Source: a virus
IMG/VR virus record: IMGVR_UViG_3300033571_016203
Coordinates: 1-43,640 of that record
Length of the DNA: 43,640 nt
Strand: one strand, 5' to 3'
The notes under the pieces were generated by a model, which saw only the letters and a list, made by a program, of their open reading frames with translations, did not search any database and had not been told where the DNA came from. A program made the translations under genes and the position numbers. The first letter of the stretch is position 1. The number at the start of each line of letters is the position of its first letter. Below are positions 1 through 43,640 of the stretch, piece by piece.

Positions 1-23
1 AACGGGCCACCACTTTTATTTCC

Positions 24-452
24 ATGGAGGTATTCAGATTTAAAGAAATGACACAACCAATTGTTAGAGACCATAAACACATCATCATTCGTGCTTATGT
101 TGCAAATCCTCCTAGAGAAGCAGATTCTCTAGCAGATTGGTGTAAGAGTGTTATTACTCAAGTTGGTATGAAGGTCATCGGTGGTCCACTCGTTGTCTAT
201 TCAGATATGGAAGGCAACAAGGGTCATACAGCGGTGGCTGTCCTAGATTTTTCCCACCTCTCGATCCACGTTTGGGATGAGGTCAACCCTGCTCTCATAG
301 AGTTTGATCTCTTTTCTTGTAAAGACTTTGACGTGAGAATCGTCCTCCAAAAACTCAAAGAATTTGAATTATTGTCATGTTCCACACTCACTGTGGATAG
401 AAATGACTATGATGAAGCTAAACGCAACAATAGTCAGGTGATTCAACTCTAA
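24..452 (+). CDS. speD: SpeD/AdoMetDC-family pyruvoyl decarboxylase homologue
   Basis: 142 residues, the length of the short prokaryotic S-adenosylmethionine decarboxylases. The family self-cleaves before a serine to make a pyruvoyl cofactor, then decarboxylates SAM for spermidine synthesis. Seen here: the core FSHLSIHVWDE (residues 76-86) with candidate cleavage Ser77 and His82, and a downstream Cys99 in DLFSC. These match the Ser, His and Cys trio of the family, although the His-Cys spacing is two residues longer than in the bacterial type I recall. The residue before the serine is Phe76, where cellular enzymes usually have Glu. Neither possible start (24, or 48 giving MTQPIV) has a clear ribosome binding site, and homology seems to begin near HKHIII. 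SpeD homologues occur in marine T4-like phages. Some relatives of this fold act on arginine or ornithine instead, so the substrate is not certain. Confidence 0.8.
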   Translation: MEVFRFKEMTQPIVRDHKHIIIRAYVANPPREADSLADWCKSVITQVGMKVIGGPLVVYSDMEGNKGHTAVAVLDFSHLSIHVWDEVNPALIEFDLFSCKDFDVRIVLQKLKEFELLSCSTLTVDRNDYDEAKRNNSQVIQL

Positions 453-468
453 AAAAGGAAAACAAAAA

Positions 469-582
469 ATGCTAAGTCGATGTTTAAAGAAACTGAAGAT
501 GTTCTATGAAGCATTTCAGGAAGCTCAAGAGATGCGTTCTCGTGAAGTTCTAAAACGTCATAGGTATGACTCTCACCTCTAA
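469..582 (+). CDS. small basic helical protein, 37 aa
   Basis: Short open frame starting MLSRCLKKLKMF and ending RHRYDSHL. A good ribosome binding site (GGA within AAAAAAGGAAAA, about 9 bases upstream) precedes the ATG. It lies 16 bases after the SpeD-like gene and 12 bases before gp33, so it reads as part of the same operon. The sequence is rich in Lys, Arg, Glu and Gln and is probably one amphipathic helix (FYEAFQEAQEMRSREVLKR). Small proteins of this style are common beside the late-transcription and replication genes of T4-like phages. I do not recognise a function. Confidence 0.5.
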   Translation: MLSRCLKKLKMFYEAFQEAQEMRSREVLKRHRYDSHL

Positions 583-594
583 GGATTATTTGAT

Positions 595-822
595 ATGATT
601 GACAGAGAAGAAATGCTAACCTTCTCCTTTGAAATTGAAAAGATCGTCCAAGAAAAAGATGTCTCATACATGGATGCTGTTATTCTCTATTGTGAAAACA
701 CTGGTTATGAAATAGAGATAGCAGCAAAACTTGTGTCTGGGGCATTGAAGTCAAAAATCAAACTTGAAGCAGAAGAACTCCACTTTCTACCAAGATCGAA
801 TACAACCAAGCTACCAATATAA
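595..822 (+). CDS. 33: late transcription coactivator (gp33-like)
   Basis: 75 residues, shorter than T4 gp33 (about 112). In T4, gp33 bridges the sliding clamp and host RNA polymerase so that late promoters (TATAAATA) are read. The call rests on the pattern of marine T4-like gp33 proteins as I know them: MIDREEMLTF, then ISYxDAVxxYCE-type sequence (VSYMDAVILYCENTGYEIE), then a lysine-rich helix ending ELHFL. Position supports it: T4 has the order 33-59-32, and gp59 and gp32 follow here, interrupted only by a homing endonuclease. AAGGA lies 9 bases before the ATG. The C-terminal clamp-binding tail is not obvious (the protein ends NTTKLPI). Confidence 0.75.
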   Translation: MIDREEMLTFSFEIEKIVQEKDVSYMDAVILYCENTGYEIEIAAKLVSGALKSKIKLEAEELHFLPRSNTTKLPI

Positions 823-826
823 AAAT

Positions 827-1372
827 TTATGCTTTTGTATAACCTTTATGTGAATTGTATCCATATCTACAATTATGTACAGATGTCATGTGTGATTGAT
901 TCAGGTTATTTTGACGACAATACTCAGATAAATTTCTTATTTCTATCAAGTTATTGTTAGGATCCAAGAATTTCCAAGATTTAGAACGACTATATGATGC
1001 GTTTTTTATGTGTTTCTCGGATTTATGTTTACCCTTTAAAGAGGAAGAAATTTTGATTTTATGTTCTTCACTGAGGTAAAATCCTTTATTTCTTCCTCCT
1101 TTTCCACCAGGAGCTTTATTATAGTAGGGTTTGAGTTTTGAAATATATTCAATCTCTAACGATGATAATTCATTTTCATTTGTCGCAGTGCATAGTTCTT
1201 CGATAATAAAATTATCATGACCATATTTGTTCATAGATGACATAAGATGTGTTTTTTTGTCTTGATTTTTGGCAGCATACTTATGATGATAAAATCTCTC
1301 ATCCAAAGAACGAATTGTCTTGCCAATATAGAATTTTCCCGTTATGATATTAGTTATCTTATAGATTCGCAT
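827..1372 (-). CDS. GIY-YIG homing endonuclease, free-standing
   Basis: 181 residues. N-terminal GIY-YIG nuclease: IYKITN (3-8) and FYIGKT (14-19), Arg26 in DERFYHHK, catalytic Glu at 73 or 75 in SLEIEYI, and Asn85 in YYNKAPGG. A NUMOD3-like DNA-binding element follows (about 100-125, LSEEHKIKISSSLKGKHKSE). The C-terminal region WKFLDPNNNLIEIRNLSEYCR to HKGYTKA resembles the DNA-recognition tails of T4-type phage homing nucleases. It is antisense to its neighbours and ends 4 bases from the gp33 stop. AAGGAA lies 7 bases before the ATG and a perfect late promoter lies just upstream. Such enzymes cut related phage genomes lacking the gene and spread by repair. T4 carries another GIY-YIG gene, segG, next to gene 32, so this neighbourhood is a known target area. 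Confidence 0.9.
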   Translation of the reverse strand: MRIYKITNIITGKFYIGKTIRSLDERFYHHKYAAKNQDKKTHLMSSMNKYGHDNFIIEELCTATNENELSSLEIEYISKLKPYYNKAPGGKGGRNKGFYLSEEHKIKISSSLKGKHKSEKHIKNASYSRSKSWKFLDPNNNLIEIRNLSEYCRQNNLNQSHMTSVHNCRYGYNSHKGYTKA

Positions 1373-1393
1373 ATGTAAATTCCTTTCTCAGTT

Positions 1394-1401
1394 TATTTAT
1401 A
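1394..1401 (-). promoter_or_regulatory. T4-type late promoter for the homing endonuclease
   Basis: The minus strand reads TATAAATA exactly, the T4 late consensus. With five bases between the motif and +1, transcription would start near 1388, giving a leader of about 16 bases that contains the AAGGAA ribosome binding site of the endonuclease gene (ATG at 1372). On the plus strand the same A/T tract also gives TATAAAAA at 1398-1405 (7 of 8), facing gp59. Confidence 0.72.
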
Positions 1402-1416
1402 AAAATCGAGTTTTCC

Positions 1417-2028
1417 ATGAAACTAAGTAGTTATGAGACATACAAACTTTATCTAGCATTGAAAATGCATTTCACAAAGAATAACTATAATTATTTTGAA
1501 TATAATGGAAAAACAAATGCAACGATGGATTCCTTTTTGGCTAGAAAGGACAAGTTTCAGTTCCAAAAACTGTGCCGAAAGTATGACAAGAACCAAATTC
1601 AGGATTTCCTAGTGGCTAACTTTATAAAAGGTAAGTCCTGGATTGGTGACTTTCTAGATGATGAGTGTGATGACACATATGTTGCTTTTATGAAACGCAA
1701 GCAAGCATTTACATATCATTTTGAGAATGAGTTGATCAAACTGTTTGACGGTGTTGATGATCCATCTGATATCTTCAAGACCAAATCTAGTCAATATCCA
1801 GAGTTGATCACACGATACTTGAACAACACCCTTTCAATAGAAACGATGGTCGTATTCAATGTGTATGTGAAGTTCTTTGATAAGTTTGATGATCGGATTG
1901 GCAAGGATGATATTCTGTGGAGCAAGATTCGATTCCTTGCAGATAAGGTGTTGCCGTTTGTTGAGTATGACAAGAGTAAGGTGAAAAATGTGCTAAGGAA
2001 GATGAATGAAAAATTGGCGAATAAATAG
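1417..2028 (+). CDS. 59: replicative helicase loader (gp59-like)
   Basis: 203 residues, against 217 for T4 gp59. gp59 loads the gp41 helicase on gp32-coated forked DNA. The N-terminal part (YETYKLYLALKMHF to FLARKDKFQFQKLC) and the segment QIQDFLVANFIKGKSWIGDF match the gp59 pattern, and the helical, lysine-rich C-terminus fits the gp41/gp32-binding domain. Gene order with gp32 directly downstream is the T4 order. Its ribosome binding site is poor (only GAG about 6 bases upstream). The incoming homing endonuclease has cut this gene off from gp33, so it may depend on a promoter in the 1373-1416 gap. Confidence 0.87.
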   Translation: MKLSSYETYKLYLALKMHFTKNNYNYFEYNGKTNATMDSFLARKDKFQFQKLCRKYDKNQIQDFLVANFIKGKSWIGDFLDDECDDTYVAFMKRKQAFTYHFENELIKLFDGVDDPSDIFKTKSSQYPELITRYLNNTLSIETMVVFNVYVKFFDKFDDRIGKDDILWSKIRFLADKVLPFVEYDKSKVKNVLRKMNEKLANK

Positions 2029-2029
2029 C

Positions 2030-2058
2030 TTGACAGGCTCTTTGGAGTCTGTTAGTAT
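2030..2058 (+). promoter_or_regulatory. sigma70-type early promoter for gp32
   Basis: A perfect -35 box TTGACA (2030-2035), a 17-base spacer and the -10 box TAGTAT (2053-2058). This is near-consensus for host sigma70 polymerase and predicts a start near 2065, with a leader of about 55 bases before gp32. It overlaps the very end of gp59. The leader ends with CGGAG about 9 bases before the gp32 ATG. T4 gp32 represses its own translation through a leader pseudoknot. I could not confirm such a fold here. Confidence 0.75.
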
Positions 2059-2119
2059 ACACAAATCGTCATGCATATGTGGATAAGAAGCAATACAACG
2101 CTATACGGAGAAAATACAA

Positions 2120-3007
2120 ATGGTAGATTTCGCTAAACTAAAGAAGGCATCTGGTGGTATCGATCGGTTGGCCAAAGAACTCGACAAGCTCAATTCTCCT
2201 ACATCACAGGAGAAGAAGGACGATGATCGATTCTGGAAGATCGAACGAGACAAGAGCGGTAACGGTTCAGCCGTTATTCGATTCCTTCCTGCCCCTGCTG
2301 TTGATGGTGATGACGCCCTTCCCTGGGTACGTATCTTCGATCATGGTTTCAAAGGTCCATCTGGCAAGTGGTATATCGAGAAGTCCCTCACAACTCTAGG
2401 CCAGAAAGATCCCGTTTCAGAGTTCAACTCAAAGCTCTGGAATGCTGGTGGTGAAGGTTCGCCAGAACGCAAGCAAGCTCAAGCTCAAAAGCGTCGGCTA
2501 AGTTATATCAGCAACATCTATGTCGTATCTGATCCCAAGCATCCAGAGAATGAAGGTAAAGTCTTTCTCTTCAAGTTTGGTAAGAAGATTTTCGACAAGA
2601 TTACCATGTTGATGAAGCCTGAGTTTGAAGACGATACTCCTGTCAATCCATTCGATCTCTGGAAAGGTGCTAACTTCAAGATTCGTATTCGTACGGTCGA
2701 TGGTTATGCCAACTATGATCAGTCATTGTTCGAGAGCCCATCAGCACTCAGTCAAGATGATGACGAACTAGAGAAGATTTGGAAGTCAGAGTATTCGTTG
2801 AAGGAGTTTGTTGATCCAAGCCAGTTCAAGAGTTATGCTGAACTAAAGGCTAAACTTGAAATGGTACTTGGTGAAGCAACAAGTGAAGCTCCTGCTGAGC
2901 GTGCTGCACCTGTTGCACGTAAGGAAGCTAAGGCAGAAGCACCTCCATTCGACATCGATGAAGATGATGACGATCTGAAGGCCTTCAAGGCTCTAGCAGA
3001 CGACTAA
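2120..3007 (+). CDS. 32: single-stranded DNA-binding protein (gp32)
   Basis: 295 residues, against 301 in T4. It coats ssDNA during replication, recombination and repair. Seen: a basic N-terminal cooperativity segment (FAKLKKASGGIDRLAKEL), the core OB region with FLPAP, DHGFKGPSGKWYIE, ENEGKVFLFKFGKKIFDKI and NPFDLWKGANFKIRI, and an acidic tail (DIDEDDDDLKAFKALADD) of the kind that recruits partner proteins. The T4 core binds zinc through one His and three Cys, but no cysteine is present here: the T4 segment beginning ETCSSTHG is replaced by EKSLTTLGQKDPVSEF. Near-consensus host promoter upstream and strong terminator downstream, so it can be expressed as its own unit. Confidence 0.94.
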   Translation: MVDFAKLKKASGGIDRLAKELDKLNSPTSQEKKDDDRFWKIERDKSGNGSAVIRFLPAPAVDGDDALPWVRIFDHGFKGPSGKWYIEKSLTTLGQKDPVSEFNSKLWNAGGEGSPERKQAQAQKRRLSYISNIYVVSDPKHPENEGKVFLFKFGKKIFDKITMLMKPEFEDDTPVNPFDLWKGANFKIRIRTVDGYANYDQSLFESPSALSQDDDELEKIWKSEYSLKEFVDPSQFKSYAELKAKLEMVLGEATSEAPAERAAPVARKEAKAEAPPFDIDEDDDDLKAFKALADD

Positions 3008-3020
3008 GAGAAGTTAGAAA

Positions 3021-3045
3021 GCGGAGAGAAATCTCCGCTTTTTTT
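3021..3045 (+). terminator. Rho-independent terminator after gp32
   Basis: Stem GCGGAGA (3021-3027), GAAA tetraloop (3028-3031), complementary arm TCTCCGC (3032-3038), then seven T residues (3039-3045). It closes the gp32 transcript. The T-tract overlaps the stop codon of the convergent minus-strand gene. The minus strand downstream of the stem offers only a weak U-tract (TTTC), so termination in that direction is doubtful. Confidence 0.93.
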
Positions 3046-5692
3046 ATGATAATGTGTTATGTGGTGTTCTGACTGCCATAGTATTATCACCCATAGGTTC
3101 AGAGAAACTCGTTGATAGTGCATATGCTCTACCTATTCCAGGATTTTCTGATTTCAATGGTGACTCAAGCCTATAATTAAAGTTCTCACTAGATGGCAGT
3201 GCTATTGGTGCTATTTGTTGTGGATAATAAGGTTGTCTTTCATTCATGCCATTGTTGGGTTGAGCATCAGCTTGAGCATATTGATTTCTTGGCTCTAGTT
3301 CAGCTGGATTTGTTCTTTGATTTATGACCTCAGGCATTCTATTTGAGTTTTGAACTAGCTGTTCGTCATAATTCATTGTTGCCACAACTTTGCCGTGTGC
3401 ACCTTTTCCAGTATCAACAATCTGAAGTGGTTCACCTGTTACATTTGAAAGTTGTCCACCAAATTCATTATTTTGAGGCACATCACCTGGTCTAAGCTGT
3501 TCTTCTTTTGGTTGTGCTTTTGGCGCTTGAGCAGGCTCTGCTGTTGGTTGAACTGATTGTTGTTGTGGTTGAGATTCAACAAGAGGTCTTTGTCCTCTTG
3601 GTGTTTGTGTATTATTTGGATCCATTGGTGCTGGAGAAACAGGTCTTTCTGGACTTGCAGCAGATGCTGCTGGTGATGCCGTTGGTTGTGCTGTAGCAAG
3701 AGGTGCTCCTGGTCTATATCGAGCATTTTCTGGTGCTGGTTCTTGTGTGAGAACTTTTTGAGCTGGAGAGACGGGTGCTTGCTCTTGTTTTGGTGTTACC
3801 TGTTGTCTTTGTTCTTTTTCTCTCTTAATTCTCTCACGAACAGAAGCATCATATTCTTCTCTTTCTTTAGCAGTCATAGCCATTGGCTCAGTAGGTTGAC
3901 CTCTCATATTAGGAAATCTAAAGTTTTTAGGCAAACCTGTTTCAAAGTTATATGCACCGCTTGTTTGTGAACCTACACCTGGCTGAACTATTTGATAATG
4001 CATTGGATCAGCTGGTCCAGCTGCTGGACCTGACCATGCACCACCCCAAATAAACTTATCTTTTGGATACAATTCTTGAGCACGAATGTTGGCTGATCTA
4101 TGCAATTGTTCATAAACTTTCCAACCTGGACTATTTCTATCATGTGGTAATGCTTTACCCTTTTCGTCATATATTATGACATCCATAGCAAGTCCACCTG
4201 GATGATTTTTAGTTCCTGTTTTTCTTTCGTCTGCACCTGAAATCATTTCTGCTCTATAACCAGGAGGCAAATCTTTAGATGCATCTTTCATAACATGAAT
4301 CAATTTAGGATGCAAGATATTATTTCCATTACTGAGTTTTCCACCAGCATGAAACAATCTTTCTTCACCACGAGATAATTGCTCAGCAGTATATTCTCTC
4401 TGAATTTTTGGTATTGGTAGACCAGATTGTTTTACTGCTTCAACACCAGCTTTATTGCCAGGAATTACATCTAATTGTGGTCTATCTCCTTCTGAAATTA
4501 GTTTGTTTGTTTTATCTTCTATTTGCTGTGGAGTATATTGTTTAAAGTATTCGTTTGTCTTGTCAACACCTTCGTTTGCAATCAGTTCTCTGAATCTTGC
4601 CTGTTTTTCTGGCTGATCTTTAAGTTTGTTGTATTCATCAACAATCTTTGGATCTAATCCTTCAGGTAATGTATCGGGAACTTTTTTCTTTTCAGTTTCT
4701 GGTTTTTGACCTGTAGCTTGTTCTGAAGACACAGGTGCTTTTTCCATGTCTTTTTGTTTTTGTGTTTGTATTTGTTCTCTTATAACTTCTGGAAAAATTT
4801 TTTCTAAGTTGCCAGAAGGACCTTTCGCAAACTCTGCTCTTGCGACTTCAGGACGATCTTTCAATCCAAACCATTGTCCTTGCATTGCTCGTCTAGCAGC
4901 TTCATATGCCTCTGGTTTTCCAGATGCTAGTCCTTCATAGACAGATGGATATTTTCTTTTTAGGTATTCATGCATTGCCAAAGTTTGTTGTTCAACAGTT
5001 GATGTTCCATTTTGACCACCACCATGAAGATGTTTTGCAATCTCAGGAGGAACACCTCTTTTAATTGCATCACGAACATCTAAAGCATTTGTTTGATAAT
5101 ATCCATAATCTGCACCATCTTGACCATATTTTCTTACATTAGCATTATTTCTTGCTTGATTTAGTGCTTCTGAATATGCTTCTTTTCTACGCAATCCAGT
5201 TTCAGTCATTGCAAGTCCACGAAGAAAAGCGAGCTGATTAGGATTTATATCTTTTAAAGAACCTGAATATGCACCAGCTTTTTCATTTTGAGGAAAATTT
5301 GCTTGATTTTTTTTAGTTTGTATTTTCTCTAAGTAATCGAAAAATGAGTTTTCTCTAGCAACCTGAGATTGCTTGGGTTGTGGTCTTTGTTGGTCACCTG
5401 CTCTTGGCACTGGAGTAGCTGTTGGCGCCGTGCCAGAAGGACCAGTACTAGGACCAGTAGATGGTTGGTCAGCGCCAGTAGTGCCTCTTGTGCCTCCACT
5501 TACTGCTTTACCTATGTCTGGCAACTGTTGAAGATAGTACTTTGGAAATAGTTTGGCCAATTCTGTTGGAGTCAGACTTTCAATGTAGCTTCCGCCACCT
5601 TGTTTGAAAAACTCAATCCTGTCTTGAACAGTTAAGTTCATTAACTGTCTCCAACTGATTGTCAAATTTTTTGTGTCTATCTTTCTTGCCAT
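3044..5692 (-). CDS. virion peptidoglycan hydrolase: transglycosylase-like plus M15-type peptidase
   Basis: 882 residues. The N-terminal 50 residues are helical, followed by a Gly/Pro/Thr/Ser linker (about 60-110). A lysozyme-like domain at about 115-300 has the candidate catalytic Glu164 in AMTETGL and DYGYYQTN (195-202), which resembles the E...GxxQ layout of lytic transglycosylases. A second domain at about 430-570 has NHPGGLAMD (His497, Asp504) and DPMHYQIV (His565), the zinc-ligand layout of M15/VanY-type D,D- or L,D-peptidases. The last 280 residues are Pro/Gln-rich and probably disordered. It probably works in the tail to cut both glycan and peptide during DNA entry. The spike protein encoded elsewhere in the window has no lysozyme domain, so this gene may fill that role. 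It is last in the minus-strand baseplate operon. Domain calls are by motif only. Confidence 0.75.
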   Translation of the reverse strand: MARKIDTKNLTISWRQLMNLTVQDRIEFFKQGGGSYIESLTPTELAKLFPKYYLQQLPDIGKAVSGGTRGTTGADQPSTGPSTGPSGTAPTATPVPRAGDQQRPQPKQSQVARENSFFDYLEKIQTKKNQANFPQNEKAGAYSGSLKDINPNQLAFLRGLAMTETGLRRKEAYSEALNQARNNANVRKYGQDGADYGYYQTNALDVRDAIKRGVPPEIAKHLHGGGQNGTSTVEQQTLAMHEYLKRKYPSVYEGLASGKPEAYEAARRAMQGQWFGLKDRPEVARAEFAKGPSGNLEKIFPEVIREQIQTQKQKDMEKAPVSSEQATGQKPETEKKKVPDTLPEGLDPKIVDEYNKLKDQPEKQARFRELIANEGVDKTNEYFKQYTPQQIEDKTNKLISEGDRPQLDVIPGNKAGVEAVKQSGLPIPKIQREYTAEQLSRGEERLFHAGGKLSNGNNILHPKLIHVMKDASKDLPPGYRAEMISGADERKTGTKNHPGGLAMDVIIYDEKGKALPHDRNSPGWKVYEQLHRSANIRAQELYPKDKFIWGGAWSGPAAGPADPMHYQIVQPGVGSQTSGAYNFETGLPKNFRFPNMRGQPTEPMAMTAKEREEYDASVRERIKREKEQRQQVTPKQEQAPVSPAQKVLTQEPAPENARYRPGAPLATAQPTASPAASAASPERPVSPAPMDPNNTQTPRGQRPLVESQPQQQSVQPTAEPAQAPKAQPKEEQLRPGDVPQNNEFGGQLSNVTGEPLQIVDTGKGAHGKVVATMNYDEQLVQNSNRMPEVINQRTNPAELEPRNQYAQADAQPNNGMNERQPYYPQQIAPIALPSSENFNYRLESPLKSENPGIGRAYALSTSFSEPMGDNTMAVRTPHNTLS

Positions 5693-5695
5693 TTT

Positions 5696-5908
5696 TTATC
5701 TTCTTTTTAATGTACTCTGTGCTTTTCTTTGGGCTGCTTGGTCACGAGCCAAATCTTCTTGATGTTTGATATATTCTTTGAGCATATCAATGTAGATAAA
5801 TTTTTCCCAAGGCATCATTGATTCAATATCTGACAAGCTATATTTGTGATGTTGCATCAATGAAAAGTTTGTTTGGTAGTAATTCATCAAAGTATCGTAA
5901 CCAAGCAT
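5696..5908 (-). CDS. small conserved protein following gp26, 70 aa
   Basis: 70 residues beginning MLGYDTLMNYY. The pattern 'LMQHHKYSLSDIESMMPWEKFIYIDML' (read as two halves, about residues 17-43) recalls the small helical proteins that follow gp26-type genes in marine T4-like phages and, more loosely, tail-assembly chaperone C-terminal parts. The C-terminus is basic (RKAQSTLKRR). Its ATG overlaps the gp26 stop as TAATG, indicating translational coupling. T4 has gene 51 after 26, but gp51 is much longer (about 249), so I do not transfer the name. Confidence 0.72.
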   Translation of the reverse strand: MLGYDTLMNYYQTNFSLMQHHKYSLSDIESMMPWEKFIYIDMLKEYIKHQEDLARDQAAQRKAQSTLKRR

Positions 5909-6630
5909 TAGACGAAAAAACTCGCAAAATCCGAATATGAAAGATGATGTTCAAATCCACACTTATTGCATGTTGCTTTGGTTCGTATTACAAACGATGG
6001 AAAATTATCAATGAAATATTCGAGCTTTGAGAATTGTTCTTTTGTTAGACTCTCAATAAATTCAATGATTGCTTCTTGAGTTAAGTCCTTTGTTGTGTGA
6101 ACACTATCTCCATCTATAACTTGATCAATTGAACCAGCGATGACACTGATTTTTTTGTTCATCACATCGTCGTTATCAAGAATAAGTTTCATTGTAGTAT
6201 AGCTTGGATACTTCATCTTGACTTTGATTTTACCTAAGTCAATTAAAGGTGTGAGATGTTCATCTTTCACTATTTCACAATTTGAGATATCGATTTTTGC
6301 TGGAAAATTGTTGCCACATGATCTATCGTTTACCGTGTTATTGCATGTGAATTTTACTTCAATAGCTTCGCCAATTGATTTGGCTCGGAGAGCAATGAAG
6401 AGATAATCAACATCAAAGAAAGGTAAAGAGTCGATGTTGACATCAGAATCAATCAAACAATTATTGATGACTTGTTTGGTGGTGTTGATGATTTCTATAT
6501 CATCATCTGACTGCAATGCCATCAACAACAACTTTTCTTCTCTTACAAGAAATGGACGTATCTTGACAACTTTATTGTTCGATGGTAGCTTTATTTCATA
6601 TGTCGGCAAATCAATCTTAGGTAATTCCAT
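5908..6630 (-). CDS. 26: baseplate hub assembly protein (gp26-like, T4_baseplate family)
   Basis: 240 residues, against 208 in T4. The N-terminus (LPTYEIKLPSNNKVVKIRPFLVREEKLLLMA) is the signature of the T4 baseplate family that includes gp26: a short strand pair, then 'IRPFLVREEKLLL'. Four cysteines in two pairs (Cys96/Cys105 and Cys221/Cys224, the latter in CNKCGFEH) could bind a metal, as in related proteins. T4 gp26 is needed to build the baseplate hub. GAGGA lies 9 bases upstream of the ATG, within the end of the preceding gene. Confidence 0.75.
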   Translation of the reverse strand: MELPKIDLPTYEIKLPSNNKVVKIRPFLVREEKLLLMALQSDDDIEIINTTKQVINNCLIDSDVNIDSLPFFDVDYLFIALRAKSIGEAIEVKFTCNNTVNDRSCGNNFPAKIDISNCEIVKDEHLTPLIDLGKIKVKMKYPSYTTMKLILDNDDVMNKKISVIAGSIDQVIDGDSVHTTKDLTQEAIIEFIESLTKEQFSKLEYFIDNFPSFVIRTKATCNKCGFEHHLSYSDFASFFV

Positions 6631-6643
6631 AATTTTTCATCCT

Positions 6644-7288
6644 CTATCTTGATATAGGTGTTCTTGGTGAATCAGGTCTGGCTTGAATCAAATCAAATGA
6701 TCCGGGATCATCATTCTCTCTTCTTCTGCTCCAATGAGTGTATGTAAATGAAACAACGAGTCTTTGGAACTGTGCGTCGCCCCATGTCATTGGCTGTGGA
6801 TTCAAAAGAATAGGATAAGCATTATGAAGGGTCACAGCATATGTCGCATAAGGATCTTCACCGTCTTCTGTTGATTCAGAAAATTGAAAAATGTCTATCT
6901 CTGATCTGTACTCGTCACGATAATTGAAATCAAAGCTGTTGATTGGATTTATTTCGTACATCCAATCATCAAAAAACTGTCTTTCTACAGATTCAGCACG
7001 ACAGAGAAAAGTAAAATTGATGTCTTCATATGTCGTTTGAAATGGAAGTTTTTGATTTGGACCATAATATCTCACGTCAACGTTCATGAAACCTCTACCG
7101 GGCATTTCAGCAACTTCACAGAGATATGTGAAATCACGTAAAAAGCTAGAATACTCAAATAGTTTTTCTCCAACAGGTAAGATTCTAATAGCAAATCTAC
7201 ATGATCTAACAAGACCACCATAATCGTCAGAAATAGCTCTGAAATCGAGCATTGACAAATTTGCTGGAGCATTTAGTATTTCAGCCAT
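6644..7288 (-). CDS. tail-tube-fold baseplate protein (gp54/gp19-like)
   Basis: 214 residues. Features of tube proteins: an N-terminal segment on how the protein meets the tube axis (SCRFAIRILPVGEKL), a 'CEVAEMPGRGF' stretch like the 'cxxaxlPgr' of gp19/gp54-type proteins, GPNQKLPFQTTYEDINFTFLC, and FFDDWMYEINP. The C-terminal part (YAVTLHNAYPILLNPQPMTWGDAQFQRLVVSFTYTHW) is the typical last beta-sheet of tube subunits. T4 gp54 (320 aa) starts the tube on the baseplate and gp19 (163 aa) is the tube itself. The size and the company of baseplate genes favour a gp54-like initiator. The true gp19 would be expected beyond gp14/gp15, outside the window. AAGGA lies 10 bases before the start. Confidence 0.66.
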   Translation of the reverse strand: MAEILNAPANLSMLDFRAISDDYGGLVRSCRFAIRILPVGEKLFEYSSFLRDFTYLCEVAEMPGRGFMNVDVRYYGPNQKLPFQTTYEDINFTFLCRAESVERQFFDDWMYEINPINSFDFNYRDEYRSEIDIFQFSESTEDGEDPYATYAVTLHNAYPILLNPQPMTWGDAQFQRLVVSFTYTHWSRRRENDDPGSFDLIQARPDSPRTPISR

Positions 7289-7293
7289 TTATT

Positions 7294-7797
7294 TTATGTC
7301 CTTGTTACGAATACTTGAACTGGTAACTGTGCAACCTTGTCCCATTCATTTGCTGTTATCTCGATGAAATGACTTCTTACATGACCAGTGAGATATCGTT
7401 TGATGCAAGGTGCTACTGAAGAAAGAAGTGTTGTGCGTGAAAGAAGATCGTATGACAGTCTTAATTTTGTTGTCTCGTTCATACGTTTGTTGCTGGCATA
7501 TTCTTTGAGTTCATCCAATATAGATGATCTGGTACCACCATCGAGATAGTGTAGATTGAGACCCAAAAATCCATCTGGGTATCTTTGAATGGGAAACACG
7601 AGTGGAAATCTGTCATAGATTGGAAGTTTAGCTTTGTGCTTAGGATCGTATTCAAAGAAGAACATCTTGCCTATGACAGTAGTTCCTCTGGATCGATCAG
7701 CATTAGACAGCAGATTGCGTCTATAGCCAGCAGCACCTCTAGCTTTATTGAGCCACCAATCGACAGCTTCTTTTTGTTTTTGTTGTTGATTTGCCAT
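7294..7797 (-). CDS. conserved T4-like protein, function unknown
   Basis: 167 residues. Its most conserved-looking segment is KMFFFEYDPKHKAKLPIYD followed by RFPLVFPIQRYPDGFLGLN and LHYL, a pattern I associate with marine T4-like phages next to gp4 or baseplate genes. The protein is basic, with no cysteine cluster and no enzyme motif that I recognise. It sits between gp4 and the gp54-like gene on the same strand, so a head-completion or baseplate role is likely, but this is inferred from position. No ribosome binding site precedes the ATG. Instead a near-consensus late promoter ends exactly five bases before it. Confidence 0.72.
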   Translation of the reverse strand: MANQQQKQKEAVDWWLNKARGAAGYRRNLLSNADRSRGTTVIGKMFFFEYDPKHKAKLPIYDRFPLVFPIQRYPDGFLGLNLHYLDGGTRSSILDELKEYASNKRMNETTKLRLSYDLLSRTTLLSSVAPCIKRYLTGHVRSHFIEITANEWDKVAQLPVQVFVTRT

Positions 7798-7802
7798 ATC
7801 TG

Positions 7803-7810
7803 TATTTATC
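7803..7810 (-). promoter_or_regulatory. late promoter, GATAAATA, five bases before an ATG
   Basis: The minus strand reads GATAAATA (7 of 8 to TATAAATA), overlapping the stop codon of gp4. Five bases (CAGAT read on the minus strand) separate it from the ATG at 7797. In T4 the motif spans -13 to -6, so +1 would be the A of the ATG and the mRNA would have no leader. There is no Shine-Dalgarno sequence. Confidence 0.5.
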
Positions 7811-8259
7811 TATTTTATGCCAAGTTCGGCTTCAGTTATGAGTTTAAATTCCCAATTACGATCAGCACAGTATTCTTTAGCATACTTCCACTTAGCTTGA
7901 TTGACGCCCCAGGTCATGACTTCGGTGATGTATTTCTGTGTCTTTTTCTTGGAAACTTTAGGTTCTTTGGTCTGCGCTGATGGCTTTACTTCAAGCATCA
8001 TGGTCTTTGTGTTACCATCTGGAGTTTTGACTTTGACGAGAAAGTCTGGAAAGTATCGATGATATCTGTTATCGACAGGTGATATGTATGGTATTGCAAT
8101 TTCTTCGCTCTGCCACTCTATGACATTGACATTTTCATCGAGCCATTTCATGACCTTTCGTTCCCATAAAGACCTAAAGATGATATTGGTTGAATCACCC
8201 TTATACTTCTTGGGATTCTTGGGCGTAAACTTTCCTTTGTATGTCTTCGTGTTTGTCAT
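7810..8259 (-). CDS. 4: head completion protein (gp4-like)
   Basis: 149 residues, against 150 in T4. gp4 (also called gp50/65) acts late in head maturation, after packaging. The protein has a nuclease-like layout: FRSLWERKVMKWLDEN with Glu, YFPDFLVKVKTPDG with Asp and MLEVKPSAQ with the Glu-x-Lys of PD-(D/E)xK/TnsA-type folds. The C-terminal WGVNQAKWKYAKEYCADRNWEFKLITEAELG is typical of this family. It is first in the minus-strand baseplate operon and divergent from gp48. There is no ribosome binding site, and the region upstream on its strand has only a poor late-promoter match (TAAACATA, 6 of 8, again five bases from the ATG). Confidence 0.82.
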   Translation of the reverse strand: MTNTKTYKGKFTPKNPKKYKGDSTNIIFRSLWERKVMKWLDENVNVIEWQSEEIAIPYISPVDNRYHRYFPDFLVKVKTPDGNTKTMMLEVKPSAQTKEPKVSKKKTQKYITEVMTWGVNQAKWKYAKEYCADRNWEFKLITEAELGIK

Positions 8260-8266
8260 ATAAATA
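8259..8266 (+). promoter_or_regulatory. late promoter for the gp48-gp53-hub operon
   Basis: Perfect TATAAATA. The predicted start is near 8272, giving a 28-base leader that holds AAGGA (8286-8290 region) before the gp48 ATG at 8300. Its first base overlaps the start codon of the divergent gp4 gene, so the two units share only about 40 bases. Confidence 0.8.
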
Positions 8267-8299
8267 TGTTTAAATGTATTCCAAGGATTACAATCATAA

Positions 8300-9379
8300 A
8301 TGGCAAGCAGAGAAGAAAGCGATCAACAAGGCGTAGGTACTGAACCAGTTGATCTTGGACAAAGCAGATATGATTTCAGATATTTAGTTTTTCCAAATGA
8401 TCTTGGCATGGAAGACAATAGTCATTACATGATTATCAATATTAACGTGCCAACAAAAACATTCAAATCTTCAGTCGCAGCAGGTAGATATGCTGGTTCA
8501 CAATTTACTCCTTTAGGTGCAACTGACGTTTCAAAAGTTGATAAATTGAGATATGGACCAAGTGGATCCCTAAGCAATGCACCAGTAGTTATAGGAGGCG
8601 GAAATAACGGTGATAGACCAGCATTTAGTATACCTAGAAGAACAAAGAGAATTGCTGAATCTGTAGTTCTTCACATGCCAACACCCCTTGTCTATAATTC
8701 ACAAAATGCTTATGAAGAAATTTCACTCTCTGCTCTTGCTGGTAGAGTGGGCACGGCAGCTTTGGGTGGTGCCTCAGCTTTCGCTACAGCATTAAGGGGT
8801 GCATTTCAAAATGCTATTCAAAGAGGTGCTGCTGCACGGGCTATATCAAATCCTTTATCACCACAAGGAGCGTTATCGACAGCTTCTAAAGTTTTACAAT
8901 CTCCAATTAATCCTGCTGTTGAAGTGTTGTTTGCTAATACACTTGTAAGACAATTCACTTTTGAAGTGTTGATGGCACCAAGAAATGAAACAGAATCTTT
9001 GAGTATGCATAAGATCATAAAAACACTCAGATTTCATGCTGCTCCAGAAATATCTGATGCTAAATTGGGTGATATTCCAGGTTTATCTGGTGTATTAGAT
9101 GCATTAGGAACTGTAACCGGAACAAATTTAAATGATGTAGGACCTGGTCTATTTTGGATTCCTCCTGCAGAATTTGACATTACATTTTTCCATAAAGGTG
9201 AAGAAAATACGAATATTCTTAGAATCAATACATGTGTTCTTGAACGAATTGAAGTCGATTATGCTCCAACTGGTGTCTACTCAACATTTAGAAACGGTCA
9301 TCCAGTAGCTGCTAGACTTTCAATGGGATTCCGTGAAGTTGAACCAGTTCACAAAAAGAGAGTATTGCAAGGTTTCTAA
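8300..9379 (+). CDS. 48: baseplate tail-tube cap protein (gp48-like)
   Basis: 359 residues, against 364 in T4. gp48 caps the hub and, with gp54, starts tail-tube growth. The N-terminus YDFRYLVFPNDLGMEDNSHYMIININV is the gp48 pattern of marine T4-like phages ('FP.DLG....HYI.F.INV'). The C-terminal half (FTFEVLMAPRNETESLSMHKIIKTLRFHAAPE, then FWIPPAEFDITFF and ARLSMGFREVEPVHKKRV) has the tube-domain fold. The middle (about 150-200) is an Ala-rich linker that may face the tube lumen. gp53 starts at its stop codon (TAATG). Confidence 0.83.
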   Translation: MASREESDQQGVGTEPVDLGQSRYDFRYLVFPNDLGMEDNSHYMIININVPTKTFKSSVAAGRYAGSQFTPLGATDVSKVDKLRYGPSGSLSNAPVVIGGGNNGDRPAFSIPRRTKRIAESVVLHMPTPLVYNSQNAYEEISLSALAGRVGTAALGGASAFATALRGAFQNAIQRGAAARAISNPLSPQGALSTASKVLQSPINPAVEVLFANTLVRQFTFEVLMAPRNETESLSMHKIIKTLRFHAAPEISDAKLGDIPGLSGVLDALGTVTGTNLNDVGPGLFWIPPAEFDITFFHKGEENTNILRINTCVLERIEVDYAPTGVYSTFRNGHPVAARLSMGFREVEPVHKKRVLQGF

Positions 9380-10065
9380 TGGCAAAATATTTCGACAAAT
9401 TTCCTCGTATGTTATACAACATTGATGGAAAAAGATTAAGTAATTATCAAACAATAACAAATGTTCTTTTTAGAGTAAGAATAATTCGTGAAGCATTAAC
9501 CAATGTTTCTTCTTATTATGAATATCTAATCAAGAATGATGATACTCCAGAAATATTAGCAGAAAAAATTTATGGTGATCCAGAAGCACATTGGATTATT
9601 CTAATGGCAAATGATATTGTTGATGCTCAATACGACTGGCCATTGAACTATGATGATTTTAATAACTACATTATAGGAAAATATGGATCAATTGAAAATG
9701 CTCAAACAACATATCATCACTATGAGAAGGTTGTGATTAGAGAAGAACAGTTAAGTGGAATTGTTACTGAGGATGTATTTTGGATAAATGAAGATCAACT
9801 AACTGTAAACAATATGACTGTTCCTTATGATACATACGATAGTTTACCAAAAACTCAAGAGTATGAAGCTATCAACATGCAAAATGGTAAAACAGTAAAA
9901 GAAACTGAGTTTACACGACGAATCACATACTATGATCATGAAATGGATTTGAACGAAAGAAAAAGAGCAATCAAGATTATCAAACCAGAATATTATACTC
10001 AAATAATTCGTGAATTTGATGCACTGACAGAAACTTTGCCATCTTATATTAGAAGATTGATTTAA
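9379..10065 (+). CDS. 53: baseplate wedge subunit (gp53-like)
   Basis: 228 residues, against 196 in T4. gp53 joins neighbouring wedges to the hub. The recognisable part is MAKYFDKFPRMLYNIDGK and 'ILAEKIYGDPEAHWIILMANDIVDAQYDWPL' (about 57-87), which matches the LysM-like first domain of gp53. The remaining half is charged and less conserved. Overlaps both neighbours by TAATG-type junctions, so it is translationally coupled with gp48 and the hub gene. Confidence 0.88.
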   Translation: MAKYFDKFPRMLYNIDGKRLSNYQTITNVLFRVRIIREALTNVSSYYEYLIKNDDTPEILAEKIYGDPEAHWIILMANDIVDAQYDWPLNYDDFNNYIIGKYGSIENAQTTYHHYEKVVIREEQLSGIVTEDVFWINEDQLTVNNMTVPYDTYDSLPKTQEYEAINMQNGKTVKETEFTRRITYYDHEMDLNERKRAIKIIKPEYYTQIIREFDALTETLPSYIRRLI

Positions 10066-11270
10066 TGGAACAAGCACCAGATTTTCTCACACAGTTCGAA
10101 GTAGGTTTCTCAAATATAAGTGATGCATTAACAGATCAAATTACCGTGCAAGAAATTATGCTCGGTGAAAGTCTGTTGACACCTGGTCTGCAAACCACAG
10201 TCCATGTTCATAGTTCTATACATGAGAATCCAGTCAAAAATCTTGACGAATTTAAAAACACTATCATGACGATTGATATTGATAAACCTATTTTAGGTGA
10301 TTTTAATATCGAAAGAAAAATGAAAGTTAGCCAAACGACATATCGACTTGATCAGAGAAAATTCCTCAACAACAACATTGAAGAATTTTTTATTCATGCT
10401 TGCGATCAAACACTGTTAGATAACGCAGCTACACTTGTCAGTAAAATGTGGAAATGCACAACACCTTCAGCCGTAGTTCGAGAAGTGTTATCGTCTTGTG
10501 CAGGTGCAAGATCATTAGATATTGAATCATCTGCTCCAGCAAGAGATTATATTGCAGAGAACATTCGACCATTTCAGGTTGTTGCACAGCAAGCAAACGT
10601 TGCTCTTGCTGGAGGAAACGATCCATCTTTTCTTCACTACATGACCTATGAAAATTTAGGCACACATAAATTTAGATCATTGTATAGTTTAACGAAACAA
10701 CCCCCTGTTGCTCAGTACATATTTCAAGAAACTGGTGCATTGGCTGGTCATGCTTATCCATGGTCAATATTGACTCATAGTTTTCCATGTGATTTTGATT
10801 TGCTTTCTGACGTACTGAACGGTGTTGGCACAAATGGTGCAGACTTGAATAGCTTATTTACATTCAATCCTATTATGAAAATGTTTAATAGTTTTGGTAG
10901 TACTGCATTTGGTTGTGGTATCGGTAGTGGTATGCCAAAGTTATCAATGTCAAATGCTGGTTCAGCAACACAACAAAATGCTTGCCCAGACTATGCTCAT
11001 TTATACGTTCATAAGAGACAAGCACGAATGGGTCTTCTGGAACAAGATAAGATCGCATTGAGAATCATGGTACCATGGAATCCTTTATTGAACGCAGGCA
11101 AAATAATTAGATTGATTATGCCAAATAAAGCAGATGAGGCTGGTAAAACACTAAACTATGGATCAGGTGATTATCTTATAGTGAGTTTGAAGCATCATAT
11201 TAAAAGAGGACAACCGTCTACAATAACGATGGATTGTGTCTCAAGAACAGTTGGAGCAGGAGAAGTATAA
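10065..11270 (+). CDS. 27: baseplate hub subunit (gp27-like)
   Basis: 401 residues, close to T4 gp27 (391). gp27 is the trimeric hub to which the gp5 spike binds. Support: two tube-like halves, with N-terminal 'QITVQEIMLGESLLTPGLQTTVHVHS' (about 27-52) and TTYRLDQRKFLNNNIEEFFIHACD of the VgrG/gp27 type, and a C-terminal half with 'QDKIALRIMVPWNPLLNAGKII' and YLIVSLKHHIKRGQPSTITMDCVS, the usual closing strands of hub proteins. Gene order gp48-gp53-hub-gp5-gp25-gp6 supports it. ATG shared with the gp53 stop. Confidence 0.78.
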   Translation: MEQAPDFLTQFEVGFSNISDALTDQITVQEIMLGESLLTPGLQTTVHVHSSIHENPVKNLDEFKNTIMTIDIDKPILGDFNIERKMKVSQTTYRLDQRKFLNNNIEEFFIHACDQTLLDNAATLVSKMWKCTTPSAVVREVLSSCAGARSLDIESSAPARDYIAENIRPFQVVAQQANVALAGGNDPSFLHYMTYENLGTHKFRSLYSLTKQPPVAQYIFQETGALAGHAYPWSILTHSFPCDFDLLSDVLNGVGTNGADLNSLFTFNPIMKMFNSFGSTAFGCGIGSGMPKLSMSNAGSATQQNACPDYAHLYVHKRQARMGLLEQDKIALRIMVPWNPLLNAGKIIRLIMPNKADEAGKTLNYGSGDYLIVSLKHHIKRGQPSTITMDCVSRTVGAGEV

Positions 11271-11271
11271 T

Positions 11272-12762
11272 ATGTCTTTGCCAAGTAATTTTCCAGGTGA
11301 AAAGTCTTATCGAATCGTTGTTGGTGGAGATGTTAATGATTATGATCCACAAAAACTGTCTTTGATGAAAACTTATGATCCTACAAGACACAAGTTTCCA
11401 GAAGTTTCTCCTGAGCAATTGCCGTTTATTGGCACCGAAAGAACTGCAACACAATGCACACTAGAAAGATTTGAAGCTCCGCCCGAACAAGGATCTGTTG
11501 TTATTTGTTCACAAGATCGTGGATTTCCAACATCTGCTGTTGTAACAGGAACAGTTTCAGGCACAGAATTAAACTCAGCACAGAACGTGGCAGGCAATTC
11601 TGGTCTTTATGCATTGCTACAATTAGTATCTCAAATAACAACACGTAAAAGACTAAAGCCAAAAATTGTAGAGCAAGCAAAGAATAACGTTCTTATTCGT
11701 GATATGATAGAAAAGGGGCAAGATTGGAAACATGCTCATACAAAAGGCATCCAAACTCATGCTGCGTTCAATCAAGTAGTAGGACAACTTCTCAAAGAAG
11801 TAAAAAATATTGAAACTGCTCTACAAAGTTTTGCTAATATTCCTTCTATGGGTATGCTCTCTCAGCTTCCTGGTCAAGCACTAAATCTGGCATCAATCTT
11901 CAAGAATCTAACAAAGCAACAAAAGAAACGTGCAACACAAAAAATGTCGCCTGAACTTGTTGCTGGTCTAGAAAATATATTCTTACTTATGGGTGATGCG
12001 TCTTCGGATAGTAATTCATATGTCGCTTCTGATCGAATCAATCCAGAAGTCTATACTGAGAATATGATTGAACTGTTATCTCAATGCGATAACATCGGTG
12101 ATTTGCTTGATTGCATTCACAGACTGAACTATGATGAAACTCTTCGTGGTCTTGAAGCATATTCTAAGAAGAGTGATTCTGGACTAAAAGCAAACACAGT
12201 CAATCAAATTTTAGGTACTCCAGATTCTGATGGTGAAACAGAAACATCTGATCTTGTACTATCCAATATTCTTGATAATGCAAGAGTTCATTTTGATGAG
12301 GGATATAGTCTCAATATAAGTAACAAGACATATCTTGTGACAACTGCTAATCTAAGCAGCAATACGATTAGCGTTTATCCAAGAGTTGAACAAACACTTG
12401 AAAGTGCTGTTGTGTATGTTTATGAACCTATTTTGGAATTTGAGACTGAAGGTCCATATGGTCCAATGACAATGACAATGGACATCAATGGTAATGTAAA
12501 ACCAAAGAAAGATTCATTGCAACAATTGCAGCAAGCCATGCAAGCAATAACAAGTCTAATGAATCTAGCACAGTCTGCTAGTCAAGGACAGAATCTATTC
12601 GGTGATGCTGCAAAAAACCTAAGTCAAATGGTAAACAGAATACCTAACAGTGATCGCATATCTACACTTGGGACAATCATTAGTGCAGCAAAGGCAAAGG
12701 GATTAGATACTGCCACAGAAAAATCAATCAAAGGTATCTATCCTAATTTTAGCGGAATGTAG
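11272..12762 (+). CDS. hub-associated protein, probable gp5 OB-domain part
   Basis: 496 residues from the ATG at 11272, which has AGGAG about 9 bases upstream; a GTG at 11236 in the same frame lies inside the hub gene and is less likely. The N-terminal part (about 1-110) has EQGSVVICSQDRGFPTSAVVTGTVSG, similar to the last strands of the OB domain in gp5/VgrG ('G..V.v...dG....p.V.G'). The middle is helical (KTLIVEQAKNN-like stretches and FKNLTKQQKKRATQKMSPEL). A second beta region near 335-390 has SLNISNKTYLVTTANLSSNTISVYPRVEQTLES. No lysozyme motif is visible. Placed between the gp27-like hub and the spike, it probably links them. The OB assignment is tentative. Confidence 0.6.
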   Translation: MSLPSNFPGEKSYRIVVGGDVNDYDPQKLSLMKTYDPTRHKFPEVSPEQLPFIGTERTATQCTLERFEAPPEQGSVVICSQDRGFPTSAVVTGTVSGTELNSAQNVAGNSGLYALLQLVSQITTRKRLKPKIVEQAKNNVLIRDMIEKGQDWKHAHTKGIQTHAAFNQVVGQLLKEVKNIETALQSFANIPSMGMLSQLPGQALNLASIFKNLTKQQKKRATQKMSPELVAGLENIFLLMGDASSDSNSYVASDRINPEVYTENMIELLSQCDNIGDLLDCIHRLNYDETLRGLEAYSKKSDSGLKANTVNQILGTPDSDGETETSDLVLSNILDNARVHFDEGYSLNISNKTYLVTTANLSSNTISVYPRVEQTLESAVVYVYEPILEFETEGPYGPMTMTMDINGNVKPKKDSLQQLQQAMQAITSLMNLAQSASQGQNLFGDAAKNLSQMVNRIPNSDRISTLGTIISAAKAKGLDTATEKSIKGIYPNFSGM

Positions 12763-12773
12763 GAGATTATGAT

Positions 12774-13565
12774 ATGACAACTTTACCAACAAGACCAACA
12801 CCAACACAACATTCTCAAACTGCGCAAGGTTTAAAAGGAGAAATAGAACATCCAAACTATGCATCTTGGCAAACAAGAACCGGTCTGGTACCTTGGTTTG
12901 TAAATGATACAAAAGGTAATGAGTTTATTCTCTCACAACATCGTTCTGGTACATACTGGGAAATGACTCCAACAGGAGCATTCGTTCAAGTTGCATCTAA
13001 AAACAGAGAAGACATCACGTTTGGTAAACATGTGACACGCACAACGGGATCACATGATATTACAGTTGATGGTGGTAGCGATAGCAGCGTAAAGACCACT
13101 GGATCACGCAGAATCACTACCGATGGTGACAGTGAAATGACCACCAAAGGCAAGATGGTTATGTCAATGAAGAACATGAGTATTCTATCTGGTGAGTTTG
13201 TTGATATATCTGGTCAAGCATTCACTGCCAAAATGAAATCAGTGGTAATGCACGCAAGTGACGGACCCATTTCTCTAAACGCTGCTGGTGATGGCAATCT
13301 AACATCATCAGAAGGTTCTGTTGCATTACTTTCTAAATCTGGTGCTGTAACACTTGATGCAGGTTCAGATATTTCTATCTGGGGATCTGAATCAACGCAT
13401 ATCAAAGGTGGTGGCGGAGAGATTGTTGCTAAAGATGGCAAAGTTTATATTAACTCTGGTATGTTCAAAGCACCCTCTCAAGTTTGGAAAGGTCGTCCAG
13501 CAGGAGCACAATCAAAAGAAGCTGATTGGACTAATACCGATTTTTCTGATACACCCACATCATAA
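12774..13565 (+). CDS. 5: central spike protein (gp5 C-terminal beta-helix type)
   Basis: 263 residues. The N-terminal 60 residues are a linker (HPNYASWQTRTGLVPWFVNDTKGNEFILSQHRSGTYWEMTPTGAFVQVASKNRED). Residues 75-235 are a regular beta-helix of short repeats (HDITVDGGSDSSVKTTGSRRITTDGDSEMTTKGKMVMSMK-like, one strand every 8-10 residues), the fold of the triangular gp5/VgrG needle. The C-terminus (KAPSQVWKGRPAGAQS) would hold the tip. In T4, OB, lysozyme and needle are one chain (575 aa). Here the needle stands alone. AGGAG precedes the ATG. The spike pierces the outer membrane. Confidence 0.82.
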   Translation: MTTLPTRPTPTQHSQTAQGLKGEIEHPNYASWQTRTGLVPWFVNDTKGNEFILSQHRSGTYWEMTPTGAFVQVASKNREDITFGKHVTRTTGSHDITVDGGSDSSVKTTGSRRITTDGDSEMTTKGKMVMSMKNMSILSGEFVDISGQAFTAKMKSVVMHASDGPISLNAAGDGNLTSSEGSVALLSKSGAVTLDAGSDISIWGSESTHIKGGGGEIVAKDGKVYINSGMFKAPSQVWKGRPAGAQSKEADWTNTDFSDTPTS

Positions 13566-13572
13566 AACAAAG

Positions 13573-13580
13573 TATAAATA
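13573..13580 (+). promoter_or_regulatory. late promoter placed five bases before the gp25 ATG
   Basis: Perfect TATAAATA. Five bases (AACAC) separate it from the ATG at 13586. By the T4 spacing (motif at -13 to -6) the first transcribed base would be the A of the start codon. No Shine-Dalgarno sequence is present between the spike stop codon (13565) and gp25. Confidence 0.7.
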
Positions 13581-13585
13581 AACAC

Positions 13586-14008
13586 ATGAGACAAGTACAA
13601 AGAGTTACCAGAAAATACGACTATTCCGATCTAGACCTAGATTTCATAGCACATCCTACAACCAAGGATGTTGTTAAGAAAACTGGTATTGATGCTATTA
13701 GAAGATCAGTGAGAAACCTGATTCTTACCAATTTCTATGATAGAAAATTTAGATCGTTTATTGGATCAAACGCACAGAAGATTCTCTTTGATAATATCAA
13801 TCCTTTCACAGCAACATTCTTGAAAGACGCTATCATTGATGTTATAACAAACTTTGAACCACGTGTGAAACTAGCAGACGATGACGATGATGGTGTTCTA
13901 GTGGCAGTGAATCCTGATCTCAATGGCTATAATGTTAGAATCACATTTTCACCAATAAATACTGGACAACCAACAGTAATAAACTTATTTTTAGAAAGAC
14001 TGAGATAA
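13586..14008 (+). CDS. 25: baseplate wedge subunit (gp25-like)
   Basis: 140 residues, against 132 in T4. gp25 has a lysozyme-like fold without activity and sits in the wedge core with gp6 and gp53. Typical features: YDYSDLDLDFIAHPTTKDV, 'AIRRSVRNLILTNFYDRKF' and the FEPRVKL segment, ending in PTVINLFLERLR, a close fit to the gp25/GPW family. One base separates its stop from the gp6 start, so gp6 is probably translated from the same mRNA. Confidence 0.93.
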   Translation: MRQVQRVTRKYDYSDLDLDFIAHPTTKDVVKKTGIDAIRRSVRNLILTNFYDRKFRSFIGSNAQKILFDNINPFTATFLKDAIIDVITNFEPRVKLADDDDDGVLVAVNPDLNGYNVRITFSPINTGQPTVINLFLERLR

Positions 14009-14009
14009 T

Positions 14010-16085
14010 ATGGCCGTAGAAAAATCAGCACTAAGAGTAACAGAACTTGATTTTCTTTCGATCAGAGAAAATCTAAAAACGTTTTTGAGAAGTCAGTCGG
14101 AGTTTCAAGACTTTGACTTTGAAGGTTCTGGTATGGCTGTTCTGCTGGACATTCTAGCATATAATACACACTACATGGGATACTATCTCAATATGGTTGG
14201 TAATGAGATGTTCCTTGATACTGCGCAAATCAGAGCATCTGTTCTTTCTCATGCCAAGTTGATGAACTATGTTCCTAGCAGCAAGCAAGGTGCATTGTCT
14301 AAAGTCGATATTCTTGTTACACCATCTAACACAGAAGATAACGCAGCAACATCAGTCACACTTGAAAAATATACTAGACTTCTTGGATATGACAAAGACG
14401 GAATAAACTATCCTTTCGTAACGATCAATTCAAATACAGCACTAAAAACAAACGGCTCTTTTGCTTTTTCAAACGTTTTCATCAAACAAGGTGAAGTTAT
14501 CACGCTTCAATATCTTGTAGATTCTACAAATGAAAAGAGACGTTTTGAGATTCCATCAGCTAACGTAGACACAACATCTATTACAGTTTCTATTCAAGAA
14601 TCATCATCAAACACAGACACAAAAGTATACAATTTGGCTGAAGATATTACCGAACTTACAGCAAATTCGATGGTATATTTTATTGAAGAAAACGAGAATC
14701 TAAACTATTCATTCTATTTTGGTGATGGCGTTCTTGGTAAAAGACCAAAAGATGGAAATATCGTCATCTGCACATATCTCGATAACGTCGGTGCACAATC
14801 AAATAACATCACAGGATTCACATTTACAGATCAAATTGGTGGTGAGTATAAAGATAATGTTACTGTTTCATCTGTTGTTTCTTCTTATGGTGGATCAGAT
14901 AAAGAATCAATTGAACAAGTTCGATTCCGTGCACCATATTTCTACACAACACAAAACAGAGCAGTGACTAAAAACGATTACGAAACACTTCTTCTAAAAG
15001 ACTACAACTATATTGATTCTGTTTCTGTTTGGGGCGGTGAAGACAATGAACCTGTTGTCTATGGAAAAGTTTATATTTCTATCAAAACAAAAGGCAATTA
15101 CCAGCTAACAAATTTTGAAAAAGAGCAAATCAAAGAAGAACTGATTCAAAGCAGAAACATATTGACAGTTACACCAGAAATCATTGATCCAGATTACACA
15201 TATATTATGATTCAAGGTTCTGTAACGTATGATTCAAAAGTCACATCAAAAACGGCTGGTCAGCTAGAGCAGTTAGTCAAAGCTGCTATTTCTGACTATA
15301 ATGATCAGGAACTTTCTGACTTTACCTCTACATTCAGAAAATCCAAACTTCAAACTTATATCGAAAGCTGTGATCCTTCTATCACTGGCTGTGATATTGA
15401 TGTTTATGTTCAGAAACGAGTACCTATGTTACTCGAATCAACACGGACATATAACATTCAATACAAGATGCCGATTAAACAATTACCACATGAAGATAAA
15501 CTTTCAACTTATCCAGAAATTGAAGTTTATGATACGTCTGGTGTTTCAAGAAATGTGTTTATTGAAGAAGTTCCAGAAGCTCAAACTGGAATCGAGAGAA
15601 TAGACATTATCAATTCTGGTACCAATTATGTAAGTGCACCAACAGTTACTATCAAGGGAGATGGTAGAGGTGCTACAGCTACAGCAAGAGTACTCAGTGG
15701 AAGATTGTTTGCTATTGATATCACAAATGCTGGTTCTGACTATTCAACTGCAACTGTCGAATTGAGTGGTGGTGATGGTTTTGGTGCATCTGTTGTTCCT
15801 GTTCTTCAGTCCAAAATTGGTACACTAAGAACATATTATTATAAAACAAACGGCGAAAAAGTCATTGTAAATAGTAATGCAGGCACAGTCAACTATTCTA
15901 CAGGTACAATCACACTCGACAGCTTGAAAGTATTCTCTGTGATGGAAAATGATTTCTATGATGAAGATATTCTAACATTCAAAATTCAAGCAGACGAGGA
16001 TATCATTAGACCACTAAGAAATAGAATACTTGTTATAGATGATAGTGATGCAAAAAGCAAACAAATTACAATGATTGCAGAATAA
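14010..16085 (+). CDS. 6: baseplate wedge subunit (gp6-like, baseplate J family)
   Basis: 691 residues, against 660 in T4. gp6 forms the continuous ring around the hub that joins the wedges. Seen: N-terminal 'LDFLSIRENLKTFLRSQSEFQDFDFEGSGMAVLLDILAYNTHYMGYYLNMVGNEMFLDTAQ' region in parts (about 15-75), the J-domain stretch GEYKDNVTVSSVVSSYGGSD with 'IEQVRFRAPYFYTTQNRAVTKNDYETLLL', and the C-terminal dimer part. An extra module of about 75 residues (about 527-601) carries two IxxITNAGSxY-type repeats that also occur in the gp7 and gp8 proteins here. T4 gp6 has no such module that I know of. Confidence 0.93.
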   Translation: MAVEKSALRVTELDFLSIRENLKTFLRSQSEFQDFDFEGSGMAVLLDILAYNTHYMGYYLNMVGNEMFLDTAQIRASVLSHAKLMNYVPSSKQGALSKVDILVTPSNTEDNAATSVTLEKYTRLLGYDKDGINYPFVTINSNTALKTNGSFAFSNVFIKQGEVITLQYLVDSTNEKRRFEIPSANVDTTSITVSIQESSSNTDTKVYNLAEDITELTANSMVYFIEENENLNYSFYFGDGVLGKRPKDGNIVICTYLDNVGAQSNNITGFTFTDQIGGEYKDNVTVSSVVSSYGGSDKESIEQVRFRAPYFYTTQNRAVTKNDYETLLLKDYNYIDSVSVWGGEDNEPVVYGKVYISIKTKGNYQLTNFEKEQIKEELIQSRNILTVTPEIIDPDYTYIMIQGSVTYDSKVTSKTAGQLEQLVKAAISDYNDQELSDFTSTFRKSKLQTYIESCDPSITGCDIDVYVQKRVPMLLESTRTYNIQYKMPIKQLPHEDKLSTYPEIEVYDTSGVSRNVFIEEVPEAQTGIERIDIINSGTNYVSAPTVTIKGDGRGATATARVLSGRLFAIDITNAGSDYSTATVELSGGDGFGASVVPVLQSKIGTLRTYYYKTNGEKVIVNSNAGTVNYSTGTITLDSLKVFSVMENDFYDEDILTFKIQADEDIIRPLRNRILVIDDSDAKSKQITMIAE

Positions 16086-16086
16086 C

Positions 16087-18438
16087 ATGATATCAAATAA
16101 TAAAATCAGCCATCTTATAAACTCTCAAGTTCCTTTCTTCGTAAGAAACGACCATCAGGCGTTTGTCACATTTCTTGAGAAGTATTATGAGTATCTAGAA
16201 CAACAAGATAAAGCTGTCAATACAGTCAAAAACATACAAACTTATTTTGATGTTGATTTGACACCAGATGACTATGCCAACAAGCTATATTCGATCTTTA
16301 TGAACTTTCTACCAGACTTTGCTCTGGCAGATAAAGATATTCTAATCAAAAATATCAAAGATTTCTATAGAGCTAAAGGTACAGAAAAAGCTACCAGATT
16401 TCTTTTTCGGATCTTATATAACGAAGAGATTGATTTTTATTATCCTAAAAAAGATATTCTCAGAGCATCTGACGGTAAATGGTTTATTCAAAAATCATTA
16501 CGAGTTACAGACACAAAGTTAAACTCGACTGCAAATACATCTATTTTTGCTCTTGAGAAATTCGTATCAACTCAGATAGTAGGTAATACATCCTTAGCAT
16601 CAGCAATCGTTGAACGTGTTGATAGATATTTTGAACAAGGTCAACAGATTGACGAACTCATTCTATCAAACATAAATGGTGAGTTTTCGGATGGTGAAAC
16701 AATCTTTACTCTATCAGATGGTTTAGTTCCATTAACATCAAATGTGTTTGGTGGTGTTATCAGTTCGATATCAATCACAAATGCTGGTTCAAACTATACA
16801 GTTGGTGATCCAGTCATATTTGTTAGCAACACAGGTACAGGAGCATGTGCTACTGTAACATCGGTTTCAACTGGTAACGTTGCTGATATCACTGTTCTAT
16901 ATGGTGGTGCTGGTTATCAAAATGGAAATTTCTTGTTGATCTCTGGCGGTGGTGGTGCTGGTGCAAACGCTAATGTGACATCAGTTCTTGCCGATGGATC
17001 AGTTCATCCCAATTCATATAACATTGTTGCAAGCACAATTTCACTTGAAACTAATACACCAATCAATAATGCAACGTATAGCAATCTAAATTCAGCAAAT
17101 GCAAATTCATGGATTGCAAATGGTATGTCATATTGGGTATATGCCAACACAGGTCCAGCAAGATCGATTTTGATTCTTAACTCAGGACTGAACTATACTT
17201 CAAAACCATCAATCAGTATTTTGCCCAATACAGTCATATTTGGATTGGGTATTCTTGGTGCCATGGAAATTGCTAATGGCGGACAGAATTATCAAATTGG
17301 TGATGTAATTGAATTTATCAATGTACCTGGTGGTTACGGCACAGGTGCTGTAGCAAATGTCACAAATGTAGATAATCAAAATGCGAATGCAATCAGTCAA
17401 GTTAGATTCCAACAAATTCCTGGACACTTTGTCGGTGGATCAGGATTTGATGAAAACTTCTTACCTAGAGCAAACGTAATTTCTGGAACAGGCAATGGTG
17501 CTAATATCGTTGTCAAAGCAATACTTGGTTCTGGTGCAAATCTTACATCACTGACATCATCTATTGGTGCTATTCAGTCAATTTCTATTACTAATAGAGG
17601 TACTGGTTATTTACCAGATACGACAATTGATCTTACTGGTAGTGGTGATGGAAGAGCACAAGCTACTCCATTCATCGTTCAGGGTGCATATTCGTATCCA
17701 GGTAGATATCTGAATGATGATGGTCATATTAGCTCATATAACTTTTTGGAAGATAGAGATTATTATCAAATATTCTCTTATGTAATTAAATCAACAAAGT
17801 CAATTGCTGATTACAGAACAGCAGTGAAAGACATCAATCATCCTGCTGGACTAAAGATTTTCGGTGAATATGATTATGTGAATGAAAACATTGGCAGTGA
17901 AGTTTCCGCAGATGAAGATGCAAACACAATTTATAATGTTGAAGCTGCTGGATACGTAAACACAACAAGCTATATTACTGTAGCTAAAACTTATGAGAAA
18001 ACAGGTAATCTGATAAACGTTTCATATGCTTCTCATGGATTGAGTGCAAACGCTAACGTATACCTTGAGTTTACAAGCGGCAATTTTGCAAATGTTCAAA
18101 ACAGTCTTTATATGATTGCAAATAGCTTTAGTAACTATTTCTACGTCGTTCAAAAAAGCAATGTTTTGAATATATCAATAACCAATGCAGGTCTTTTGTA
18201 CAATGCTAACAGCTATCTAATTATCACGGGAGACGGAAAAGGTGCTAACGCATCTTTCACAACTAATGCTAATGGTTCTATCGTTTCCGTAAACATTAGA
18301 GAGCCAGGCATCGGATACACATTTGCGCCAACTGTAACTGCGAATGGGTCAAATTCAGTAGCAGCAACTTTCACCGCAAGAATATCATATGCAGGCGATA
18401 CATCTGGTAATGTTTTTGTGACTAAGATTCGTTCATAA
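16087..18438 (+). CDS. 7: baseplate wedge initiator (gp7-like, reduced)
   Basis: 783 residues from the ATG at 16087, directly after the gp6 stop; an in-frame TTG at 16075 inside gp6 is less likely. T4 gp7 is 1032 aa. The key match is IKNIKDFYRAKGTEKATRFLFRILYNEEIDFYYP-type sequence (about 95-125), equivalent to the T4 segment FYSTKGIEASYKFLFKVLYNEEV, and the following DILRASDGKW. INHPAGLKIFGEYD late in the protein matches the T4 HPVGFGF region. The N-terminal propeller-like part of T4 gp7 is missing. Instead there are at least four 'ISITNAGSNY...' beta modules (about 222-305, 358-440, 490-540, 693-770). Gp7 starts wedge assembly with gp10 and gp8. Confidence 0.78.
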   Translation: MISNNKISHLINSQVPFFVRNDHQAFVTFLEKYYEYLEQQDKAVNTVKNIQTYFDVDLTPDDYANKLYSIFMNFLPDFALADKDILIKNIKDFYRAKGTEKATRFLFRILYNEEIDFYYPKKDILRASDGKWFIQKSLRVTDTKLNSTANTSIFALEKFVSTQIVGNTSLASAIVERVDRYFEQGQQIDELILSNINGEFSDGETIFTLSDGLVPLTSNVFGGVISSISITNAGSNYTVGDPVIFVSNTGTGACATVTSVSTGNVADITVLYGGAGYQNGNFLLISGGGGAGANANVTSVLADGSVHPNSYNIVASTISLETNTPINNATYSNLNSANANSWIANGMSYWVYANTGPARSILILNSGLNYTSKPSISILPNTVIFGLGILGAMEIANGGQNYQIGDVIEFINVPGGYGTGAVANVTNVDNQNANAISQVRFQQIPGHFVGGSGFDENFLPRANVISGTGNGANIVVKAILGSGANLTSLTSSIGAIQSISITNRGTGYLPDTTIDLTGSGDGRAQATPFIVQGAYSYPGRYLNDDGHISSYNFLEDRDYYQIFSYVIKSTKSIADYRTAVKDINHPAGLKIFGEYDYVNENIGSEVSADEDANTIYNVEAAGYVNTTSYITVAKTYEKTGNLINVSYASHGLSANANVYLEFTSGNFANVQNSLYMIANSFSNYFYVVQKSNVLNISITNAGLLYNANSYLIITGDGKGANASFTTNANGSIVSVNIREPGIGYTFAPTVTANGSNSVAATFTARISYAGDTSGNVFVTKIRS

Positions 18439-18441
18439 ATA
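18434..18441 (+). promoter_or_regulatory. possible late promoter before gp8 (CATAAATA)
   Basis: CATAAATA (7 of 8), overlapping the gp7 stop codon. The predicted start is near 18447, with a leader of about 21 bases holding AAGGAAG before the ATG at 18468. The A/T run continues as TATAAAAAATATAATC, so the exact element is uncertain. Confidence 0.45.
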
Positions 18442-18467
18442 TAAAAAATATAATCTAAGGAAGAAAA

Positions 18468-19796
18468 ATGACATCTTCTACTTTTGTAGACTTGAGAATC
18501 AATAATGCAGAGCAACTAAAAGAATCTGCTTCAGAACCAAGCCCAAACACAAAGATTTTCTTGACCTTTGGTAAAGTTGATGCTTGGCCAAACGAATCTT
18601 CTCCAAACGTGTCCAATTCATCTATGGCTACCATATATGAAGTGTGGTCGAATATGATTGGTGGCAAGAGAATACTTGGTGGTGATATGATGCATGTTAT
18701 ACCAAGATTTGATTGGGTATCAAATACTGTTTATATAGCTTATGATCACATGAATCCCAATCTCTTTGATGGTAATACTAAATTCTATGTTCTGAACAGT
18801 GACTTCTCAGTCTACAAATGCATAGCCAATAATAGCGGTGGAGCATCAACAGTAGAACCATCATCTTATAATACTGGCGCAACTGTGTCAACATCTGACG
18901 GTTATGTCTGGAAATACATGTATACTCTCAATGATGCAGAGAGAGTTAGATTCACAACAGACAATTATATTCCTGTAAAAACACTCTCACTAAATGACGG
19001 TTCATTGCAGTGGCAGGTACAAAGTTCGGCAACAGAAGGCAGCATTGAATCAATCTTTGTCGCAAATGTCGGACAAAATTATACAAACACATCAAATATA
19101 ACGATTACTATTACTGGTGATGGTCAATCTGCTACGGCAATTCCATCGTTGAACACTTCAACTAATACAATCTCAAGCATCATTATAACCAATCCTGGTA
19201 CAGGCTATTCATATGCAACAGCAACAGTAACAGATGTTGGTACTGGAACAGGTGCAGTCCTACGTCCCATTATTAGTCCTATTGGCGGTCATGGATCTGA
19301 TCCACTCTATGAATTGGGTGGCAAAAATATTATGTTTGATGTGAAATTAAGATATTCTGAAGAAGGTATTCTTCAGGCAACAAATGACTTTAGACAAATA
19401 GCTCTATTGAAAGATCCTTATTTGAAGGGTTCAACAAACGTTGCTACCAACACTGCATTCAGTCAAGCATACAGTATTACAGCATCAGGTTCAGGCAACT
19501 ATACACAAGATGAATTTGTCTATCAAGGAATAAATCTAGCATCTGCTACATTCAGCGGAAAAGTGCTATCATGGGATTCCACAACAAGTAAACTTCTTCT
19601 TATAAATACAACAGGAACTCCCACTGCTGCTCAATCACTCATTGGTGACTCAAGTTTTACAGTTCGTGCTATCAGTAGCGCCGAACAAGGTGATTTGAAA
19701 AAATATAGTGGTAGAATTTTGTATGTTGATAATATAAAACCTGTTACAAGAGCAACAGATCAAATAGAAGACTTCAAAATAGTAGTGAAGTTTTAG
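18468..19796 (+). CDS. 8: baseplate wedge subunit (gp8-like)
   Basis: 442 residues, against 334 in T4. gp8 forms a dimer in the wedge that binds gp6, gp7 and gp10. The N-terminal half follows the family: 'FLTFGKVDAWPNESSPN' (about 28-44), RILGGDMMHVIPRFDWVSNTVY, DGYVWKYMYTLNDAERVRF. The C-terminal half has YELGGKNIMFDVKLRYSEE and FRQIALLKDPYLKGSTN. An extra beta module (about 185-275, SIFVANVGQNYTNT and IIITNPGTGYSYA) is inserted between them and explains the added length. AAGGAAG precedes the ATG. Confidence 0.9.
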   Translation: MTSSTFVDLRINNAEQLKESASEPSPNTKIFLTFGKVDAWPNESSPNVSNSSMATIYEVWSNMIGGKRILGGDMMHVIPRFDWVSNTVYIAYDHMNPNLFDGNTKFYVLNSDFSVYKCIANNSGGASTVEPSSYNTGATVSTSDGYVWKYMYTLNDAERVRFTTDNYIPVKTLSLNDGSLQWQVQSSATEGSIESIFVANVGQNYTNTSNITITITGDGQSATAIPSLNTSTNTISSIIITNPGTGYSYATATVTDVGTGTGAVLRPIISPIGGHGSDPLYELGGKNIMFDVKLRYSEEGILQATNDFRQIALLKDPYLKGSTNVATNTAFSQAYSITASGSGNYTQDEFVYQGINLASATFSGKVLSWDSTTSKLLLINTTGTPTAAQSLIGDSSFTVRAISSAEQGDLKKYSGRILYVDNIKPVTRATDQIEDFKIVVKF

Positions 19797-19835
19797 AGAC
19801 ACGAAATTCACTGAAATTCTAAAAAGGAAAAATAA

Positions 19836-22800
19836 ATGGTCGCTAATACAGCTAACTTGGCCCTTCTTTCAACAGCAGAAATTGATGCTGCTTTGCCTGT
19901 TCCTGAGCCAACATTGACTACGAATTTTAATGTTTCACCATACTATGATGATTATGATAAGACAAAAGACTTCTATCGTATTCTTTTCAAGCCAGGTTAT
20001 GCTGTTCAAGCAAGAGAACTTACACAAATCCAAACGCTGACGCAAAATCAAATTGATAGATTTGGTAAACACGTTTTCCGTGAAGGAAGTATCGTACTTC
20101 CTGGCGAGTTCATTATCGAAAATGATGTCGATTATGTCAAAGTTAGAGACGTTGACAATAGCAACAATTCTGTTACTATCAGCGATTATTTGGATCAAAC
20201 TCTAGTAAGTTCCAATACAGGTATTCAAGCGTATGTAATCAATGTAGAAGATGGCACAGAGGCAAGTTCAAACACAAAGACTGCTTATCTTAGATATCTC
20301 AATTCATCAAATACAAACACAAGCATCAAAACTTTCCAAACAAACGATGTTTTGACTTGTAACAATGGAACACTTATTGTTTATAATACTGCTAACAATG
20401 TTGGTAAAGGATCTAGATTCGTTATTCGTGAAGGCGTATATTTCGCAAAGAGCCATTTCATCCGATTCCCAACACAATCTGTTATTTTGAATAGATATTC
20501 AACAAGTCCAACATGTCGTGTAGGATTCAAAGTACTTGAAAGCATTGTCAATGCTTCTCAGGATGCAAGTCTTCTTGATCCAGCTCTAGAATCTTCTAAC
20601 TATTCTGCTCCTGGTGCTGATAGGTTGAAGCTGTCATCTATTCTCACTGTTCGTGATTATAACGATACAGAAGGTGCACCAGACTTCGTTGAATTATTTC
20701 AAATCAAAGATGGAATCGTTACTGAAATCTATAACAGATCACAATATAACGTTTTGGGTGATGAACTTGCAACCAGAACGCTAGATGAATCTGGTGATTA
20801 TTACGTTCGTGGTCTTACTATTCGTATTAGAGAAAATCTAGACGTTGCAAATAACGGTGGCTTCTCAGCAAATGGAAGTGCAAATGTTCTTTCAATTGGT
20901 ATTGAACCAGGAAAAGCATACGTCAAAGGATATCCTGTCGAGATCCTAACAACTGATTATGTCACAACAGATAAAGCTCTTACATATTCAAACGTAAGTT
21001 CACAGTCTATAAGTGCAGGAATGGGTAATTTCATTCGTGCTAACAACTTTACTGGTAGCATCAATCAAGATTTTGGTACATCAGTTTTCCTCAAAGACGT
21101 TGCAAATAAAAGACTAACAAACGGTCTATGGGCATCAGGTGCTGCTCTTGGCAACACAATCGGTACAGCTAAAGTTCGATCAATCGAATATGATTCTGGC
21201 ACACTTGGAACACCAGATGGTGTAGTTGCCATGTATCTGACAGACATTCGAATGAATGGTACAAATGCGTTTTCTGCAACAAAAAGCATCTATGCCTCAA
21301 ACTTTGGTGGTGATGCTGTTCTAGAAGATGGTGCGGCAGTACTAAAAGATATCAACACTGATATTCTCATCTATAGTGTGGGTGCAAAAGGTATTCGTAC
21401 CGTCAAAGATACTGCTGGCAACTCACAGATGGATTATAACTTCAAGAGAACATCCTCTGTAACTGTTACTGGTGGAACACTTTCACTTACAATAACAAGT
21501 ATCACAGGTGAAGAACTGCCATATGGAACAACAACACTTTCAACAGCCGATAAGAGAGAAATCATTCTAAACGTTGATAGTGATGTTTCAATTCCAACAA
21601 CTGCTGGTGTTGTTTCTCGTTACTCTGATACTACACTTACTGGCAACGCAACATCATCGTTCACTAAATTGAATGTTGGTGATAAGATTCAGTTCAACAA
21701 CAATACCACTGTTTATTTTATCAACACAATCACTGACGCTACACACATCACAGTTGATAAAACTCTTCCAGCAGTATTGAGTGGCAACGGAATCACTAAA
21801 CTTTATAAGAACGGTGATATCATCGATCTTACCACAAAAGGCTTTACATCTGGCACTGAACGCACAGTGTCTGCAACATCCACAACATTGACTATTAACT
21901 TGAATGAATCTGCTCTAACGACAACTGGTAAGATTTCATATCCAATCAATCGTAGTGGTGCTATACAGGTCAATAAGATCCTGAAAGCAAATGCACAAGT
22001 TATGATCAACACATCAAATAATATAGCAACAACAACTGGGCCATATGCTCTTGGTTTCGCTGACGTGTTGAGAATCAATTCAATTAGAAATGCTGTAACT
22101 GGTGCTGATCTATCTGGTTCATTCACTTTTGATAACGGTCAAAGAGATGCTTTCTATGATCATGCTAGAATTACACCAACAACAACACTAGCATCTAACA
22201 CTAAGATTCTTGTATCACTTGATTATTTTGAACCATCATTCACAACTGGTAGAGGATTCTTTACAGTCGATTCTTATCCAATTGATGATTCTGCTGGATA
22301 TGATCCTGCAACTGAAATCAAGACTGAACAGATTCCAGTTTATAAGTCACCACGAACTGGTGCATATTATGATCTAAGAAACTCACTTGACTTCAGACCG
22401 GTTAAGGCTGCATCAATATCTTACACAACAAGCTCGGCTAGTGCTCCAAATAATCCAAGCACAGATACTGCATTTAGCTCAGACGTAAACGGTCTAAGAT
22501 TGCCTGTGGCATCTAGTCAGTTGACATATGACTATTCATTCTATTTGCCAAGACGTGATATTGTTGTAATTGATAAGAACAAAAAGATTTCTGTAATCAA
22601 AGGCACACCAAGCATTTCTCCAGTAACACCCTCAGTTCCTGAAGAAACAATGTTGCTCGCTGGTATTCTTGTGACACAATATCCATCTCTTGCTCTCGAT
22701 TATGCACAAAGCATTGGTCGTGCTGATCTTGGATGTGTATCAAAGAAACTATCCAATATCAGATTCACAATGAGAGATATTGGTGTTCTAAAGAACAGAA

Positions 22801-25766
22801 TTGAAAACATCGAATATTACACCAGCTTGAATCTACTTCAAAAGTCTGCTCTCGATATGAATATCTTGGATGCTGATGGAGTTAATCGATTCAAGAATGG
22901 TATCTTCGTTGACACATTCGCAGATCATACATTCGGTCAAGTTGATAGTCCAGATTATCGTATCATTGTTGATACAAGTGAAAAATCAATTCGTCCAATG
23001 TATACAGCACACTCATTCAATTATAACTATTTGCCATCTGATGGTGAAACAACAAATGTGCAAAAGACCGGTAATCTAGTAACTCTTCCATATACTGAAG
23101 AGCTTCTCCTTGAACAAGCTGCTGTGACATCATATAGAAACGTTGAGTTGTCTAGCTACCGATTTGTTGGAACTTTGACACTTGATCCAGATATTGATAC
23201 ATGGATTGATACAAATTCATTGCCACCAGAAGAGATTCATCTAGGTGCTACAGCAGATCAATTGCCTATCAGTACAACAACATATGACATTGAACGCAGA
23301 AATAATGGTTATCTTGTTGGTCCTCGTGTTGGTGGTCCAGGTGGTAACGGTAAAGTTTCTAGAAACTATGGTCAAGGTGGAACGGGAACTGCAAAACCCA
23401 TAGACTTCTTCGGTCGTACGGACTATTACATTCAAGCATCAAACAGCCCTAACGATCAGCCTGTTTATGCTATCCAAGACGTAACAACAACAAAGACAAC
23501 TACTAACTTTGCATACACTGAAGAAGTTGTTACTGAAGGTTCAAAGATCGTTGATATTGGTCTTGTCAACTATATTCGTCCACAAACCATTGATGTTTGG
23601 GGTCGAGGTCTCAAGAGAAGCACACGAGTTTATGTCTTCTTTGATGGTGAAAATATGACTAATTATTGTGCTCAACTTACTGCTGCACAATATGCTCAAA
23701 CACCAGATCAACGAAGAGCTGCGGGCTTTATACCAACTTATGGAAATGAACTCGTTGTTGATGCTGATGGTAATTTGTATGTTGCTCTTGAATTGCCAAC
23801 AAACAAACAATTTAGAGTCGGACAAAAAGAAGTTGTTATCACTGACAGTCCAACAAATTCTATTGATGCATCGACATATTCAAAAGGCTACTTCGTTGCT
23901 TCTGGTTTGACAAAGACCATTCAAGGCAAAGTAATTACAACAGGTACAATCACATCTACAGTTGATGTCGATGTTACCAGAAGAAATGAAAATGTGTTCC
24001 TTGGTTATCTTGATAACGCATCATGTTCTGCATATTCACTCTTTGTCAAAGCACCACCTGAAGATGAAGGTTTGTTCTTGACAAGTGTTGATCTATACTT
24101 TGCAAGAAAGCATCCAACACTAGGTGTTTGGTTCGAGCTTCGTGCAATGGATAGTGCTGGTGGTATTACCAGAACACAAGTTCCATATTCTGAAGTTTGG
24201 CTAACAGCAGATCAAATTACTGTATCTACTGACGGTTATACAAATCCAACAAAAGTAACTTTCCCATGCCCTGTATTCTTGAACAACAATACACAGTATG
24301 CATTTATCATTCACACTGAAGGGTTGAATCCTGACACTTACTTCTGGATTGCACGACTTGGTGAGACTGATGTTCGTCCAGAATCAGAGGGTGGTGGCAG
24401 AAAATACAATTCACGTCCTCTAACAGGTACATTCTATACAACTAACAACAATCTCAACTGGAACATGGTTGATGATATCGATCTCAAGATCAAGTTCTAT
24501 CGTGCCAACTTTAGCACTGGTGTACAAGGTGTTGCAGTATTTGGAAACGAACCTGTTGAAAAACTTAGACTTGCAAATAGCTCATCTGAGTTTGTTAGTC
24601 ACACTGAGCCAATCACAAGCAACTATAAACTAACACTATCTGGCAATACATCTAGCTATAAAGCTGGTGACTTCTTGGTTGGACAGACAAGTGGTGCAAA
24701 CTCAACAATTATCAAAATTAGTGGTTCTAACTTCTATGTTGGTAATACAAAATATGTGTCTGGTGAAAGAGTAACACACAGATATAATGCCAATGCTACA
24801 CTAAGTGGATTTACATCTGCAATGTCTGCTTTGGCATATGGTTCAGGCAACATGTATGAATACAAAACATGGCGTGGAAACACAACCATGATCATGAAAT
24901 CTTCAAATGGTGGCTTTGAGACAAACGTTAGTATCAGAGGTGGTTATTCTAATGTGACATCTGATATTTTGGCAATTGATAACTTTAGATATTCAAAAGT
25001 TAGTTTTGAGCCAACATATCTACGATTTAGCAGAAATCAATTGACCTTTGTCATGAAGACAACATCTAATACTGGTTCAGTTGGATCTTATGAATCAGTT
25101 TATGAAAGCGATGGATACTTCTTCAGTGAAGAAAAAGCACTATTCTCAAGAAGCAATGAAATTGCCTCATTGTCTGGTGCAAATTCCAACAAAGTCAAGT
25201 TTACTATGTCCTCAACATCAGCTTTCACATCACCTGTGATTGATACAACCAAGACAAGAAGCGTTTATGTTGATAATATTATCAACGCAAATACAACTTA
25301 TGGACTAGAAGCATCTTCATCAGGCGGTGAACTACTCAATAAGTACATTTCAAGAATCGTTACTCTTGCTGATGGACAAGATGCTGAAGACTTGGTTGTT
25401 TATCTCTCTGCATATCGTCCAACATCAACAGATGTGCTTGTTTGGTGCAAGATACTAAATGCTGAAGATTCAGACTTGATTGATAATCGTAACTGGATTC
25501 CAATGGAACTCAGCAGCGGATCAACAATATATTCTTCACTTGCTGATGCAGATGACTTCAAAGAACTCAAGTATGTTATTCCTTCAAGCTATATGACTGG
25601 TCCAGTATCAAACAATTCTCCTGGTGGTGAAGTTCAATATACCAACAGTCAGGGAACAACATTTACTGGATTCAAGTATTTTGCAATCAAAGTTGGTTTA
25701 TCTGCTACAAATAGTGCGATTGTTCCTCGTGTAACAGATTTGCGTGCAATTGCAATTCAAATCTAA
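19836..25766 (+). CDS. giant DUF4815-type baseplate/fibre structural protein, 1976 aa
   Basis: 1976 residues, the largest gene in the window. The N-terminus has FNVSPYYDDYDKTKDFYRILF, GYAVQARELTQIQTLTQNQIDRFG and FREGSIVLPG, the pattern of DUF4815-type tail proteins of T4-like phages. Near residues 1195-1275 'IRPQTIDVWGRGLKRSTRVYVFFDGENMTNYC' (read in parts) and FRVGQKEVVITDS are a repeated theme of gp10-like connector proteins. Beyond that come a jelly-roll-like segment (SVDLYFARKHPTLGVWFELR, PCPVFLNNNTQYAFIIH) and a long beta-rich C-terminus. Position after gp8 is where T4 has gp9-gp10, so it may join fibres to the wedge. AAGGA lies before the ATG. No enzyme motif seen. Function is inferred. 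Confidence 0.8.
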   Translation: MVANTANLALLSTAEIDAALPVPEPTLTTNFNVSPYYDDYDKTKDFYRILFKPGYAVQARELTQIQTLTQNQIDRFGKHVFREGSIVLPGEFIIENDVDYVKVRDVDNSNNSVTISDYLDQTLVSSNTGIQAYVINVEDGTEASSNTKTAYLRYLNSSNTNTSIKTFQTNDVLTCNNGTLIVYNTANNVGKGSRFVIREGVYFAKSHFIRFPTQSVILNRYSTSPTCRVGFKVLESIVNASQDASLLDPALESSNYSAPGADRLKLSSILTVRDYNDTEGAPDFVELFQIKDGIVTEIYNRSQYNVLGDELATRTLDESGDYYVRGLTIRIRENLDVANNGGFSANGSANVLSIGIEPGKAYVKGYPVEILTTDYVTTDKALTYSNVSSQSISAGMGNFIRANNFTGSINQDFGTSVFLKDVANKRLTNGLWASGAALGNTIGTAKVRSIEYDSGTLGTPDGVVAMYLTDIRMNGTNAFSATKSIYASNFGGDAVLEDGAAVLKDINTDILIYSVGAKGIRTVKDTAGNSQMDYNFKRTSSVTVTGGTLSLTITSITGEELPYGTTTLSTADKREIILNVDSDVSIPTTAGVVSRYSDTTLTGNATSSFTKLNVGDKIQFNNNTTVYFINTITDATHITVDKTLPAVLSGNGITKLYKNGDIIDLTTKGFTSGTERTVSATSTTLTINLNESALTTTGKISYPINRSGAIQVNKILKANAQVMINTSNNIATTTGPYALGFADVLRINSIRNAVTGADLSGSFTFDNGQRDAFYDHARITPTTTLASNTKILVSLDYFEPSFTTGRGFFTVDSYPIDDSAGYDPATEIKTEQIPVYKSPRTGAYYDLRNSLDFRPVKAASISYTTSSASAPNNPSTDTAFSSDVNGLRLPVASSQLTYDYSFYLPRRDIVVIDKNKKISVIKGTPSISPVTPSVPEETMLLAGILVTQYPSLALDYAQSIGRADLGCVSKKLSNIRFTMRDIGVLKNRIENIEYYTSLNLLQKSALDMNILDADGVNRFKNGIFVDTFADHTFGQVDSPDYRIIVDTSEKSIRPMYTAHSFNYNYLPSDGETTNVQKTGNLVTLPYTEELLLEQAAVTSYRNVELSSYRFVGTLTLDPDIDTWIDTNSLPPEEIHLGATADQLPISTTTYDIERRNNGYLVGPRVGGPGGNGKVSRNYGQGGTGTAKPIDFFGRTDYYIQASNSPNDQPVYAIQDVTTTKTTTNFAYTEEVVTEGSKIVDIGLVNYIRPQTIDVWGRGLKRSTRVYVFFDGENMTNYCAQLTAAQYAQTPDQRRAAGFIPTYGNELVVDADGNLYVALELPTNKQFRVGQKEVVITDSPTNSIDASTYSKGYFVASGLTKTIQGKVITTGTITSTVDVDVTRRNENVFLGYLDNASCSAYSLFVKAPPEDEGLFLTSVDLYFARKHPTLGVWFELRAMDSAGGITRTQVPYSEVWLTADQITVSTDGYTNPTKVTFPCPVFLNNNTQYAFIIHTEGLNPDTYFWIARLGETDVRPESEGGGRKYNSRPLTGTFYTTNNNLNWNMVDDIDLKIKFYRANFSTGVQGVAVFGNEPVEKLRLANSSSEFVSHTEPITSNYKLTLSGNTSSYKAGDFLVGQTSGANSTIIKISGSNFYVGNTKYVSGERVTHRYNANATLSGFTSAMSALAYGSGNMYEYKTWRGNTTMIMKSSNGGFETNVSIRGGYSNVTSDILAIDNFRYSKVSFEPTYLRFSRNQLTFVMKTTSNTGSVGSYESVYESDGYFFSEEKALFSRSNEIASLSGANSNKVKFTMSSTSAFTSPVIDTTKTRSVYVDNIINANTTYGLEASSSGGELLNKYISRIVTLADGQDAEDLVVYLSAYRPTSTDVLVWCKILNAEDSDLIDNRNWIPMELSSGSTIYSSLADADDFKELKYVIPSSYMTGPVSNNSPGGEVQYTNSQGTTFTGFKYFAIKVGLSATNSAIVPRVTDLRAIAIQI

Positions 25767-25774
25767 GGTGAAGA

Positions 25775-25969
25775 ATGCAAAAGACAGAAAGACAAGGATA
25801 CTATAAAGTGGATGAGAGCATTGTTCTAAATAATGATGGCGATGCTCTCGCCGCTTATAGAAAACAGAAAATGAAAAATCTGAGACTAGAGAAACTAGAA
25901 AATGATTTGACTGAAATCAAGAACGATATGGAAGAAATCAAAAATCTTCTAAGAGGACTAATCAAGTAA
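25775..25969 (+). CDS. small coiled-coil protein, 64 aa
   Basis: 64 residues. The first third has VDESIVLNNDGDALAAYRKQKM, the rest is a heptad-type helix (LRLEKLENDLTEIKNDMEEIKNLLRGLIK) likely to form a coiled coil. A similar small protein follows the giant baseplate protein in marine T4-like phages. It begins 8 bases after the 1976-residue gene, and the next gene starts directly at its stop. Probably a connector or assembly factor for the fibres. Function not known. Confidence 0.78.
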   Translation: MQKTERQGYYKVDESIVLNNDGDALAAYRKQKMKNLRLEKLENDLTEIKNDMEEIKNLLRGLIK

Positions 25970-26308
25970 ATGGCAGCATTCGTAGAACTTTTCATAGATC
26001 AGGGTACGACATTCACTTCAGTTATCAATATTACTGACGATATTACAAACGATACTCTGAATATCATTGATTATAGCATTATTAGCCAAATTCGGAGATC
26101 ATACTACTCAGCCAATATTTCTGGCAATCTAGTATGTACTATCACTGATGCAGGTAATGGTGAAGTGACTTTGGCTATGAGTGCAGCAAATACTGCTAAT
26201 ATGAAACCAGGTCGTTATGTATTTGATGTAAAGATGACAAGCGGCGCAAATGTCACATCACGTATTCTTGAAGGCATCATCAACGTAACACCACAGGTAA
26301 GTAGGTAA
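25970..26308 (+). CDS. small beta-sandwich structural protein, BppU-N-like
   Basis: 112 residues. Pattern 'VELFIDQGTTFTSVINITDD...' then SIISQIRRSYYSANISGNL and GRYVFDVKMTSG to EGIINVTPQVSR resembles the N-terminal domain of baseplate upper proteins and gp9-like connectors of other phages: an immunoglobulin-like sandwich starting with 'D.GTtf...i.i.d'. It is a likely collar between baseplate and fibre. Neighbours on both sides touch it with no gap. Confidence 0.75.
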   Translation: MAAFVELFIDQGTTFTSVINITDDITNDTLNIIDYSIISQIRRSYYSANISGNLVCTITDAGNGEVTLAMSAANTANMKPGRYVFDVKMTSGANVTSRILEGIINVTPQVSR

Positions 26309-26309
26309 A

Positions 26310-26540
26310 ATGGGAATCAAAGTTATAGTTAATTCTCCAGGTAAGAATAGAGTTTCAATAAACAATCAACGACAAGAAACAGTTCGCACGGTTGGTGTAC
26401 AGTCACCAAACGGACTTTTGCGCAATCTACAAGACGTAAATGTCAATGATTTAGATAACAATGAAACATTGGTTTATGATGCTGCTTCTGATGAATTTGT
26501 CGTAAAAGTTTTGCCGGAAATAAACGGGGGAAGTTACTAA
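26310..26540 (+). CDS. small fibre-associated protein ending GGSY, 76 aa
   Basis: 76 residues. Contains 'LRNLQDVNVNDLDNNETLVYDAASDEFVVKVLP', a short 'NLxDVxxxDLxNxExLVYD' motif common as a repeated element in phage tail fibres, and ends EINGGSY. The GGSY end resembles the GGTF and AGTF ends of two other proteins downstream. No catalytic motif. It starts one base after the previous stop and lies four bases before the next gene. Confidence 0.72.
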   Translation: MGIKVIVNSPGKNRVSINNQRQETVRTVGVQSPNGLLRNLQDVNVNDLDNNETLVYDAASDEFVVKVLPEINGGSY

Positions 26541-26544
26541 GGGT

Positions 26545-27876
26545 ATGTCTAATACTGTAATTCAGGTAAAGAAGTCTAATACCCCTACAAAAATACCGTT
26601 GACAACTCAGCTTGCCGACGGTGAAATTGCTATTAACACACATGACGGCAAACTCTACTTTCGAAAAAACGCTAATGGTTCACTATCAATTGTTGAAACT
26701 GCTACAACGACTTCAGATAGTGTTACGAATGTTTTGTATGTCTCTAAGTCTGGCAGCGACTCTAACGATGGCAGAACTCTATCCAGATCATTTCTAACAA
26801 TCAAAGCTGCACTGGCTGTAGCATCATCTGGTACCACAATCTTTGTCAAGAGTGGCACATATACCGAAGATGCTCCTCTTCAAGTACCTGCTGGCGTTTC
26901 TATTATTGGTGACAATCTACGAACAACTTCAGTCAAAGCCGCTGATCCAACCAAAGATATTTTCCATGTAAGAAACGCAGTCTACATCACAGGATTCACA
27001 TTCAGAGATCACGTATCTCCTGCGTCAGCCATTGCTTTTCCAGAAGCTGGTGCAGGTGTCATTACGATCAGTCCCTATGTGCAGAATTGTAGCTCAATCA
27101 CCACAACTGGCACTGGTATGCGAGTTGATGGAAGTAGAGCATCTGGTTTGAAGTCGATGGTTACTGACGCTTTCACTCAGATCAATAGAGGTGGTGTTGG
27201 CATTCACATTCTCAATAATGGATATGCTCAGCTTGTCAGTATCTTTACAGTATTCTGTGAAGTTGGTATTCTAACTGAAAGTGGTGGTCAATGTTCTGTA
27301 ACTAACTCAAATTCTAGCTTCGGTACTTATGGTCTCAAAGCAAATGGTGTTAGTGCATTGCTTTATAGCGGAACAGTTTCAGCCAATGTATTAGCAGGAT
27401 TTGCTGATATTACCGTAACTGGACTTTCAAATAGACCAAGATATGGTGATGTTATACGATTTGATAACATTGGTCAGTATTTTACCATCATCAACTCATC
27501 TCCGCTTTTATCTACATCATCAACAGTTACTATTGACATCAATCTTCCTGAAGGTGTTTATTCAGGTAATACTGCTTCATTCTATCAACGAAGCCTGATT
27601 TCAAGCAGCGGACACACATTCGAATATGTAGGTGCTGGTATTGATCCACTAACAGCTACGCCTGCTGGTGGTGGTTATCCAATTCCAGATAATGAAATTA
27701 TAGATGATGCTGATCAGGGCGGAAAAGTGTTTTTCACTAGCACTGATCAATTGGGTAATTTTCGTGTAGGTCAAGACTTGATATTTAATAGAGCAACAGG
27801 AACTATCACAGGTGACACTTTTGATAGAAGTCTTTTTGCAGTGCTAACACCATACATTCTAGCACTAGAGAGTTAA
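26545..27876 (+). CDS. tail fibre/spike protein: Mtd_N-like head plus beta-helix
   Basis: 443 residues. The N-terminus MSNTVIQVKKSNTPTKIP, then LADGEIAINTHDGKLYFRKN, is the short attachment domain seen in phage adhesins (as in the major tropism determinant N-terminal domain). A DUF1565-like right-handed beta-helix follows: YVSKSGSDSNDGRTLSRSFLTIKAALAVASSGTTIFV (about 68-105), YTEDAPLQVPAGVSIIGDNL, then 'GFTFRD', 'GVGIHILNNGYAQLVSIFT' and further coils to about 270. The C-terminal part ends in 'GNFRVGQDLIFNRATGTITGDTFDRSLF', a frequent fibre C-terminal element. It may bind or cut a surface glycan, but no catalytic residues could be assigned. Confidence 0.82.
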   Translation: MSNTVIQVKKSNTPTKIPLTTQLADGEIAINTHDGKLYFRKNANGSLSIVETATTTSDSVTNVLYVSKSGSDSNDGRTLSRSFLTIKAALAVASSGTTIFVKSGTYTEDAPLQVPAGVSIIGDNLRTTSVKAADPTKDIFHVRNAVYITGFTFRDHVSPASAIAFPEAGAGVITISPYVQNCSSITTTGTGMRVDGSRASGLKSMVTDAFTQINRGGVGIHILNNGYAQLVSIFTVFCEVGILTESGGQCSVTNSNSSFGTYGLKANGVSALLYSGTVSANVLAGFADITVTGLSNRPRYGDVIRFDNIGQYFTIINSSPLLSTSSTVTIDINLPEGVYSGNTASFYQRSLISSSGHTFEYVGAGIDPLTATPAGGGYPIPDNEIIDDADQGGKVFFTSTDQLGNFRVGQDLIFNRATGTITGDTFDRSLFAVLTPYILALES

Positions 27877-27879
27877 GAA

Positions 27880-28215
27880 ATGGCAAATCAAATCAATACT
27901 TTTAGAACTGTTACCGCAAATGTTACGACAAGTAACACAAAGGTATATACTGTTCCAAATGGAATAACTGCTATCGTTTTGATGGCACAAGCAGCTAACA
28001 TCACTGACAATAACCACAGAGTGAGTTTTTCACATCTGACTGGCGCTGGTGAGAAAACAGAACTACTAAAAGATTTTACAGTACTAAAAAATGATGCTGC
28101 GGGACTACTAACAGGCAAACTAATTGTAGAACAAAATTGCTCAGTCGAAATTCATTCATCTAGCAATAATTCATTGAAATTGACTTTAAGCATTTTGGAA
28201 AGCACAAATGCCTAA
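27880..28215 (+). CDS. small conserved fibre-region protein, 111 aa
   Basis: 111 residues, probably all beta. Pattern: 'VYTVPNGITAIVLMAQAANITDNNHRVSFSH', KTELLKDFTVLKNDAAGLLTGKLIVE, then NNSLKLTLSILES. I know this as a small protein found in the fibre region of marine T4-like phages, with no assigned role. Overlaps the next gene by 8 bases, consistent with coupling. Confidence 0.75.
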   Translation: MANQINTFRTVTANVTTSNTKVYTVPNGITAIVLMAQAANITDNNHRVSFSHLTGAGEKTELLKDFTVLKNDAAGLLTGKLIVEQNCSVEIHSSSNNSLKLTLSILESTNA

Positions 28216-28456
28216 TATAAATAGACTGAGCGGAAAAGTCGCAAAAGTTCCTAGTGCTAATGCAGATCCCGGTAGATTTGAATACATTGATCTACAAAAC
28301 ACTGAACCTGATTTGGGTGTTCCGCAACGCAATAATGCATTGTTGTCGGCAAATACGAGTGGCACTAATCGTGTTTGGGTAAATTTGTCTGATGACTTCG
28401 AAGTTGATCCAACTGGAAATATTATTATCAAGACAATTATAGCCGGAACATTCTAG
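28208..28456 (+). CDS. small fibre-associated protein ending AGTF, 82 aa
   Basis: 82 residues: 'DPGRFEYIDLQNTEPDLGVPQRNNALLSANTSGTNRVWV' in the middle and FEVDPTGNIIIKTIIAGTF at the end. Starts inside the previous gene (8-base overlap). A perfect TATAAATA lies within its first codons. No known function. Confidence 0.72.
   Translation: MPNINRLSGKVAKVPSANADPGRFEYIDLQNTEPDLGVPQRNNALLSANTSGTNRVWVNLSDDFEVDPTGNIIIKTIIAGTF
28216..28223 (+). promoter_or_regulatory. TATAAATA inside the start of the 82-aa gene
   Basis: Exact match to the late consensus on the coding strand, 8 bases after the ATG at 28208. Transcription from it would start near 28229, after that start codon, so it would not express the 82-residue protein but could feed the fibre gene at 28467. 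It may also be chance: the bases encode N-I-N of MPNINRL (frame ATA TAA ATA is not in the reading frame). Confidence 0.35.
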
Positions 28457-28466
28457 GGAAAAAACA

Positions 28467-30014
28467 ATGTCTAATACAGTAATTCAAATCAAGAGAAGTA
28501 GTGTAACGGCCATTCCACCCAATGGAAGTCTGGCTGCTGGTGAGCTTGCTGTCTCTTATACATCAAATACTATATTTGTCGGTACTGCTGACGGCACAGG
28601 TGTTATTCCTGTTGGTGGTGGTGTTTACATTGACAGAATCAATGCTATTTCTATCACAGCAAATAATGGTTTAGATGTAGCAATATCAGCGTATAATAAA
28701 GCTAACGCAGCTAATCTTCTAGCATTCAACACTGGTCTTGGTGCAAACGCTTTTGCTGCTGCAACAGTTGCAGGAGCTAATGCTGCTGTCGGTGCTGGTG
28801 CTAACGCTTTTGCTTCTGCTACAATAGCTGGTGCTAATACAGCCGTTGGTACGGGAGCAAATAACTACCTTCTAGCAGTCATTGCAGGAGCTAATACCGC
28901 TGTTGGTGGTGGTGCTAATGCGTATATGATTGCTGTTCAAAATGGATCTAACACAGCAGTTGGTGGTGGTGCTAATGCATTTACATCTGCTACTATCGCT
29001 GGAGCTAACACCGCTGTTGGAACAGGTGCTAACAACTATCTTCTAGCTGTGATTGCAGGTGCTAATACTGCTGTTGGTGCTGGTGCAAACAACTATTCAA
29101 ATACAACATTCCTAAAACTAACAGGCGGAACAATTTCCGGTGATCTCGTTGTTCAAGGGAACACTACTTTTTCTGGAAATGTTACCTATGCTAATACTCA
29201 GACACTTCTGATTGGTGATAATATTCTATCACTCAATGCTGACTTGCCAACAAACGTTGCCCCATCCGAAAATGCGGGTCTTGAAATCAATCGTGGGTCT
29301 TCTTCTAACGTATATCTACTTTGGAATGAAGGAACAGATAAGTGGCAGTTCAATGAAGGTACTGTTTATTATAATATTCCAACAAACACTTCTGTTGAAA
29401 CAGCACAAACAATTGCAATCAATGCTTATGACAAAGCAAATGCTGCTAACGTTCTAGCATTCAATACAGGTCTTGGTGCAAACGCTTTTGCTGCTGCCAC
29501 AATTGCTGGTGCTAATACCGCTGTTGGTGGAGGAGCAAACGCATTCACATCTGCCACAATAGCAGGAGCTAACACAGCAGTTGGAACTGGTGCTAATAAT
29601 TACCTTCTAGCTGTTATTGCTGGTGCGAATACCGCAGTGGGTACAGGCGCCAATAACTACATGATTGCTGTTCAGAACGGTTCAAATACAGCAGTCGGTG
29701 CAGGAGCTAACGCTTTTGCTTCAGCAACAATAGCAGGCGCCAATTCTTATTTGATCTCGATCATAGCGGGTGCTAATACTGCTGTTGGTGCAGGTGCAAA
29801 CTCTTATGCATCAAATATAGATAATATTACATCTGGTATTCTTGATGTTCAATTTGGTGGTACCGGACGTAATACACTTGCAAACAACGGTGTTCTATTC
29901 GGTAACACAACAAGTGGTTTGAGAGTAACCGCAGCAGGTACTGAAGGACAAGTGCTACAAGCAAGTGGTCAAGGCACACCATTCTTTGGAGACCTAGACG
30001 GAGGCACGTTCTAA
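28467..30014 (+). CDS. tail fibre with 19-residue repeats, 515 aa
   Basis: 515 residues. Mtd_N-like head (MSNTVIQIKRSSVTAIPPNG, then LAAGELAVSYTSNTIFVG, about 1-50). Residues about 75-210 and 320-450 are two arrays of a 19-residue repeat (IAGANTAVGTGANNYLLAV type), split by a beta domain (LKLTGGTISGDLVVQGNTTFSGNVTYANTQTL to EINRGSSSNVYLLWNEG). The C-terminus (DGGTF) ends in FGGTGRNTLANNGVLFGNTTSGL, a common fibre tip sequence. Likely a trimer. GGGAAA lies before the ATG as a weak ribosome binding site. Confidence 0.85.
   Translation: MSNTVIQIKRSSVTAIPPNGSLAAGELAVSYTSNTIFVGTADGTGVIPVGGGVYIDRINAISITANNGLDVAISAYNKANAANLLAFNTGLGANAFAAATVAGANAAVGAGANAFASATIAGANTAVGTGANNYLLAVIAGANTAVGGGANAYMIAVQNGSNTAVGGGANAFTSATIAGANTAVGTGANNYLLAVIAGANTAVGAGANNYSNTTFLKLTGGTISGDLVVQGNTTFSGNVTYANTQTLLIGDNILSLNADLPTNVAPSENAGLEINRGSSSNVYLLWNEGTDKWQFNEGTVYYNIPTNTSVETAQTIAINAYDKANAANVLAFNTGLGANAFAAATIAGANTAVGGGANAFTSATIAGANTAVGTGANNYLLAVIAGANTAVGTGANNYMIAVQNGSNTAVGAGANAFASATIAGANSYLISIIAGANTAVGAGANSYASNIDNITSGILDVQFGGTGRNTLANNGVLFGNTTSGLRVTAAGTEGQVLQASGQGTPFFGDLDGGTF
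28689..29096 (+). repeat. 19-residue (57-base) repeat array, first half
   Basis: About seven units with period 19 residues, of the form xAGANTAVGxGANxYxxAx (for example TAVGTGANNYLLAV and TAVGGGANAYMIAV). Codons differ between units although the peptide is nearly constant. A second array of the same type lies at 29421-29814. Confidence 0.85.
29421..29814 (+). repeat. 19-residue repeat array, second half
   Basis: About seven further units, beginning with AYDKANAANVLAFNTGLG and running to TAVGAGANSYAS. Same period and motif as the first array, with units ending YLLAV, YMIAV, FTSAT, FASAT and YLISI. Confidence 0.85.
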
Positions 30015-30030
30015 CAGATAGGAATATATT

Positions 30031-30537
30031 ATGAGTGATCCAAATAAGTTTATCAATACCTATATCGATGTTGCAATGGCCACTATTCACGAACAACTGA
30101 GTAGTGGTCTGCAACTCAAAACTCAACTTAGATTGACTAATGATGTTATTGCAGAAAAAGATAGAGTAATTGCTTCTCTGAATACTGAAATTGAAAATCT
30201 AAAAAAGCAAAGTGAAGAATTACAACAAGCAAAAAATAATGATAATACACAACTAAACAGTGAATTAGAACAAGCAAGAAATAATGCTCGTGTTTGGGAA
30301 GAATCTCATAATGTGATGAAGAATAAGGTTGCACATATGGACACTCTACTCAAACAGGTTGTGGATATGAAGCATGAAATTCAAACTCGTGATGCGACAA
30401 TTCAAAGTCTAAAATCTGAAATTGAAGAATTGAAAGAACCTAAAGCAAAACCAACAATCAAGAAAAAAGCGTCAGATAAAAATCTTCTAAATACAATAAG
30501 TATTCTAGAAGAAACATCAAAGATTGACGACTTTTAA
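30031..30537 (+). CDS. coiled-coil fibre-region protein, 168 aa
   Basis: 168 residues, nearly all helix. From about residue 30 to 140 it reads as a coiled coil (AEKDRVIASLNTEIENLKKQ, then QQAKNNDNTQLNSELEQARNN, then KHEIQTRDATIQSLKSEIEELKEPK) with a short lysine/proline break near 145 and a tail ISILEETSKIDDF. It lies between two repeat fibres and its stop shares bases with the next start (TAATG). Similar coiled-coil proteins occur in the fibre region of marine T4-like phages. A chaperone or fibre shaft role is possible but unproven. Confidence 0.78.
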   Translation: MSDPNKFINTYIDVAMATIHEQLSSGLQLKTQLRLTNDVIAEKDRVIASLNTEIENLKKQSEELQQAKNNDNTQLNSELEQARNNARVWEESHNVMKNKVAHMDTLLKQVVDMKHEIQTRDATIQSLKSEIEELKEPKAKPTIKKKASDKNLLNTISILEETSKIDDF

Positions 30538-32462
30538 TGCCAAACACAGTTATTGCACTTAAAAAATCTTCTACACCCTCTGCGGTACCCAGCAATCTTG
30601 CAAATGGTGAGTTGGCAATCAACTATGCCGACGGTAAACTATTCTATAAAAATACGGCTGGATATATTGCTGAAATCTCAGGTTCTGGTAATAATACACC
30701 TGTTTCTGGAGACAATTTTGGAACAATCAATGCATCAGGAACACTTATCGTTGCTGATACGACAAATGATGTTCTAACATTTATTGCTGGTGACAATATT
30801 GCTATTACTGGTGATGCAATCAATGATACAATTACTATTTCAGCAACTGGTGTAATTACTCCAGCTGATATTGGTCCTGCTTTTGATAAAGCTAACTCAG
30901 CAAATATAATTGCTTCACTTGCTTATGATAAAGCCAATGCTGCAAACGTACTTGCATTCAACACTGGTCTTGGTGCTAATGCTTTTGCTGCTGCGACAAT
31001 TGCTGGAGCAAATACTGCTGTTGGAACTGGTGCTAATGCATTTACATCAGCTACGATTGCTGGCGCTAATACAGCAGTTGGTACAGGTGCTAATAATTAC
31101 TCAAATTCAGCATTCGTAAAACTTACTGCACCAAATCAAACAATAACTGGTGATCTAGCGATTGCTGGAAATCTTGTTCTTAGCGGTAATACAGTATTTG
31201 CGAATGTGTCAACTCTAAGAATTGATGACCCACTACTTTATCTTGCAGGAAACAATTATACATCCGACATTGTTGATATTGGTTTCATTGCCAACTATGT
31301 AAACTCTACTGGTCAAAATGTTCATACAGGCCTCTTCAGAGAGCATAGTAATAAAAGATACTATCTATTCCAAGAATATAATCAAGAACCCGTCAATAAT
31401 CATATAGATCCAACAGCAAACGGCTTCACACTTGCTGTATTGAATGCTGATCTTATAACAAGTAATCTTGTTCTTGGTGGTGCAAATCTTATAACCACGT
31501 TGAGTGGAACTAATACAGCTATTGGTGCAGGTGCCAATGCTTTTGCTTCAGCTACAATTGCTGGTGCTAATTCATATTTAATTTCGATTATAGCAGGTGC
31601 AAATACAGCAGTTGGAACAGGTGCTAATAATTATCTTCTAGCTGTTATCGCTGGTGCTAATACTGCTGTCGGTGCTGGTGCCAATAATTACATGATTGCA
31701 GTACAAAATGGTTCAAATACTGCTGTCGGTGCTGGTGCTAATGCTTTTGCTTCAGCAACAATAGCAGGTGCTAACAACTATATGACTGCTACAGTTGCTG
31801 GTGCTAATACTGCTGTCGGTGCTGGTGCTAACGCTTTCACGTCTGCTACGATTGCTGGAGCTAATACTGCTGTTGGAACTGGGGCTAATAATTATCTTTT
31901 GTCTGTTATTGCAGGTGCTAATACAGCAGTTGGTACTGGTGCAAATAACTATATGATTGCTGTACAAAATGGTTCAAATACCGCTGTTGGTGGTGGTGCT
32001 AATGCATTTACGTCTGCAACTATTTCGGGTGCCAATTCTTATCTAATTTCAATTATAGCTGGTGCTAATACCGCTGTTGGTGCAGGTGCTAATGCTTTTG
32101 CTGCTGCTACAGTTTCTGGTGCAAATACAATTGCAATAGCAGCTTTCAATGCAGCAAATGCTGCTGGCGGTGGTCCTGCTTTTGATAAAGCAAATGCGGC
32201 AAACATTATTGCTTCATTGGCATATGACAAAGCTAATGCTGCAAACGTTTTAGCGTTCAATACTGGTATTGGTGCAAATTCTTGGTCTAATACAAAACTA
32301 TCAAACTCAACAGTAACTCTTGCTGGTTCACTAACAGCAACTGGCAACGTTATTGTTCTTGGCAATAATTACTTTGGTCATGCAAATGCCACAGGTACAC
32401 TGAAGTTTTATACATATTATAACGTAACATCAAATAGCGTGGATACTATTTTCAATGGGTAG
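30537..32462 (+). CDS. tail fibre with 19-residue repeats, 641 aa
   Basis: 641 residues. Mtd_N-like head (MPNTVIALKKSSTPSAVP, then LANGELAINYADGKLFYKN). Repeat arrays at about 115-190 and 325-590, with an internal beta domain (LVLSGNTVFANVSTLRIDDPLLYLAGNN-like, then HTGLFREHSNKRYYLF) between them, of the same type as in the 515-aa fibre, so the two share a module. Units alternate YLLAV, YMIAV, FASAT, YLISI and FTSAT ends. The C-terminus ends FYTYYNVTSNSVDTIFNG, and the next gene starts inside it. Likely trimeric fibre shaft. Confidence 0.85.
   Translation: MPNTVIALKKSSTPSAVPSNLANGELAINYADGKLFYKNTAGYIAEISGSGNNTPVSGDNFGTINASGTLIVADTTNDVLTFIAGDNIAITGDAINDTITISATGVITPADIGPAFDKANSANIIASLAYDKANAANVLAFNTGLGANAFAAATIAGANTAVGTGANAFTSATIAGANTAVGTGANNYSNSAFVKLTAPNQTITGDLAIAGNLVLSGNTVFANVSTLRIDDPLLYLAGNNYTSDIVDIGFIANYVNSTGQNVHTGLFREHSNKRYYLFQEYNQEPVNNHIDPTANGFTLAVLNADLITSNLVLGGANLITTLSGTNTAIGAGANAFASATIAGANSYLISIIAGANTAVGTGANNYLLAVIAGANTAVGAGANNYMIAVQNGSNTAVGAGANAFASATIAGANNYMTATVAGANTAVGAGANAFTSATIAGANTAVGTGANNYLLSVIAGANTAVGTGANNYMIAVQNGSNTAVGGGANAFTSATISGANSYLISIIAGANTAVGAGANAFAAATVSGANTIAIAAFNAANAAGGGPAFDKANAANIIASLAYDKANAANVLAFNTGIGANSWSNTKLSNSTVTLAGSLTATGNVIVLGNNYFGHANATGTLKFYTYYNVTSNSVDTIFNG
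30879..31104 (+). repeat. 19-residue repeat array, first half of 641-aa fibre
   Basis: About four units from AFDKANSANIIAS and AYDKANAANVLAF to TAVGTGANNYSN. The last unit runs into a non-repeat beta segment. Confidence 0.8.
31512..32295 (+). repeat. long 19-residue repeat array in 641-aa fibre
   Basis: About fourteen consecutive units, the longest run in the window. Unit ends occur in mixed order: FASAT, YLISI, YLLAV, YMIAV, FASAT, YMTAT, FTSAT, YLLSV, YMIAV, FTSAT, YLISI, FAAAT. This order resembles the arrays of the other fibre genes. Confidence 0.85.
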
Positions 32463-33087
32463 TACACAGAGACTTGATGCAAATGGTAATCTGCTTATTC
32501 AAGGTGAGTTGGACGAACAAACAACTCAAAACTTGAACATTGTGCGAAGAATTGGCGCTGAAGGTAACTTGCTCGTCAAAGAGCTTGACGAAATAGCAAC
32601 GGAATTAGATGGCACTAATATTGTTCAGAGACTAACCGCATCTGGTGTGTTGATGTTGAAAGGTTCATTTGATGAAGTGACGAAATTGGAAGCTGCTGGT
32701 GGTGGAGGTGGTGGTGGAGACACGAATCTACAGTTCAATGTAACAGCGGGAACACTAGAAAGTAGTATTAGCGTAGAACACAATTTTAATGCTAATGGTA
32801 CTACTGATAGTAATGGTGGTGCTGGAAATGGCACATGGTATAATGGAACACCAACTGGAAGTAATTTTGAAATACAAATTGTGGTCACAGCACTGTCAGG
32901 AGTAGATGTTTCTTTTGAGGGTATTACTGTTGCATTAAATAATACGAGTTCATGGTATACATTAAACCTTTATAGACAAATAGTCGTGAGTGGGGATGGA
33001 ACTGCAACTATCGATGTCAAAATACGGCAAGTTGCAGTTCCGTCAAATATTATCACTAGAACTTACAACTATTTGGTATATTTCTAA
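32455..33087 (+). CDS. fibre tip-like protein with Gly7 linker, 210 aa
   Basis: 210 residues. Three imperfect copies of a 'RLxAxGNLLIxGELDE' element at the N-terminus (RLDANGNLLIQGELDE, RIGAEGNLLVKELDE, RLTASGVLMLKGSFDE), then seven glycines, then a beta domain (LQFNVTAGTLESSISVEHNF to ITRTYNYLVYF). It starts inside the end of the 641-aa fibre (8-base overlap), so it is coupled to it. The beta domain could be the head of that fibre. No catalytic motif. Confidence 0.76.
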   Translation: MGSTQRLDANGNLLIQGELDEQTTQNLNIVRRIGAEGNLLVKELDEIATELDGTNIVQRLTASGVLMLKGSFDEVTKLEAAGGGGGGGDTNLQFNVTAGTLESSISVEHNFNANGTTDSNGGAGNGTWYNGTPTGSNFEIQIVVTALSGVDVSFEGITVALNNTSSWYTLNLYRQIVVSGDGTATIDVKIRQVAVPSNIITRTYNYLVYF

Positions 33088-33110
33088 TAAACTGATATGT
33101 TAAGGACAAA

Positions 33111-34364
33111 ATGGCTAAACTTTTAGACGGCACAAGAGTATACGGTTCTTTCACAGCAAATACTGCGGTAATTGCGGGCACACTAAACGTTGCTCCTGCG
33201 ATAGCGTCGTCTTATGATAAAGCCAACTCTGCCAACGTCCTAGCATTCAATACAGGTGTTGGCGCAAATGCTTTTGCTTCTGCTACTATCGCTGGTGCTA
33301 ATACAGCAGTTGGTGGTGGTGCAAACAATTATCTTCGTGCAATTATTGCAGGAGCAAACACTGCTGTTGGAGGTGGTGCTAATGCTTTTACCAGTGCTAC
33401 CGTAGCAGGAGCTAATACTGCTGTAGGAACAGGAGCAAACAATTATCTTCTAGCGGTCATCGCCGGTGCAAACACAGCAGTTGGTACAGGTGCTAATGCT
33501 TTCACTTCTGCTACGATTGCTGGTGCTAATACCGCAGTTGGTACTGGTGCCAACAATTATCTCTTAGCTGTTATTGCAGGAGCAAATACTGCTGTTGGAA
33601 CAGGAGCAAACAATTATCTTCTAGCAGTTATCGCTGGTGCCAACACTGCTGTTGGCGGTGGTGCCAATGCATTTACATCAGCAACAGTTGCTGGTGCTAA
33701 TTCTTATCTAATTTCTATTATAGCTGGTGCAAACACAGCAGTTGGTGCAGGTGCAAACACATGGGCTAACACTAAACTAGCCAATACATCTGGTGTTTCT
33801 TTCAATGGAAACTTATTTTTCCCAACAGGCAACGTTGGTATTGGAACAAGCACATCTACTTATAAATTGACCGTATCTGGAAACGTAGGAATCACTGGCA
33901 CCAACGTTCTCAGAATGGCGTCTGATCTAAACAATCCACCATACATTAAGGGTCATTGGACAGATAACAACAACTCCGGTTTAGAGTTTCATGTTTTCAA
34001 TAACACAGTAGACACAACATCATTATATCTTTCTATTGGAGGCAACGTTGGTATTGGAAGAACAAGTGCTGGATATAAACTAGACGTAGATGGAACTGTC
34101 AATGCATCTGCATATCTTGTAAATGGAACACCATTATCAGCATCTGTACCTTCTTATAAACTCACATTCGGCGATGGTTCTGCAAACTCATATAACATCA
34201 ATCACGCACTGAATACCACAGATGTTGTCGTTGCTGTCAAAGAAGTTTCTACCGGCTACTATGTGTATCCAGACGTAAAAACAACCACAGCAAATCATGT
34301 TGTCATCGAGTTCGTTGTAGCACCTACGACCAATCAATATCGAGTGATTGTGATAGGGACATAA
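33111..34364 (+). CDS. tail fibre with 19-residue repeats, 417 aa
   Basis: 417 residues. No Mtd_N head; it starts MAKLLDGTRVYGSFTANTAV. Repeat array about 33-220. Then two 'NVGIGTxxxxYKLxVxG' elements (GNVGIGTSTSTYKLTVSGNV and GNVGIGRTSAGYKLDVDGTV) of the kind that precede many phage fibre C-terminal domains. The C-terminal domain (YKLTFGDGSANSYNINHALNTTDVVVAVKE to QYRVIVIGT) is a known small beta tip found in many fibres. AAGGA lies before the ATG. Two bases separate it from the first propeller gene. Confidence 0.86.
   Translation: MAKLLDGTRVYGSFTANTAVIAGTLNVAPAIASSYDKANSANVLAFNTGVGANAFASATIAGANTAVGGGANNYLRAIIAGANTAVGGGANAFTSATVAGANTAVGTGANNYLLAVIAGANTAVGTGANAFTSATIAGANTAVGTGANNYLLAVIAGANTAVGTGANNYLLAVIAGANTAVGGGANAFTSATVAGANSYLISIIAGANTAVGAGANTWANTKLANTSGVSFNGNLFFPTGNVGIGTSTSTYKLTVSGNVGITGTNVLRMASDLNNPPYIKGHWTDNNNSGLEFHVFNNTVDTTSLYLSIGGNVGIGRTSAGYKLDVDGTVNASAYLVNGTPLSASVPSYKLTFGDGSANSYNINHALNTTDVVVAVKEVSTGYYVYPDVKTTTANHVVIEFVVAPTTNQYRVIVIGT
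33209..33767 (+). repeat. 19-residue repeat array in 417-aa fibre
   Basis: About ten units starting at SYDKANSANVLAFNTGVG and ending TAVGAGANTWAN. Same period and motif as in the other fibres, with units ending YLRAI, FTSAT, YLLAV and YLISI. Confidence 0.85.
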
Positions 34365-34365
34365 C

Positions 34366-35502
34366 ATGGTTGAACGTAATATCATCTCACCAAACTGGCA
34401 GGAAGATGTATTAGAAGTGCAGAATGGTGTGCTGCCTAAAGGTGATGATAGTGGTATAAGCTCTTCTTTGGCTGAGTGGTATAACTTTCAGTTGATGCTT
34501 GAAAAAAGCAGAGATGCTGGTTTTGTATTTACCACTGATGTTGTTAGCACATATTCGTTGGTTTATACTGCTTCATCCGCATACATTGGTGGTGTTTTGG
34601 CTCCTAACGGTGACATTCACTTTGTTCCATATAATGCTGATAGAGGACAGGAGATTGCTGCGGATGGAACAATCTCAACATATGCTCTAGTCTACACAAC
34701 AGCTTCCGCTTATACTGGTGGTGCATTGTTACCTAATGGCGAAATACATTTTGTGCCTTACAACGCAAACAGAGGACAAGAGATTTCTGCTTCTGGAGTG
34801 GTATCAACATATTCATTAGCATATACTACAGCAACTGCATACATCGGTGGTGTTGTTTCTCCTTCTGGTGAAATGCATTTTGTTCCAGCAGGTGCAGCAG
34901 TAGGTCAAAAACTCAGTTCAACAGGAACTGCGTCAACATATGCACTCGTTTATACATCATCTGCTGCATATGCTGGAGGAGTATTGTCTCCAACTGGCGA
35001 AATTCATTTTGTTCCTTTGAACGCTAATAGAGGACAGAAAGTTGCAGCTAACGGCACTGTCTATACGTATGCGTTAGTTTATACAACAACATCTGCTTAT
35101 CAAGGTGGAGTGATTGCACCAAACGGTGATATTCACTTTGTTCCAAGAAGTGCAGCAGTAGGACAGAAGATCGATATATCAGGCACTGTTTCTACGTATT
35201 CTTTAATTTATACTACAACAAACGCATATTCTGGTGGTGTTTTGGCACCTTGTGGTGATATTCATTTTGTTGTGTATTTCGCAGACAGAGGACAGAAAAT
35301 TGCAGCTAACGGAACTGTGTCAACATATTCAGTTCCATATACAAATGCGGGTGCAGCAAACTACGGTGGGGTGCTTGCGCCCAATGGTGACATCTATTGG
35401 GTTGCTTCTGGTGCAGCAGATAGAGCACAAAGAATACACACACAGGTAGCCATACCATTTGATTTAGGAACTTGTTCTAGTCCGTGGTTGAATAAGTTTT
35501 AG
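34366..35502 (+). CDS. seven-repeat beta-propeller protein, paralogue 1 (378 aa)
   Basis: 378 residues. A 59-residue N-terminus (NIISPNWQEDVLEVQNGVLP, then AEWYNFQLMLEKS) is shared with the next two genes. Residues 60-358 hold seven repeats of 43 residues, each with the form VSTYxLxYTxxxAYxGGVLxPNGxIHFVPxxAxRGQxI. One blade per repeat would give a seven-bladed propeller. The C-terminus ends SPWLNKF. The repeat 'GGVLAPNGDIHFVP' recalls propeller proteins of other organisms. No catalytic motif seen, so a sugar- or receptor-binding role at a fibre tip is likely but inferred. Confidence 0.82.
   Translation: MVERNIISPNWQEDVLEVQNGVLPKGDDSGISSSLAEWYNFQLMLEKSRDAGFVFTTDVVSTYSLVYTASSAYIGGVLAPNGDIHFVPYNADRGQEIAADGTISTYALVYTTASAYTGGALLPNGEIHFVPYNANRGQEISASGVVSTYSLAYTTATAYIGGVVSPSGEMHFVPAGAAVGQKLSSTGTASTYALVYTSSAAYAGGVLSPTGEIHFVPLNANRGQKVAANGTVYTYALVYTTTSAYQGGVIAPNGDIHFVPRSAAVGQKIDISGTVSTYSLIYTTTNAYSGGVLAPCGDIHFVVYFADRGQKIAANGTVSTYSVPYTNAGAANYGGVLAPNGDIYWVASGAADRAQRIHTQVAIPFDLGTCSSPWLNKF
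34543..35439 (+). repeat. seven 43-residue repeats, paralogue 1
   Basis: Seven copies, each with an SxxYxLxY strand, a GGVL strand and a G(D/E)IHF strand, spaced by 43 residues (129 bases). The last copy is the most divergent (GDIYWVASGAADRAQRI). Copy number equals that of the next two genes. Confidence 0.88.
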
Positions 35503-35509
35503 GATATAG

Positions 35510-36646
35510 ATGACAGATATTTTCAAACAATCACCAAGTTGGGTAGATGAAGTAAAAAGAAAAGGTTGGGGTGTACTGCCTACAGCCAACAACAATTCTA
35601 TCGACTCTGCTCTCACTGCTTGGTATAAGTTTCAAAGTCTGTTGCAGAAAAGCACTATTTCAGGTAAGCTATATTCAACTGATGTTGTTAGTACGTATTC
35701 ATTGATTTATACTGCTTCATCAGCATATCGTGGTGGTGTTCTTTCACCAAATGGTGATATTCACTTTGTTCCTGCTTCTGCGAACAGAGGACAAGAAATT
35801 AGTGAATCTGGAACAGTGTCAACGTATGCTCTAGTCTATACCGCTTCAGGTGCTTATTGGGGCGGTGTTCTAGCTCCCAATGGTGATGTTCATTTTATTC
35901 CTGCACTAGCAAATAGAGGACAAAAAGTATCGGCATCTGGCGTAGTTTCGACATATGCTCTTGTTTATACAAATACAGTAAACATTGCCTATGCTGGCGG
36001 TGTTCTAAATCCTTCTGGTGAAATTCATTTCGCATCTTTCAATGCTGATAGAGGCCAAAAAGTTGCTGCTAATGGATCAGTGTATACGTATTCATTAGCA
36101 TATACTACTGCATCGGCATATATTGGTGGTGTTCTTTCACCAAGTGGTGATATTCATTTGATACCTGCTAGTGCAGCAGTTGGACAAAAGATCGCAGCTA
36201 ATGGTTCAAGTTATACTTATTCATTAGTTTATACCACAGCTTCAGCATATAATGGAGGCGTCCTGGCTCCTAATGGTGACATCCATTTTGTACCTACCAG
36301 TGCAGCAGTGGGACAGAAAATATCAGTTACGGGCACGGTATCAACTTATTCATTACTCTACACAGCATCAACTGCATATGAAGGTGGAGTTCTAGCACCA
36401 AATGGCGAAATTCATTTTGTGCCTGCATCTGCAAACAGAGGTCAAAAGATTGCTGCTAATGGAACAGTATCAACTTATGCTTTACCATATACAGTCAACT
36501 TTGCTTATTATGGCGGAGTTCTATCACCAACAGGTGATATAGAATTGATTCCTAACAGTGCGAATAGGGGACAAAGAATACAGATACAATCAGCAAATCC
36601 ATTTGATAAATCAACTAGACTATCTCCATGGTTCAATAAATTTTAA
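35510..36646 (+). CDS. seven-repeat beta-propeller protein, paralogue 2 (378 aa)
   Basis: 378 residues, the same length as paralogue 1. N-terminus MTDIFKQSPSWVDEV, then GVLPTANNNSIDSALTAWYKF. Seven repeats from residue 60 to about 357. Repeat 3 has a small insertion (NTVNIAYAGGVL). The last repeat has GDIELIPNSANRGQRI, and the C-terminus ends SPWFNKF. It follows paralogue 1 with a 7-base gap, so the two are cotranscribed. Confidence 0.83.
   Translation: MTDIFKQSPSWVDEVKRKGWGVLPTANNNSIDSALTAWYKFQSLLQKSTISGKLYSTDVVSTYSLIYTASSAYRGGVLSPNGDIHFVPASANRGQEISESGTVSTYALVYTASGAYWGGVLAPNGDVHFIPALANRGQKVSASGVVSTYALVYTNTVNIAYAGGVLNPSGEIHFASFNADRGQKVAANGSVYTYSLAYTTASAYIGGVLSPSGDIHLIPASAAVGQKIAANGSSYTYSLVYTTASAYNGGVLAPNGDIHFVPTSAAVGQKISVTGTVSTYSLLYTASTAYEGGVLAPNGEIHFVPASANRGQKIAANGTVSTYALPYTVNFAYYGGVLSPTGDIELIPNSANRGQRIQIQSANPFDKSTRLSPWFNKF
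35687..36580 (+). repeat. seven 43-residue repeats, paralogue 2
   Basis: Seven copies with the GGVL-PNGxIHF core. Blades 4 and 5 share SAAVGQKIAANGS-type ends, and blades 1, 6 and 7 have SANRGQ ends, so segments look shuffled among blades. Confidence 0.88.
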
Positions 36647-36655
36647 GGTAATGGA

Positions 36656-37798
36656 ATGACAGACACTTATAAAATGTCGCCCAATTTCAAAAATGAAGTG
36701 AAAAACACACTTCAGTGGACTTTGCCGACATCTGATAACAATGCTATTGATTCTGCACAGACCGCATGGACACAATTTGATAAGTTGATCGATGAGAGTG
36801 TGCAGGCAGGTAAATTATTTACGAATGACATTGTGAGCACATATTCTGTTCCTTATACGGTATCAAATGCATATCGAGGAGGTGTTATAGCACCTAATGG
36901 TGATATACATTTTATGCCTGCAAATGCAAACAGAGGACAAAAGATTGCAGCTAATGGAACTGTGTCAACATATTCTTTAGTATATACAGCAACACAATCT
37001 TACGCTGGTGGTGTTCTAGCTCCTAATGGTGACATTCACTTTGTTCCTTACAATGCAAACAGAGGTCAAAAAATTGATGCAAGCGGTACAGTATCAACAT
37101 ATTCATTAGTCTTTACATCATCACAAGCATATTTTGGTGGTGCTCTAGCCCCAAATGGAGAAGTCCATTTTATACCTGGAAATGCGAACAGAGGTCAAAA
37201 GATTGCTGCTAATGGTTCCGTCTACACGTATTCTCTAGTTTATACGACCGGTCTTGCTTATTATGGAGGTGTTCTAAATCCTGCTGGTGAAATTCACTTT
37301 GTACCTTTTCAAGCAAACAGAGGTCAAAAGATTGCTGCTAATGGTTCCGTCTACACATATTCTCTAGTTTATTCGGTAGGGTTAGCGTATGCTGGTGGTG
37401 TTTTAGCCTCTAGCGGAGAAATTCACTTTATTCCCTATAATGCTAATAGAGGTCAAAAGATTGCAGCAAATGGAACAGTCTACACATATTCCCTAGTATA
37501 CACTGAAAGTAGTGGATATTCAGGTGGTGTTCTAGCTCCTAATGGTGATATTCACTTCGTACCATATGGCATTAGTAGTGCTAGAGGTCAAAAAATTGAT
37601 GCAAGCGGTACAGTATCGACGTATTCGATTTTACACACAAATACATCTGGTGCTTATTCTGGCGGTGTTCTAGCTCCTAATGGTGACATTCATTTTATAC
37701 CATTCGTTGGTAATAGAGGACAGAAAATACACACTAATTCTGGTCTTAATTGGAGTCTCGGAGTAGTATCACATTCATTTTTCAACAATAGATTCTAA
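36656..37798 (+). CDS. seven-repeat beta-propeller protein, paralogue 3 (380 aa)
   Basis: 380 residues. N-terminus MTDTYKMSPNFKNEVKN, then TLPTSDNNAIDSAQTAWTQF, homologous to the other two. Seven repeats from residue 60 to about 358, with two-residue insertions in blade 6 (PYGISSARGQ). The C-terminus (GVVSHSFFNNRF) differs most from the other two. Blades here are the most uniform (NANRGQKIAANGTVYTYSLVY recurs), suggesting the most recent internal duplication or gene conversion. Confidence 0.83.
   Translation: MTDTYKMSPNFKNEVKNTLQWTLPTSDNNAIDSAQTAWTQFDKLIDESVQAGKLFTNDIVSTYSVPYTVSNAYRGGVIAPNGDIHFMPANANRGQKIAANGTVSTYSLVYTATQSYAGGVLAPNGDIHFVPYNANRGQKIDASGTVSTYSLVFTSSQAYFGGALAPNGEVHFIPGNANRGQKIAANGSVYTYSLVYTTGLAYYGGVLNPAGEIHFVPFQANRGQKIAANGSVYTYSLVYSVGLAYAGGVLASSGEIHFIPYNANRGQKIAANGTVYTYSLVYTESSGYSGGVLAPNGDIHFVPYGISSARGQKIDASGTVSTYSILHTNTSGAYSGGVLAPNGDIHFIPFVGNRGQKIHTNSGLNWSLGVVSHSFFNNRF
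36833..37729 (+). repeat. seven 43-residue repeats, paralogue 3
   Basis: Seven copies, the most uniform of the three. Near-identical DNA joins blades 3/4 and 4/5 (GGTCAAAAGATTGCTGCTAA occurs twice), and a GGTCAAAAAATTGATGCAAG stretch occurs in blades 2 and 6, a sign of recent exchange. Confidence 0.86.
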
Positions 37799-37836
37799 TA
37801 TATACAAGTATGTTCAATTCAAAGAGGTGAAGCACT

Positions 37837-38670
37837 ATGTACAATCGTGACAAGATCATCAAAGCACTACATGAAATCAAAGAAGAGAGTGAGCAAATTG
37901 GACCATATGTTGTTGTAGCACAGCCTCGACGTGACAAGAACGAAACACCGGCACAAACGTTTAGAGGTCATGGCACAACACATATGGACATGACTGGTTA
38001 CAGCACAGCGTTCATTGACATCTCTGGTGAGAAAGTTGACGTTGCTAGAAATTACTTGATCGACAGAGTTCTAAACGACTCAAATGCCAAGTATCTCTTT
38101 TTCATTGGCGACGATACTGTCGTTCCATTTGATGCTTTCAAGAAGCTACATAAGACATCACTGGAAAATCCTCGTGCTGTTATTGTTGGTGTGTATTACA
38201 TGAAGTGCAGTGACGTTATGATCATGGTACGCACAGAAGACAATCATATTATTCCTGCTGATGTGACACCAGGTCAACTAATTGATACATGGCAAAGCGG
38301 TATGGACTGCATGTTGATTCCTGTAGATTTGCTGAGAGAGATGAAAGAAAAAGAACCCGATTTGCCTTGGTGTTGTGTTGCAAATGGTATTGAAGATTTG
38401 CCGTTCGTGGGTGAAGACAATTTCTTTGTCTACAGACTGAGAAAGCATAACATCAAACTTCTGTGTGACACAAACGTTCAGTGCTTGCATATGGATCTTG
38501 CTACAGGTAAATACACAGCACATCCAAGTGTTGATTTGAAAAACTATTATACAAACATCAAGCCAACGGAACCACTTACGTTCCAAGATAAAGATTATAT
38601 CGACAAACGTTGGATTGACAGATTACCAAAGGGCAGTGCCCCATGGGAAGAGACAAAGACTCAGGAGTAA
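37837..38670 (+). CDS. glycosyltransferase-like protein, GT-A fold, 277 aa
   Basis: 277 residues. GT-A features: a first strand with VVVAQPRRD, helix VDVARNYLIDRVLNDSNAKY, then FFIGDDTVVPFDAF, where GDDTVVP (91-97) takes the place of the DxD nucleotide-sugar and metal site, and 'AVIVGVYYM' after it. Later WQSGMDCMLIPVDLL and GEDNFFVYRLRKHNIKLLCDTNVQCLHM are typical of the acceptor part (ED before FFVYRLRKHN, then H). It sits in the fibre region, not with DNA-modification genes, so it may modify fibres, surface sugars or a host glycan. The donor sugar is not known. AGAGGTG precedes the ATG. Confidence 0.75.
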   Translation: MYNRDKIIKALHEIKEESEQIGPYVVVAQPRRDKNETPAQTFRGHGTTHMDMTGYSTAFIDISGEKVDVARNYLIDRVLNDSNAKYLFFIGDDTVVPFDAFKKLHKTSLENPRAVIVGVYYMKCSDVMIMVRTEDNHIIPADVTPGQLIDTWQSGMDCMLIPVDLLREMKEKEPDLPWCCVANGIEDLPFVGEDNFFVYRLRKHNIKLLCDTNVQCLHMDLATGKYTAHPSVDLKNYYTNIKPTEPLTFQDKDYIDKRWIDRLPKGSAPWEETKTQE

Positions 38671-38673
38671 TAA

Positions 38674-39120
38674 ATGCCTATTGACAATATCGAACTTGTT
38701 GGTATTCAAAATCCTCCACCACCAGAGGACAGAATCTTATTGTTGATCAAAGTCTATTATGATGCTGATGTCTATGACTGGCAAATCTTTGCACCAATTA
38801 CTACATCAAATTGGGCACAGTTTCTGGATGACAATAAGATCAAGATCAAACAACAAATCGACCAGAAAGAAGCTGCTTGGGCTGCATTGAATCCTAAAAC
38901 AACCACGATTACAGACATTAGTGGTGAAACAATTACGGTACCTATTCAAAAAGGTGATATTGTCAAACCAGACATTCCTGATTATTATGCCAAAAGGCGG
39001 CAAGAATATCCCTCAGTGGGTGATCAGTTGGATGCTCTCTGGAAAGGTGTTGGCTCACCCGAGTATAATGCCATGATTGGCAAGATTCAATCGGTAAAAG
39101 ACAAATATTCTAAAGCATGA
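38674..39120 (+). CDS. tail-fibre-assembly-like protein, 148 aa
   Basis: 148 residues. The motif 'YYAKRRQEYPSVGDQLDALWKGVGS' (about 101-126) is a frequent C-terminal element in phage fibre assembly and fibre-adjacent proteins. The first half (LIKVYYDADVYDWQIFAPIT) is beta-rich. AGGAG lies before the ATG, and only 3 bases separate it from the glycosyltransferase-like gene. A chaperone for one of the neighbouring fibres is likely by position. Confidence 0.76.
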   Translation: MPIDNIELVGIQNPPPPEDRILLLIKVYYDADVYDWQIFAPITTSNWAQFLDDNKIKIKQQIDQKEAAWAALNPKTTTITDISGETITVPIQKGDIVKPDIPDYYAKRRQEYPSVGDQLDALWKGVGSPEYNAMIGKIQSVKDKYSKA

Positions 39121-39130
39121 TTTATGGAAT

Positions 39131-39138
39131 GATAAATA
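39131..39138 (+). promoter_or_regulatory. possible late promoter (GATAAATA) before the 320-aa fibre
   Basis: GATAAATA (7 of 8) directly after the previous stop codon. Predicted start near 39144, with a leader of about 27 bases that contains AAGGA (39154-39158) before the ATG at 39171. Confidence 0.5.
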
Positions 39139-39170
39139 AAGAAAACAAGTAACAAGGACGATAGTCAAAG

Positions 39171-40133
39171 ATGCCCCAATTAGCAAACGTAGCACTGACA
39201 GATACATTTGATACCTGGAGAACAAGAACAAATCAATCACTTGTTCAAGCAGCGCAGATTGAAACAAATGCTATTGGAGCATACGATAAAGCCAATGCTG
39301 CCAACGTTCTAGCTTTTAATGCTGGCGCAACAATTACTGGTGCCAACAACTATATGACTGCTACAGTTGCTGGTGCCAACAACTATATGACTGCTACAGT
39401 TGCTGGTGCTAATACAGCAGTTGGTGGTGGTGCAAACGCATTTACTTCTGCTACAGTTGCTGGCGCCAATGCATATATGATTGCTGTCCAAAATGGTTCA
39501 AATACTGCTGTGGGTACTGGTGCAAACACATATCTTTTAGCTACACTTGCTGGTGCTAATACAGCAGTTGGTGGTGGTGCTAACGCATATATGATTGCAG
39601 TACAGAATGGTTCAAATACGGCAGTAGGAACAGGTGCTAACAATTATCTTTTAGCTGTTATCGCTGGTGCTAATACAGCAGTTGGCGGTGGTGCCAATGC
39701 GTATATGATTGCTGTTCAAAATGGTGCTAATACTGCCGTAGGCACTGGTGCAAATAACTATATGATTGCTACAGTAACTGGTGCAAATAACATAGCGATT
39801 GCAGCATTTGCTAAAGCAAATTCTCTAGTAAGTTTACCCGCAGTAGGAGCAAAAACTTCATCATATCAACTTGCAGTGGGTGATGTTGGAAAATATGTTG
39901 AAGTTGGTACAGGTGGATCGATCACGATTCCAAACGCCACATTTGCTGCTGGTGACGTAGTTTCTATCTTTAACAATACCACTGGATCAGTTACAATCAC
40001 ATGTTCAATCGCTACTGCATATATTGCAGGTGTTGATGCAGATAAAGCCTCAGTATCTTTGGGTACACGTGGCGTTGCAACGATTCTCTTTATCAGTGGA
40101 ACTGTTTGTGTAATTACAGGAAACGTGACCTAA
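39171..40133 (+). CDS. tail fibre with 19-residue repeats, 320 aa
   Basis: 320 residues. The N-terminus DTFDTWRTRTNQSLVQAAQIETN is a fibre head of the 'TFxxWRxxTN' kind, different from the Mtd_N-like heads upstream. Repeat array about 37-218. The C-terminal domain (SYQLAVGDVGKYVEVGTGGSITIPNATFAAGDVVSIFNNTTGSVTIT) is a beta tip also common in phage adhesins. Its stop shares bases with the next start (TAATG). Confidence 0.85.
   Translation: MPQLANVALTDTFDTWRTRTNQSLVQAAQIETNAIGAYDKANAANVLAFNAGATITGANNYMTATVAGANNYMTATVAGANTAVGGGANAFTSATVAGANAYMIAVQNGSNTAVGTGANTYLLATLAGANTAVGGGANAYMIAVQNGSNTAVGTGANNYLLAVIAGANTAVGGGANAYMIAVQNGANTAVGTGANNYMIATVTGANNIAIAAFAKANSLVSLPAVGAKTSSYQLAVGDVGKYVEVGTGGSITIPNATFAAGDVVSIFNNTTGSVTITCSIATAYIAGVDADKASVSLGTRGVATILFISGTVCVITGNVT
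39279..39825 (+). repeat. 19-residue repeat array in 320-aa fibre
   Basis: About nine units beginning AYDKANAANVLAFNAG. It includes a perfect 13-residue tandem (GANNYMTATVAGA appears twice in a row, almost identical DNA), so the newest duplication in the window is here. Units end YMTAT, YMIAV, YLLAT, YLLAV and FTSAT. Confidence 0.85.
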
Positions 40134-40876
40134 TGGCATCTATTCATAATATGATGTTGCAGATTCCACCAAGAGTATTTCCTATCTTGCAGGCAACAAG
40201 CACAAATGATTTTGAGACTGCGGCAACATCAAATAGTGTGACAATGCCTTCTGGTGTGATTGCTGGTGATTTGCTAGTTGTTTGGTATTCTTGCACAGGC
40301 ACATCAACAATCACAGAAACCTCTGGTGGTTGGACCAAACACAGCCAAACAACACAGTCAAACAATCACACATCTGCTCTCTTTTATCGTATTGCAACAG
40401 GAAGCGATACATTTACATCATCACATTCATCAGTTAGAGCATCTGCAATTGTGTATCGTGTAAGCAATTCATCTGGAACTGTTGATGCGGTTGGCACAAC
40501 ATCTGCTGCAACCACTTCATGGAATCCACCAAGTGTAACATCGTCATGGTGGACGGCATCAAGAAAATATTTGGCAGTCATTTTTGGTACAAGTAATTCA
40601 TCTTTAACATATAATCCTTCTTCTGGATACACAAATGGTGTTGCAGTTAATACCCTAAATACTCCACATATCTATTCAGCATATCGAAATGCTGAGACCA
40701 TCACAGAAGACCCTGCTGCAAGCACGCAATCAACGAGTTCAAATTATACTTTGTTAACTGCTCTTATTCATCCATTAGAATATGGTGAAGTGGCACCACC
40801 TCCACCACCACCTCCACCACCACCTCCTCCACCGCCACCGCCGCCTCCTGAGCCACCACCTTCTGAGCCGCCATAA
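40133..40876 (+). CDS. fibre tip-like beta protein with polyproline tail, 247 aa
   Basis: 247 residues from the ATG at 40133, which overlaps the previous stop; the longer frame from 40106 uses a non-ATG start inside the 320-aa fibre. The globular part (about 15-215) is beta-rich: TSNSVTMPSGVIAGDLLVVWYSC, GGWTKHSQTTQSNNHTSALFYRIATGSDTFT, 'WTASRKYLAVIFGTSNSS', SAYRNAETITEDPAA. It resembles small jelly-roll-like tip domains. The last 29 residues hold 18 prolines in a row, then EPPPSEPP. Possibly the head of the fibre encoded just before it. Confidence 0.78.
   Translation: MASIHNMMLQIPPRVFPILQATSTNDFETAATSNSVTMPSGVIAGDLLVVWYSCTGTSTITETSGGWTKHSQTTQSNNHTSALFYRIATGSDTFTSSHSSVRASAIVYRVSNSSGTVDAVGTTSAATTSWNPPSVTSSWWTASRKYLAVIFGTSNSSLTYNPSSGYTNGVAVNTLNTPHIYSAYRNAETITEDPAASTQSTSSNYTLLTALIHPLEYGEVAPPPPPPPPPPPPPPPPPPEPPPSEPP
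40796..40849 (+). repeat. 18-proline codon tract
   Basis: Eighteen consecutive proline codons, mixed CCA, CCT and CCG (14 of the first codons are CCA/CCT). As a CCN repeat it could change length by slippage. Ribosomes stall on long proline runs unless EF-P helps. Confidence 0.9.
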
Positions 40877-40903
40877 TAGATTTGTCTACATCATGGAGAC
40901 ACT

Positions 40904-41581
40904 ATGTTTTTGAAGCTGTATAGAATTAGTTCTTCCCCCCTCAACGTTGTTCCCGCACAACGTAGACGGCAATGGATGAATGAGAACCCACACGTTTATA
41001 AATGTGGTCCTGTAACAAACTGCAACTCGTTTGGATGGGACGTACTGACTGTCGAAGATCATGTTGTTGAGTGGAACGGCGGAACTAAAAAAGATGATTT
41101 GGTCGTACACGAGGGTTCAGTTACAGCACATAGTAACTTCGGTCATGGTGTGCTGTCTTTTAATCTCGGTTATACTTGGCACACTCCCGACGGTTGGTCA
41201 ATGTATGTCACGTCAATTCCTAATGAGCCAAATGAAACCTTTACGACCATCAGTGCTCTCATAGAAACAGACATTCTGAAATACCCTTTTTTTCCAAGCG
41301 TGACTTTGAAGACGGCTGGAACATATACAATCAAAAGGGACACTGCGATCTGTAGATTGTTTCCAATCAGAATGTCCGAAGCTGTAGAATGTGAGCCTAG
41401 CATAGAACATGAACCACCTGAATTTCTTGAATATCGACAATGGCAAACCGCCGAGAGAAACAAGTTCAAATCCGAACAGGGGACATTTGGAACAAAGAAG
41501 GGTTGGCAGAAGTTCTACCATGAACGAGCAAATTACCCCGTAATTAGGATGAAAAATGTCAAAAACAATATTGATCCATGA
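40904..41581 (+). CDS. DUF6065 family protein, 225 aa
   Basis: 225 residues. The pattern matches DUF6065 as I know it: QRRRQWMNENPHVYKCGPVTNCNSFGWDV-type start (read in parts, 21-50), VVEWNGG, SNFGHGVLSFNLGYTWHTPDGW, an IPNEPN segment, an IETDILKYPFFPSVTLK segment, then IKRDTAICRLFPI. Function is unknown; the domain occurs in phages and bacteria. It ends in a charged helix that overlaps the next gene by 26 bases. GGAG lies before the ATG. Confidence 0.82.
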   Translation: MFLKLYRISSSPLNVVPAQRRRQWMNENPHVYKCGPVTNCNSFGWDVLTVEDHVVEWNGGTKKDDLVVHEGSVTAHSNFGHGVLSFNLGYTWHTPDGWSMYVTSIPNEPNETFTTISALIETDILKYPFFPSVTLKTAGTYTIKRDTAICRLFPIRMSEAVECEPSIEHEPPEFLEYRQWQTAERNKFKSEQGTFGTKKGWQKFYHERANYPVIRMKNVKNNIDP

Positions 41582-42053
41582 CAACTATCTAACAACTGAT
41601 GAGTGCGATCAGTTAGTATCTCTGTTTGAAGAAACACCATTTCCTGAAAAGCAAACAGATGGACCATGGTGTTATAGAGTCAAATGGCCCGTTCTTTCAG
41701 AACATTTTCATCAAAAACTAATTACCGAAAGAATCAAAATAGCTGAAGAGTTTTTTGAACAGAGACTTGAAATCGAGAATCCAAATATGACTTCGTGGAA
41801 TGTGGGTCATGAAATGCCACCACACTCTGATTACGGAATTATGAACAGATTTGCAACTCGTGAGTATGCATCAATTATCTATCTGAATGATGATTTTGAT
41901 GGTGGTGAGTTGTATATTCCTGAACTGAACTTCGAAAACAAGCCAAAAAAAGGTCAACTTGTGTGTTTTCAGGGTGGAAAGTTATATCACGGTGTTAAGA
42001 TGATTACTAGAGGTTTTCGACTTACTCACATTTGTTGGTTCAAAGTTTTATAA
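41556..42053 (+). CDS. 2-oxoglutarate/Fe(II)-dependent oxygenase (P4H-like)
   Basis: 165 residues. Iron ligands fit the HxD...H pattern: His90 and Asp92 (PPHSDYG) and His145 (LYHGV), and the 2-oxoglutarate-binding Arg is probably Arg152 or Arg155. The motif YLNDDFDGGELYIPE (109-123) is typical of prolyl-4-hydroxylase-like oxygenases. Such genes are common in marine T4-like phages. The substrate is unknown: protein hydroxylation and small-molecule oxidation are both possible. The start lies inside the DUF6065 gene, so the two are translated together. The 18-proline protein nearby is a conceivable but untested substrate. Confidence 0.9.
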   Translation: MSKTILIHDNYLTTDECDQLVSLFEETPFPEKQTDGPWCYRVKWPVLSEHFHQKLITERIKIAEEFFEQRLEIENPNMTSWNVGHEMPPHSDYGIMNRFATREYASIIYLNDDFDGGELYIPELNFENKPKKGQLVCFQGGKLYHGVKMITRGFRLTHICWFKVL

Positions 42054-42056
42054 ATA
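42049..42056 (+). promoter_or_regulatory. late promoter for gp13-gp14
   Basis: Perfect TATAAATA at the end of the oxygenase gene. Predicted start near 42062, leader about 25 bases with AGGA before the gp13 ATG at 42087. Confidence 0.8.
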
Positions 42057-42086
42057 TCATGCATAATCATTTTGCAGGATCAATAA

Positions 42087-42830
42087 ATGTCTTCACCAGC
42101 CACAAGAGAACAACTAAAAGATTGGTGCCTTCGCCAGCTAGGTGCGCCAGTCCTTGACATAAACGTTGATGACGAACAAGTGGAAGATGCTGTCGATCTG
42201 GCTTTTCAATATTACAGAGATTTTCATGTCGATGGTGTCGAAAGATGGTATATCAGCCATCAAATAACACCACAGGACATAGCAAACAAGTATATCACGA
42301 TTCCAGATAGTATTATTGGGATTACACGGATATTCCCATTAGGTTCTACAAACGCATCGGTCAATATGTTCGACCTGCGATATCAGCTCAGACTGCATGA
42401 GCTTTATGACTTTACATCTACATCTTATGTGAACTATGTACTAACGCAGCAGCATATCAGAACACTGGACATGCTATTCTCTGGTGAGACTCCAATTCGA
42501 TTCAATAGACATTCAAACAAACTCTATATCGATTGGGACTGGAACACAAAGATTGACGCATTGGAATATGTTGTTATCGAAGGATTCATCATTCTTGATC
42601 CAGACACATATAACAAAGTCTACAATGACAGACTGCTCAAAAAATTAGCAACTGCTTATATCAAAAAGCAGTGGGGCAATAACATGAAGAAGTTTCAGGG
42701 AATGCAGCTACCTGGTGGCATTACCATGAACGGTCAGCAAATCTATAATGAAGCTATTCAAGAGATCAAAGAGCTAGAAGACTTGATTCGGAGTTCCCAT
42801 GAAGAACCACCAATGATGATTATGGGATAA
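42087..42830 (+). CDS. 13: neck protein (gp13-like)
   Basis: 247 residues, against 309 in T4. gp13 seals the filled head and receives the tail with gp14. Features: 'LKDWCLRQLGAPVLDINVDDEQVEDAVDLAFQYYRDFHVDG' in parts (about 10-50), which is the family start; TIPDSIIGITRIFP; LDPDTYNKVYNDRLLKKLATAYIKKQWG; and the C-terminal QLPGGITMNGQQIYNEAIQEIKELED. Good late promoter and ribosome binding site upstream. Confidence 0.93.
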   Translation: MSSPATREQLKDWCLRQLGAPVLDINVDDEQVEDAVDLAFQYYRDFHVDGVERWYISHQITPQDIANKYITIPDSIIGITRIFPLGSTNASVNMFDLRYQLRLHELYDFTSTSYVNYVLTQQHIRTLDMLFSGETPIRFNRHSNKLYIDWDWNTKIDALEYVVIEGFIILDPDTYNKVYNDRLLKKLATAYIKKQWGNNMKKFQGMQLPGGITMNGQQIYNEAIQEIKELEDLIRSSHEEPPMMIMG

Positions 42831-42833
42831 GAT

Positions 42834-43640
42834 ATGGCAACGAATCATTACTTCAACAACTTTTCTCCAAAATATCGTACAGGCGAACAAAGACTTTATG
42901 AAGATGTAATTGTCGAGTCCATCAAAATCATGGGTCATGATATCTACTATCTTCCTCGTGAAGCATGGGATACAACTGATCAGATATTTGGTGAGAACAT
43001 TCAATCAAAATTTGAACGTGCTTATCAAATGGAAATGTATATTGCTAACGTAGATGGCTACGAAGGTGATGGCGACTTCTTCTCAAAGTTTGGTCTTGAA
43101 ATTCGTGAAAACACAAACATCGTTTTAGCAAAAAGAACGTTTGAGAAATATGTGCCAACAACGATAGCAAGAAGACCCAGAGAAGGTGATCTACTCTTTG
43201 TTCCTGTTATGAATAAAGTTTTAGAAATAAAGTTCGTCGAAGATGAGTTGCTATTCTTCACACTTGGCAGAAAGTTCCCATACATCTATGAAATACGTTG
43301 CGAGAACTTCAGATACTCAAACGAAGATATGAACACTGGTGTTGAAGAAATTGACGAGATTCCAGATGGATTCGTATTTACACTAAACTACAACATGACT
43401 GGTTCTGGCAACTATAGAATTGGTGAGACTGTATATCAAGGTAGCACATTTGCTACAGCTACAGCTACAGCATCGGTAAGCAATTGGGATCCAAACAACA
43501 ATATCATTTCTCTGAACACAATCAAAGGTGAGTTTGCGAACAACTCTAACATCATTGGTATCGATTCAAATACCAATATGCGAATCATTGTAGCTAACAC
43601 ATTCAGTGAGTCACCATATTACGATCTCTTTGATAACAGA
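42834..43640 (+). CDS. 14: neck protein (gp14-like), cut by the window end
   Basis: At least 269 residues, open to the last base of the window, so the end is missing; T4 gp14 is 256. Features: MATNHYFNNFSPKYRTGEQRLYEDVIVESIKIMGHDIYYLPRE (in parts, about 1-42), RRPREGDLLFVPVMNKVLEIKFVED, FFTLGRKFPYIYEIRCENFRYSNE, all typical of gp14 in marine T4-like phages. It starts 4 bases after gp13. The segment after about 180 is a beta region (GSGNYRIGETVYQGSTFATATA) longer than T4 gp14. Confidence 0.92.
   Translation, partial: MATNHYFNNFSPKYRTGEQRLYEDVIVESIKIMGHDIYYLPREAWDTTDQIFGENIQSKFERAYQMEMYIANVDGYEGDGDFFSKFGLEIRENTNIVLAKRTFEKYVPTTIARRPREGDLLFVPVMNKVLEIKFVEDELLFFTLGRKFPYIYEIRCENFRYSNEDMNTGVEEIDEIPDGFVFTLNYNMTGSGNYRIGETVYQGSTFATATATASVSNWDPNNNIISLNTIKGEFANNSNIIGIDSNTNMRIIVANTFSESPYYDLFDNR

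Follow-up and report, generated by a model that had tools for sequence, protein, structure and literature searches.

In the freely accessible literature, the only phage propellers of this type that we found were those of phi11, PRD1 P2 and phiKZ gp131C, together with the nozzle propellers of SU10 and T7. The first three are listed together in the available part of PMC4901313. A phage system such as the one reported here was not found described in that literature. According to the available part of PMC4901313, the receptor-binding protein of phi11 also combines a helical N-terminal part with a propeller, which has a putative sugar cavity, and its ring is closed by an N-terminal strand. It differs in its five blades, in being a homotrimer of one gene product and in coming from a Staphylococcus siphophage; a hypervariable face is not mentioned in that part of the paper. 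The phiKZ protein gp131C (PDB 4GBF, cited in the same part of PMC4901313) is likewise a seven-bladed propeller of a myophage, located at the baseplate periphery. It likewise belongs to a tandem run of paralogues, with gp132 to gp135 as neighbours, but the phiKZ paralogues share N-terminal parts with gp131. We rejected gp131 to gp135 as homologues, as they showed no detectable sequence relation and no blade repeat of the kind found in our triplet.

The nearest solved fold is that of the streptogramin B lyase Vgb (2qc5, 2z2n; PF24684), which is likewise a seven-bladed ring of similar repeats (TM-score 0.89, Foldseek, 2qc5). Unlike Vgb, the phage proteins lack the catalytic residues, have a far more repetitive framework, carry an N-terminal anchor and a tail, are encoded by a tandem triplet and show a hypervariable face. 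The active-site histidine column of Vgb (H270 in the title of 2z2p) coincides with hypervariable column 15 of the phage blades, in a register counted by hand from phmmer alignments. Among 1507 phage blades, glutamate was found at column 29 in none and histidine at column 15 in 14, none of them in the window, the whole 43,640-nucleotide stretch of viral DNA analysed. The blades of the window have A, S or G at column 13, never H at column 15, and mostly P at column 29.

Two further systems resemble the locus. The HNWD/het-e WD40 proteins of Podospora (PMC1805685) consist of near-identical propeller repeats, as in the phage triplet. Selection there acts on four codons per repeat, which lie on the top face in the d-a and b-c loops, the same loops that hold the variable columns of the phage blades. 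Their repeats are reshuffled within and between genes (PMC1805685); the phage counterparts are blade copies, swaps and silent-site homogenisation within genomes, which exceeded codon-usage shuffles at 38 of 38 loci. They differ as fungal self/non-self receptors built of WD40 repeats for which positive selection was shown, whereas the phage repeat number is fixed at seven. The other system is g13 of the Cylindrospermopsis phage Cr-LKS4. Its C-terminal part has seven 'GGVLAPNG' repeats differing around columns 15 and 30-33, and its tail ends in LNKF. It is, however, a single 1130-aa gene with an unrelated N-terminal part, 44-residue repeats and about 35% identity. A scan with this cyanophage repeat gave one further contig only.

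The locus consists of three adjacent genes on the plus strand, all encoding candidate adhesins. Gene 1 (34366-35502, 378 aa) has an N-terminal block of class a, gene 2 (35510-36646, 378 aa) of class b, and gene 3 (36656-37798, 380 aa) of class c; these lengths agree with the original prediction. All three proteins passed the PF24684 cut-off of 50 bits (65.9, 58.4 and 66.8 bits, respectively). Each begins with a 59-residue N-terminal block, assigned by the N-block tree to its class and regarded as a class-specific anchor (34366-34542, 35510-35686 and 36656-36832). A propeller of seven repeats follows (34543-35445, 35687-36595 and 36833-37741), and then a short C-terminal tail ending in SPWLNKF (35446-35499), SPWFNKF (36596-36643) or SFFNNRF (37742-37795). 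Boundaries were set by the repeat cut, and tails were also compiled for relatives. Thus, the earlier description of a block of about 60 residues, seven repeats and a tail was borne out. The proposed motif VSTYxLxYTxxxAYxGGVLxPNGxIHFVPxxAxRGQxI held as a repeat, but its start varies (VST, YTY, SYTY), and V often replaces the R of 'RGQ'. When cut from motif to motif, 19 of the 21 repeats were 43 aa long and two (B3 and C6) were 45 aa; A7 and C7 each contain a one-residue insertion. At the DNA level, the 129-nt repeats remain in register throughout all three genes. Identity between the paralogues is 57-61% over the whole protein. It is highest in the blade framework (73-76%), falls to 31-47% in the N-terminal block and is lowest at the hypervariable positions (18-22%).

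We predicted the structure of the gene 2 protein with AlphaFold2, using 136 homologues. In the model, 28 strands form a ring (pLDDT 92.5, pTM 0.89) that is closed by strand 59-63 together with the last three strands; the N-terminal block has helices at residues 9-20 and 36-51. The seven-bladed beta-propeller suggested in the original prediction is therefore also the fold modelled with high confidence. For gene 3, a three-sequence AlphaFold2 model had a pLDDT of 55 and matched 2qc5 in Foldseek with a TM-score of 0.89; the gene 1 fold is taken from the gene 2 model.

Relatives were compared using metagenome assemblies, in which strains or paralogues may be joined at repeats; the locus set comprised the best-scoring 76 of 141 relatives. 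When 166 distinct complete ORFs were searched with a blade profile, seven repeats were detected in 152; the exceptions were split or short ORFs, and the repeat pattern is therefore not due to chance. Multi-ring ORFs with 14, 20 and 27 detected repeats were interpreted as 2x7, 3x7 and 4x7 blades; the latter two would each include one degenerate blade. The predicted ring is closed and the count is seven or a multiple of it; neither an open ring nor a freely varying repeat number, the two findings that would have told against the original prediction, was found. At 47 viral loci with enough flanking sequence, three genes were present in 41, three with the last one split in 3, a pair in 2 and a single gene in 1. 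Triplets thus account for 44 of 47 loci when the split cases are counted, and the set of three is conserved at most loci; because of the two pairs and the single gene, it is no absolute rule. The triplet was the only such cluster in relatives' records of up to 238 kb. Loci with split genes gave no Rfam match to introns, and no cellular homologue was confirmed in a search of cellular genome contigs. In some relatives the same proteins carry extra domains, namely a LamG lectin-like domain in L008 and a glycine-rich one in L036.

The triplet stands downstream of baseplate genes. The gene immediately upstream (33111-34364, plus strand) encodes a repetitive protein with tandem repeats, probably a fibre shaft, whose C-terminal domain is common to phage virion proteins (PHROG 8309/2647 matches). 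A glycosyltransferase-like gene adjoins the triplet downstream (37837-38670, plus strand; phrog_34859, 1.9e-7); the same gene was present in 8 of 8 relatives examined, with 96-98% identity between close relatives. The window contains T4-type genes for a gp6-type wedge, a tail tube cap and a hub; the closest gp6 sequences are those of Methylophilales and Pelagibacter phages. The gp23 capsid family was found in 8 of 16 relatives; the window is a fragment. Judged from these genes, the source phage is T4-like. A promoter and terminator scan of the locus gave no clear signal, and promoter scores were not above those of shuffled sequences.

Variation within the blades is concentrated in columns 10-12, 15, 30, 31 and 33, which are the same columns in every blade. 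Their entropy is 2.8-3.8 bits, and that of most other columns is below 1. These seven positions per blade, 49 per ring, lie in the d-a and b-c loops on one face of the ring, and the framework is near-invariant. We regard this face as the most interesting part of the proteins; it was absent from the original prediction. Random blades share 15% identity at the face. Some blade pairs differ almost solely in the seven columns, and blade copies occur within genes. Blades of the three paralogues did not group by number: same-numbered and different-numbered blades had framework identities of 0.868 and 0.844 and face identities of 0.164 and 0.165, respectively.

We compared the trees of N-terminal blocks and propellers. 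The N-block tree required 2 class changes, the minimum, and the propeller tree required 23 (shuffled 22.6). In a second lineage with other N-terminal regions, the numbers were 4 and 22 (shuffled 27). On these trees, the N-terminal blocks form three old, gene-sorted classes, and the propellers behave as exchangeable cassettes. The gene triplication of the original prediction is thus supported as an old tandem triplet, but not as three recent copies of one adhesin, given the separately conserved block classes and exchangeable propellers. Face identity did not exceed 30% in 41 of the 51 protein pairs whose N-terminal regions are at least 95% identical. For genes 1 to 3, face identity was 4%, 90% and 22% between L014 and L016, and 90%, 35% and 98% between L016 and L018. 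Between L035 and L076 it was 7-11%, as against 89-93% in the N-blocks and 92-98% in flanking genes. Segment identities were taken from codon-column comparisons, as gap-optimised DNA alignment has a random baseline of about 75%. Gene 3 of L014 and L015 showed 20 differences, most of them grouped in three short clusters. Matching sequence occurs within the same genome, although the donor match is short, at six informative bases.

We consider it probable that the triplet encodes three virion adhesins that are maintained together and that recombination renews their recognition face. Location in the virion and receptor binding are what we infer from the variable face and from the position in a baseplate/fibre cluster. 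Each adhesin would consist of a short helical, class-specific N-terminal anchor, a rigid propeller of conserved framework and a conserved tail. The near-identical framework would allow blades, blade blocks or whole propellers to be swapped by homologous recombination or gene conversion. In-register exchange would keep seven blades, and exchange of the face would provide a new recognition surface while leaving assembly unharmed. A heteromeric tip of three proteins is possible. We also propose, more tentatively and as somewhat more likely to fail than to hold, that there are three class-specific sockets, each taking any ring from a large shared hypervariable pool. Blades would be the reshuffling unit, recombination alone would make host recognition combinatorial with no dedicated mutator involved, and all three rings would be required in one mixed assembly. 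Most known cases of quickly varying phage recognition proteins involve retroelements, invertible segments or tip swaps; here, a repeat scaffold of fixed blade number seems to vary through ordinary recombination, in three genes in parallel and in many uncultured phages. As a scaffold found in nature, it has 49 positions that vary on a single face; it also suggests a testable route of natural host-range change and forms a parallel to fungal self/non-self receptors. The system further raises the question of why there are exactly three genes.

Neutral variation, with unconstrained loops on a merely structural knob and incidental recombination, is an unlikely account of the face. In alignable close allele pairs, pN/pS was 0.46 at the face and 0.17 in the framework, both below 1, as this account would allow; the value of 1.26 at the face came from saturated comparisons of columns picked for variability. 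However, loops as such are not free: the c-d loop varies only moderately, and the a-b loop, on the other face, is conserved. Face replacement extends to silent framework sites but leaves N-blocks, tails and adjacent genes 83-98% identical, and three copies of fixed blade number are maintained across lineages.

A little less likely again is that the rings are general-purpose binders decorating the virion, which hold the phage near cells by attaching to abundant glycans, to mucus or to particles and not to a specific receptor. Seven-bladed lectins that bind sugars are known (PMC6943638), and the lectin-like or glycine-rich domains added in relatives would suit such a role. Yet general binding does not need a face randomised between near-identical phages, and no identical site is repeated across the seven blades.

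The swaps could in principle be assembly chimeras between strains or among the three paralogues, since assemblers tend to make wrong joins at repeats and in mixtures of strains. In gene 2 of L059 and L065, blades 1-3 are 100% identical, blades 4-7 are 67-72% identical and the tail comes from another class. This mosaic would fit the exchange of blade blocks proposed above, but it could be an assembly artefact; the joint in L065 agrees with that account, and the L065 contig ends just downstream. As a general account, chimerism is improbable: nearly all close pairs (41 of 51) show a replaced face, the replacement recurs in two lineages whose N-terminal regions differ, the contigs concerned are long and carry ordered triplets with intact frames of seven blades, and the diverse propellers must themselves exist.

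A diversity-generating retroelement or other targeted mutator would fit the many substitutions limited to the same seven columns and the few blade pairs that differ almost only there. We rejected the retroelement, and judge this source very improbable overall. RVT_1 had no match in 20 related records (62-238 kb, possibly incomplete; relatives rather than the window), and controls were positive in 3 genomes. All three codon positions vary, and codons such as CAA, TGG and GCT are present, which does not match adenine-specific mutation of AAY codons. Variable codons are found in every blade rather than in one variable region, and silent framework sites also change. Least credible is that the proteins are phage-borne enzymes of the streptogramin B lyase family, which we rejected despite the PF24684 scores and the sequence and fold matches to 2qc5/2z2n, since the catalytic columns of Vgb are not conserved and the NCBIfam Vgb models scored 54-72 bits against a cut-off of 600.

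Gene order within the triplet was permuted in some loci and propellers are decoupled from their N-blocks, so that mean identity by gene order is uninformative as a test of orthology.

The three propeller genes lie head to tail on the plus strand at 34366-35502 (gene 1), 35510-36646 (gene 2) and 36656-37798 (gene 3), separated by 7 and 9 bases. Each protein starts with an N-terminal block of 59 residues, continues with seven repeats, each 43-45 residues long, and ends in a tail of about 16-18 residues; in the DNA, a 129-nt repeat period runs throughout. The coordinates, repeat counts and tails in the original prediction, which had described three tandem paralogues with seven repeats each, were confirmed when we re-derived the ORFs and the repeat cut.

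A scan of viral contigs gave 141 relatives, of which the best 76 loci were analysed. Exactly seven repeats were present in 152 of 166 distinct complete ORFs. Of the 47 loci flanked on each side by 1.4 kb or more, 41 have three genes, 3 have three genes of which the last is split into two parts, 2 have a gene pair and 1 a single gene. Propeller copies were confined to this one cluster in records of 161-238 kb, and no relative was confirmed in the cellular genome contigs searched. In a second lineage (long type), the N-terminal region spans 144 residues versus 60, with a fibre-type module placed ahead of the same helical block. In one phage, three consecutive genes (L084/L063, G013:C1 28000-44000) encode propeller ORFs of 810, 1078 and 1452 aa. 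In the L063 ORFs, 14, 20 and 27 repeats were detected, which become 14, 21 and 28, equal to two, three and four rings, when degenerate repeats are counted by eye; the 1452-aa ORF apparently forms four seven-blade rings.

All three window proteins match Pfam PF24684 (virginiamycin B lyase family) above the cut-off, and phmmer matched them to the solved lyases 2qc5 and 2z2n. AlphaFold2 performed poorly from the three sequences alone (pLDDT 55). With 136 homologues, the gene 2 model reached a pLDDT of 92.5 and a pTM of 0.89. It contains 28 strands: residues 59-63 form the first, six groups of four follow, and the final three are joined by the first strand, which completes the last blade. The nearest solved structures found by Foldseek were the lyases (TM up to 0.89-0.90 by target length). 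Together, the strand layout, the model confidence and this match make a closed seven-bladed ring a well-supported prediction.

In an alignment of 1197 distinct blades, entropy reached 2.8-3.8 bits at columns 10, 11, 12, 15, 30, 31 and 33 of the repeat, most others being below 1 bit, and the same columns were variable in each of the seven blades. In the gene 2 model, they map to the d-a and b-c loops and to the beginning of strand a, elements that share one face in propellers. The a-b loop, on the other face, is conserved, and the c-d loop is moderately variable (columns 40-41). As a measure of positive selection, pN/pS stayed below 1 in alignable allele pairs: 0.46 for face positions and 0.17 for the framework; a value of 1.26 was also obtained, but from saturated pairs and columns picked for variability.

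The N-terminal anchors and the propellers are decoupled at the sequence level. The N-terminal blocks of 16 short-type triplets sort into classes a, b and c with two class changes on the tree, the minimum, the label of locus L005 (gene order b-a-c) having been assigned after the tree was seen. The propellers of the same triplets required 23 changes versus 22.6 with shuffled labels. For the long-type lineage, the tree of N-terminal regions required 4 changes versus 27 shuffled, two extra changes being due to one sub-clade with permuted order (L062/L064), and the propellers required 22 versus 27, a weak residual signal. The permuted orders in L062, L064 and L005 indicate that gene order is variable while the set of three is fixed.

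Related loci showed the same at the face, where random blade pairs have 15% of residues in common. L014 and L016 have N-terminal blocks 83-95% identical and a downstream gene 96% identical, with face identities of 4%, 90% and 22% in genes 1-3; for L016 and L018 these were 90%, 35% and 98%. L035 and L076 share 7-11% of the face in all three genes, and their flanking genes are 92-98% identical. Face identity was at most 30% in 41 of 51 protein pairs with N-terminal regions at least 95% identical. Silent framework sites change along with the face, indicating that entire stretches are swapped and not that individual codons mutate.

Exchange was also visible at a finer scale. Near-copy blades differing almost solely at face codons occur within gene 1 of L008 (blades 3 and 4) and gene 3 of L009 (blades 2 and 6). 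Gene 3 of L014 and L015 differs at 20 bases, most of which fall into three short clusters, and two patches match gene 3 blade 2 and, over few informative bases, gene 2 blade 1 of the same genome. In 38 of 38 loci, silent sites were more alike within the locus than in codon-usage shuffles. In gene 2 of L059 (5704-7092) and L065 (5704-7080), blades 1-3 are identical, blades 4-7 are unrelated and the tail becomes class 3. This mosaic resembles the product of an in-register crossover joining genes 2 and 3, but a contig end is close by and it may instead be an assembly chimera. A retroelement is an unlikely source of variation, since no reverse transcriptase was found in the records of 20 relatives, which may be incomplete genomes.

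We rejected the reading of the proteins as lyases. By phmmer alignment, with the register counted by hand, column 15 is the position of the active-site histidines of the lyase and column 29 that of one of its catalytic glutamates; a solved mutant, H270A, is named among the structure matches. Glutamate occurs at column 29 in 0 of 1507 family blades and histidine at column 15 in 14 of 1507, none in the window, and curated NCBIfam lyase models scored far under their cut-offs.

T4-type baseplate genes lie upstream of the triplet in the window, a virus record 43,640 bases long, and gp23 was detected in 8 of 16 relatives. The gene directly before the triplet encodes a repetitive, fibre-like protein, and the one directly after is glycosyltransferase-like and syntenic in 8 of 8 relatives examined. 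This context and the pattern of variation suggest that the propellers are located on the virion and bind receptors, and that all three would be needed jointly.

Tandem AGANTAVGTGANNYL repeats (57/114/261 nt) occur in the fibre-like proteins at 33111-34364 and 30537-32462. The gene preceding the triplet often diverges strongly among relatives (33-40% identity), even where the downstream gene is 96-97% identical. Residues 6-39 of a 515-aa protein (28467-30014) match the Mtd N-terminal domain below threshold (19.5 bits, cut-off 26.3), and an 882-aa protein on the minus strand (3044-5692), which has no PHROG match, weakly matches M15 peptidase (residues 496-568).

Variant architectures were also observed. 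In L072 (8294-10571), L047 and L069, an insert breaks gene 3 within blade 5, at the d-a loop. It encodes a glycine-rich stretch, with which the first ORF ends, and an ORF of its own that lacks a Pfam match and is sulfotransferase-like by eye; a 136-aa ORF then encodes the final blades. All parts look conserved, and the split propeller may therefore still work. Extra domains precede the propeller in L008 gene 3 (LamG lectin-like by Pfam), L073 gene 2 (similar by eye), L036 gene 2 (glycine-rich), and L050 and L070 gene 3 and L079 gene 1 (repeats resembling another propeller).

Phage receptor-binding propellers are already known: five-bladed phi11, PRD1 P2 and seven-bladed phiKZ gp131C are listed side by side in PMC4901313. 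phiKZ gp131-135 are likewise tandem paralogues but have no sequence relation to the window genes and lack this blade repeat. The closest functional parallel is the fungal HNWD WD40 proteins, in which selection acts on four codons of each repeat, located in the d-a and b-c loops, and repeats are reshuffled (PMC1805685). Our literature searches turned up no phage system combining three class-specific anchors with exchangeable hypervariable rings. Among named phages, two Cylindrospermopsis phages were the only matches (about 35%). In one, Cr-LKS4, g13 (L081:3556-6948), annotated as hypothetical, ends in seven nearly identical GGVLAPNG repeats and the same LNKF tail, so this cyanophage protein probably carries a propeller tip of the same kind.
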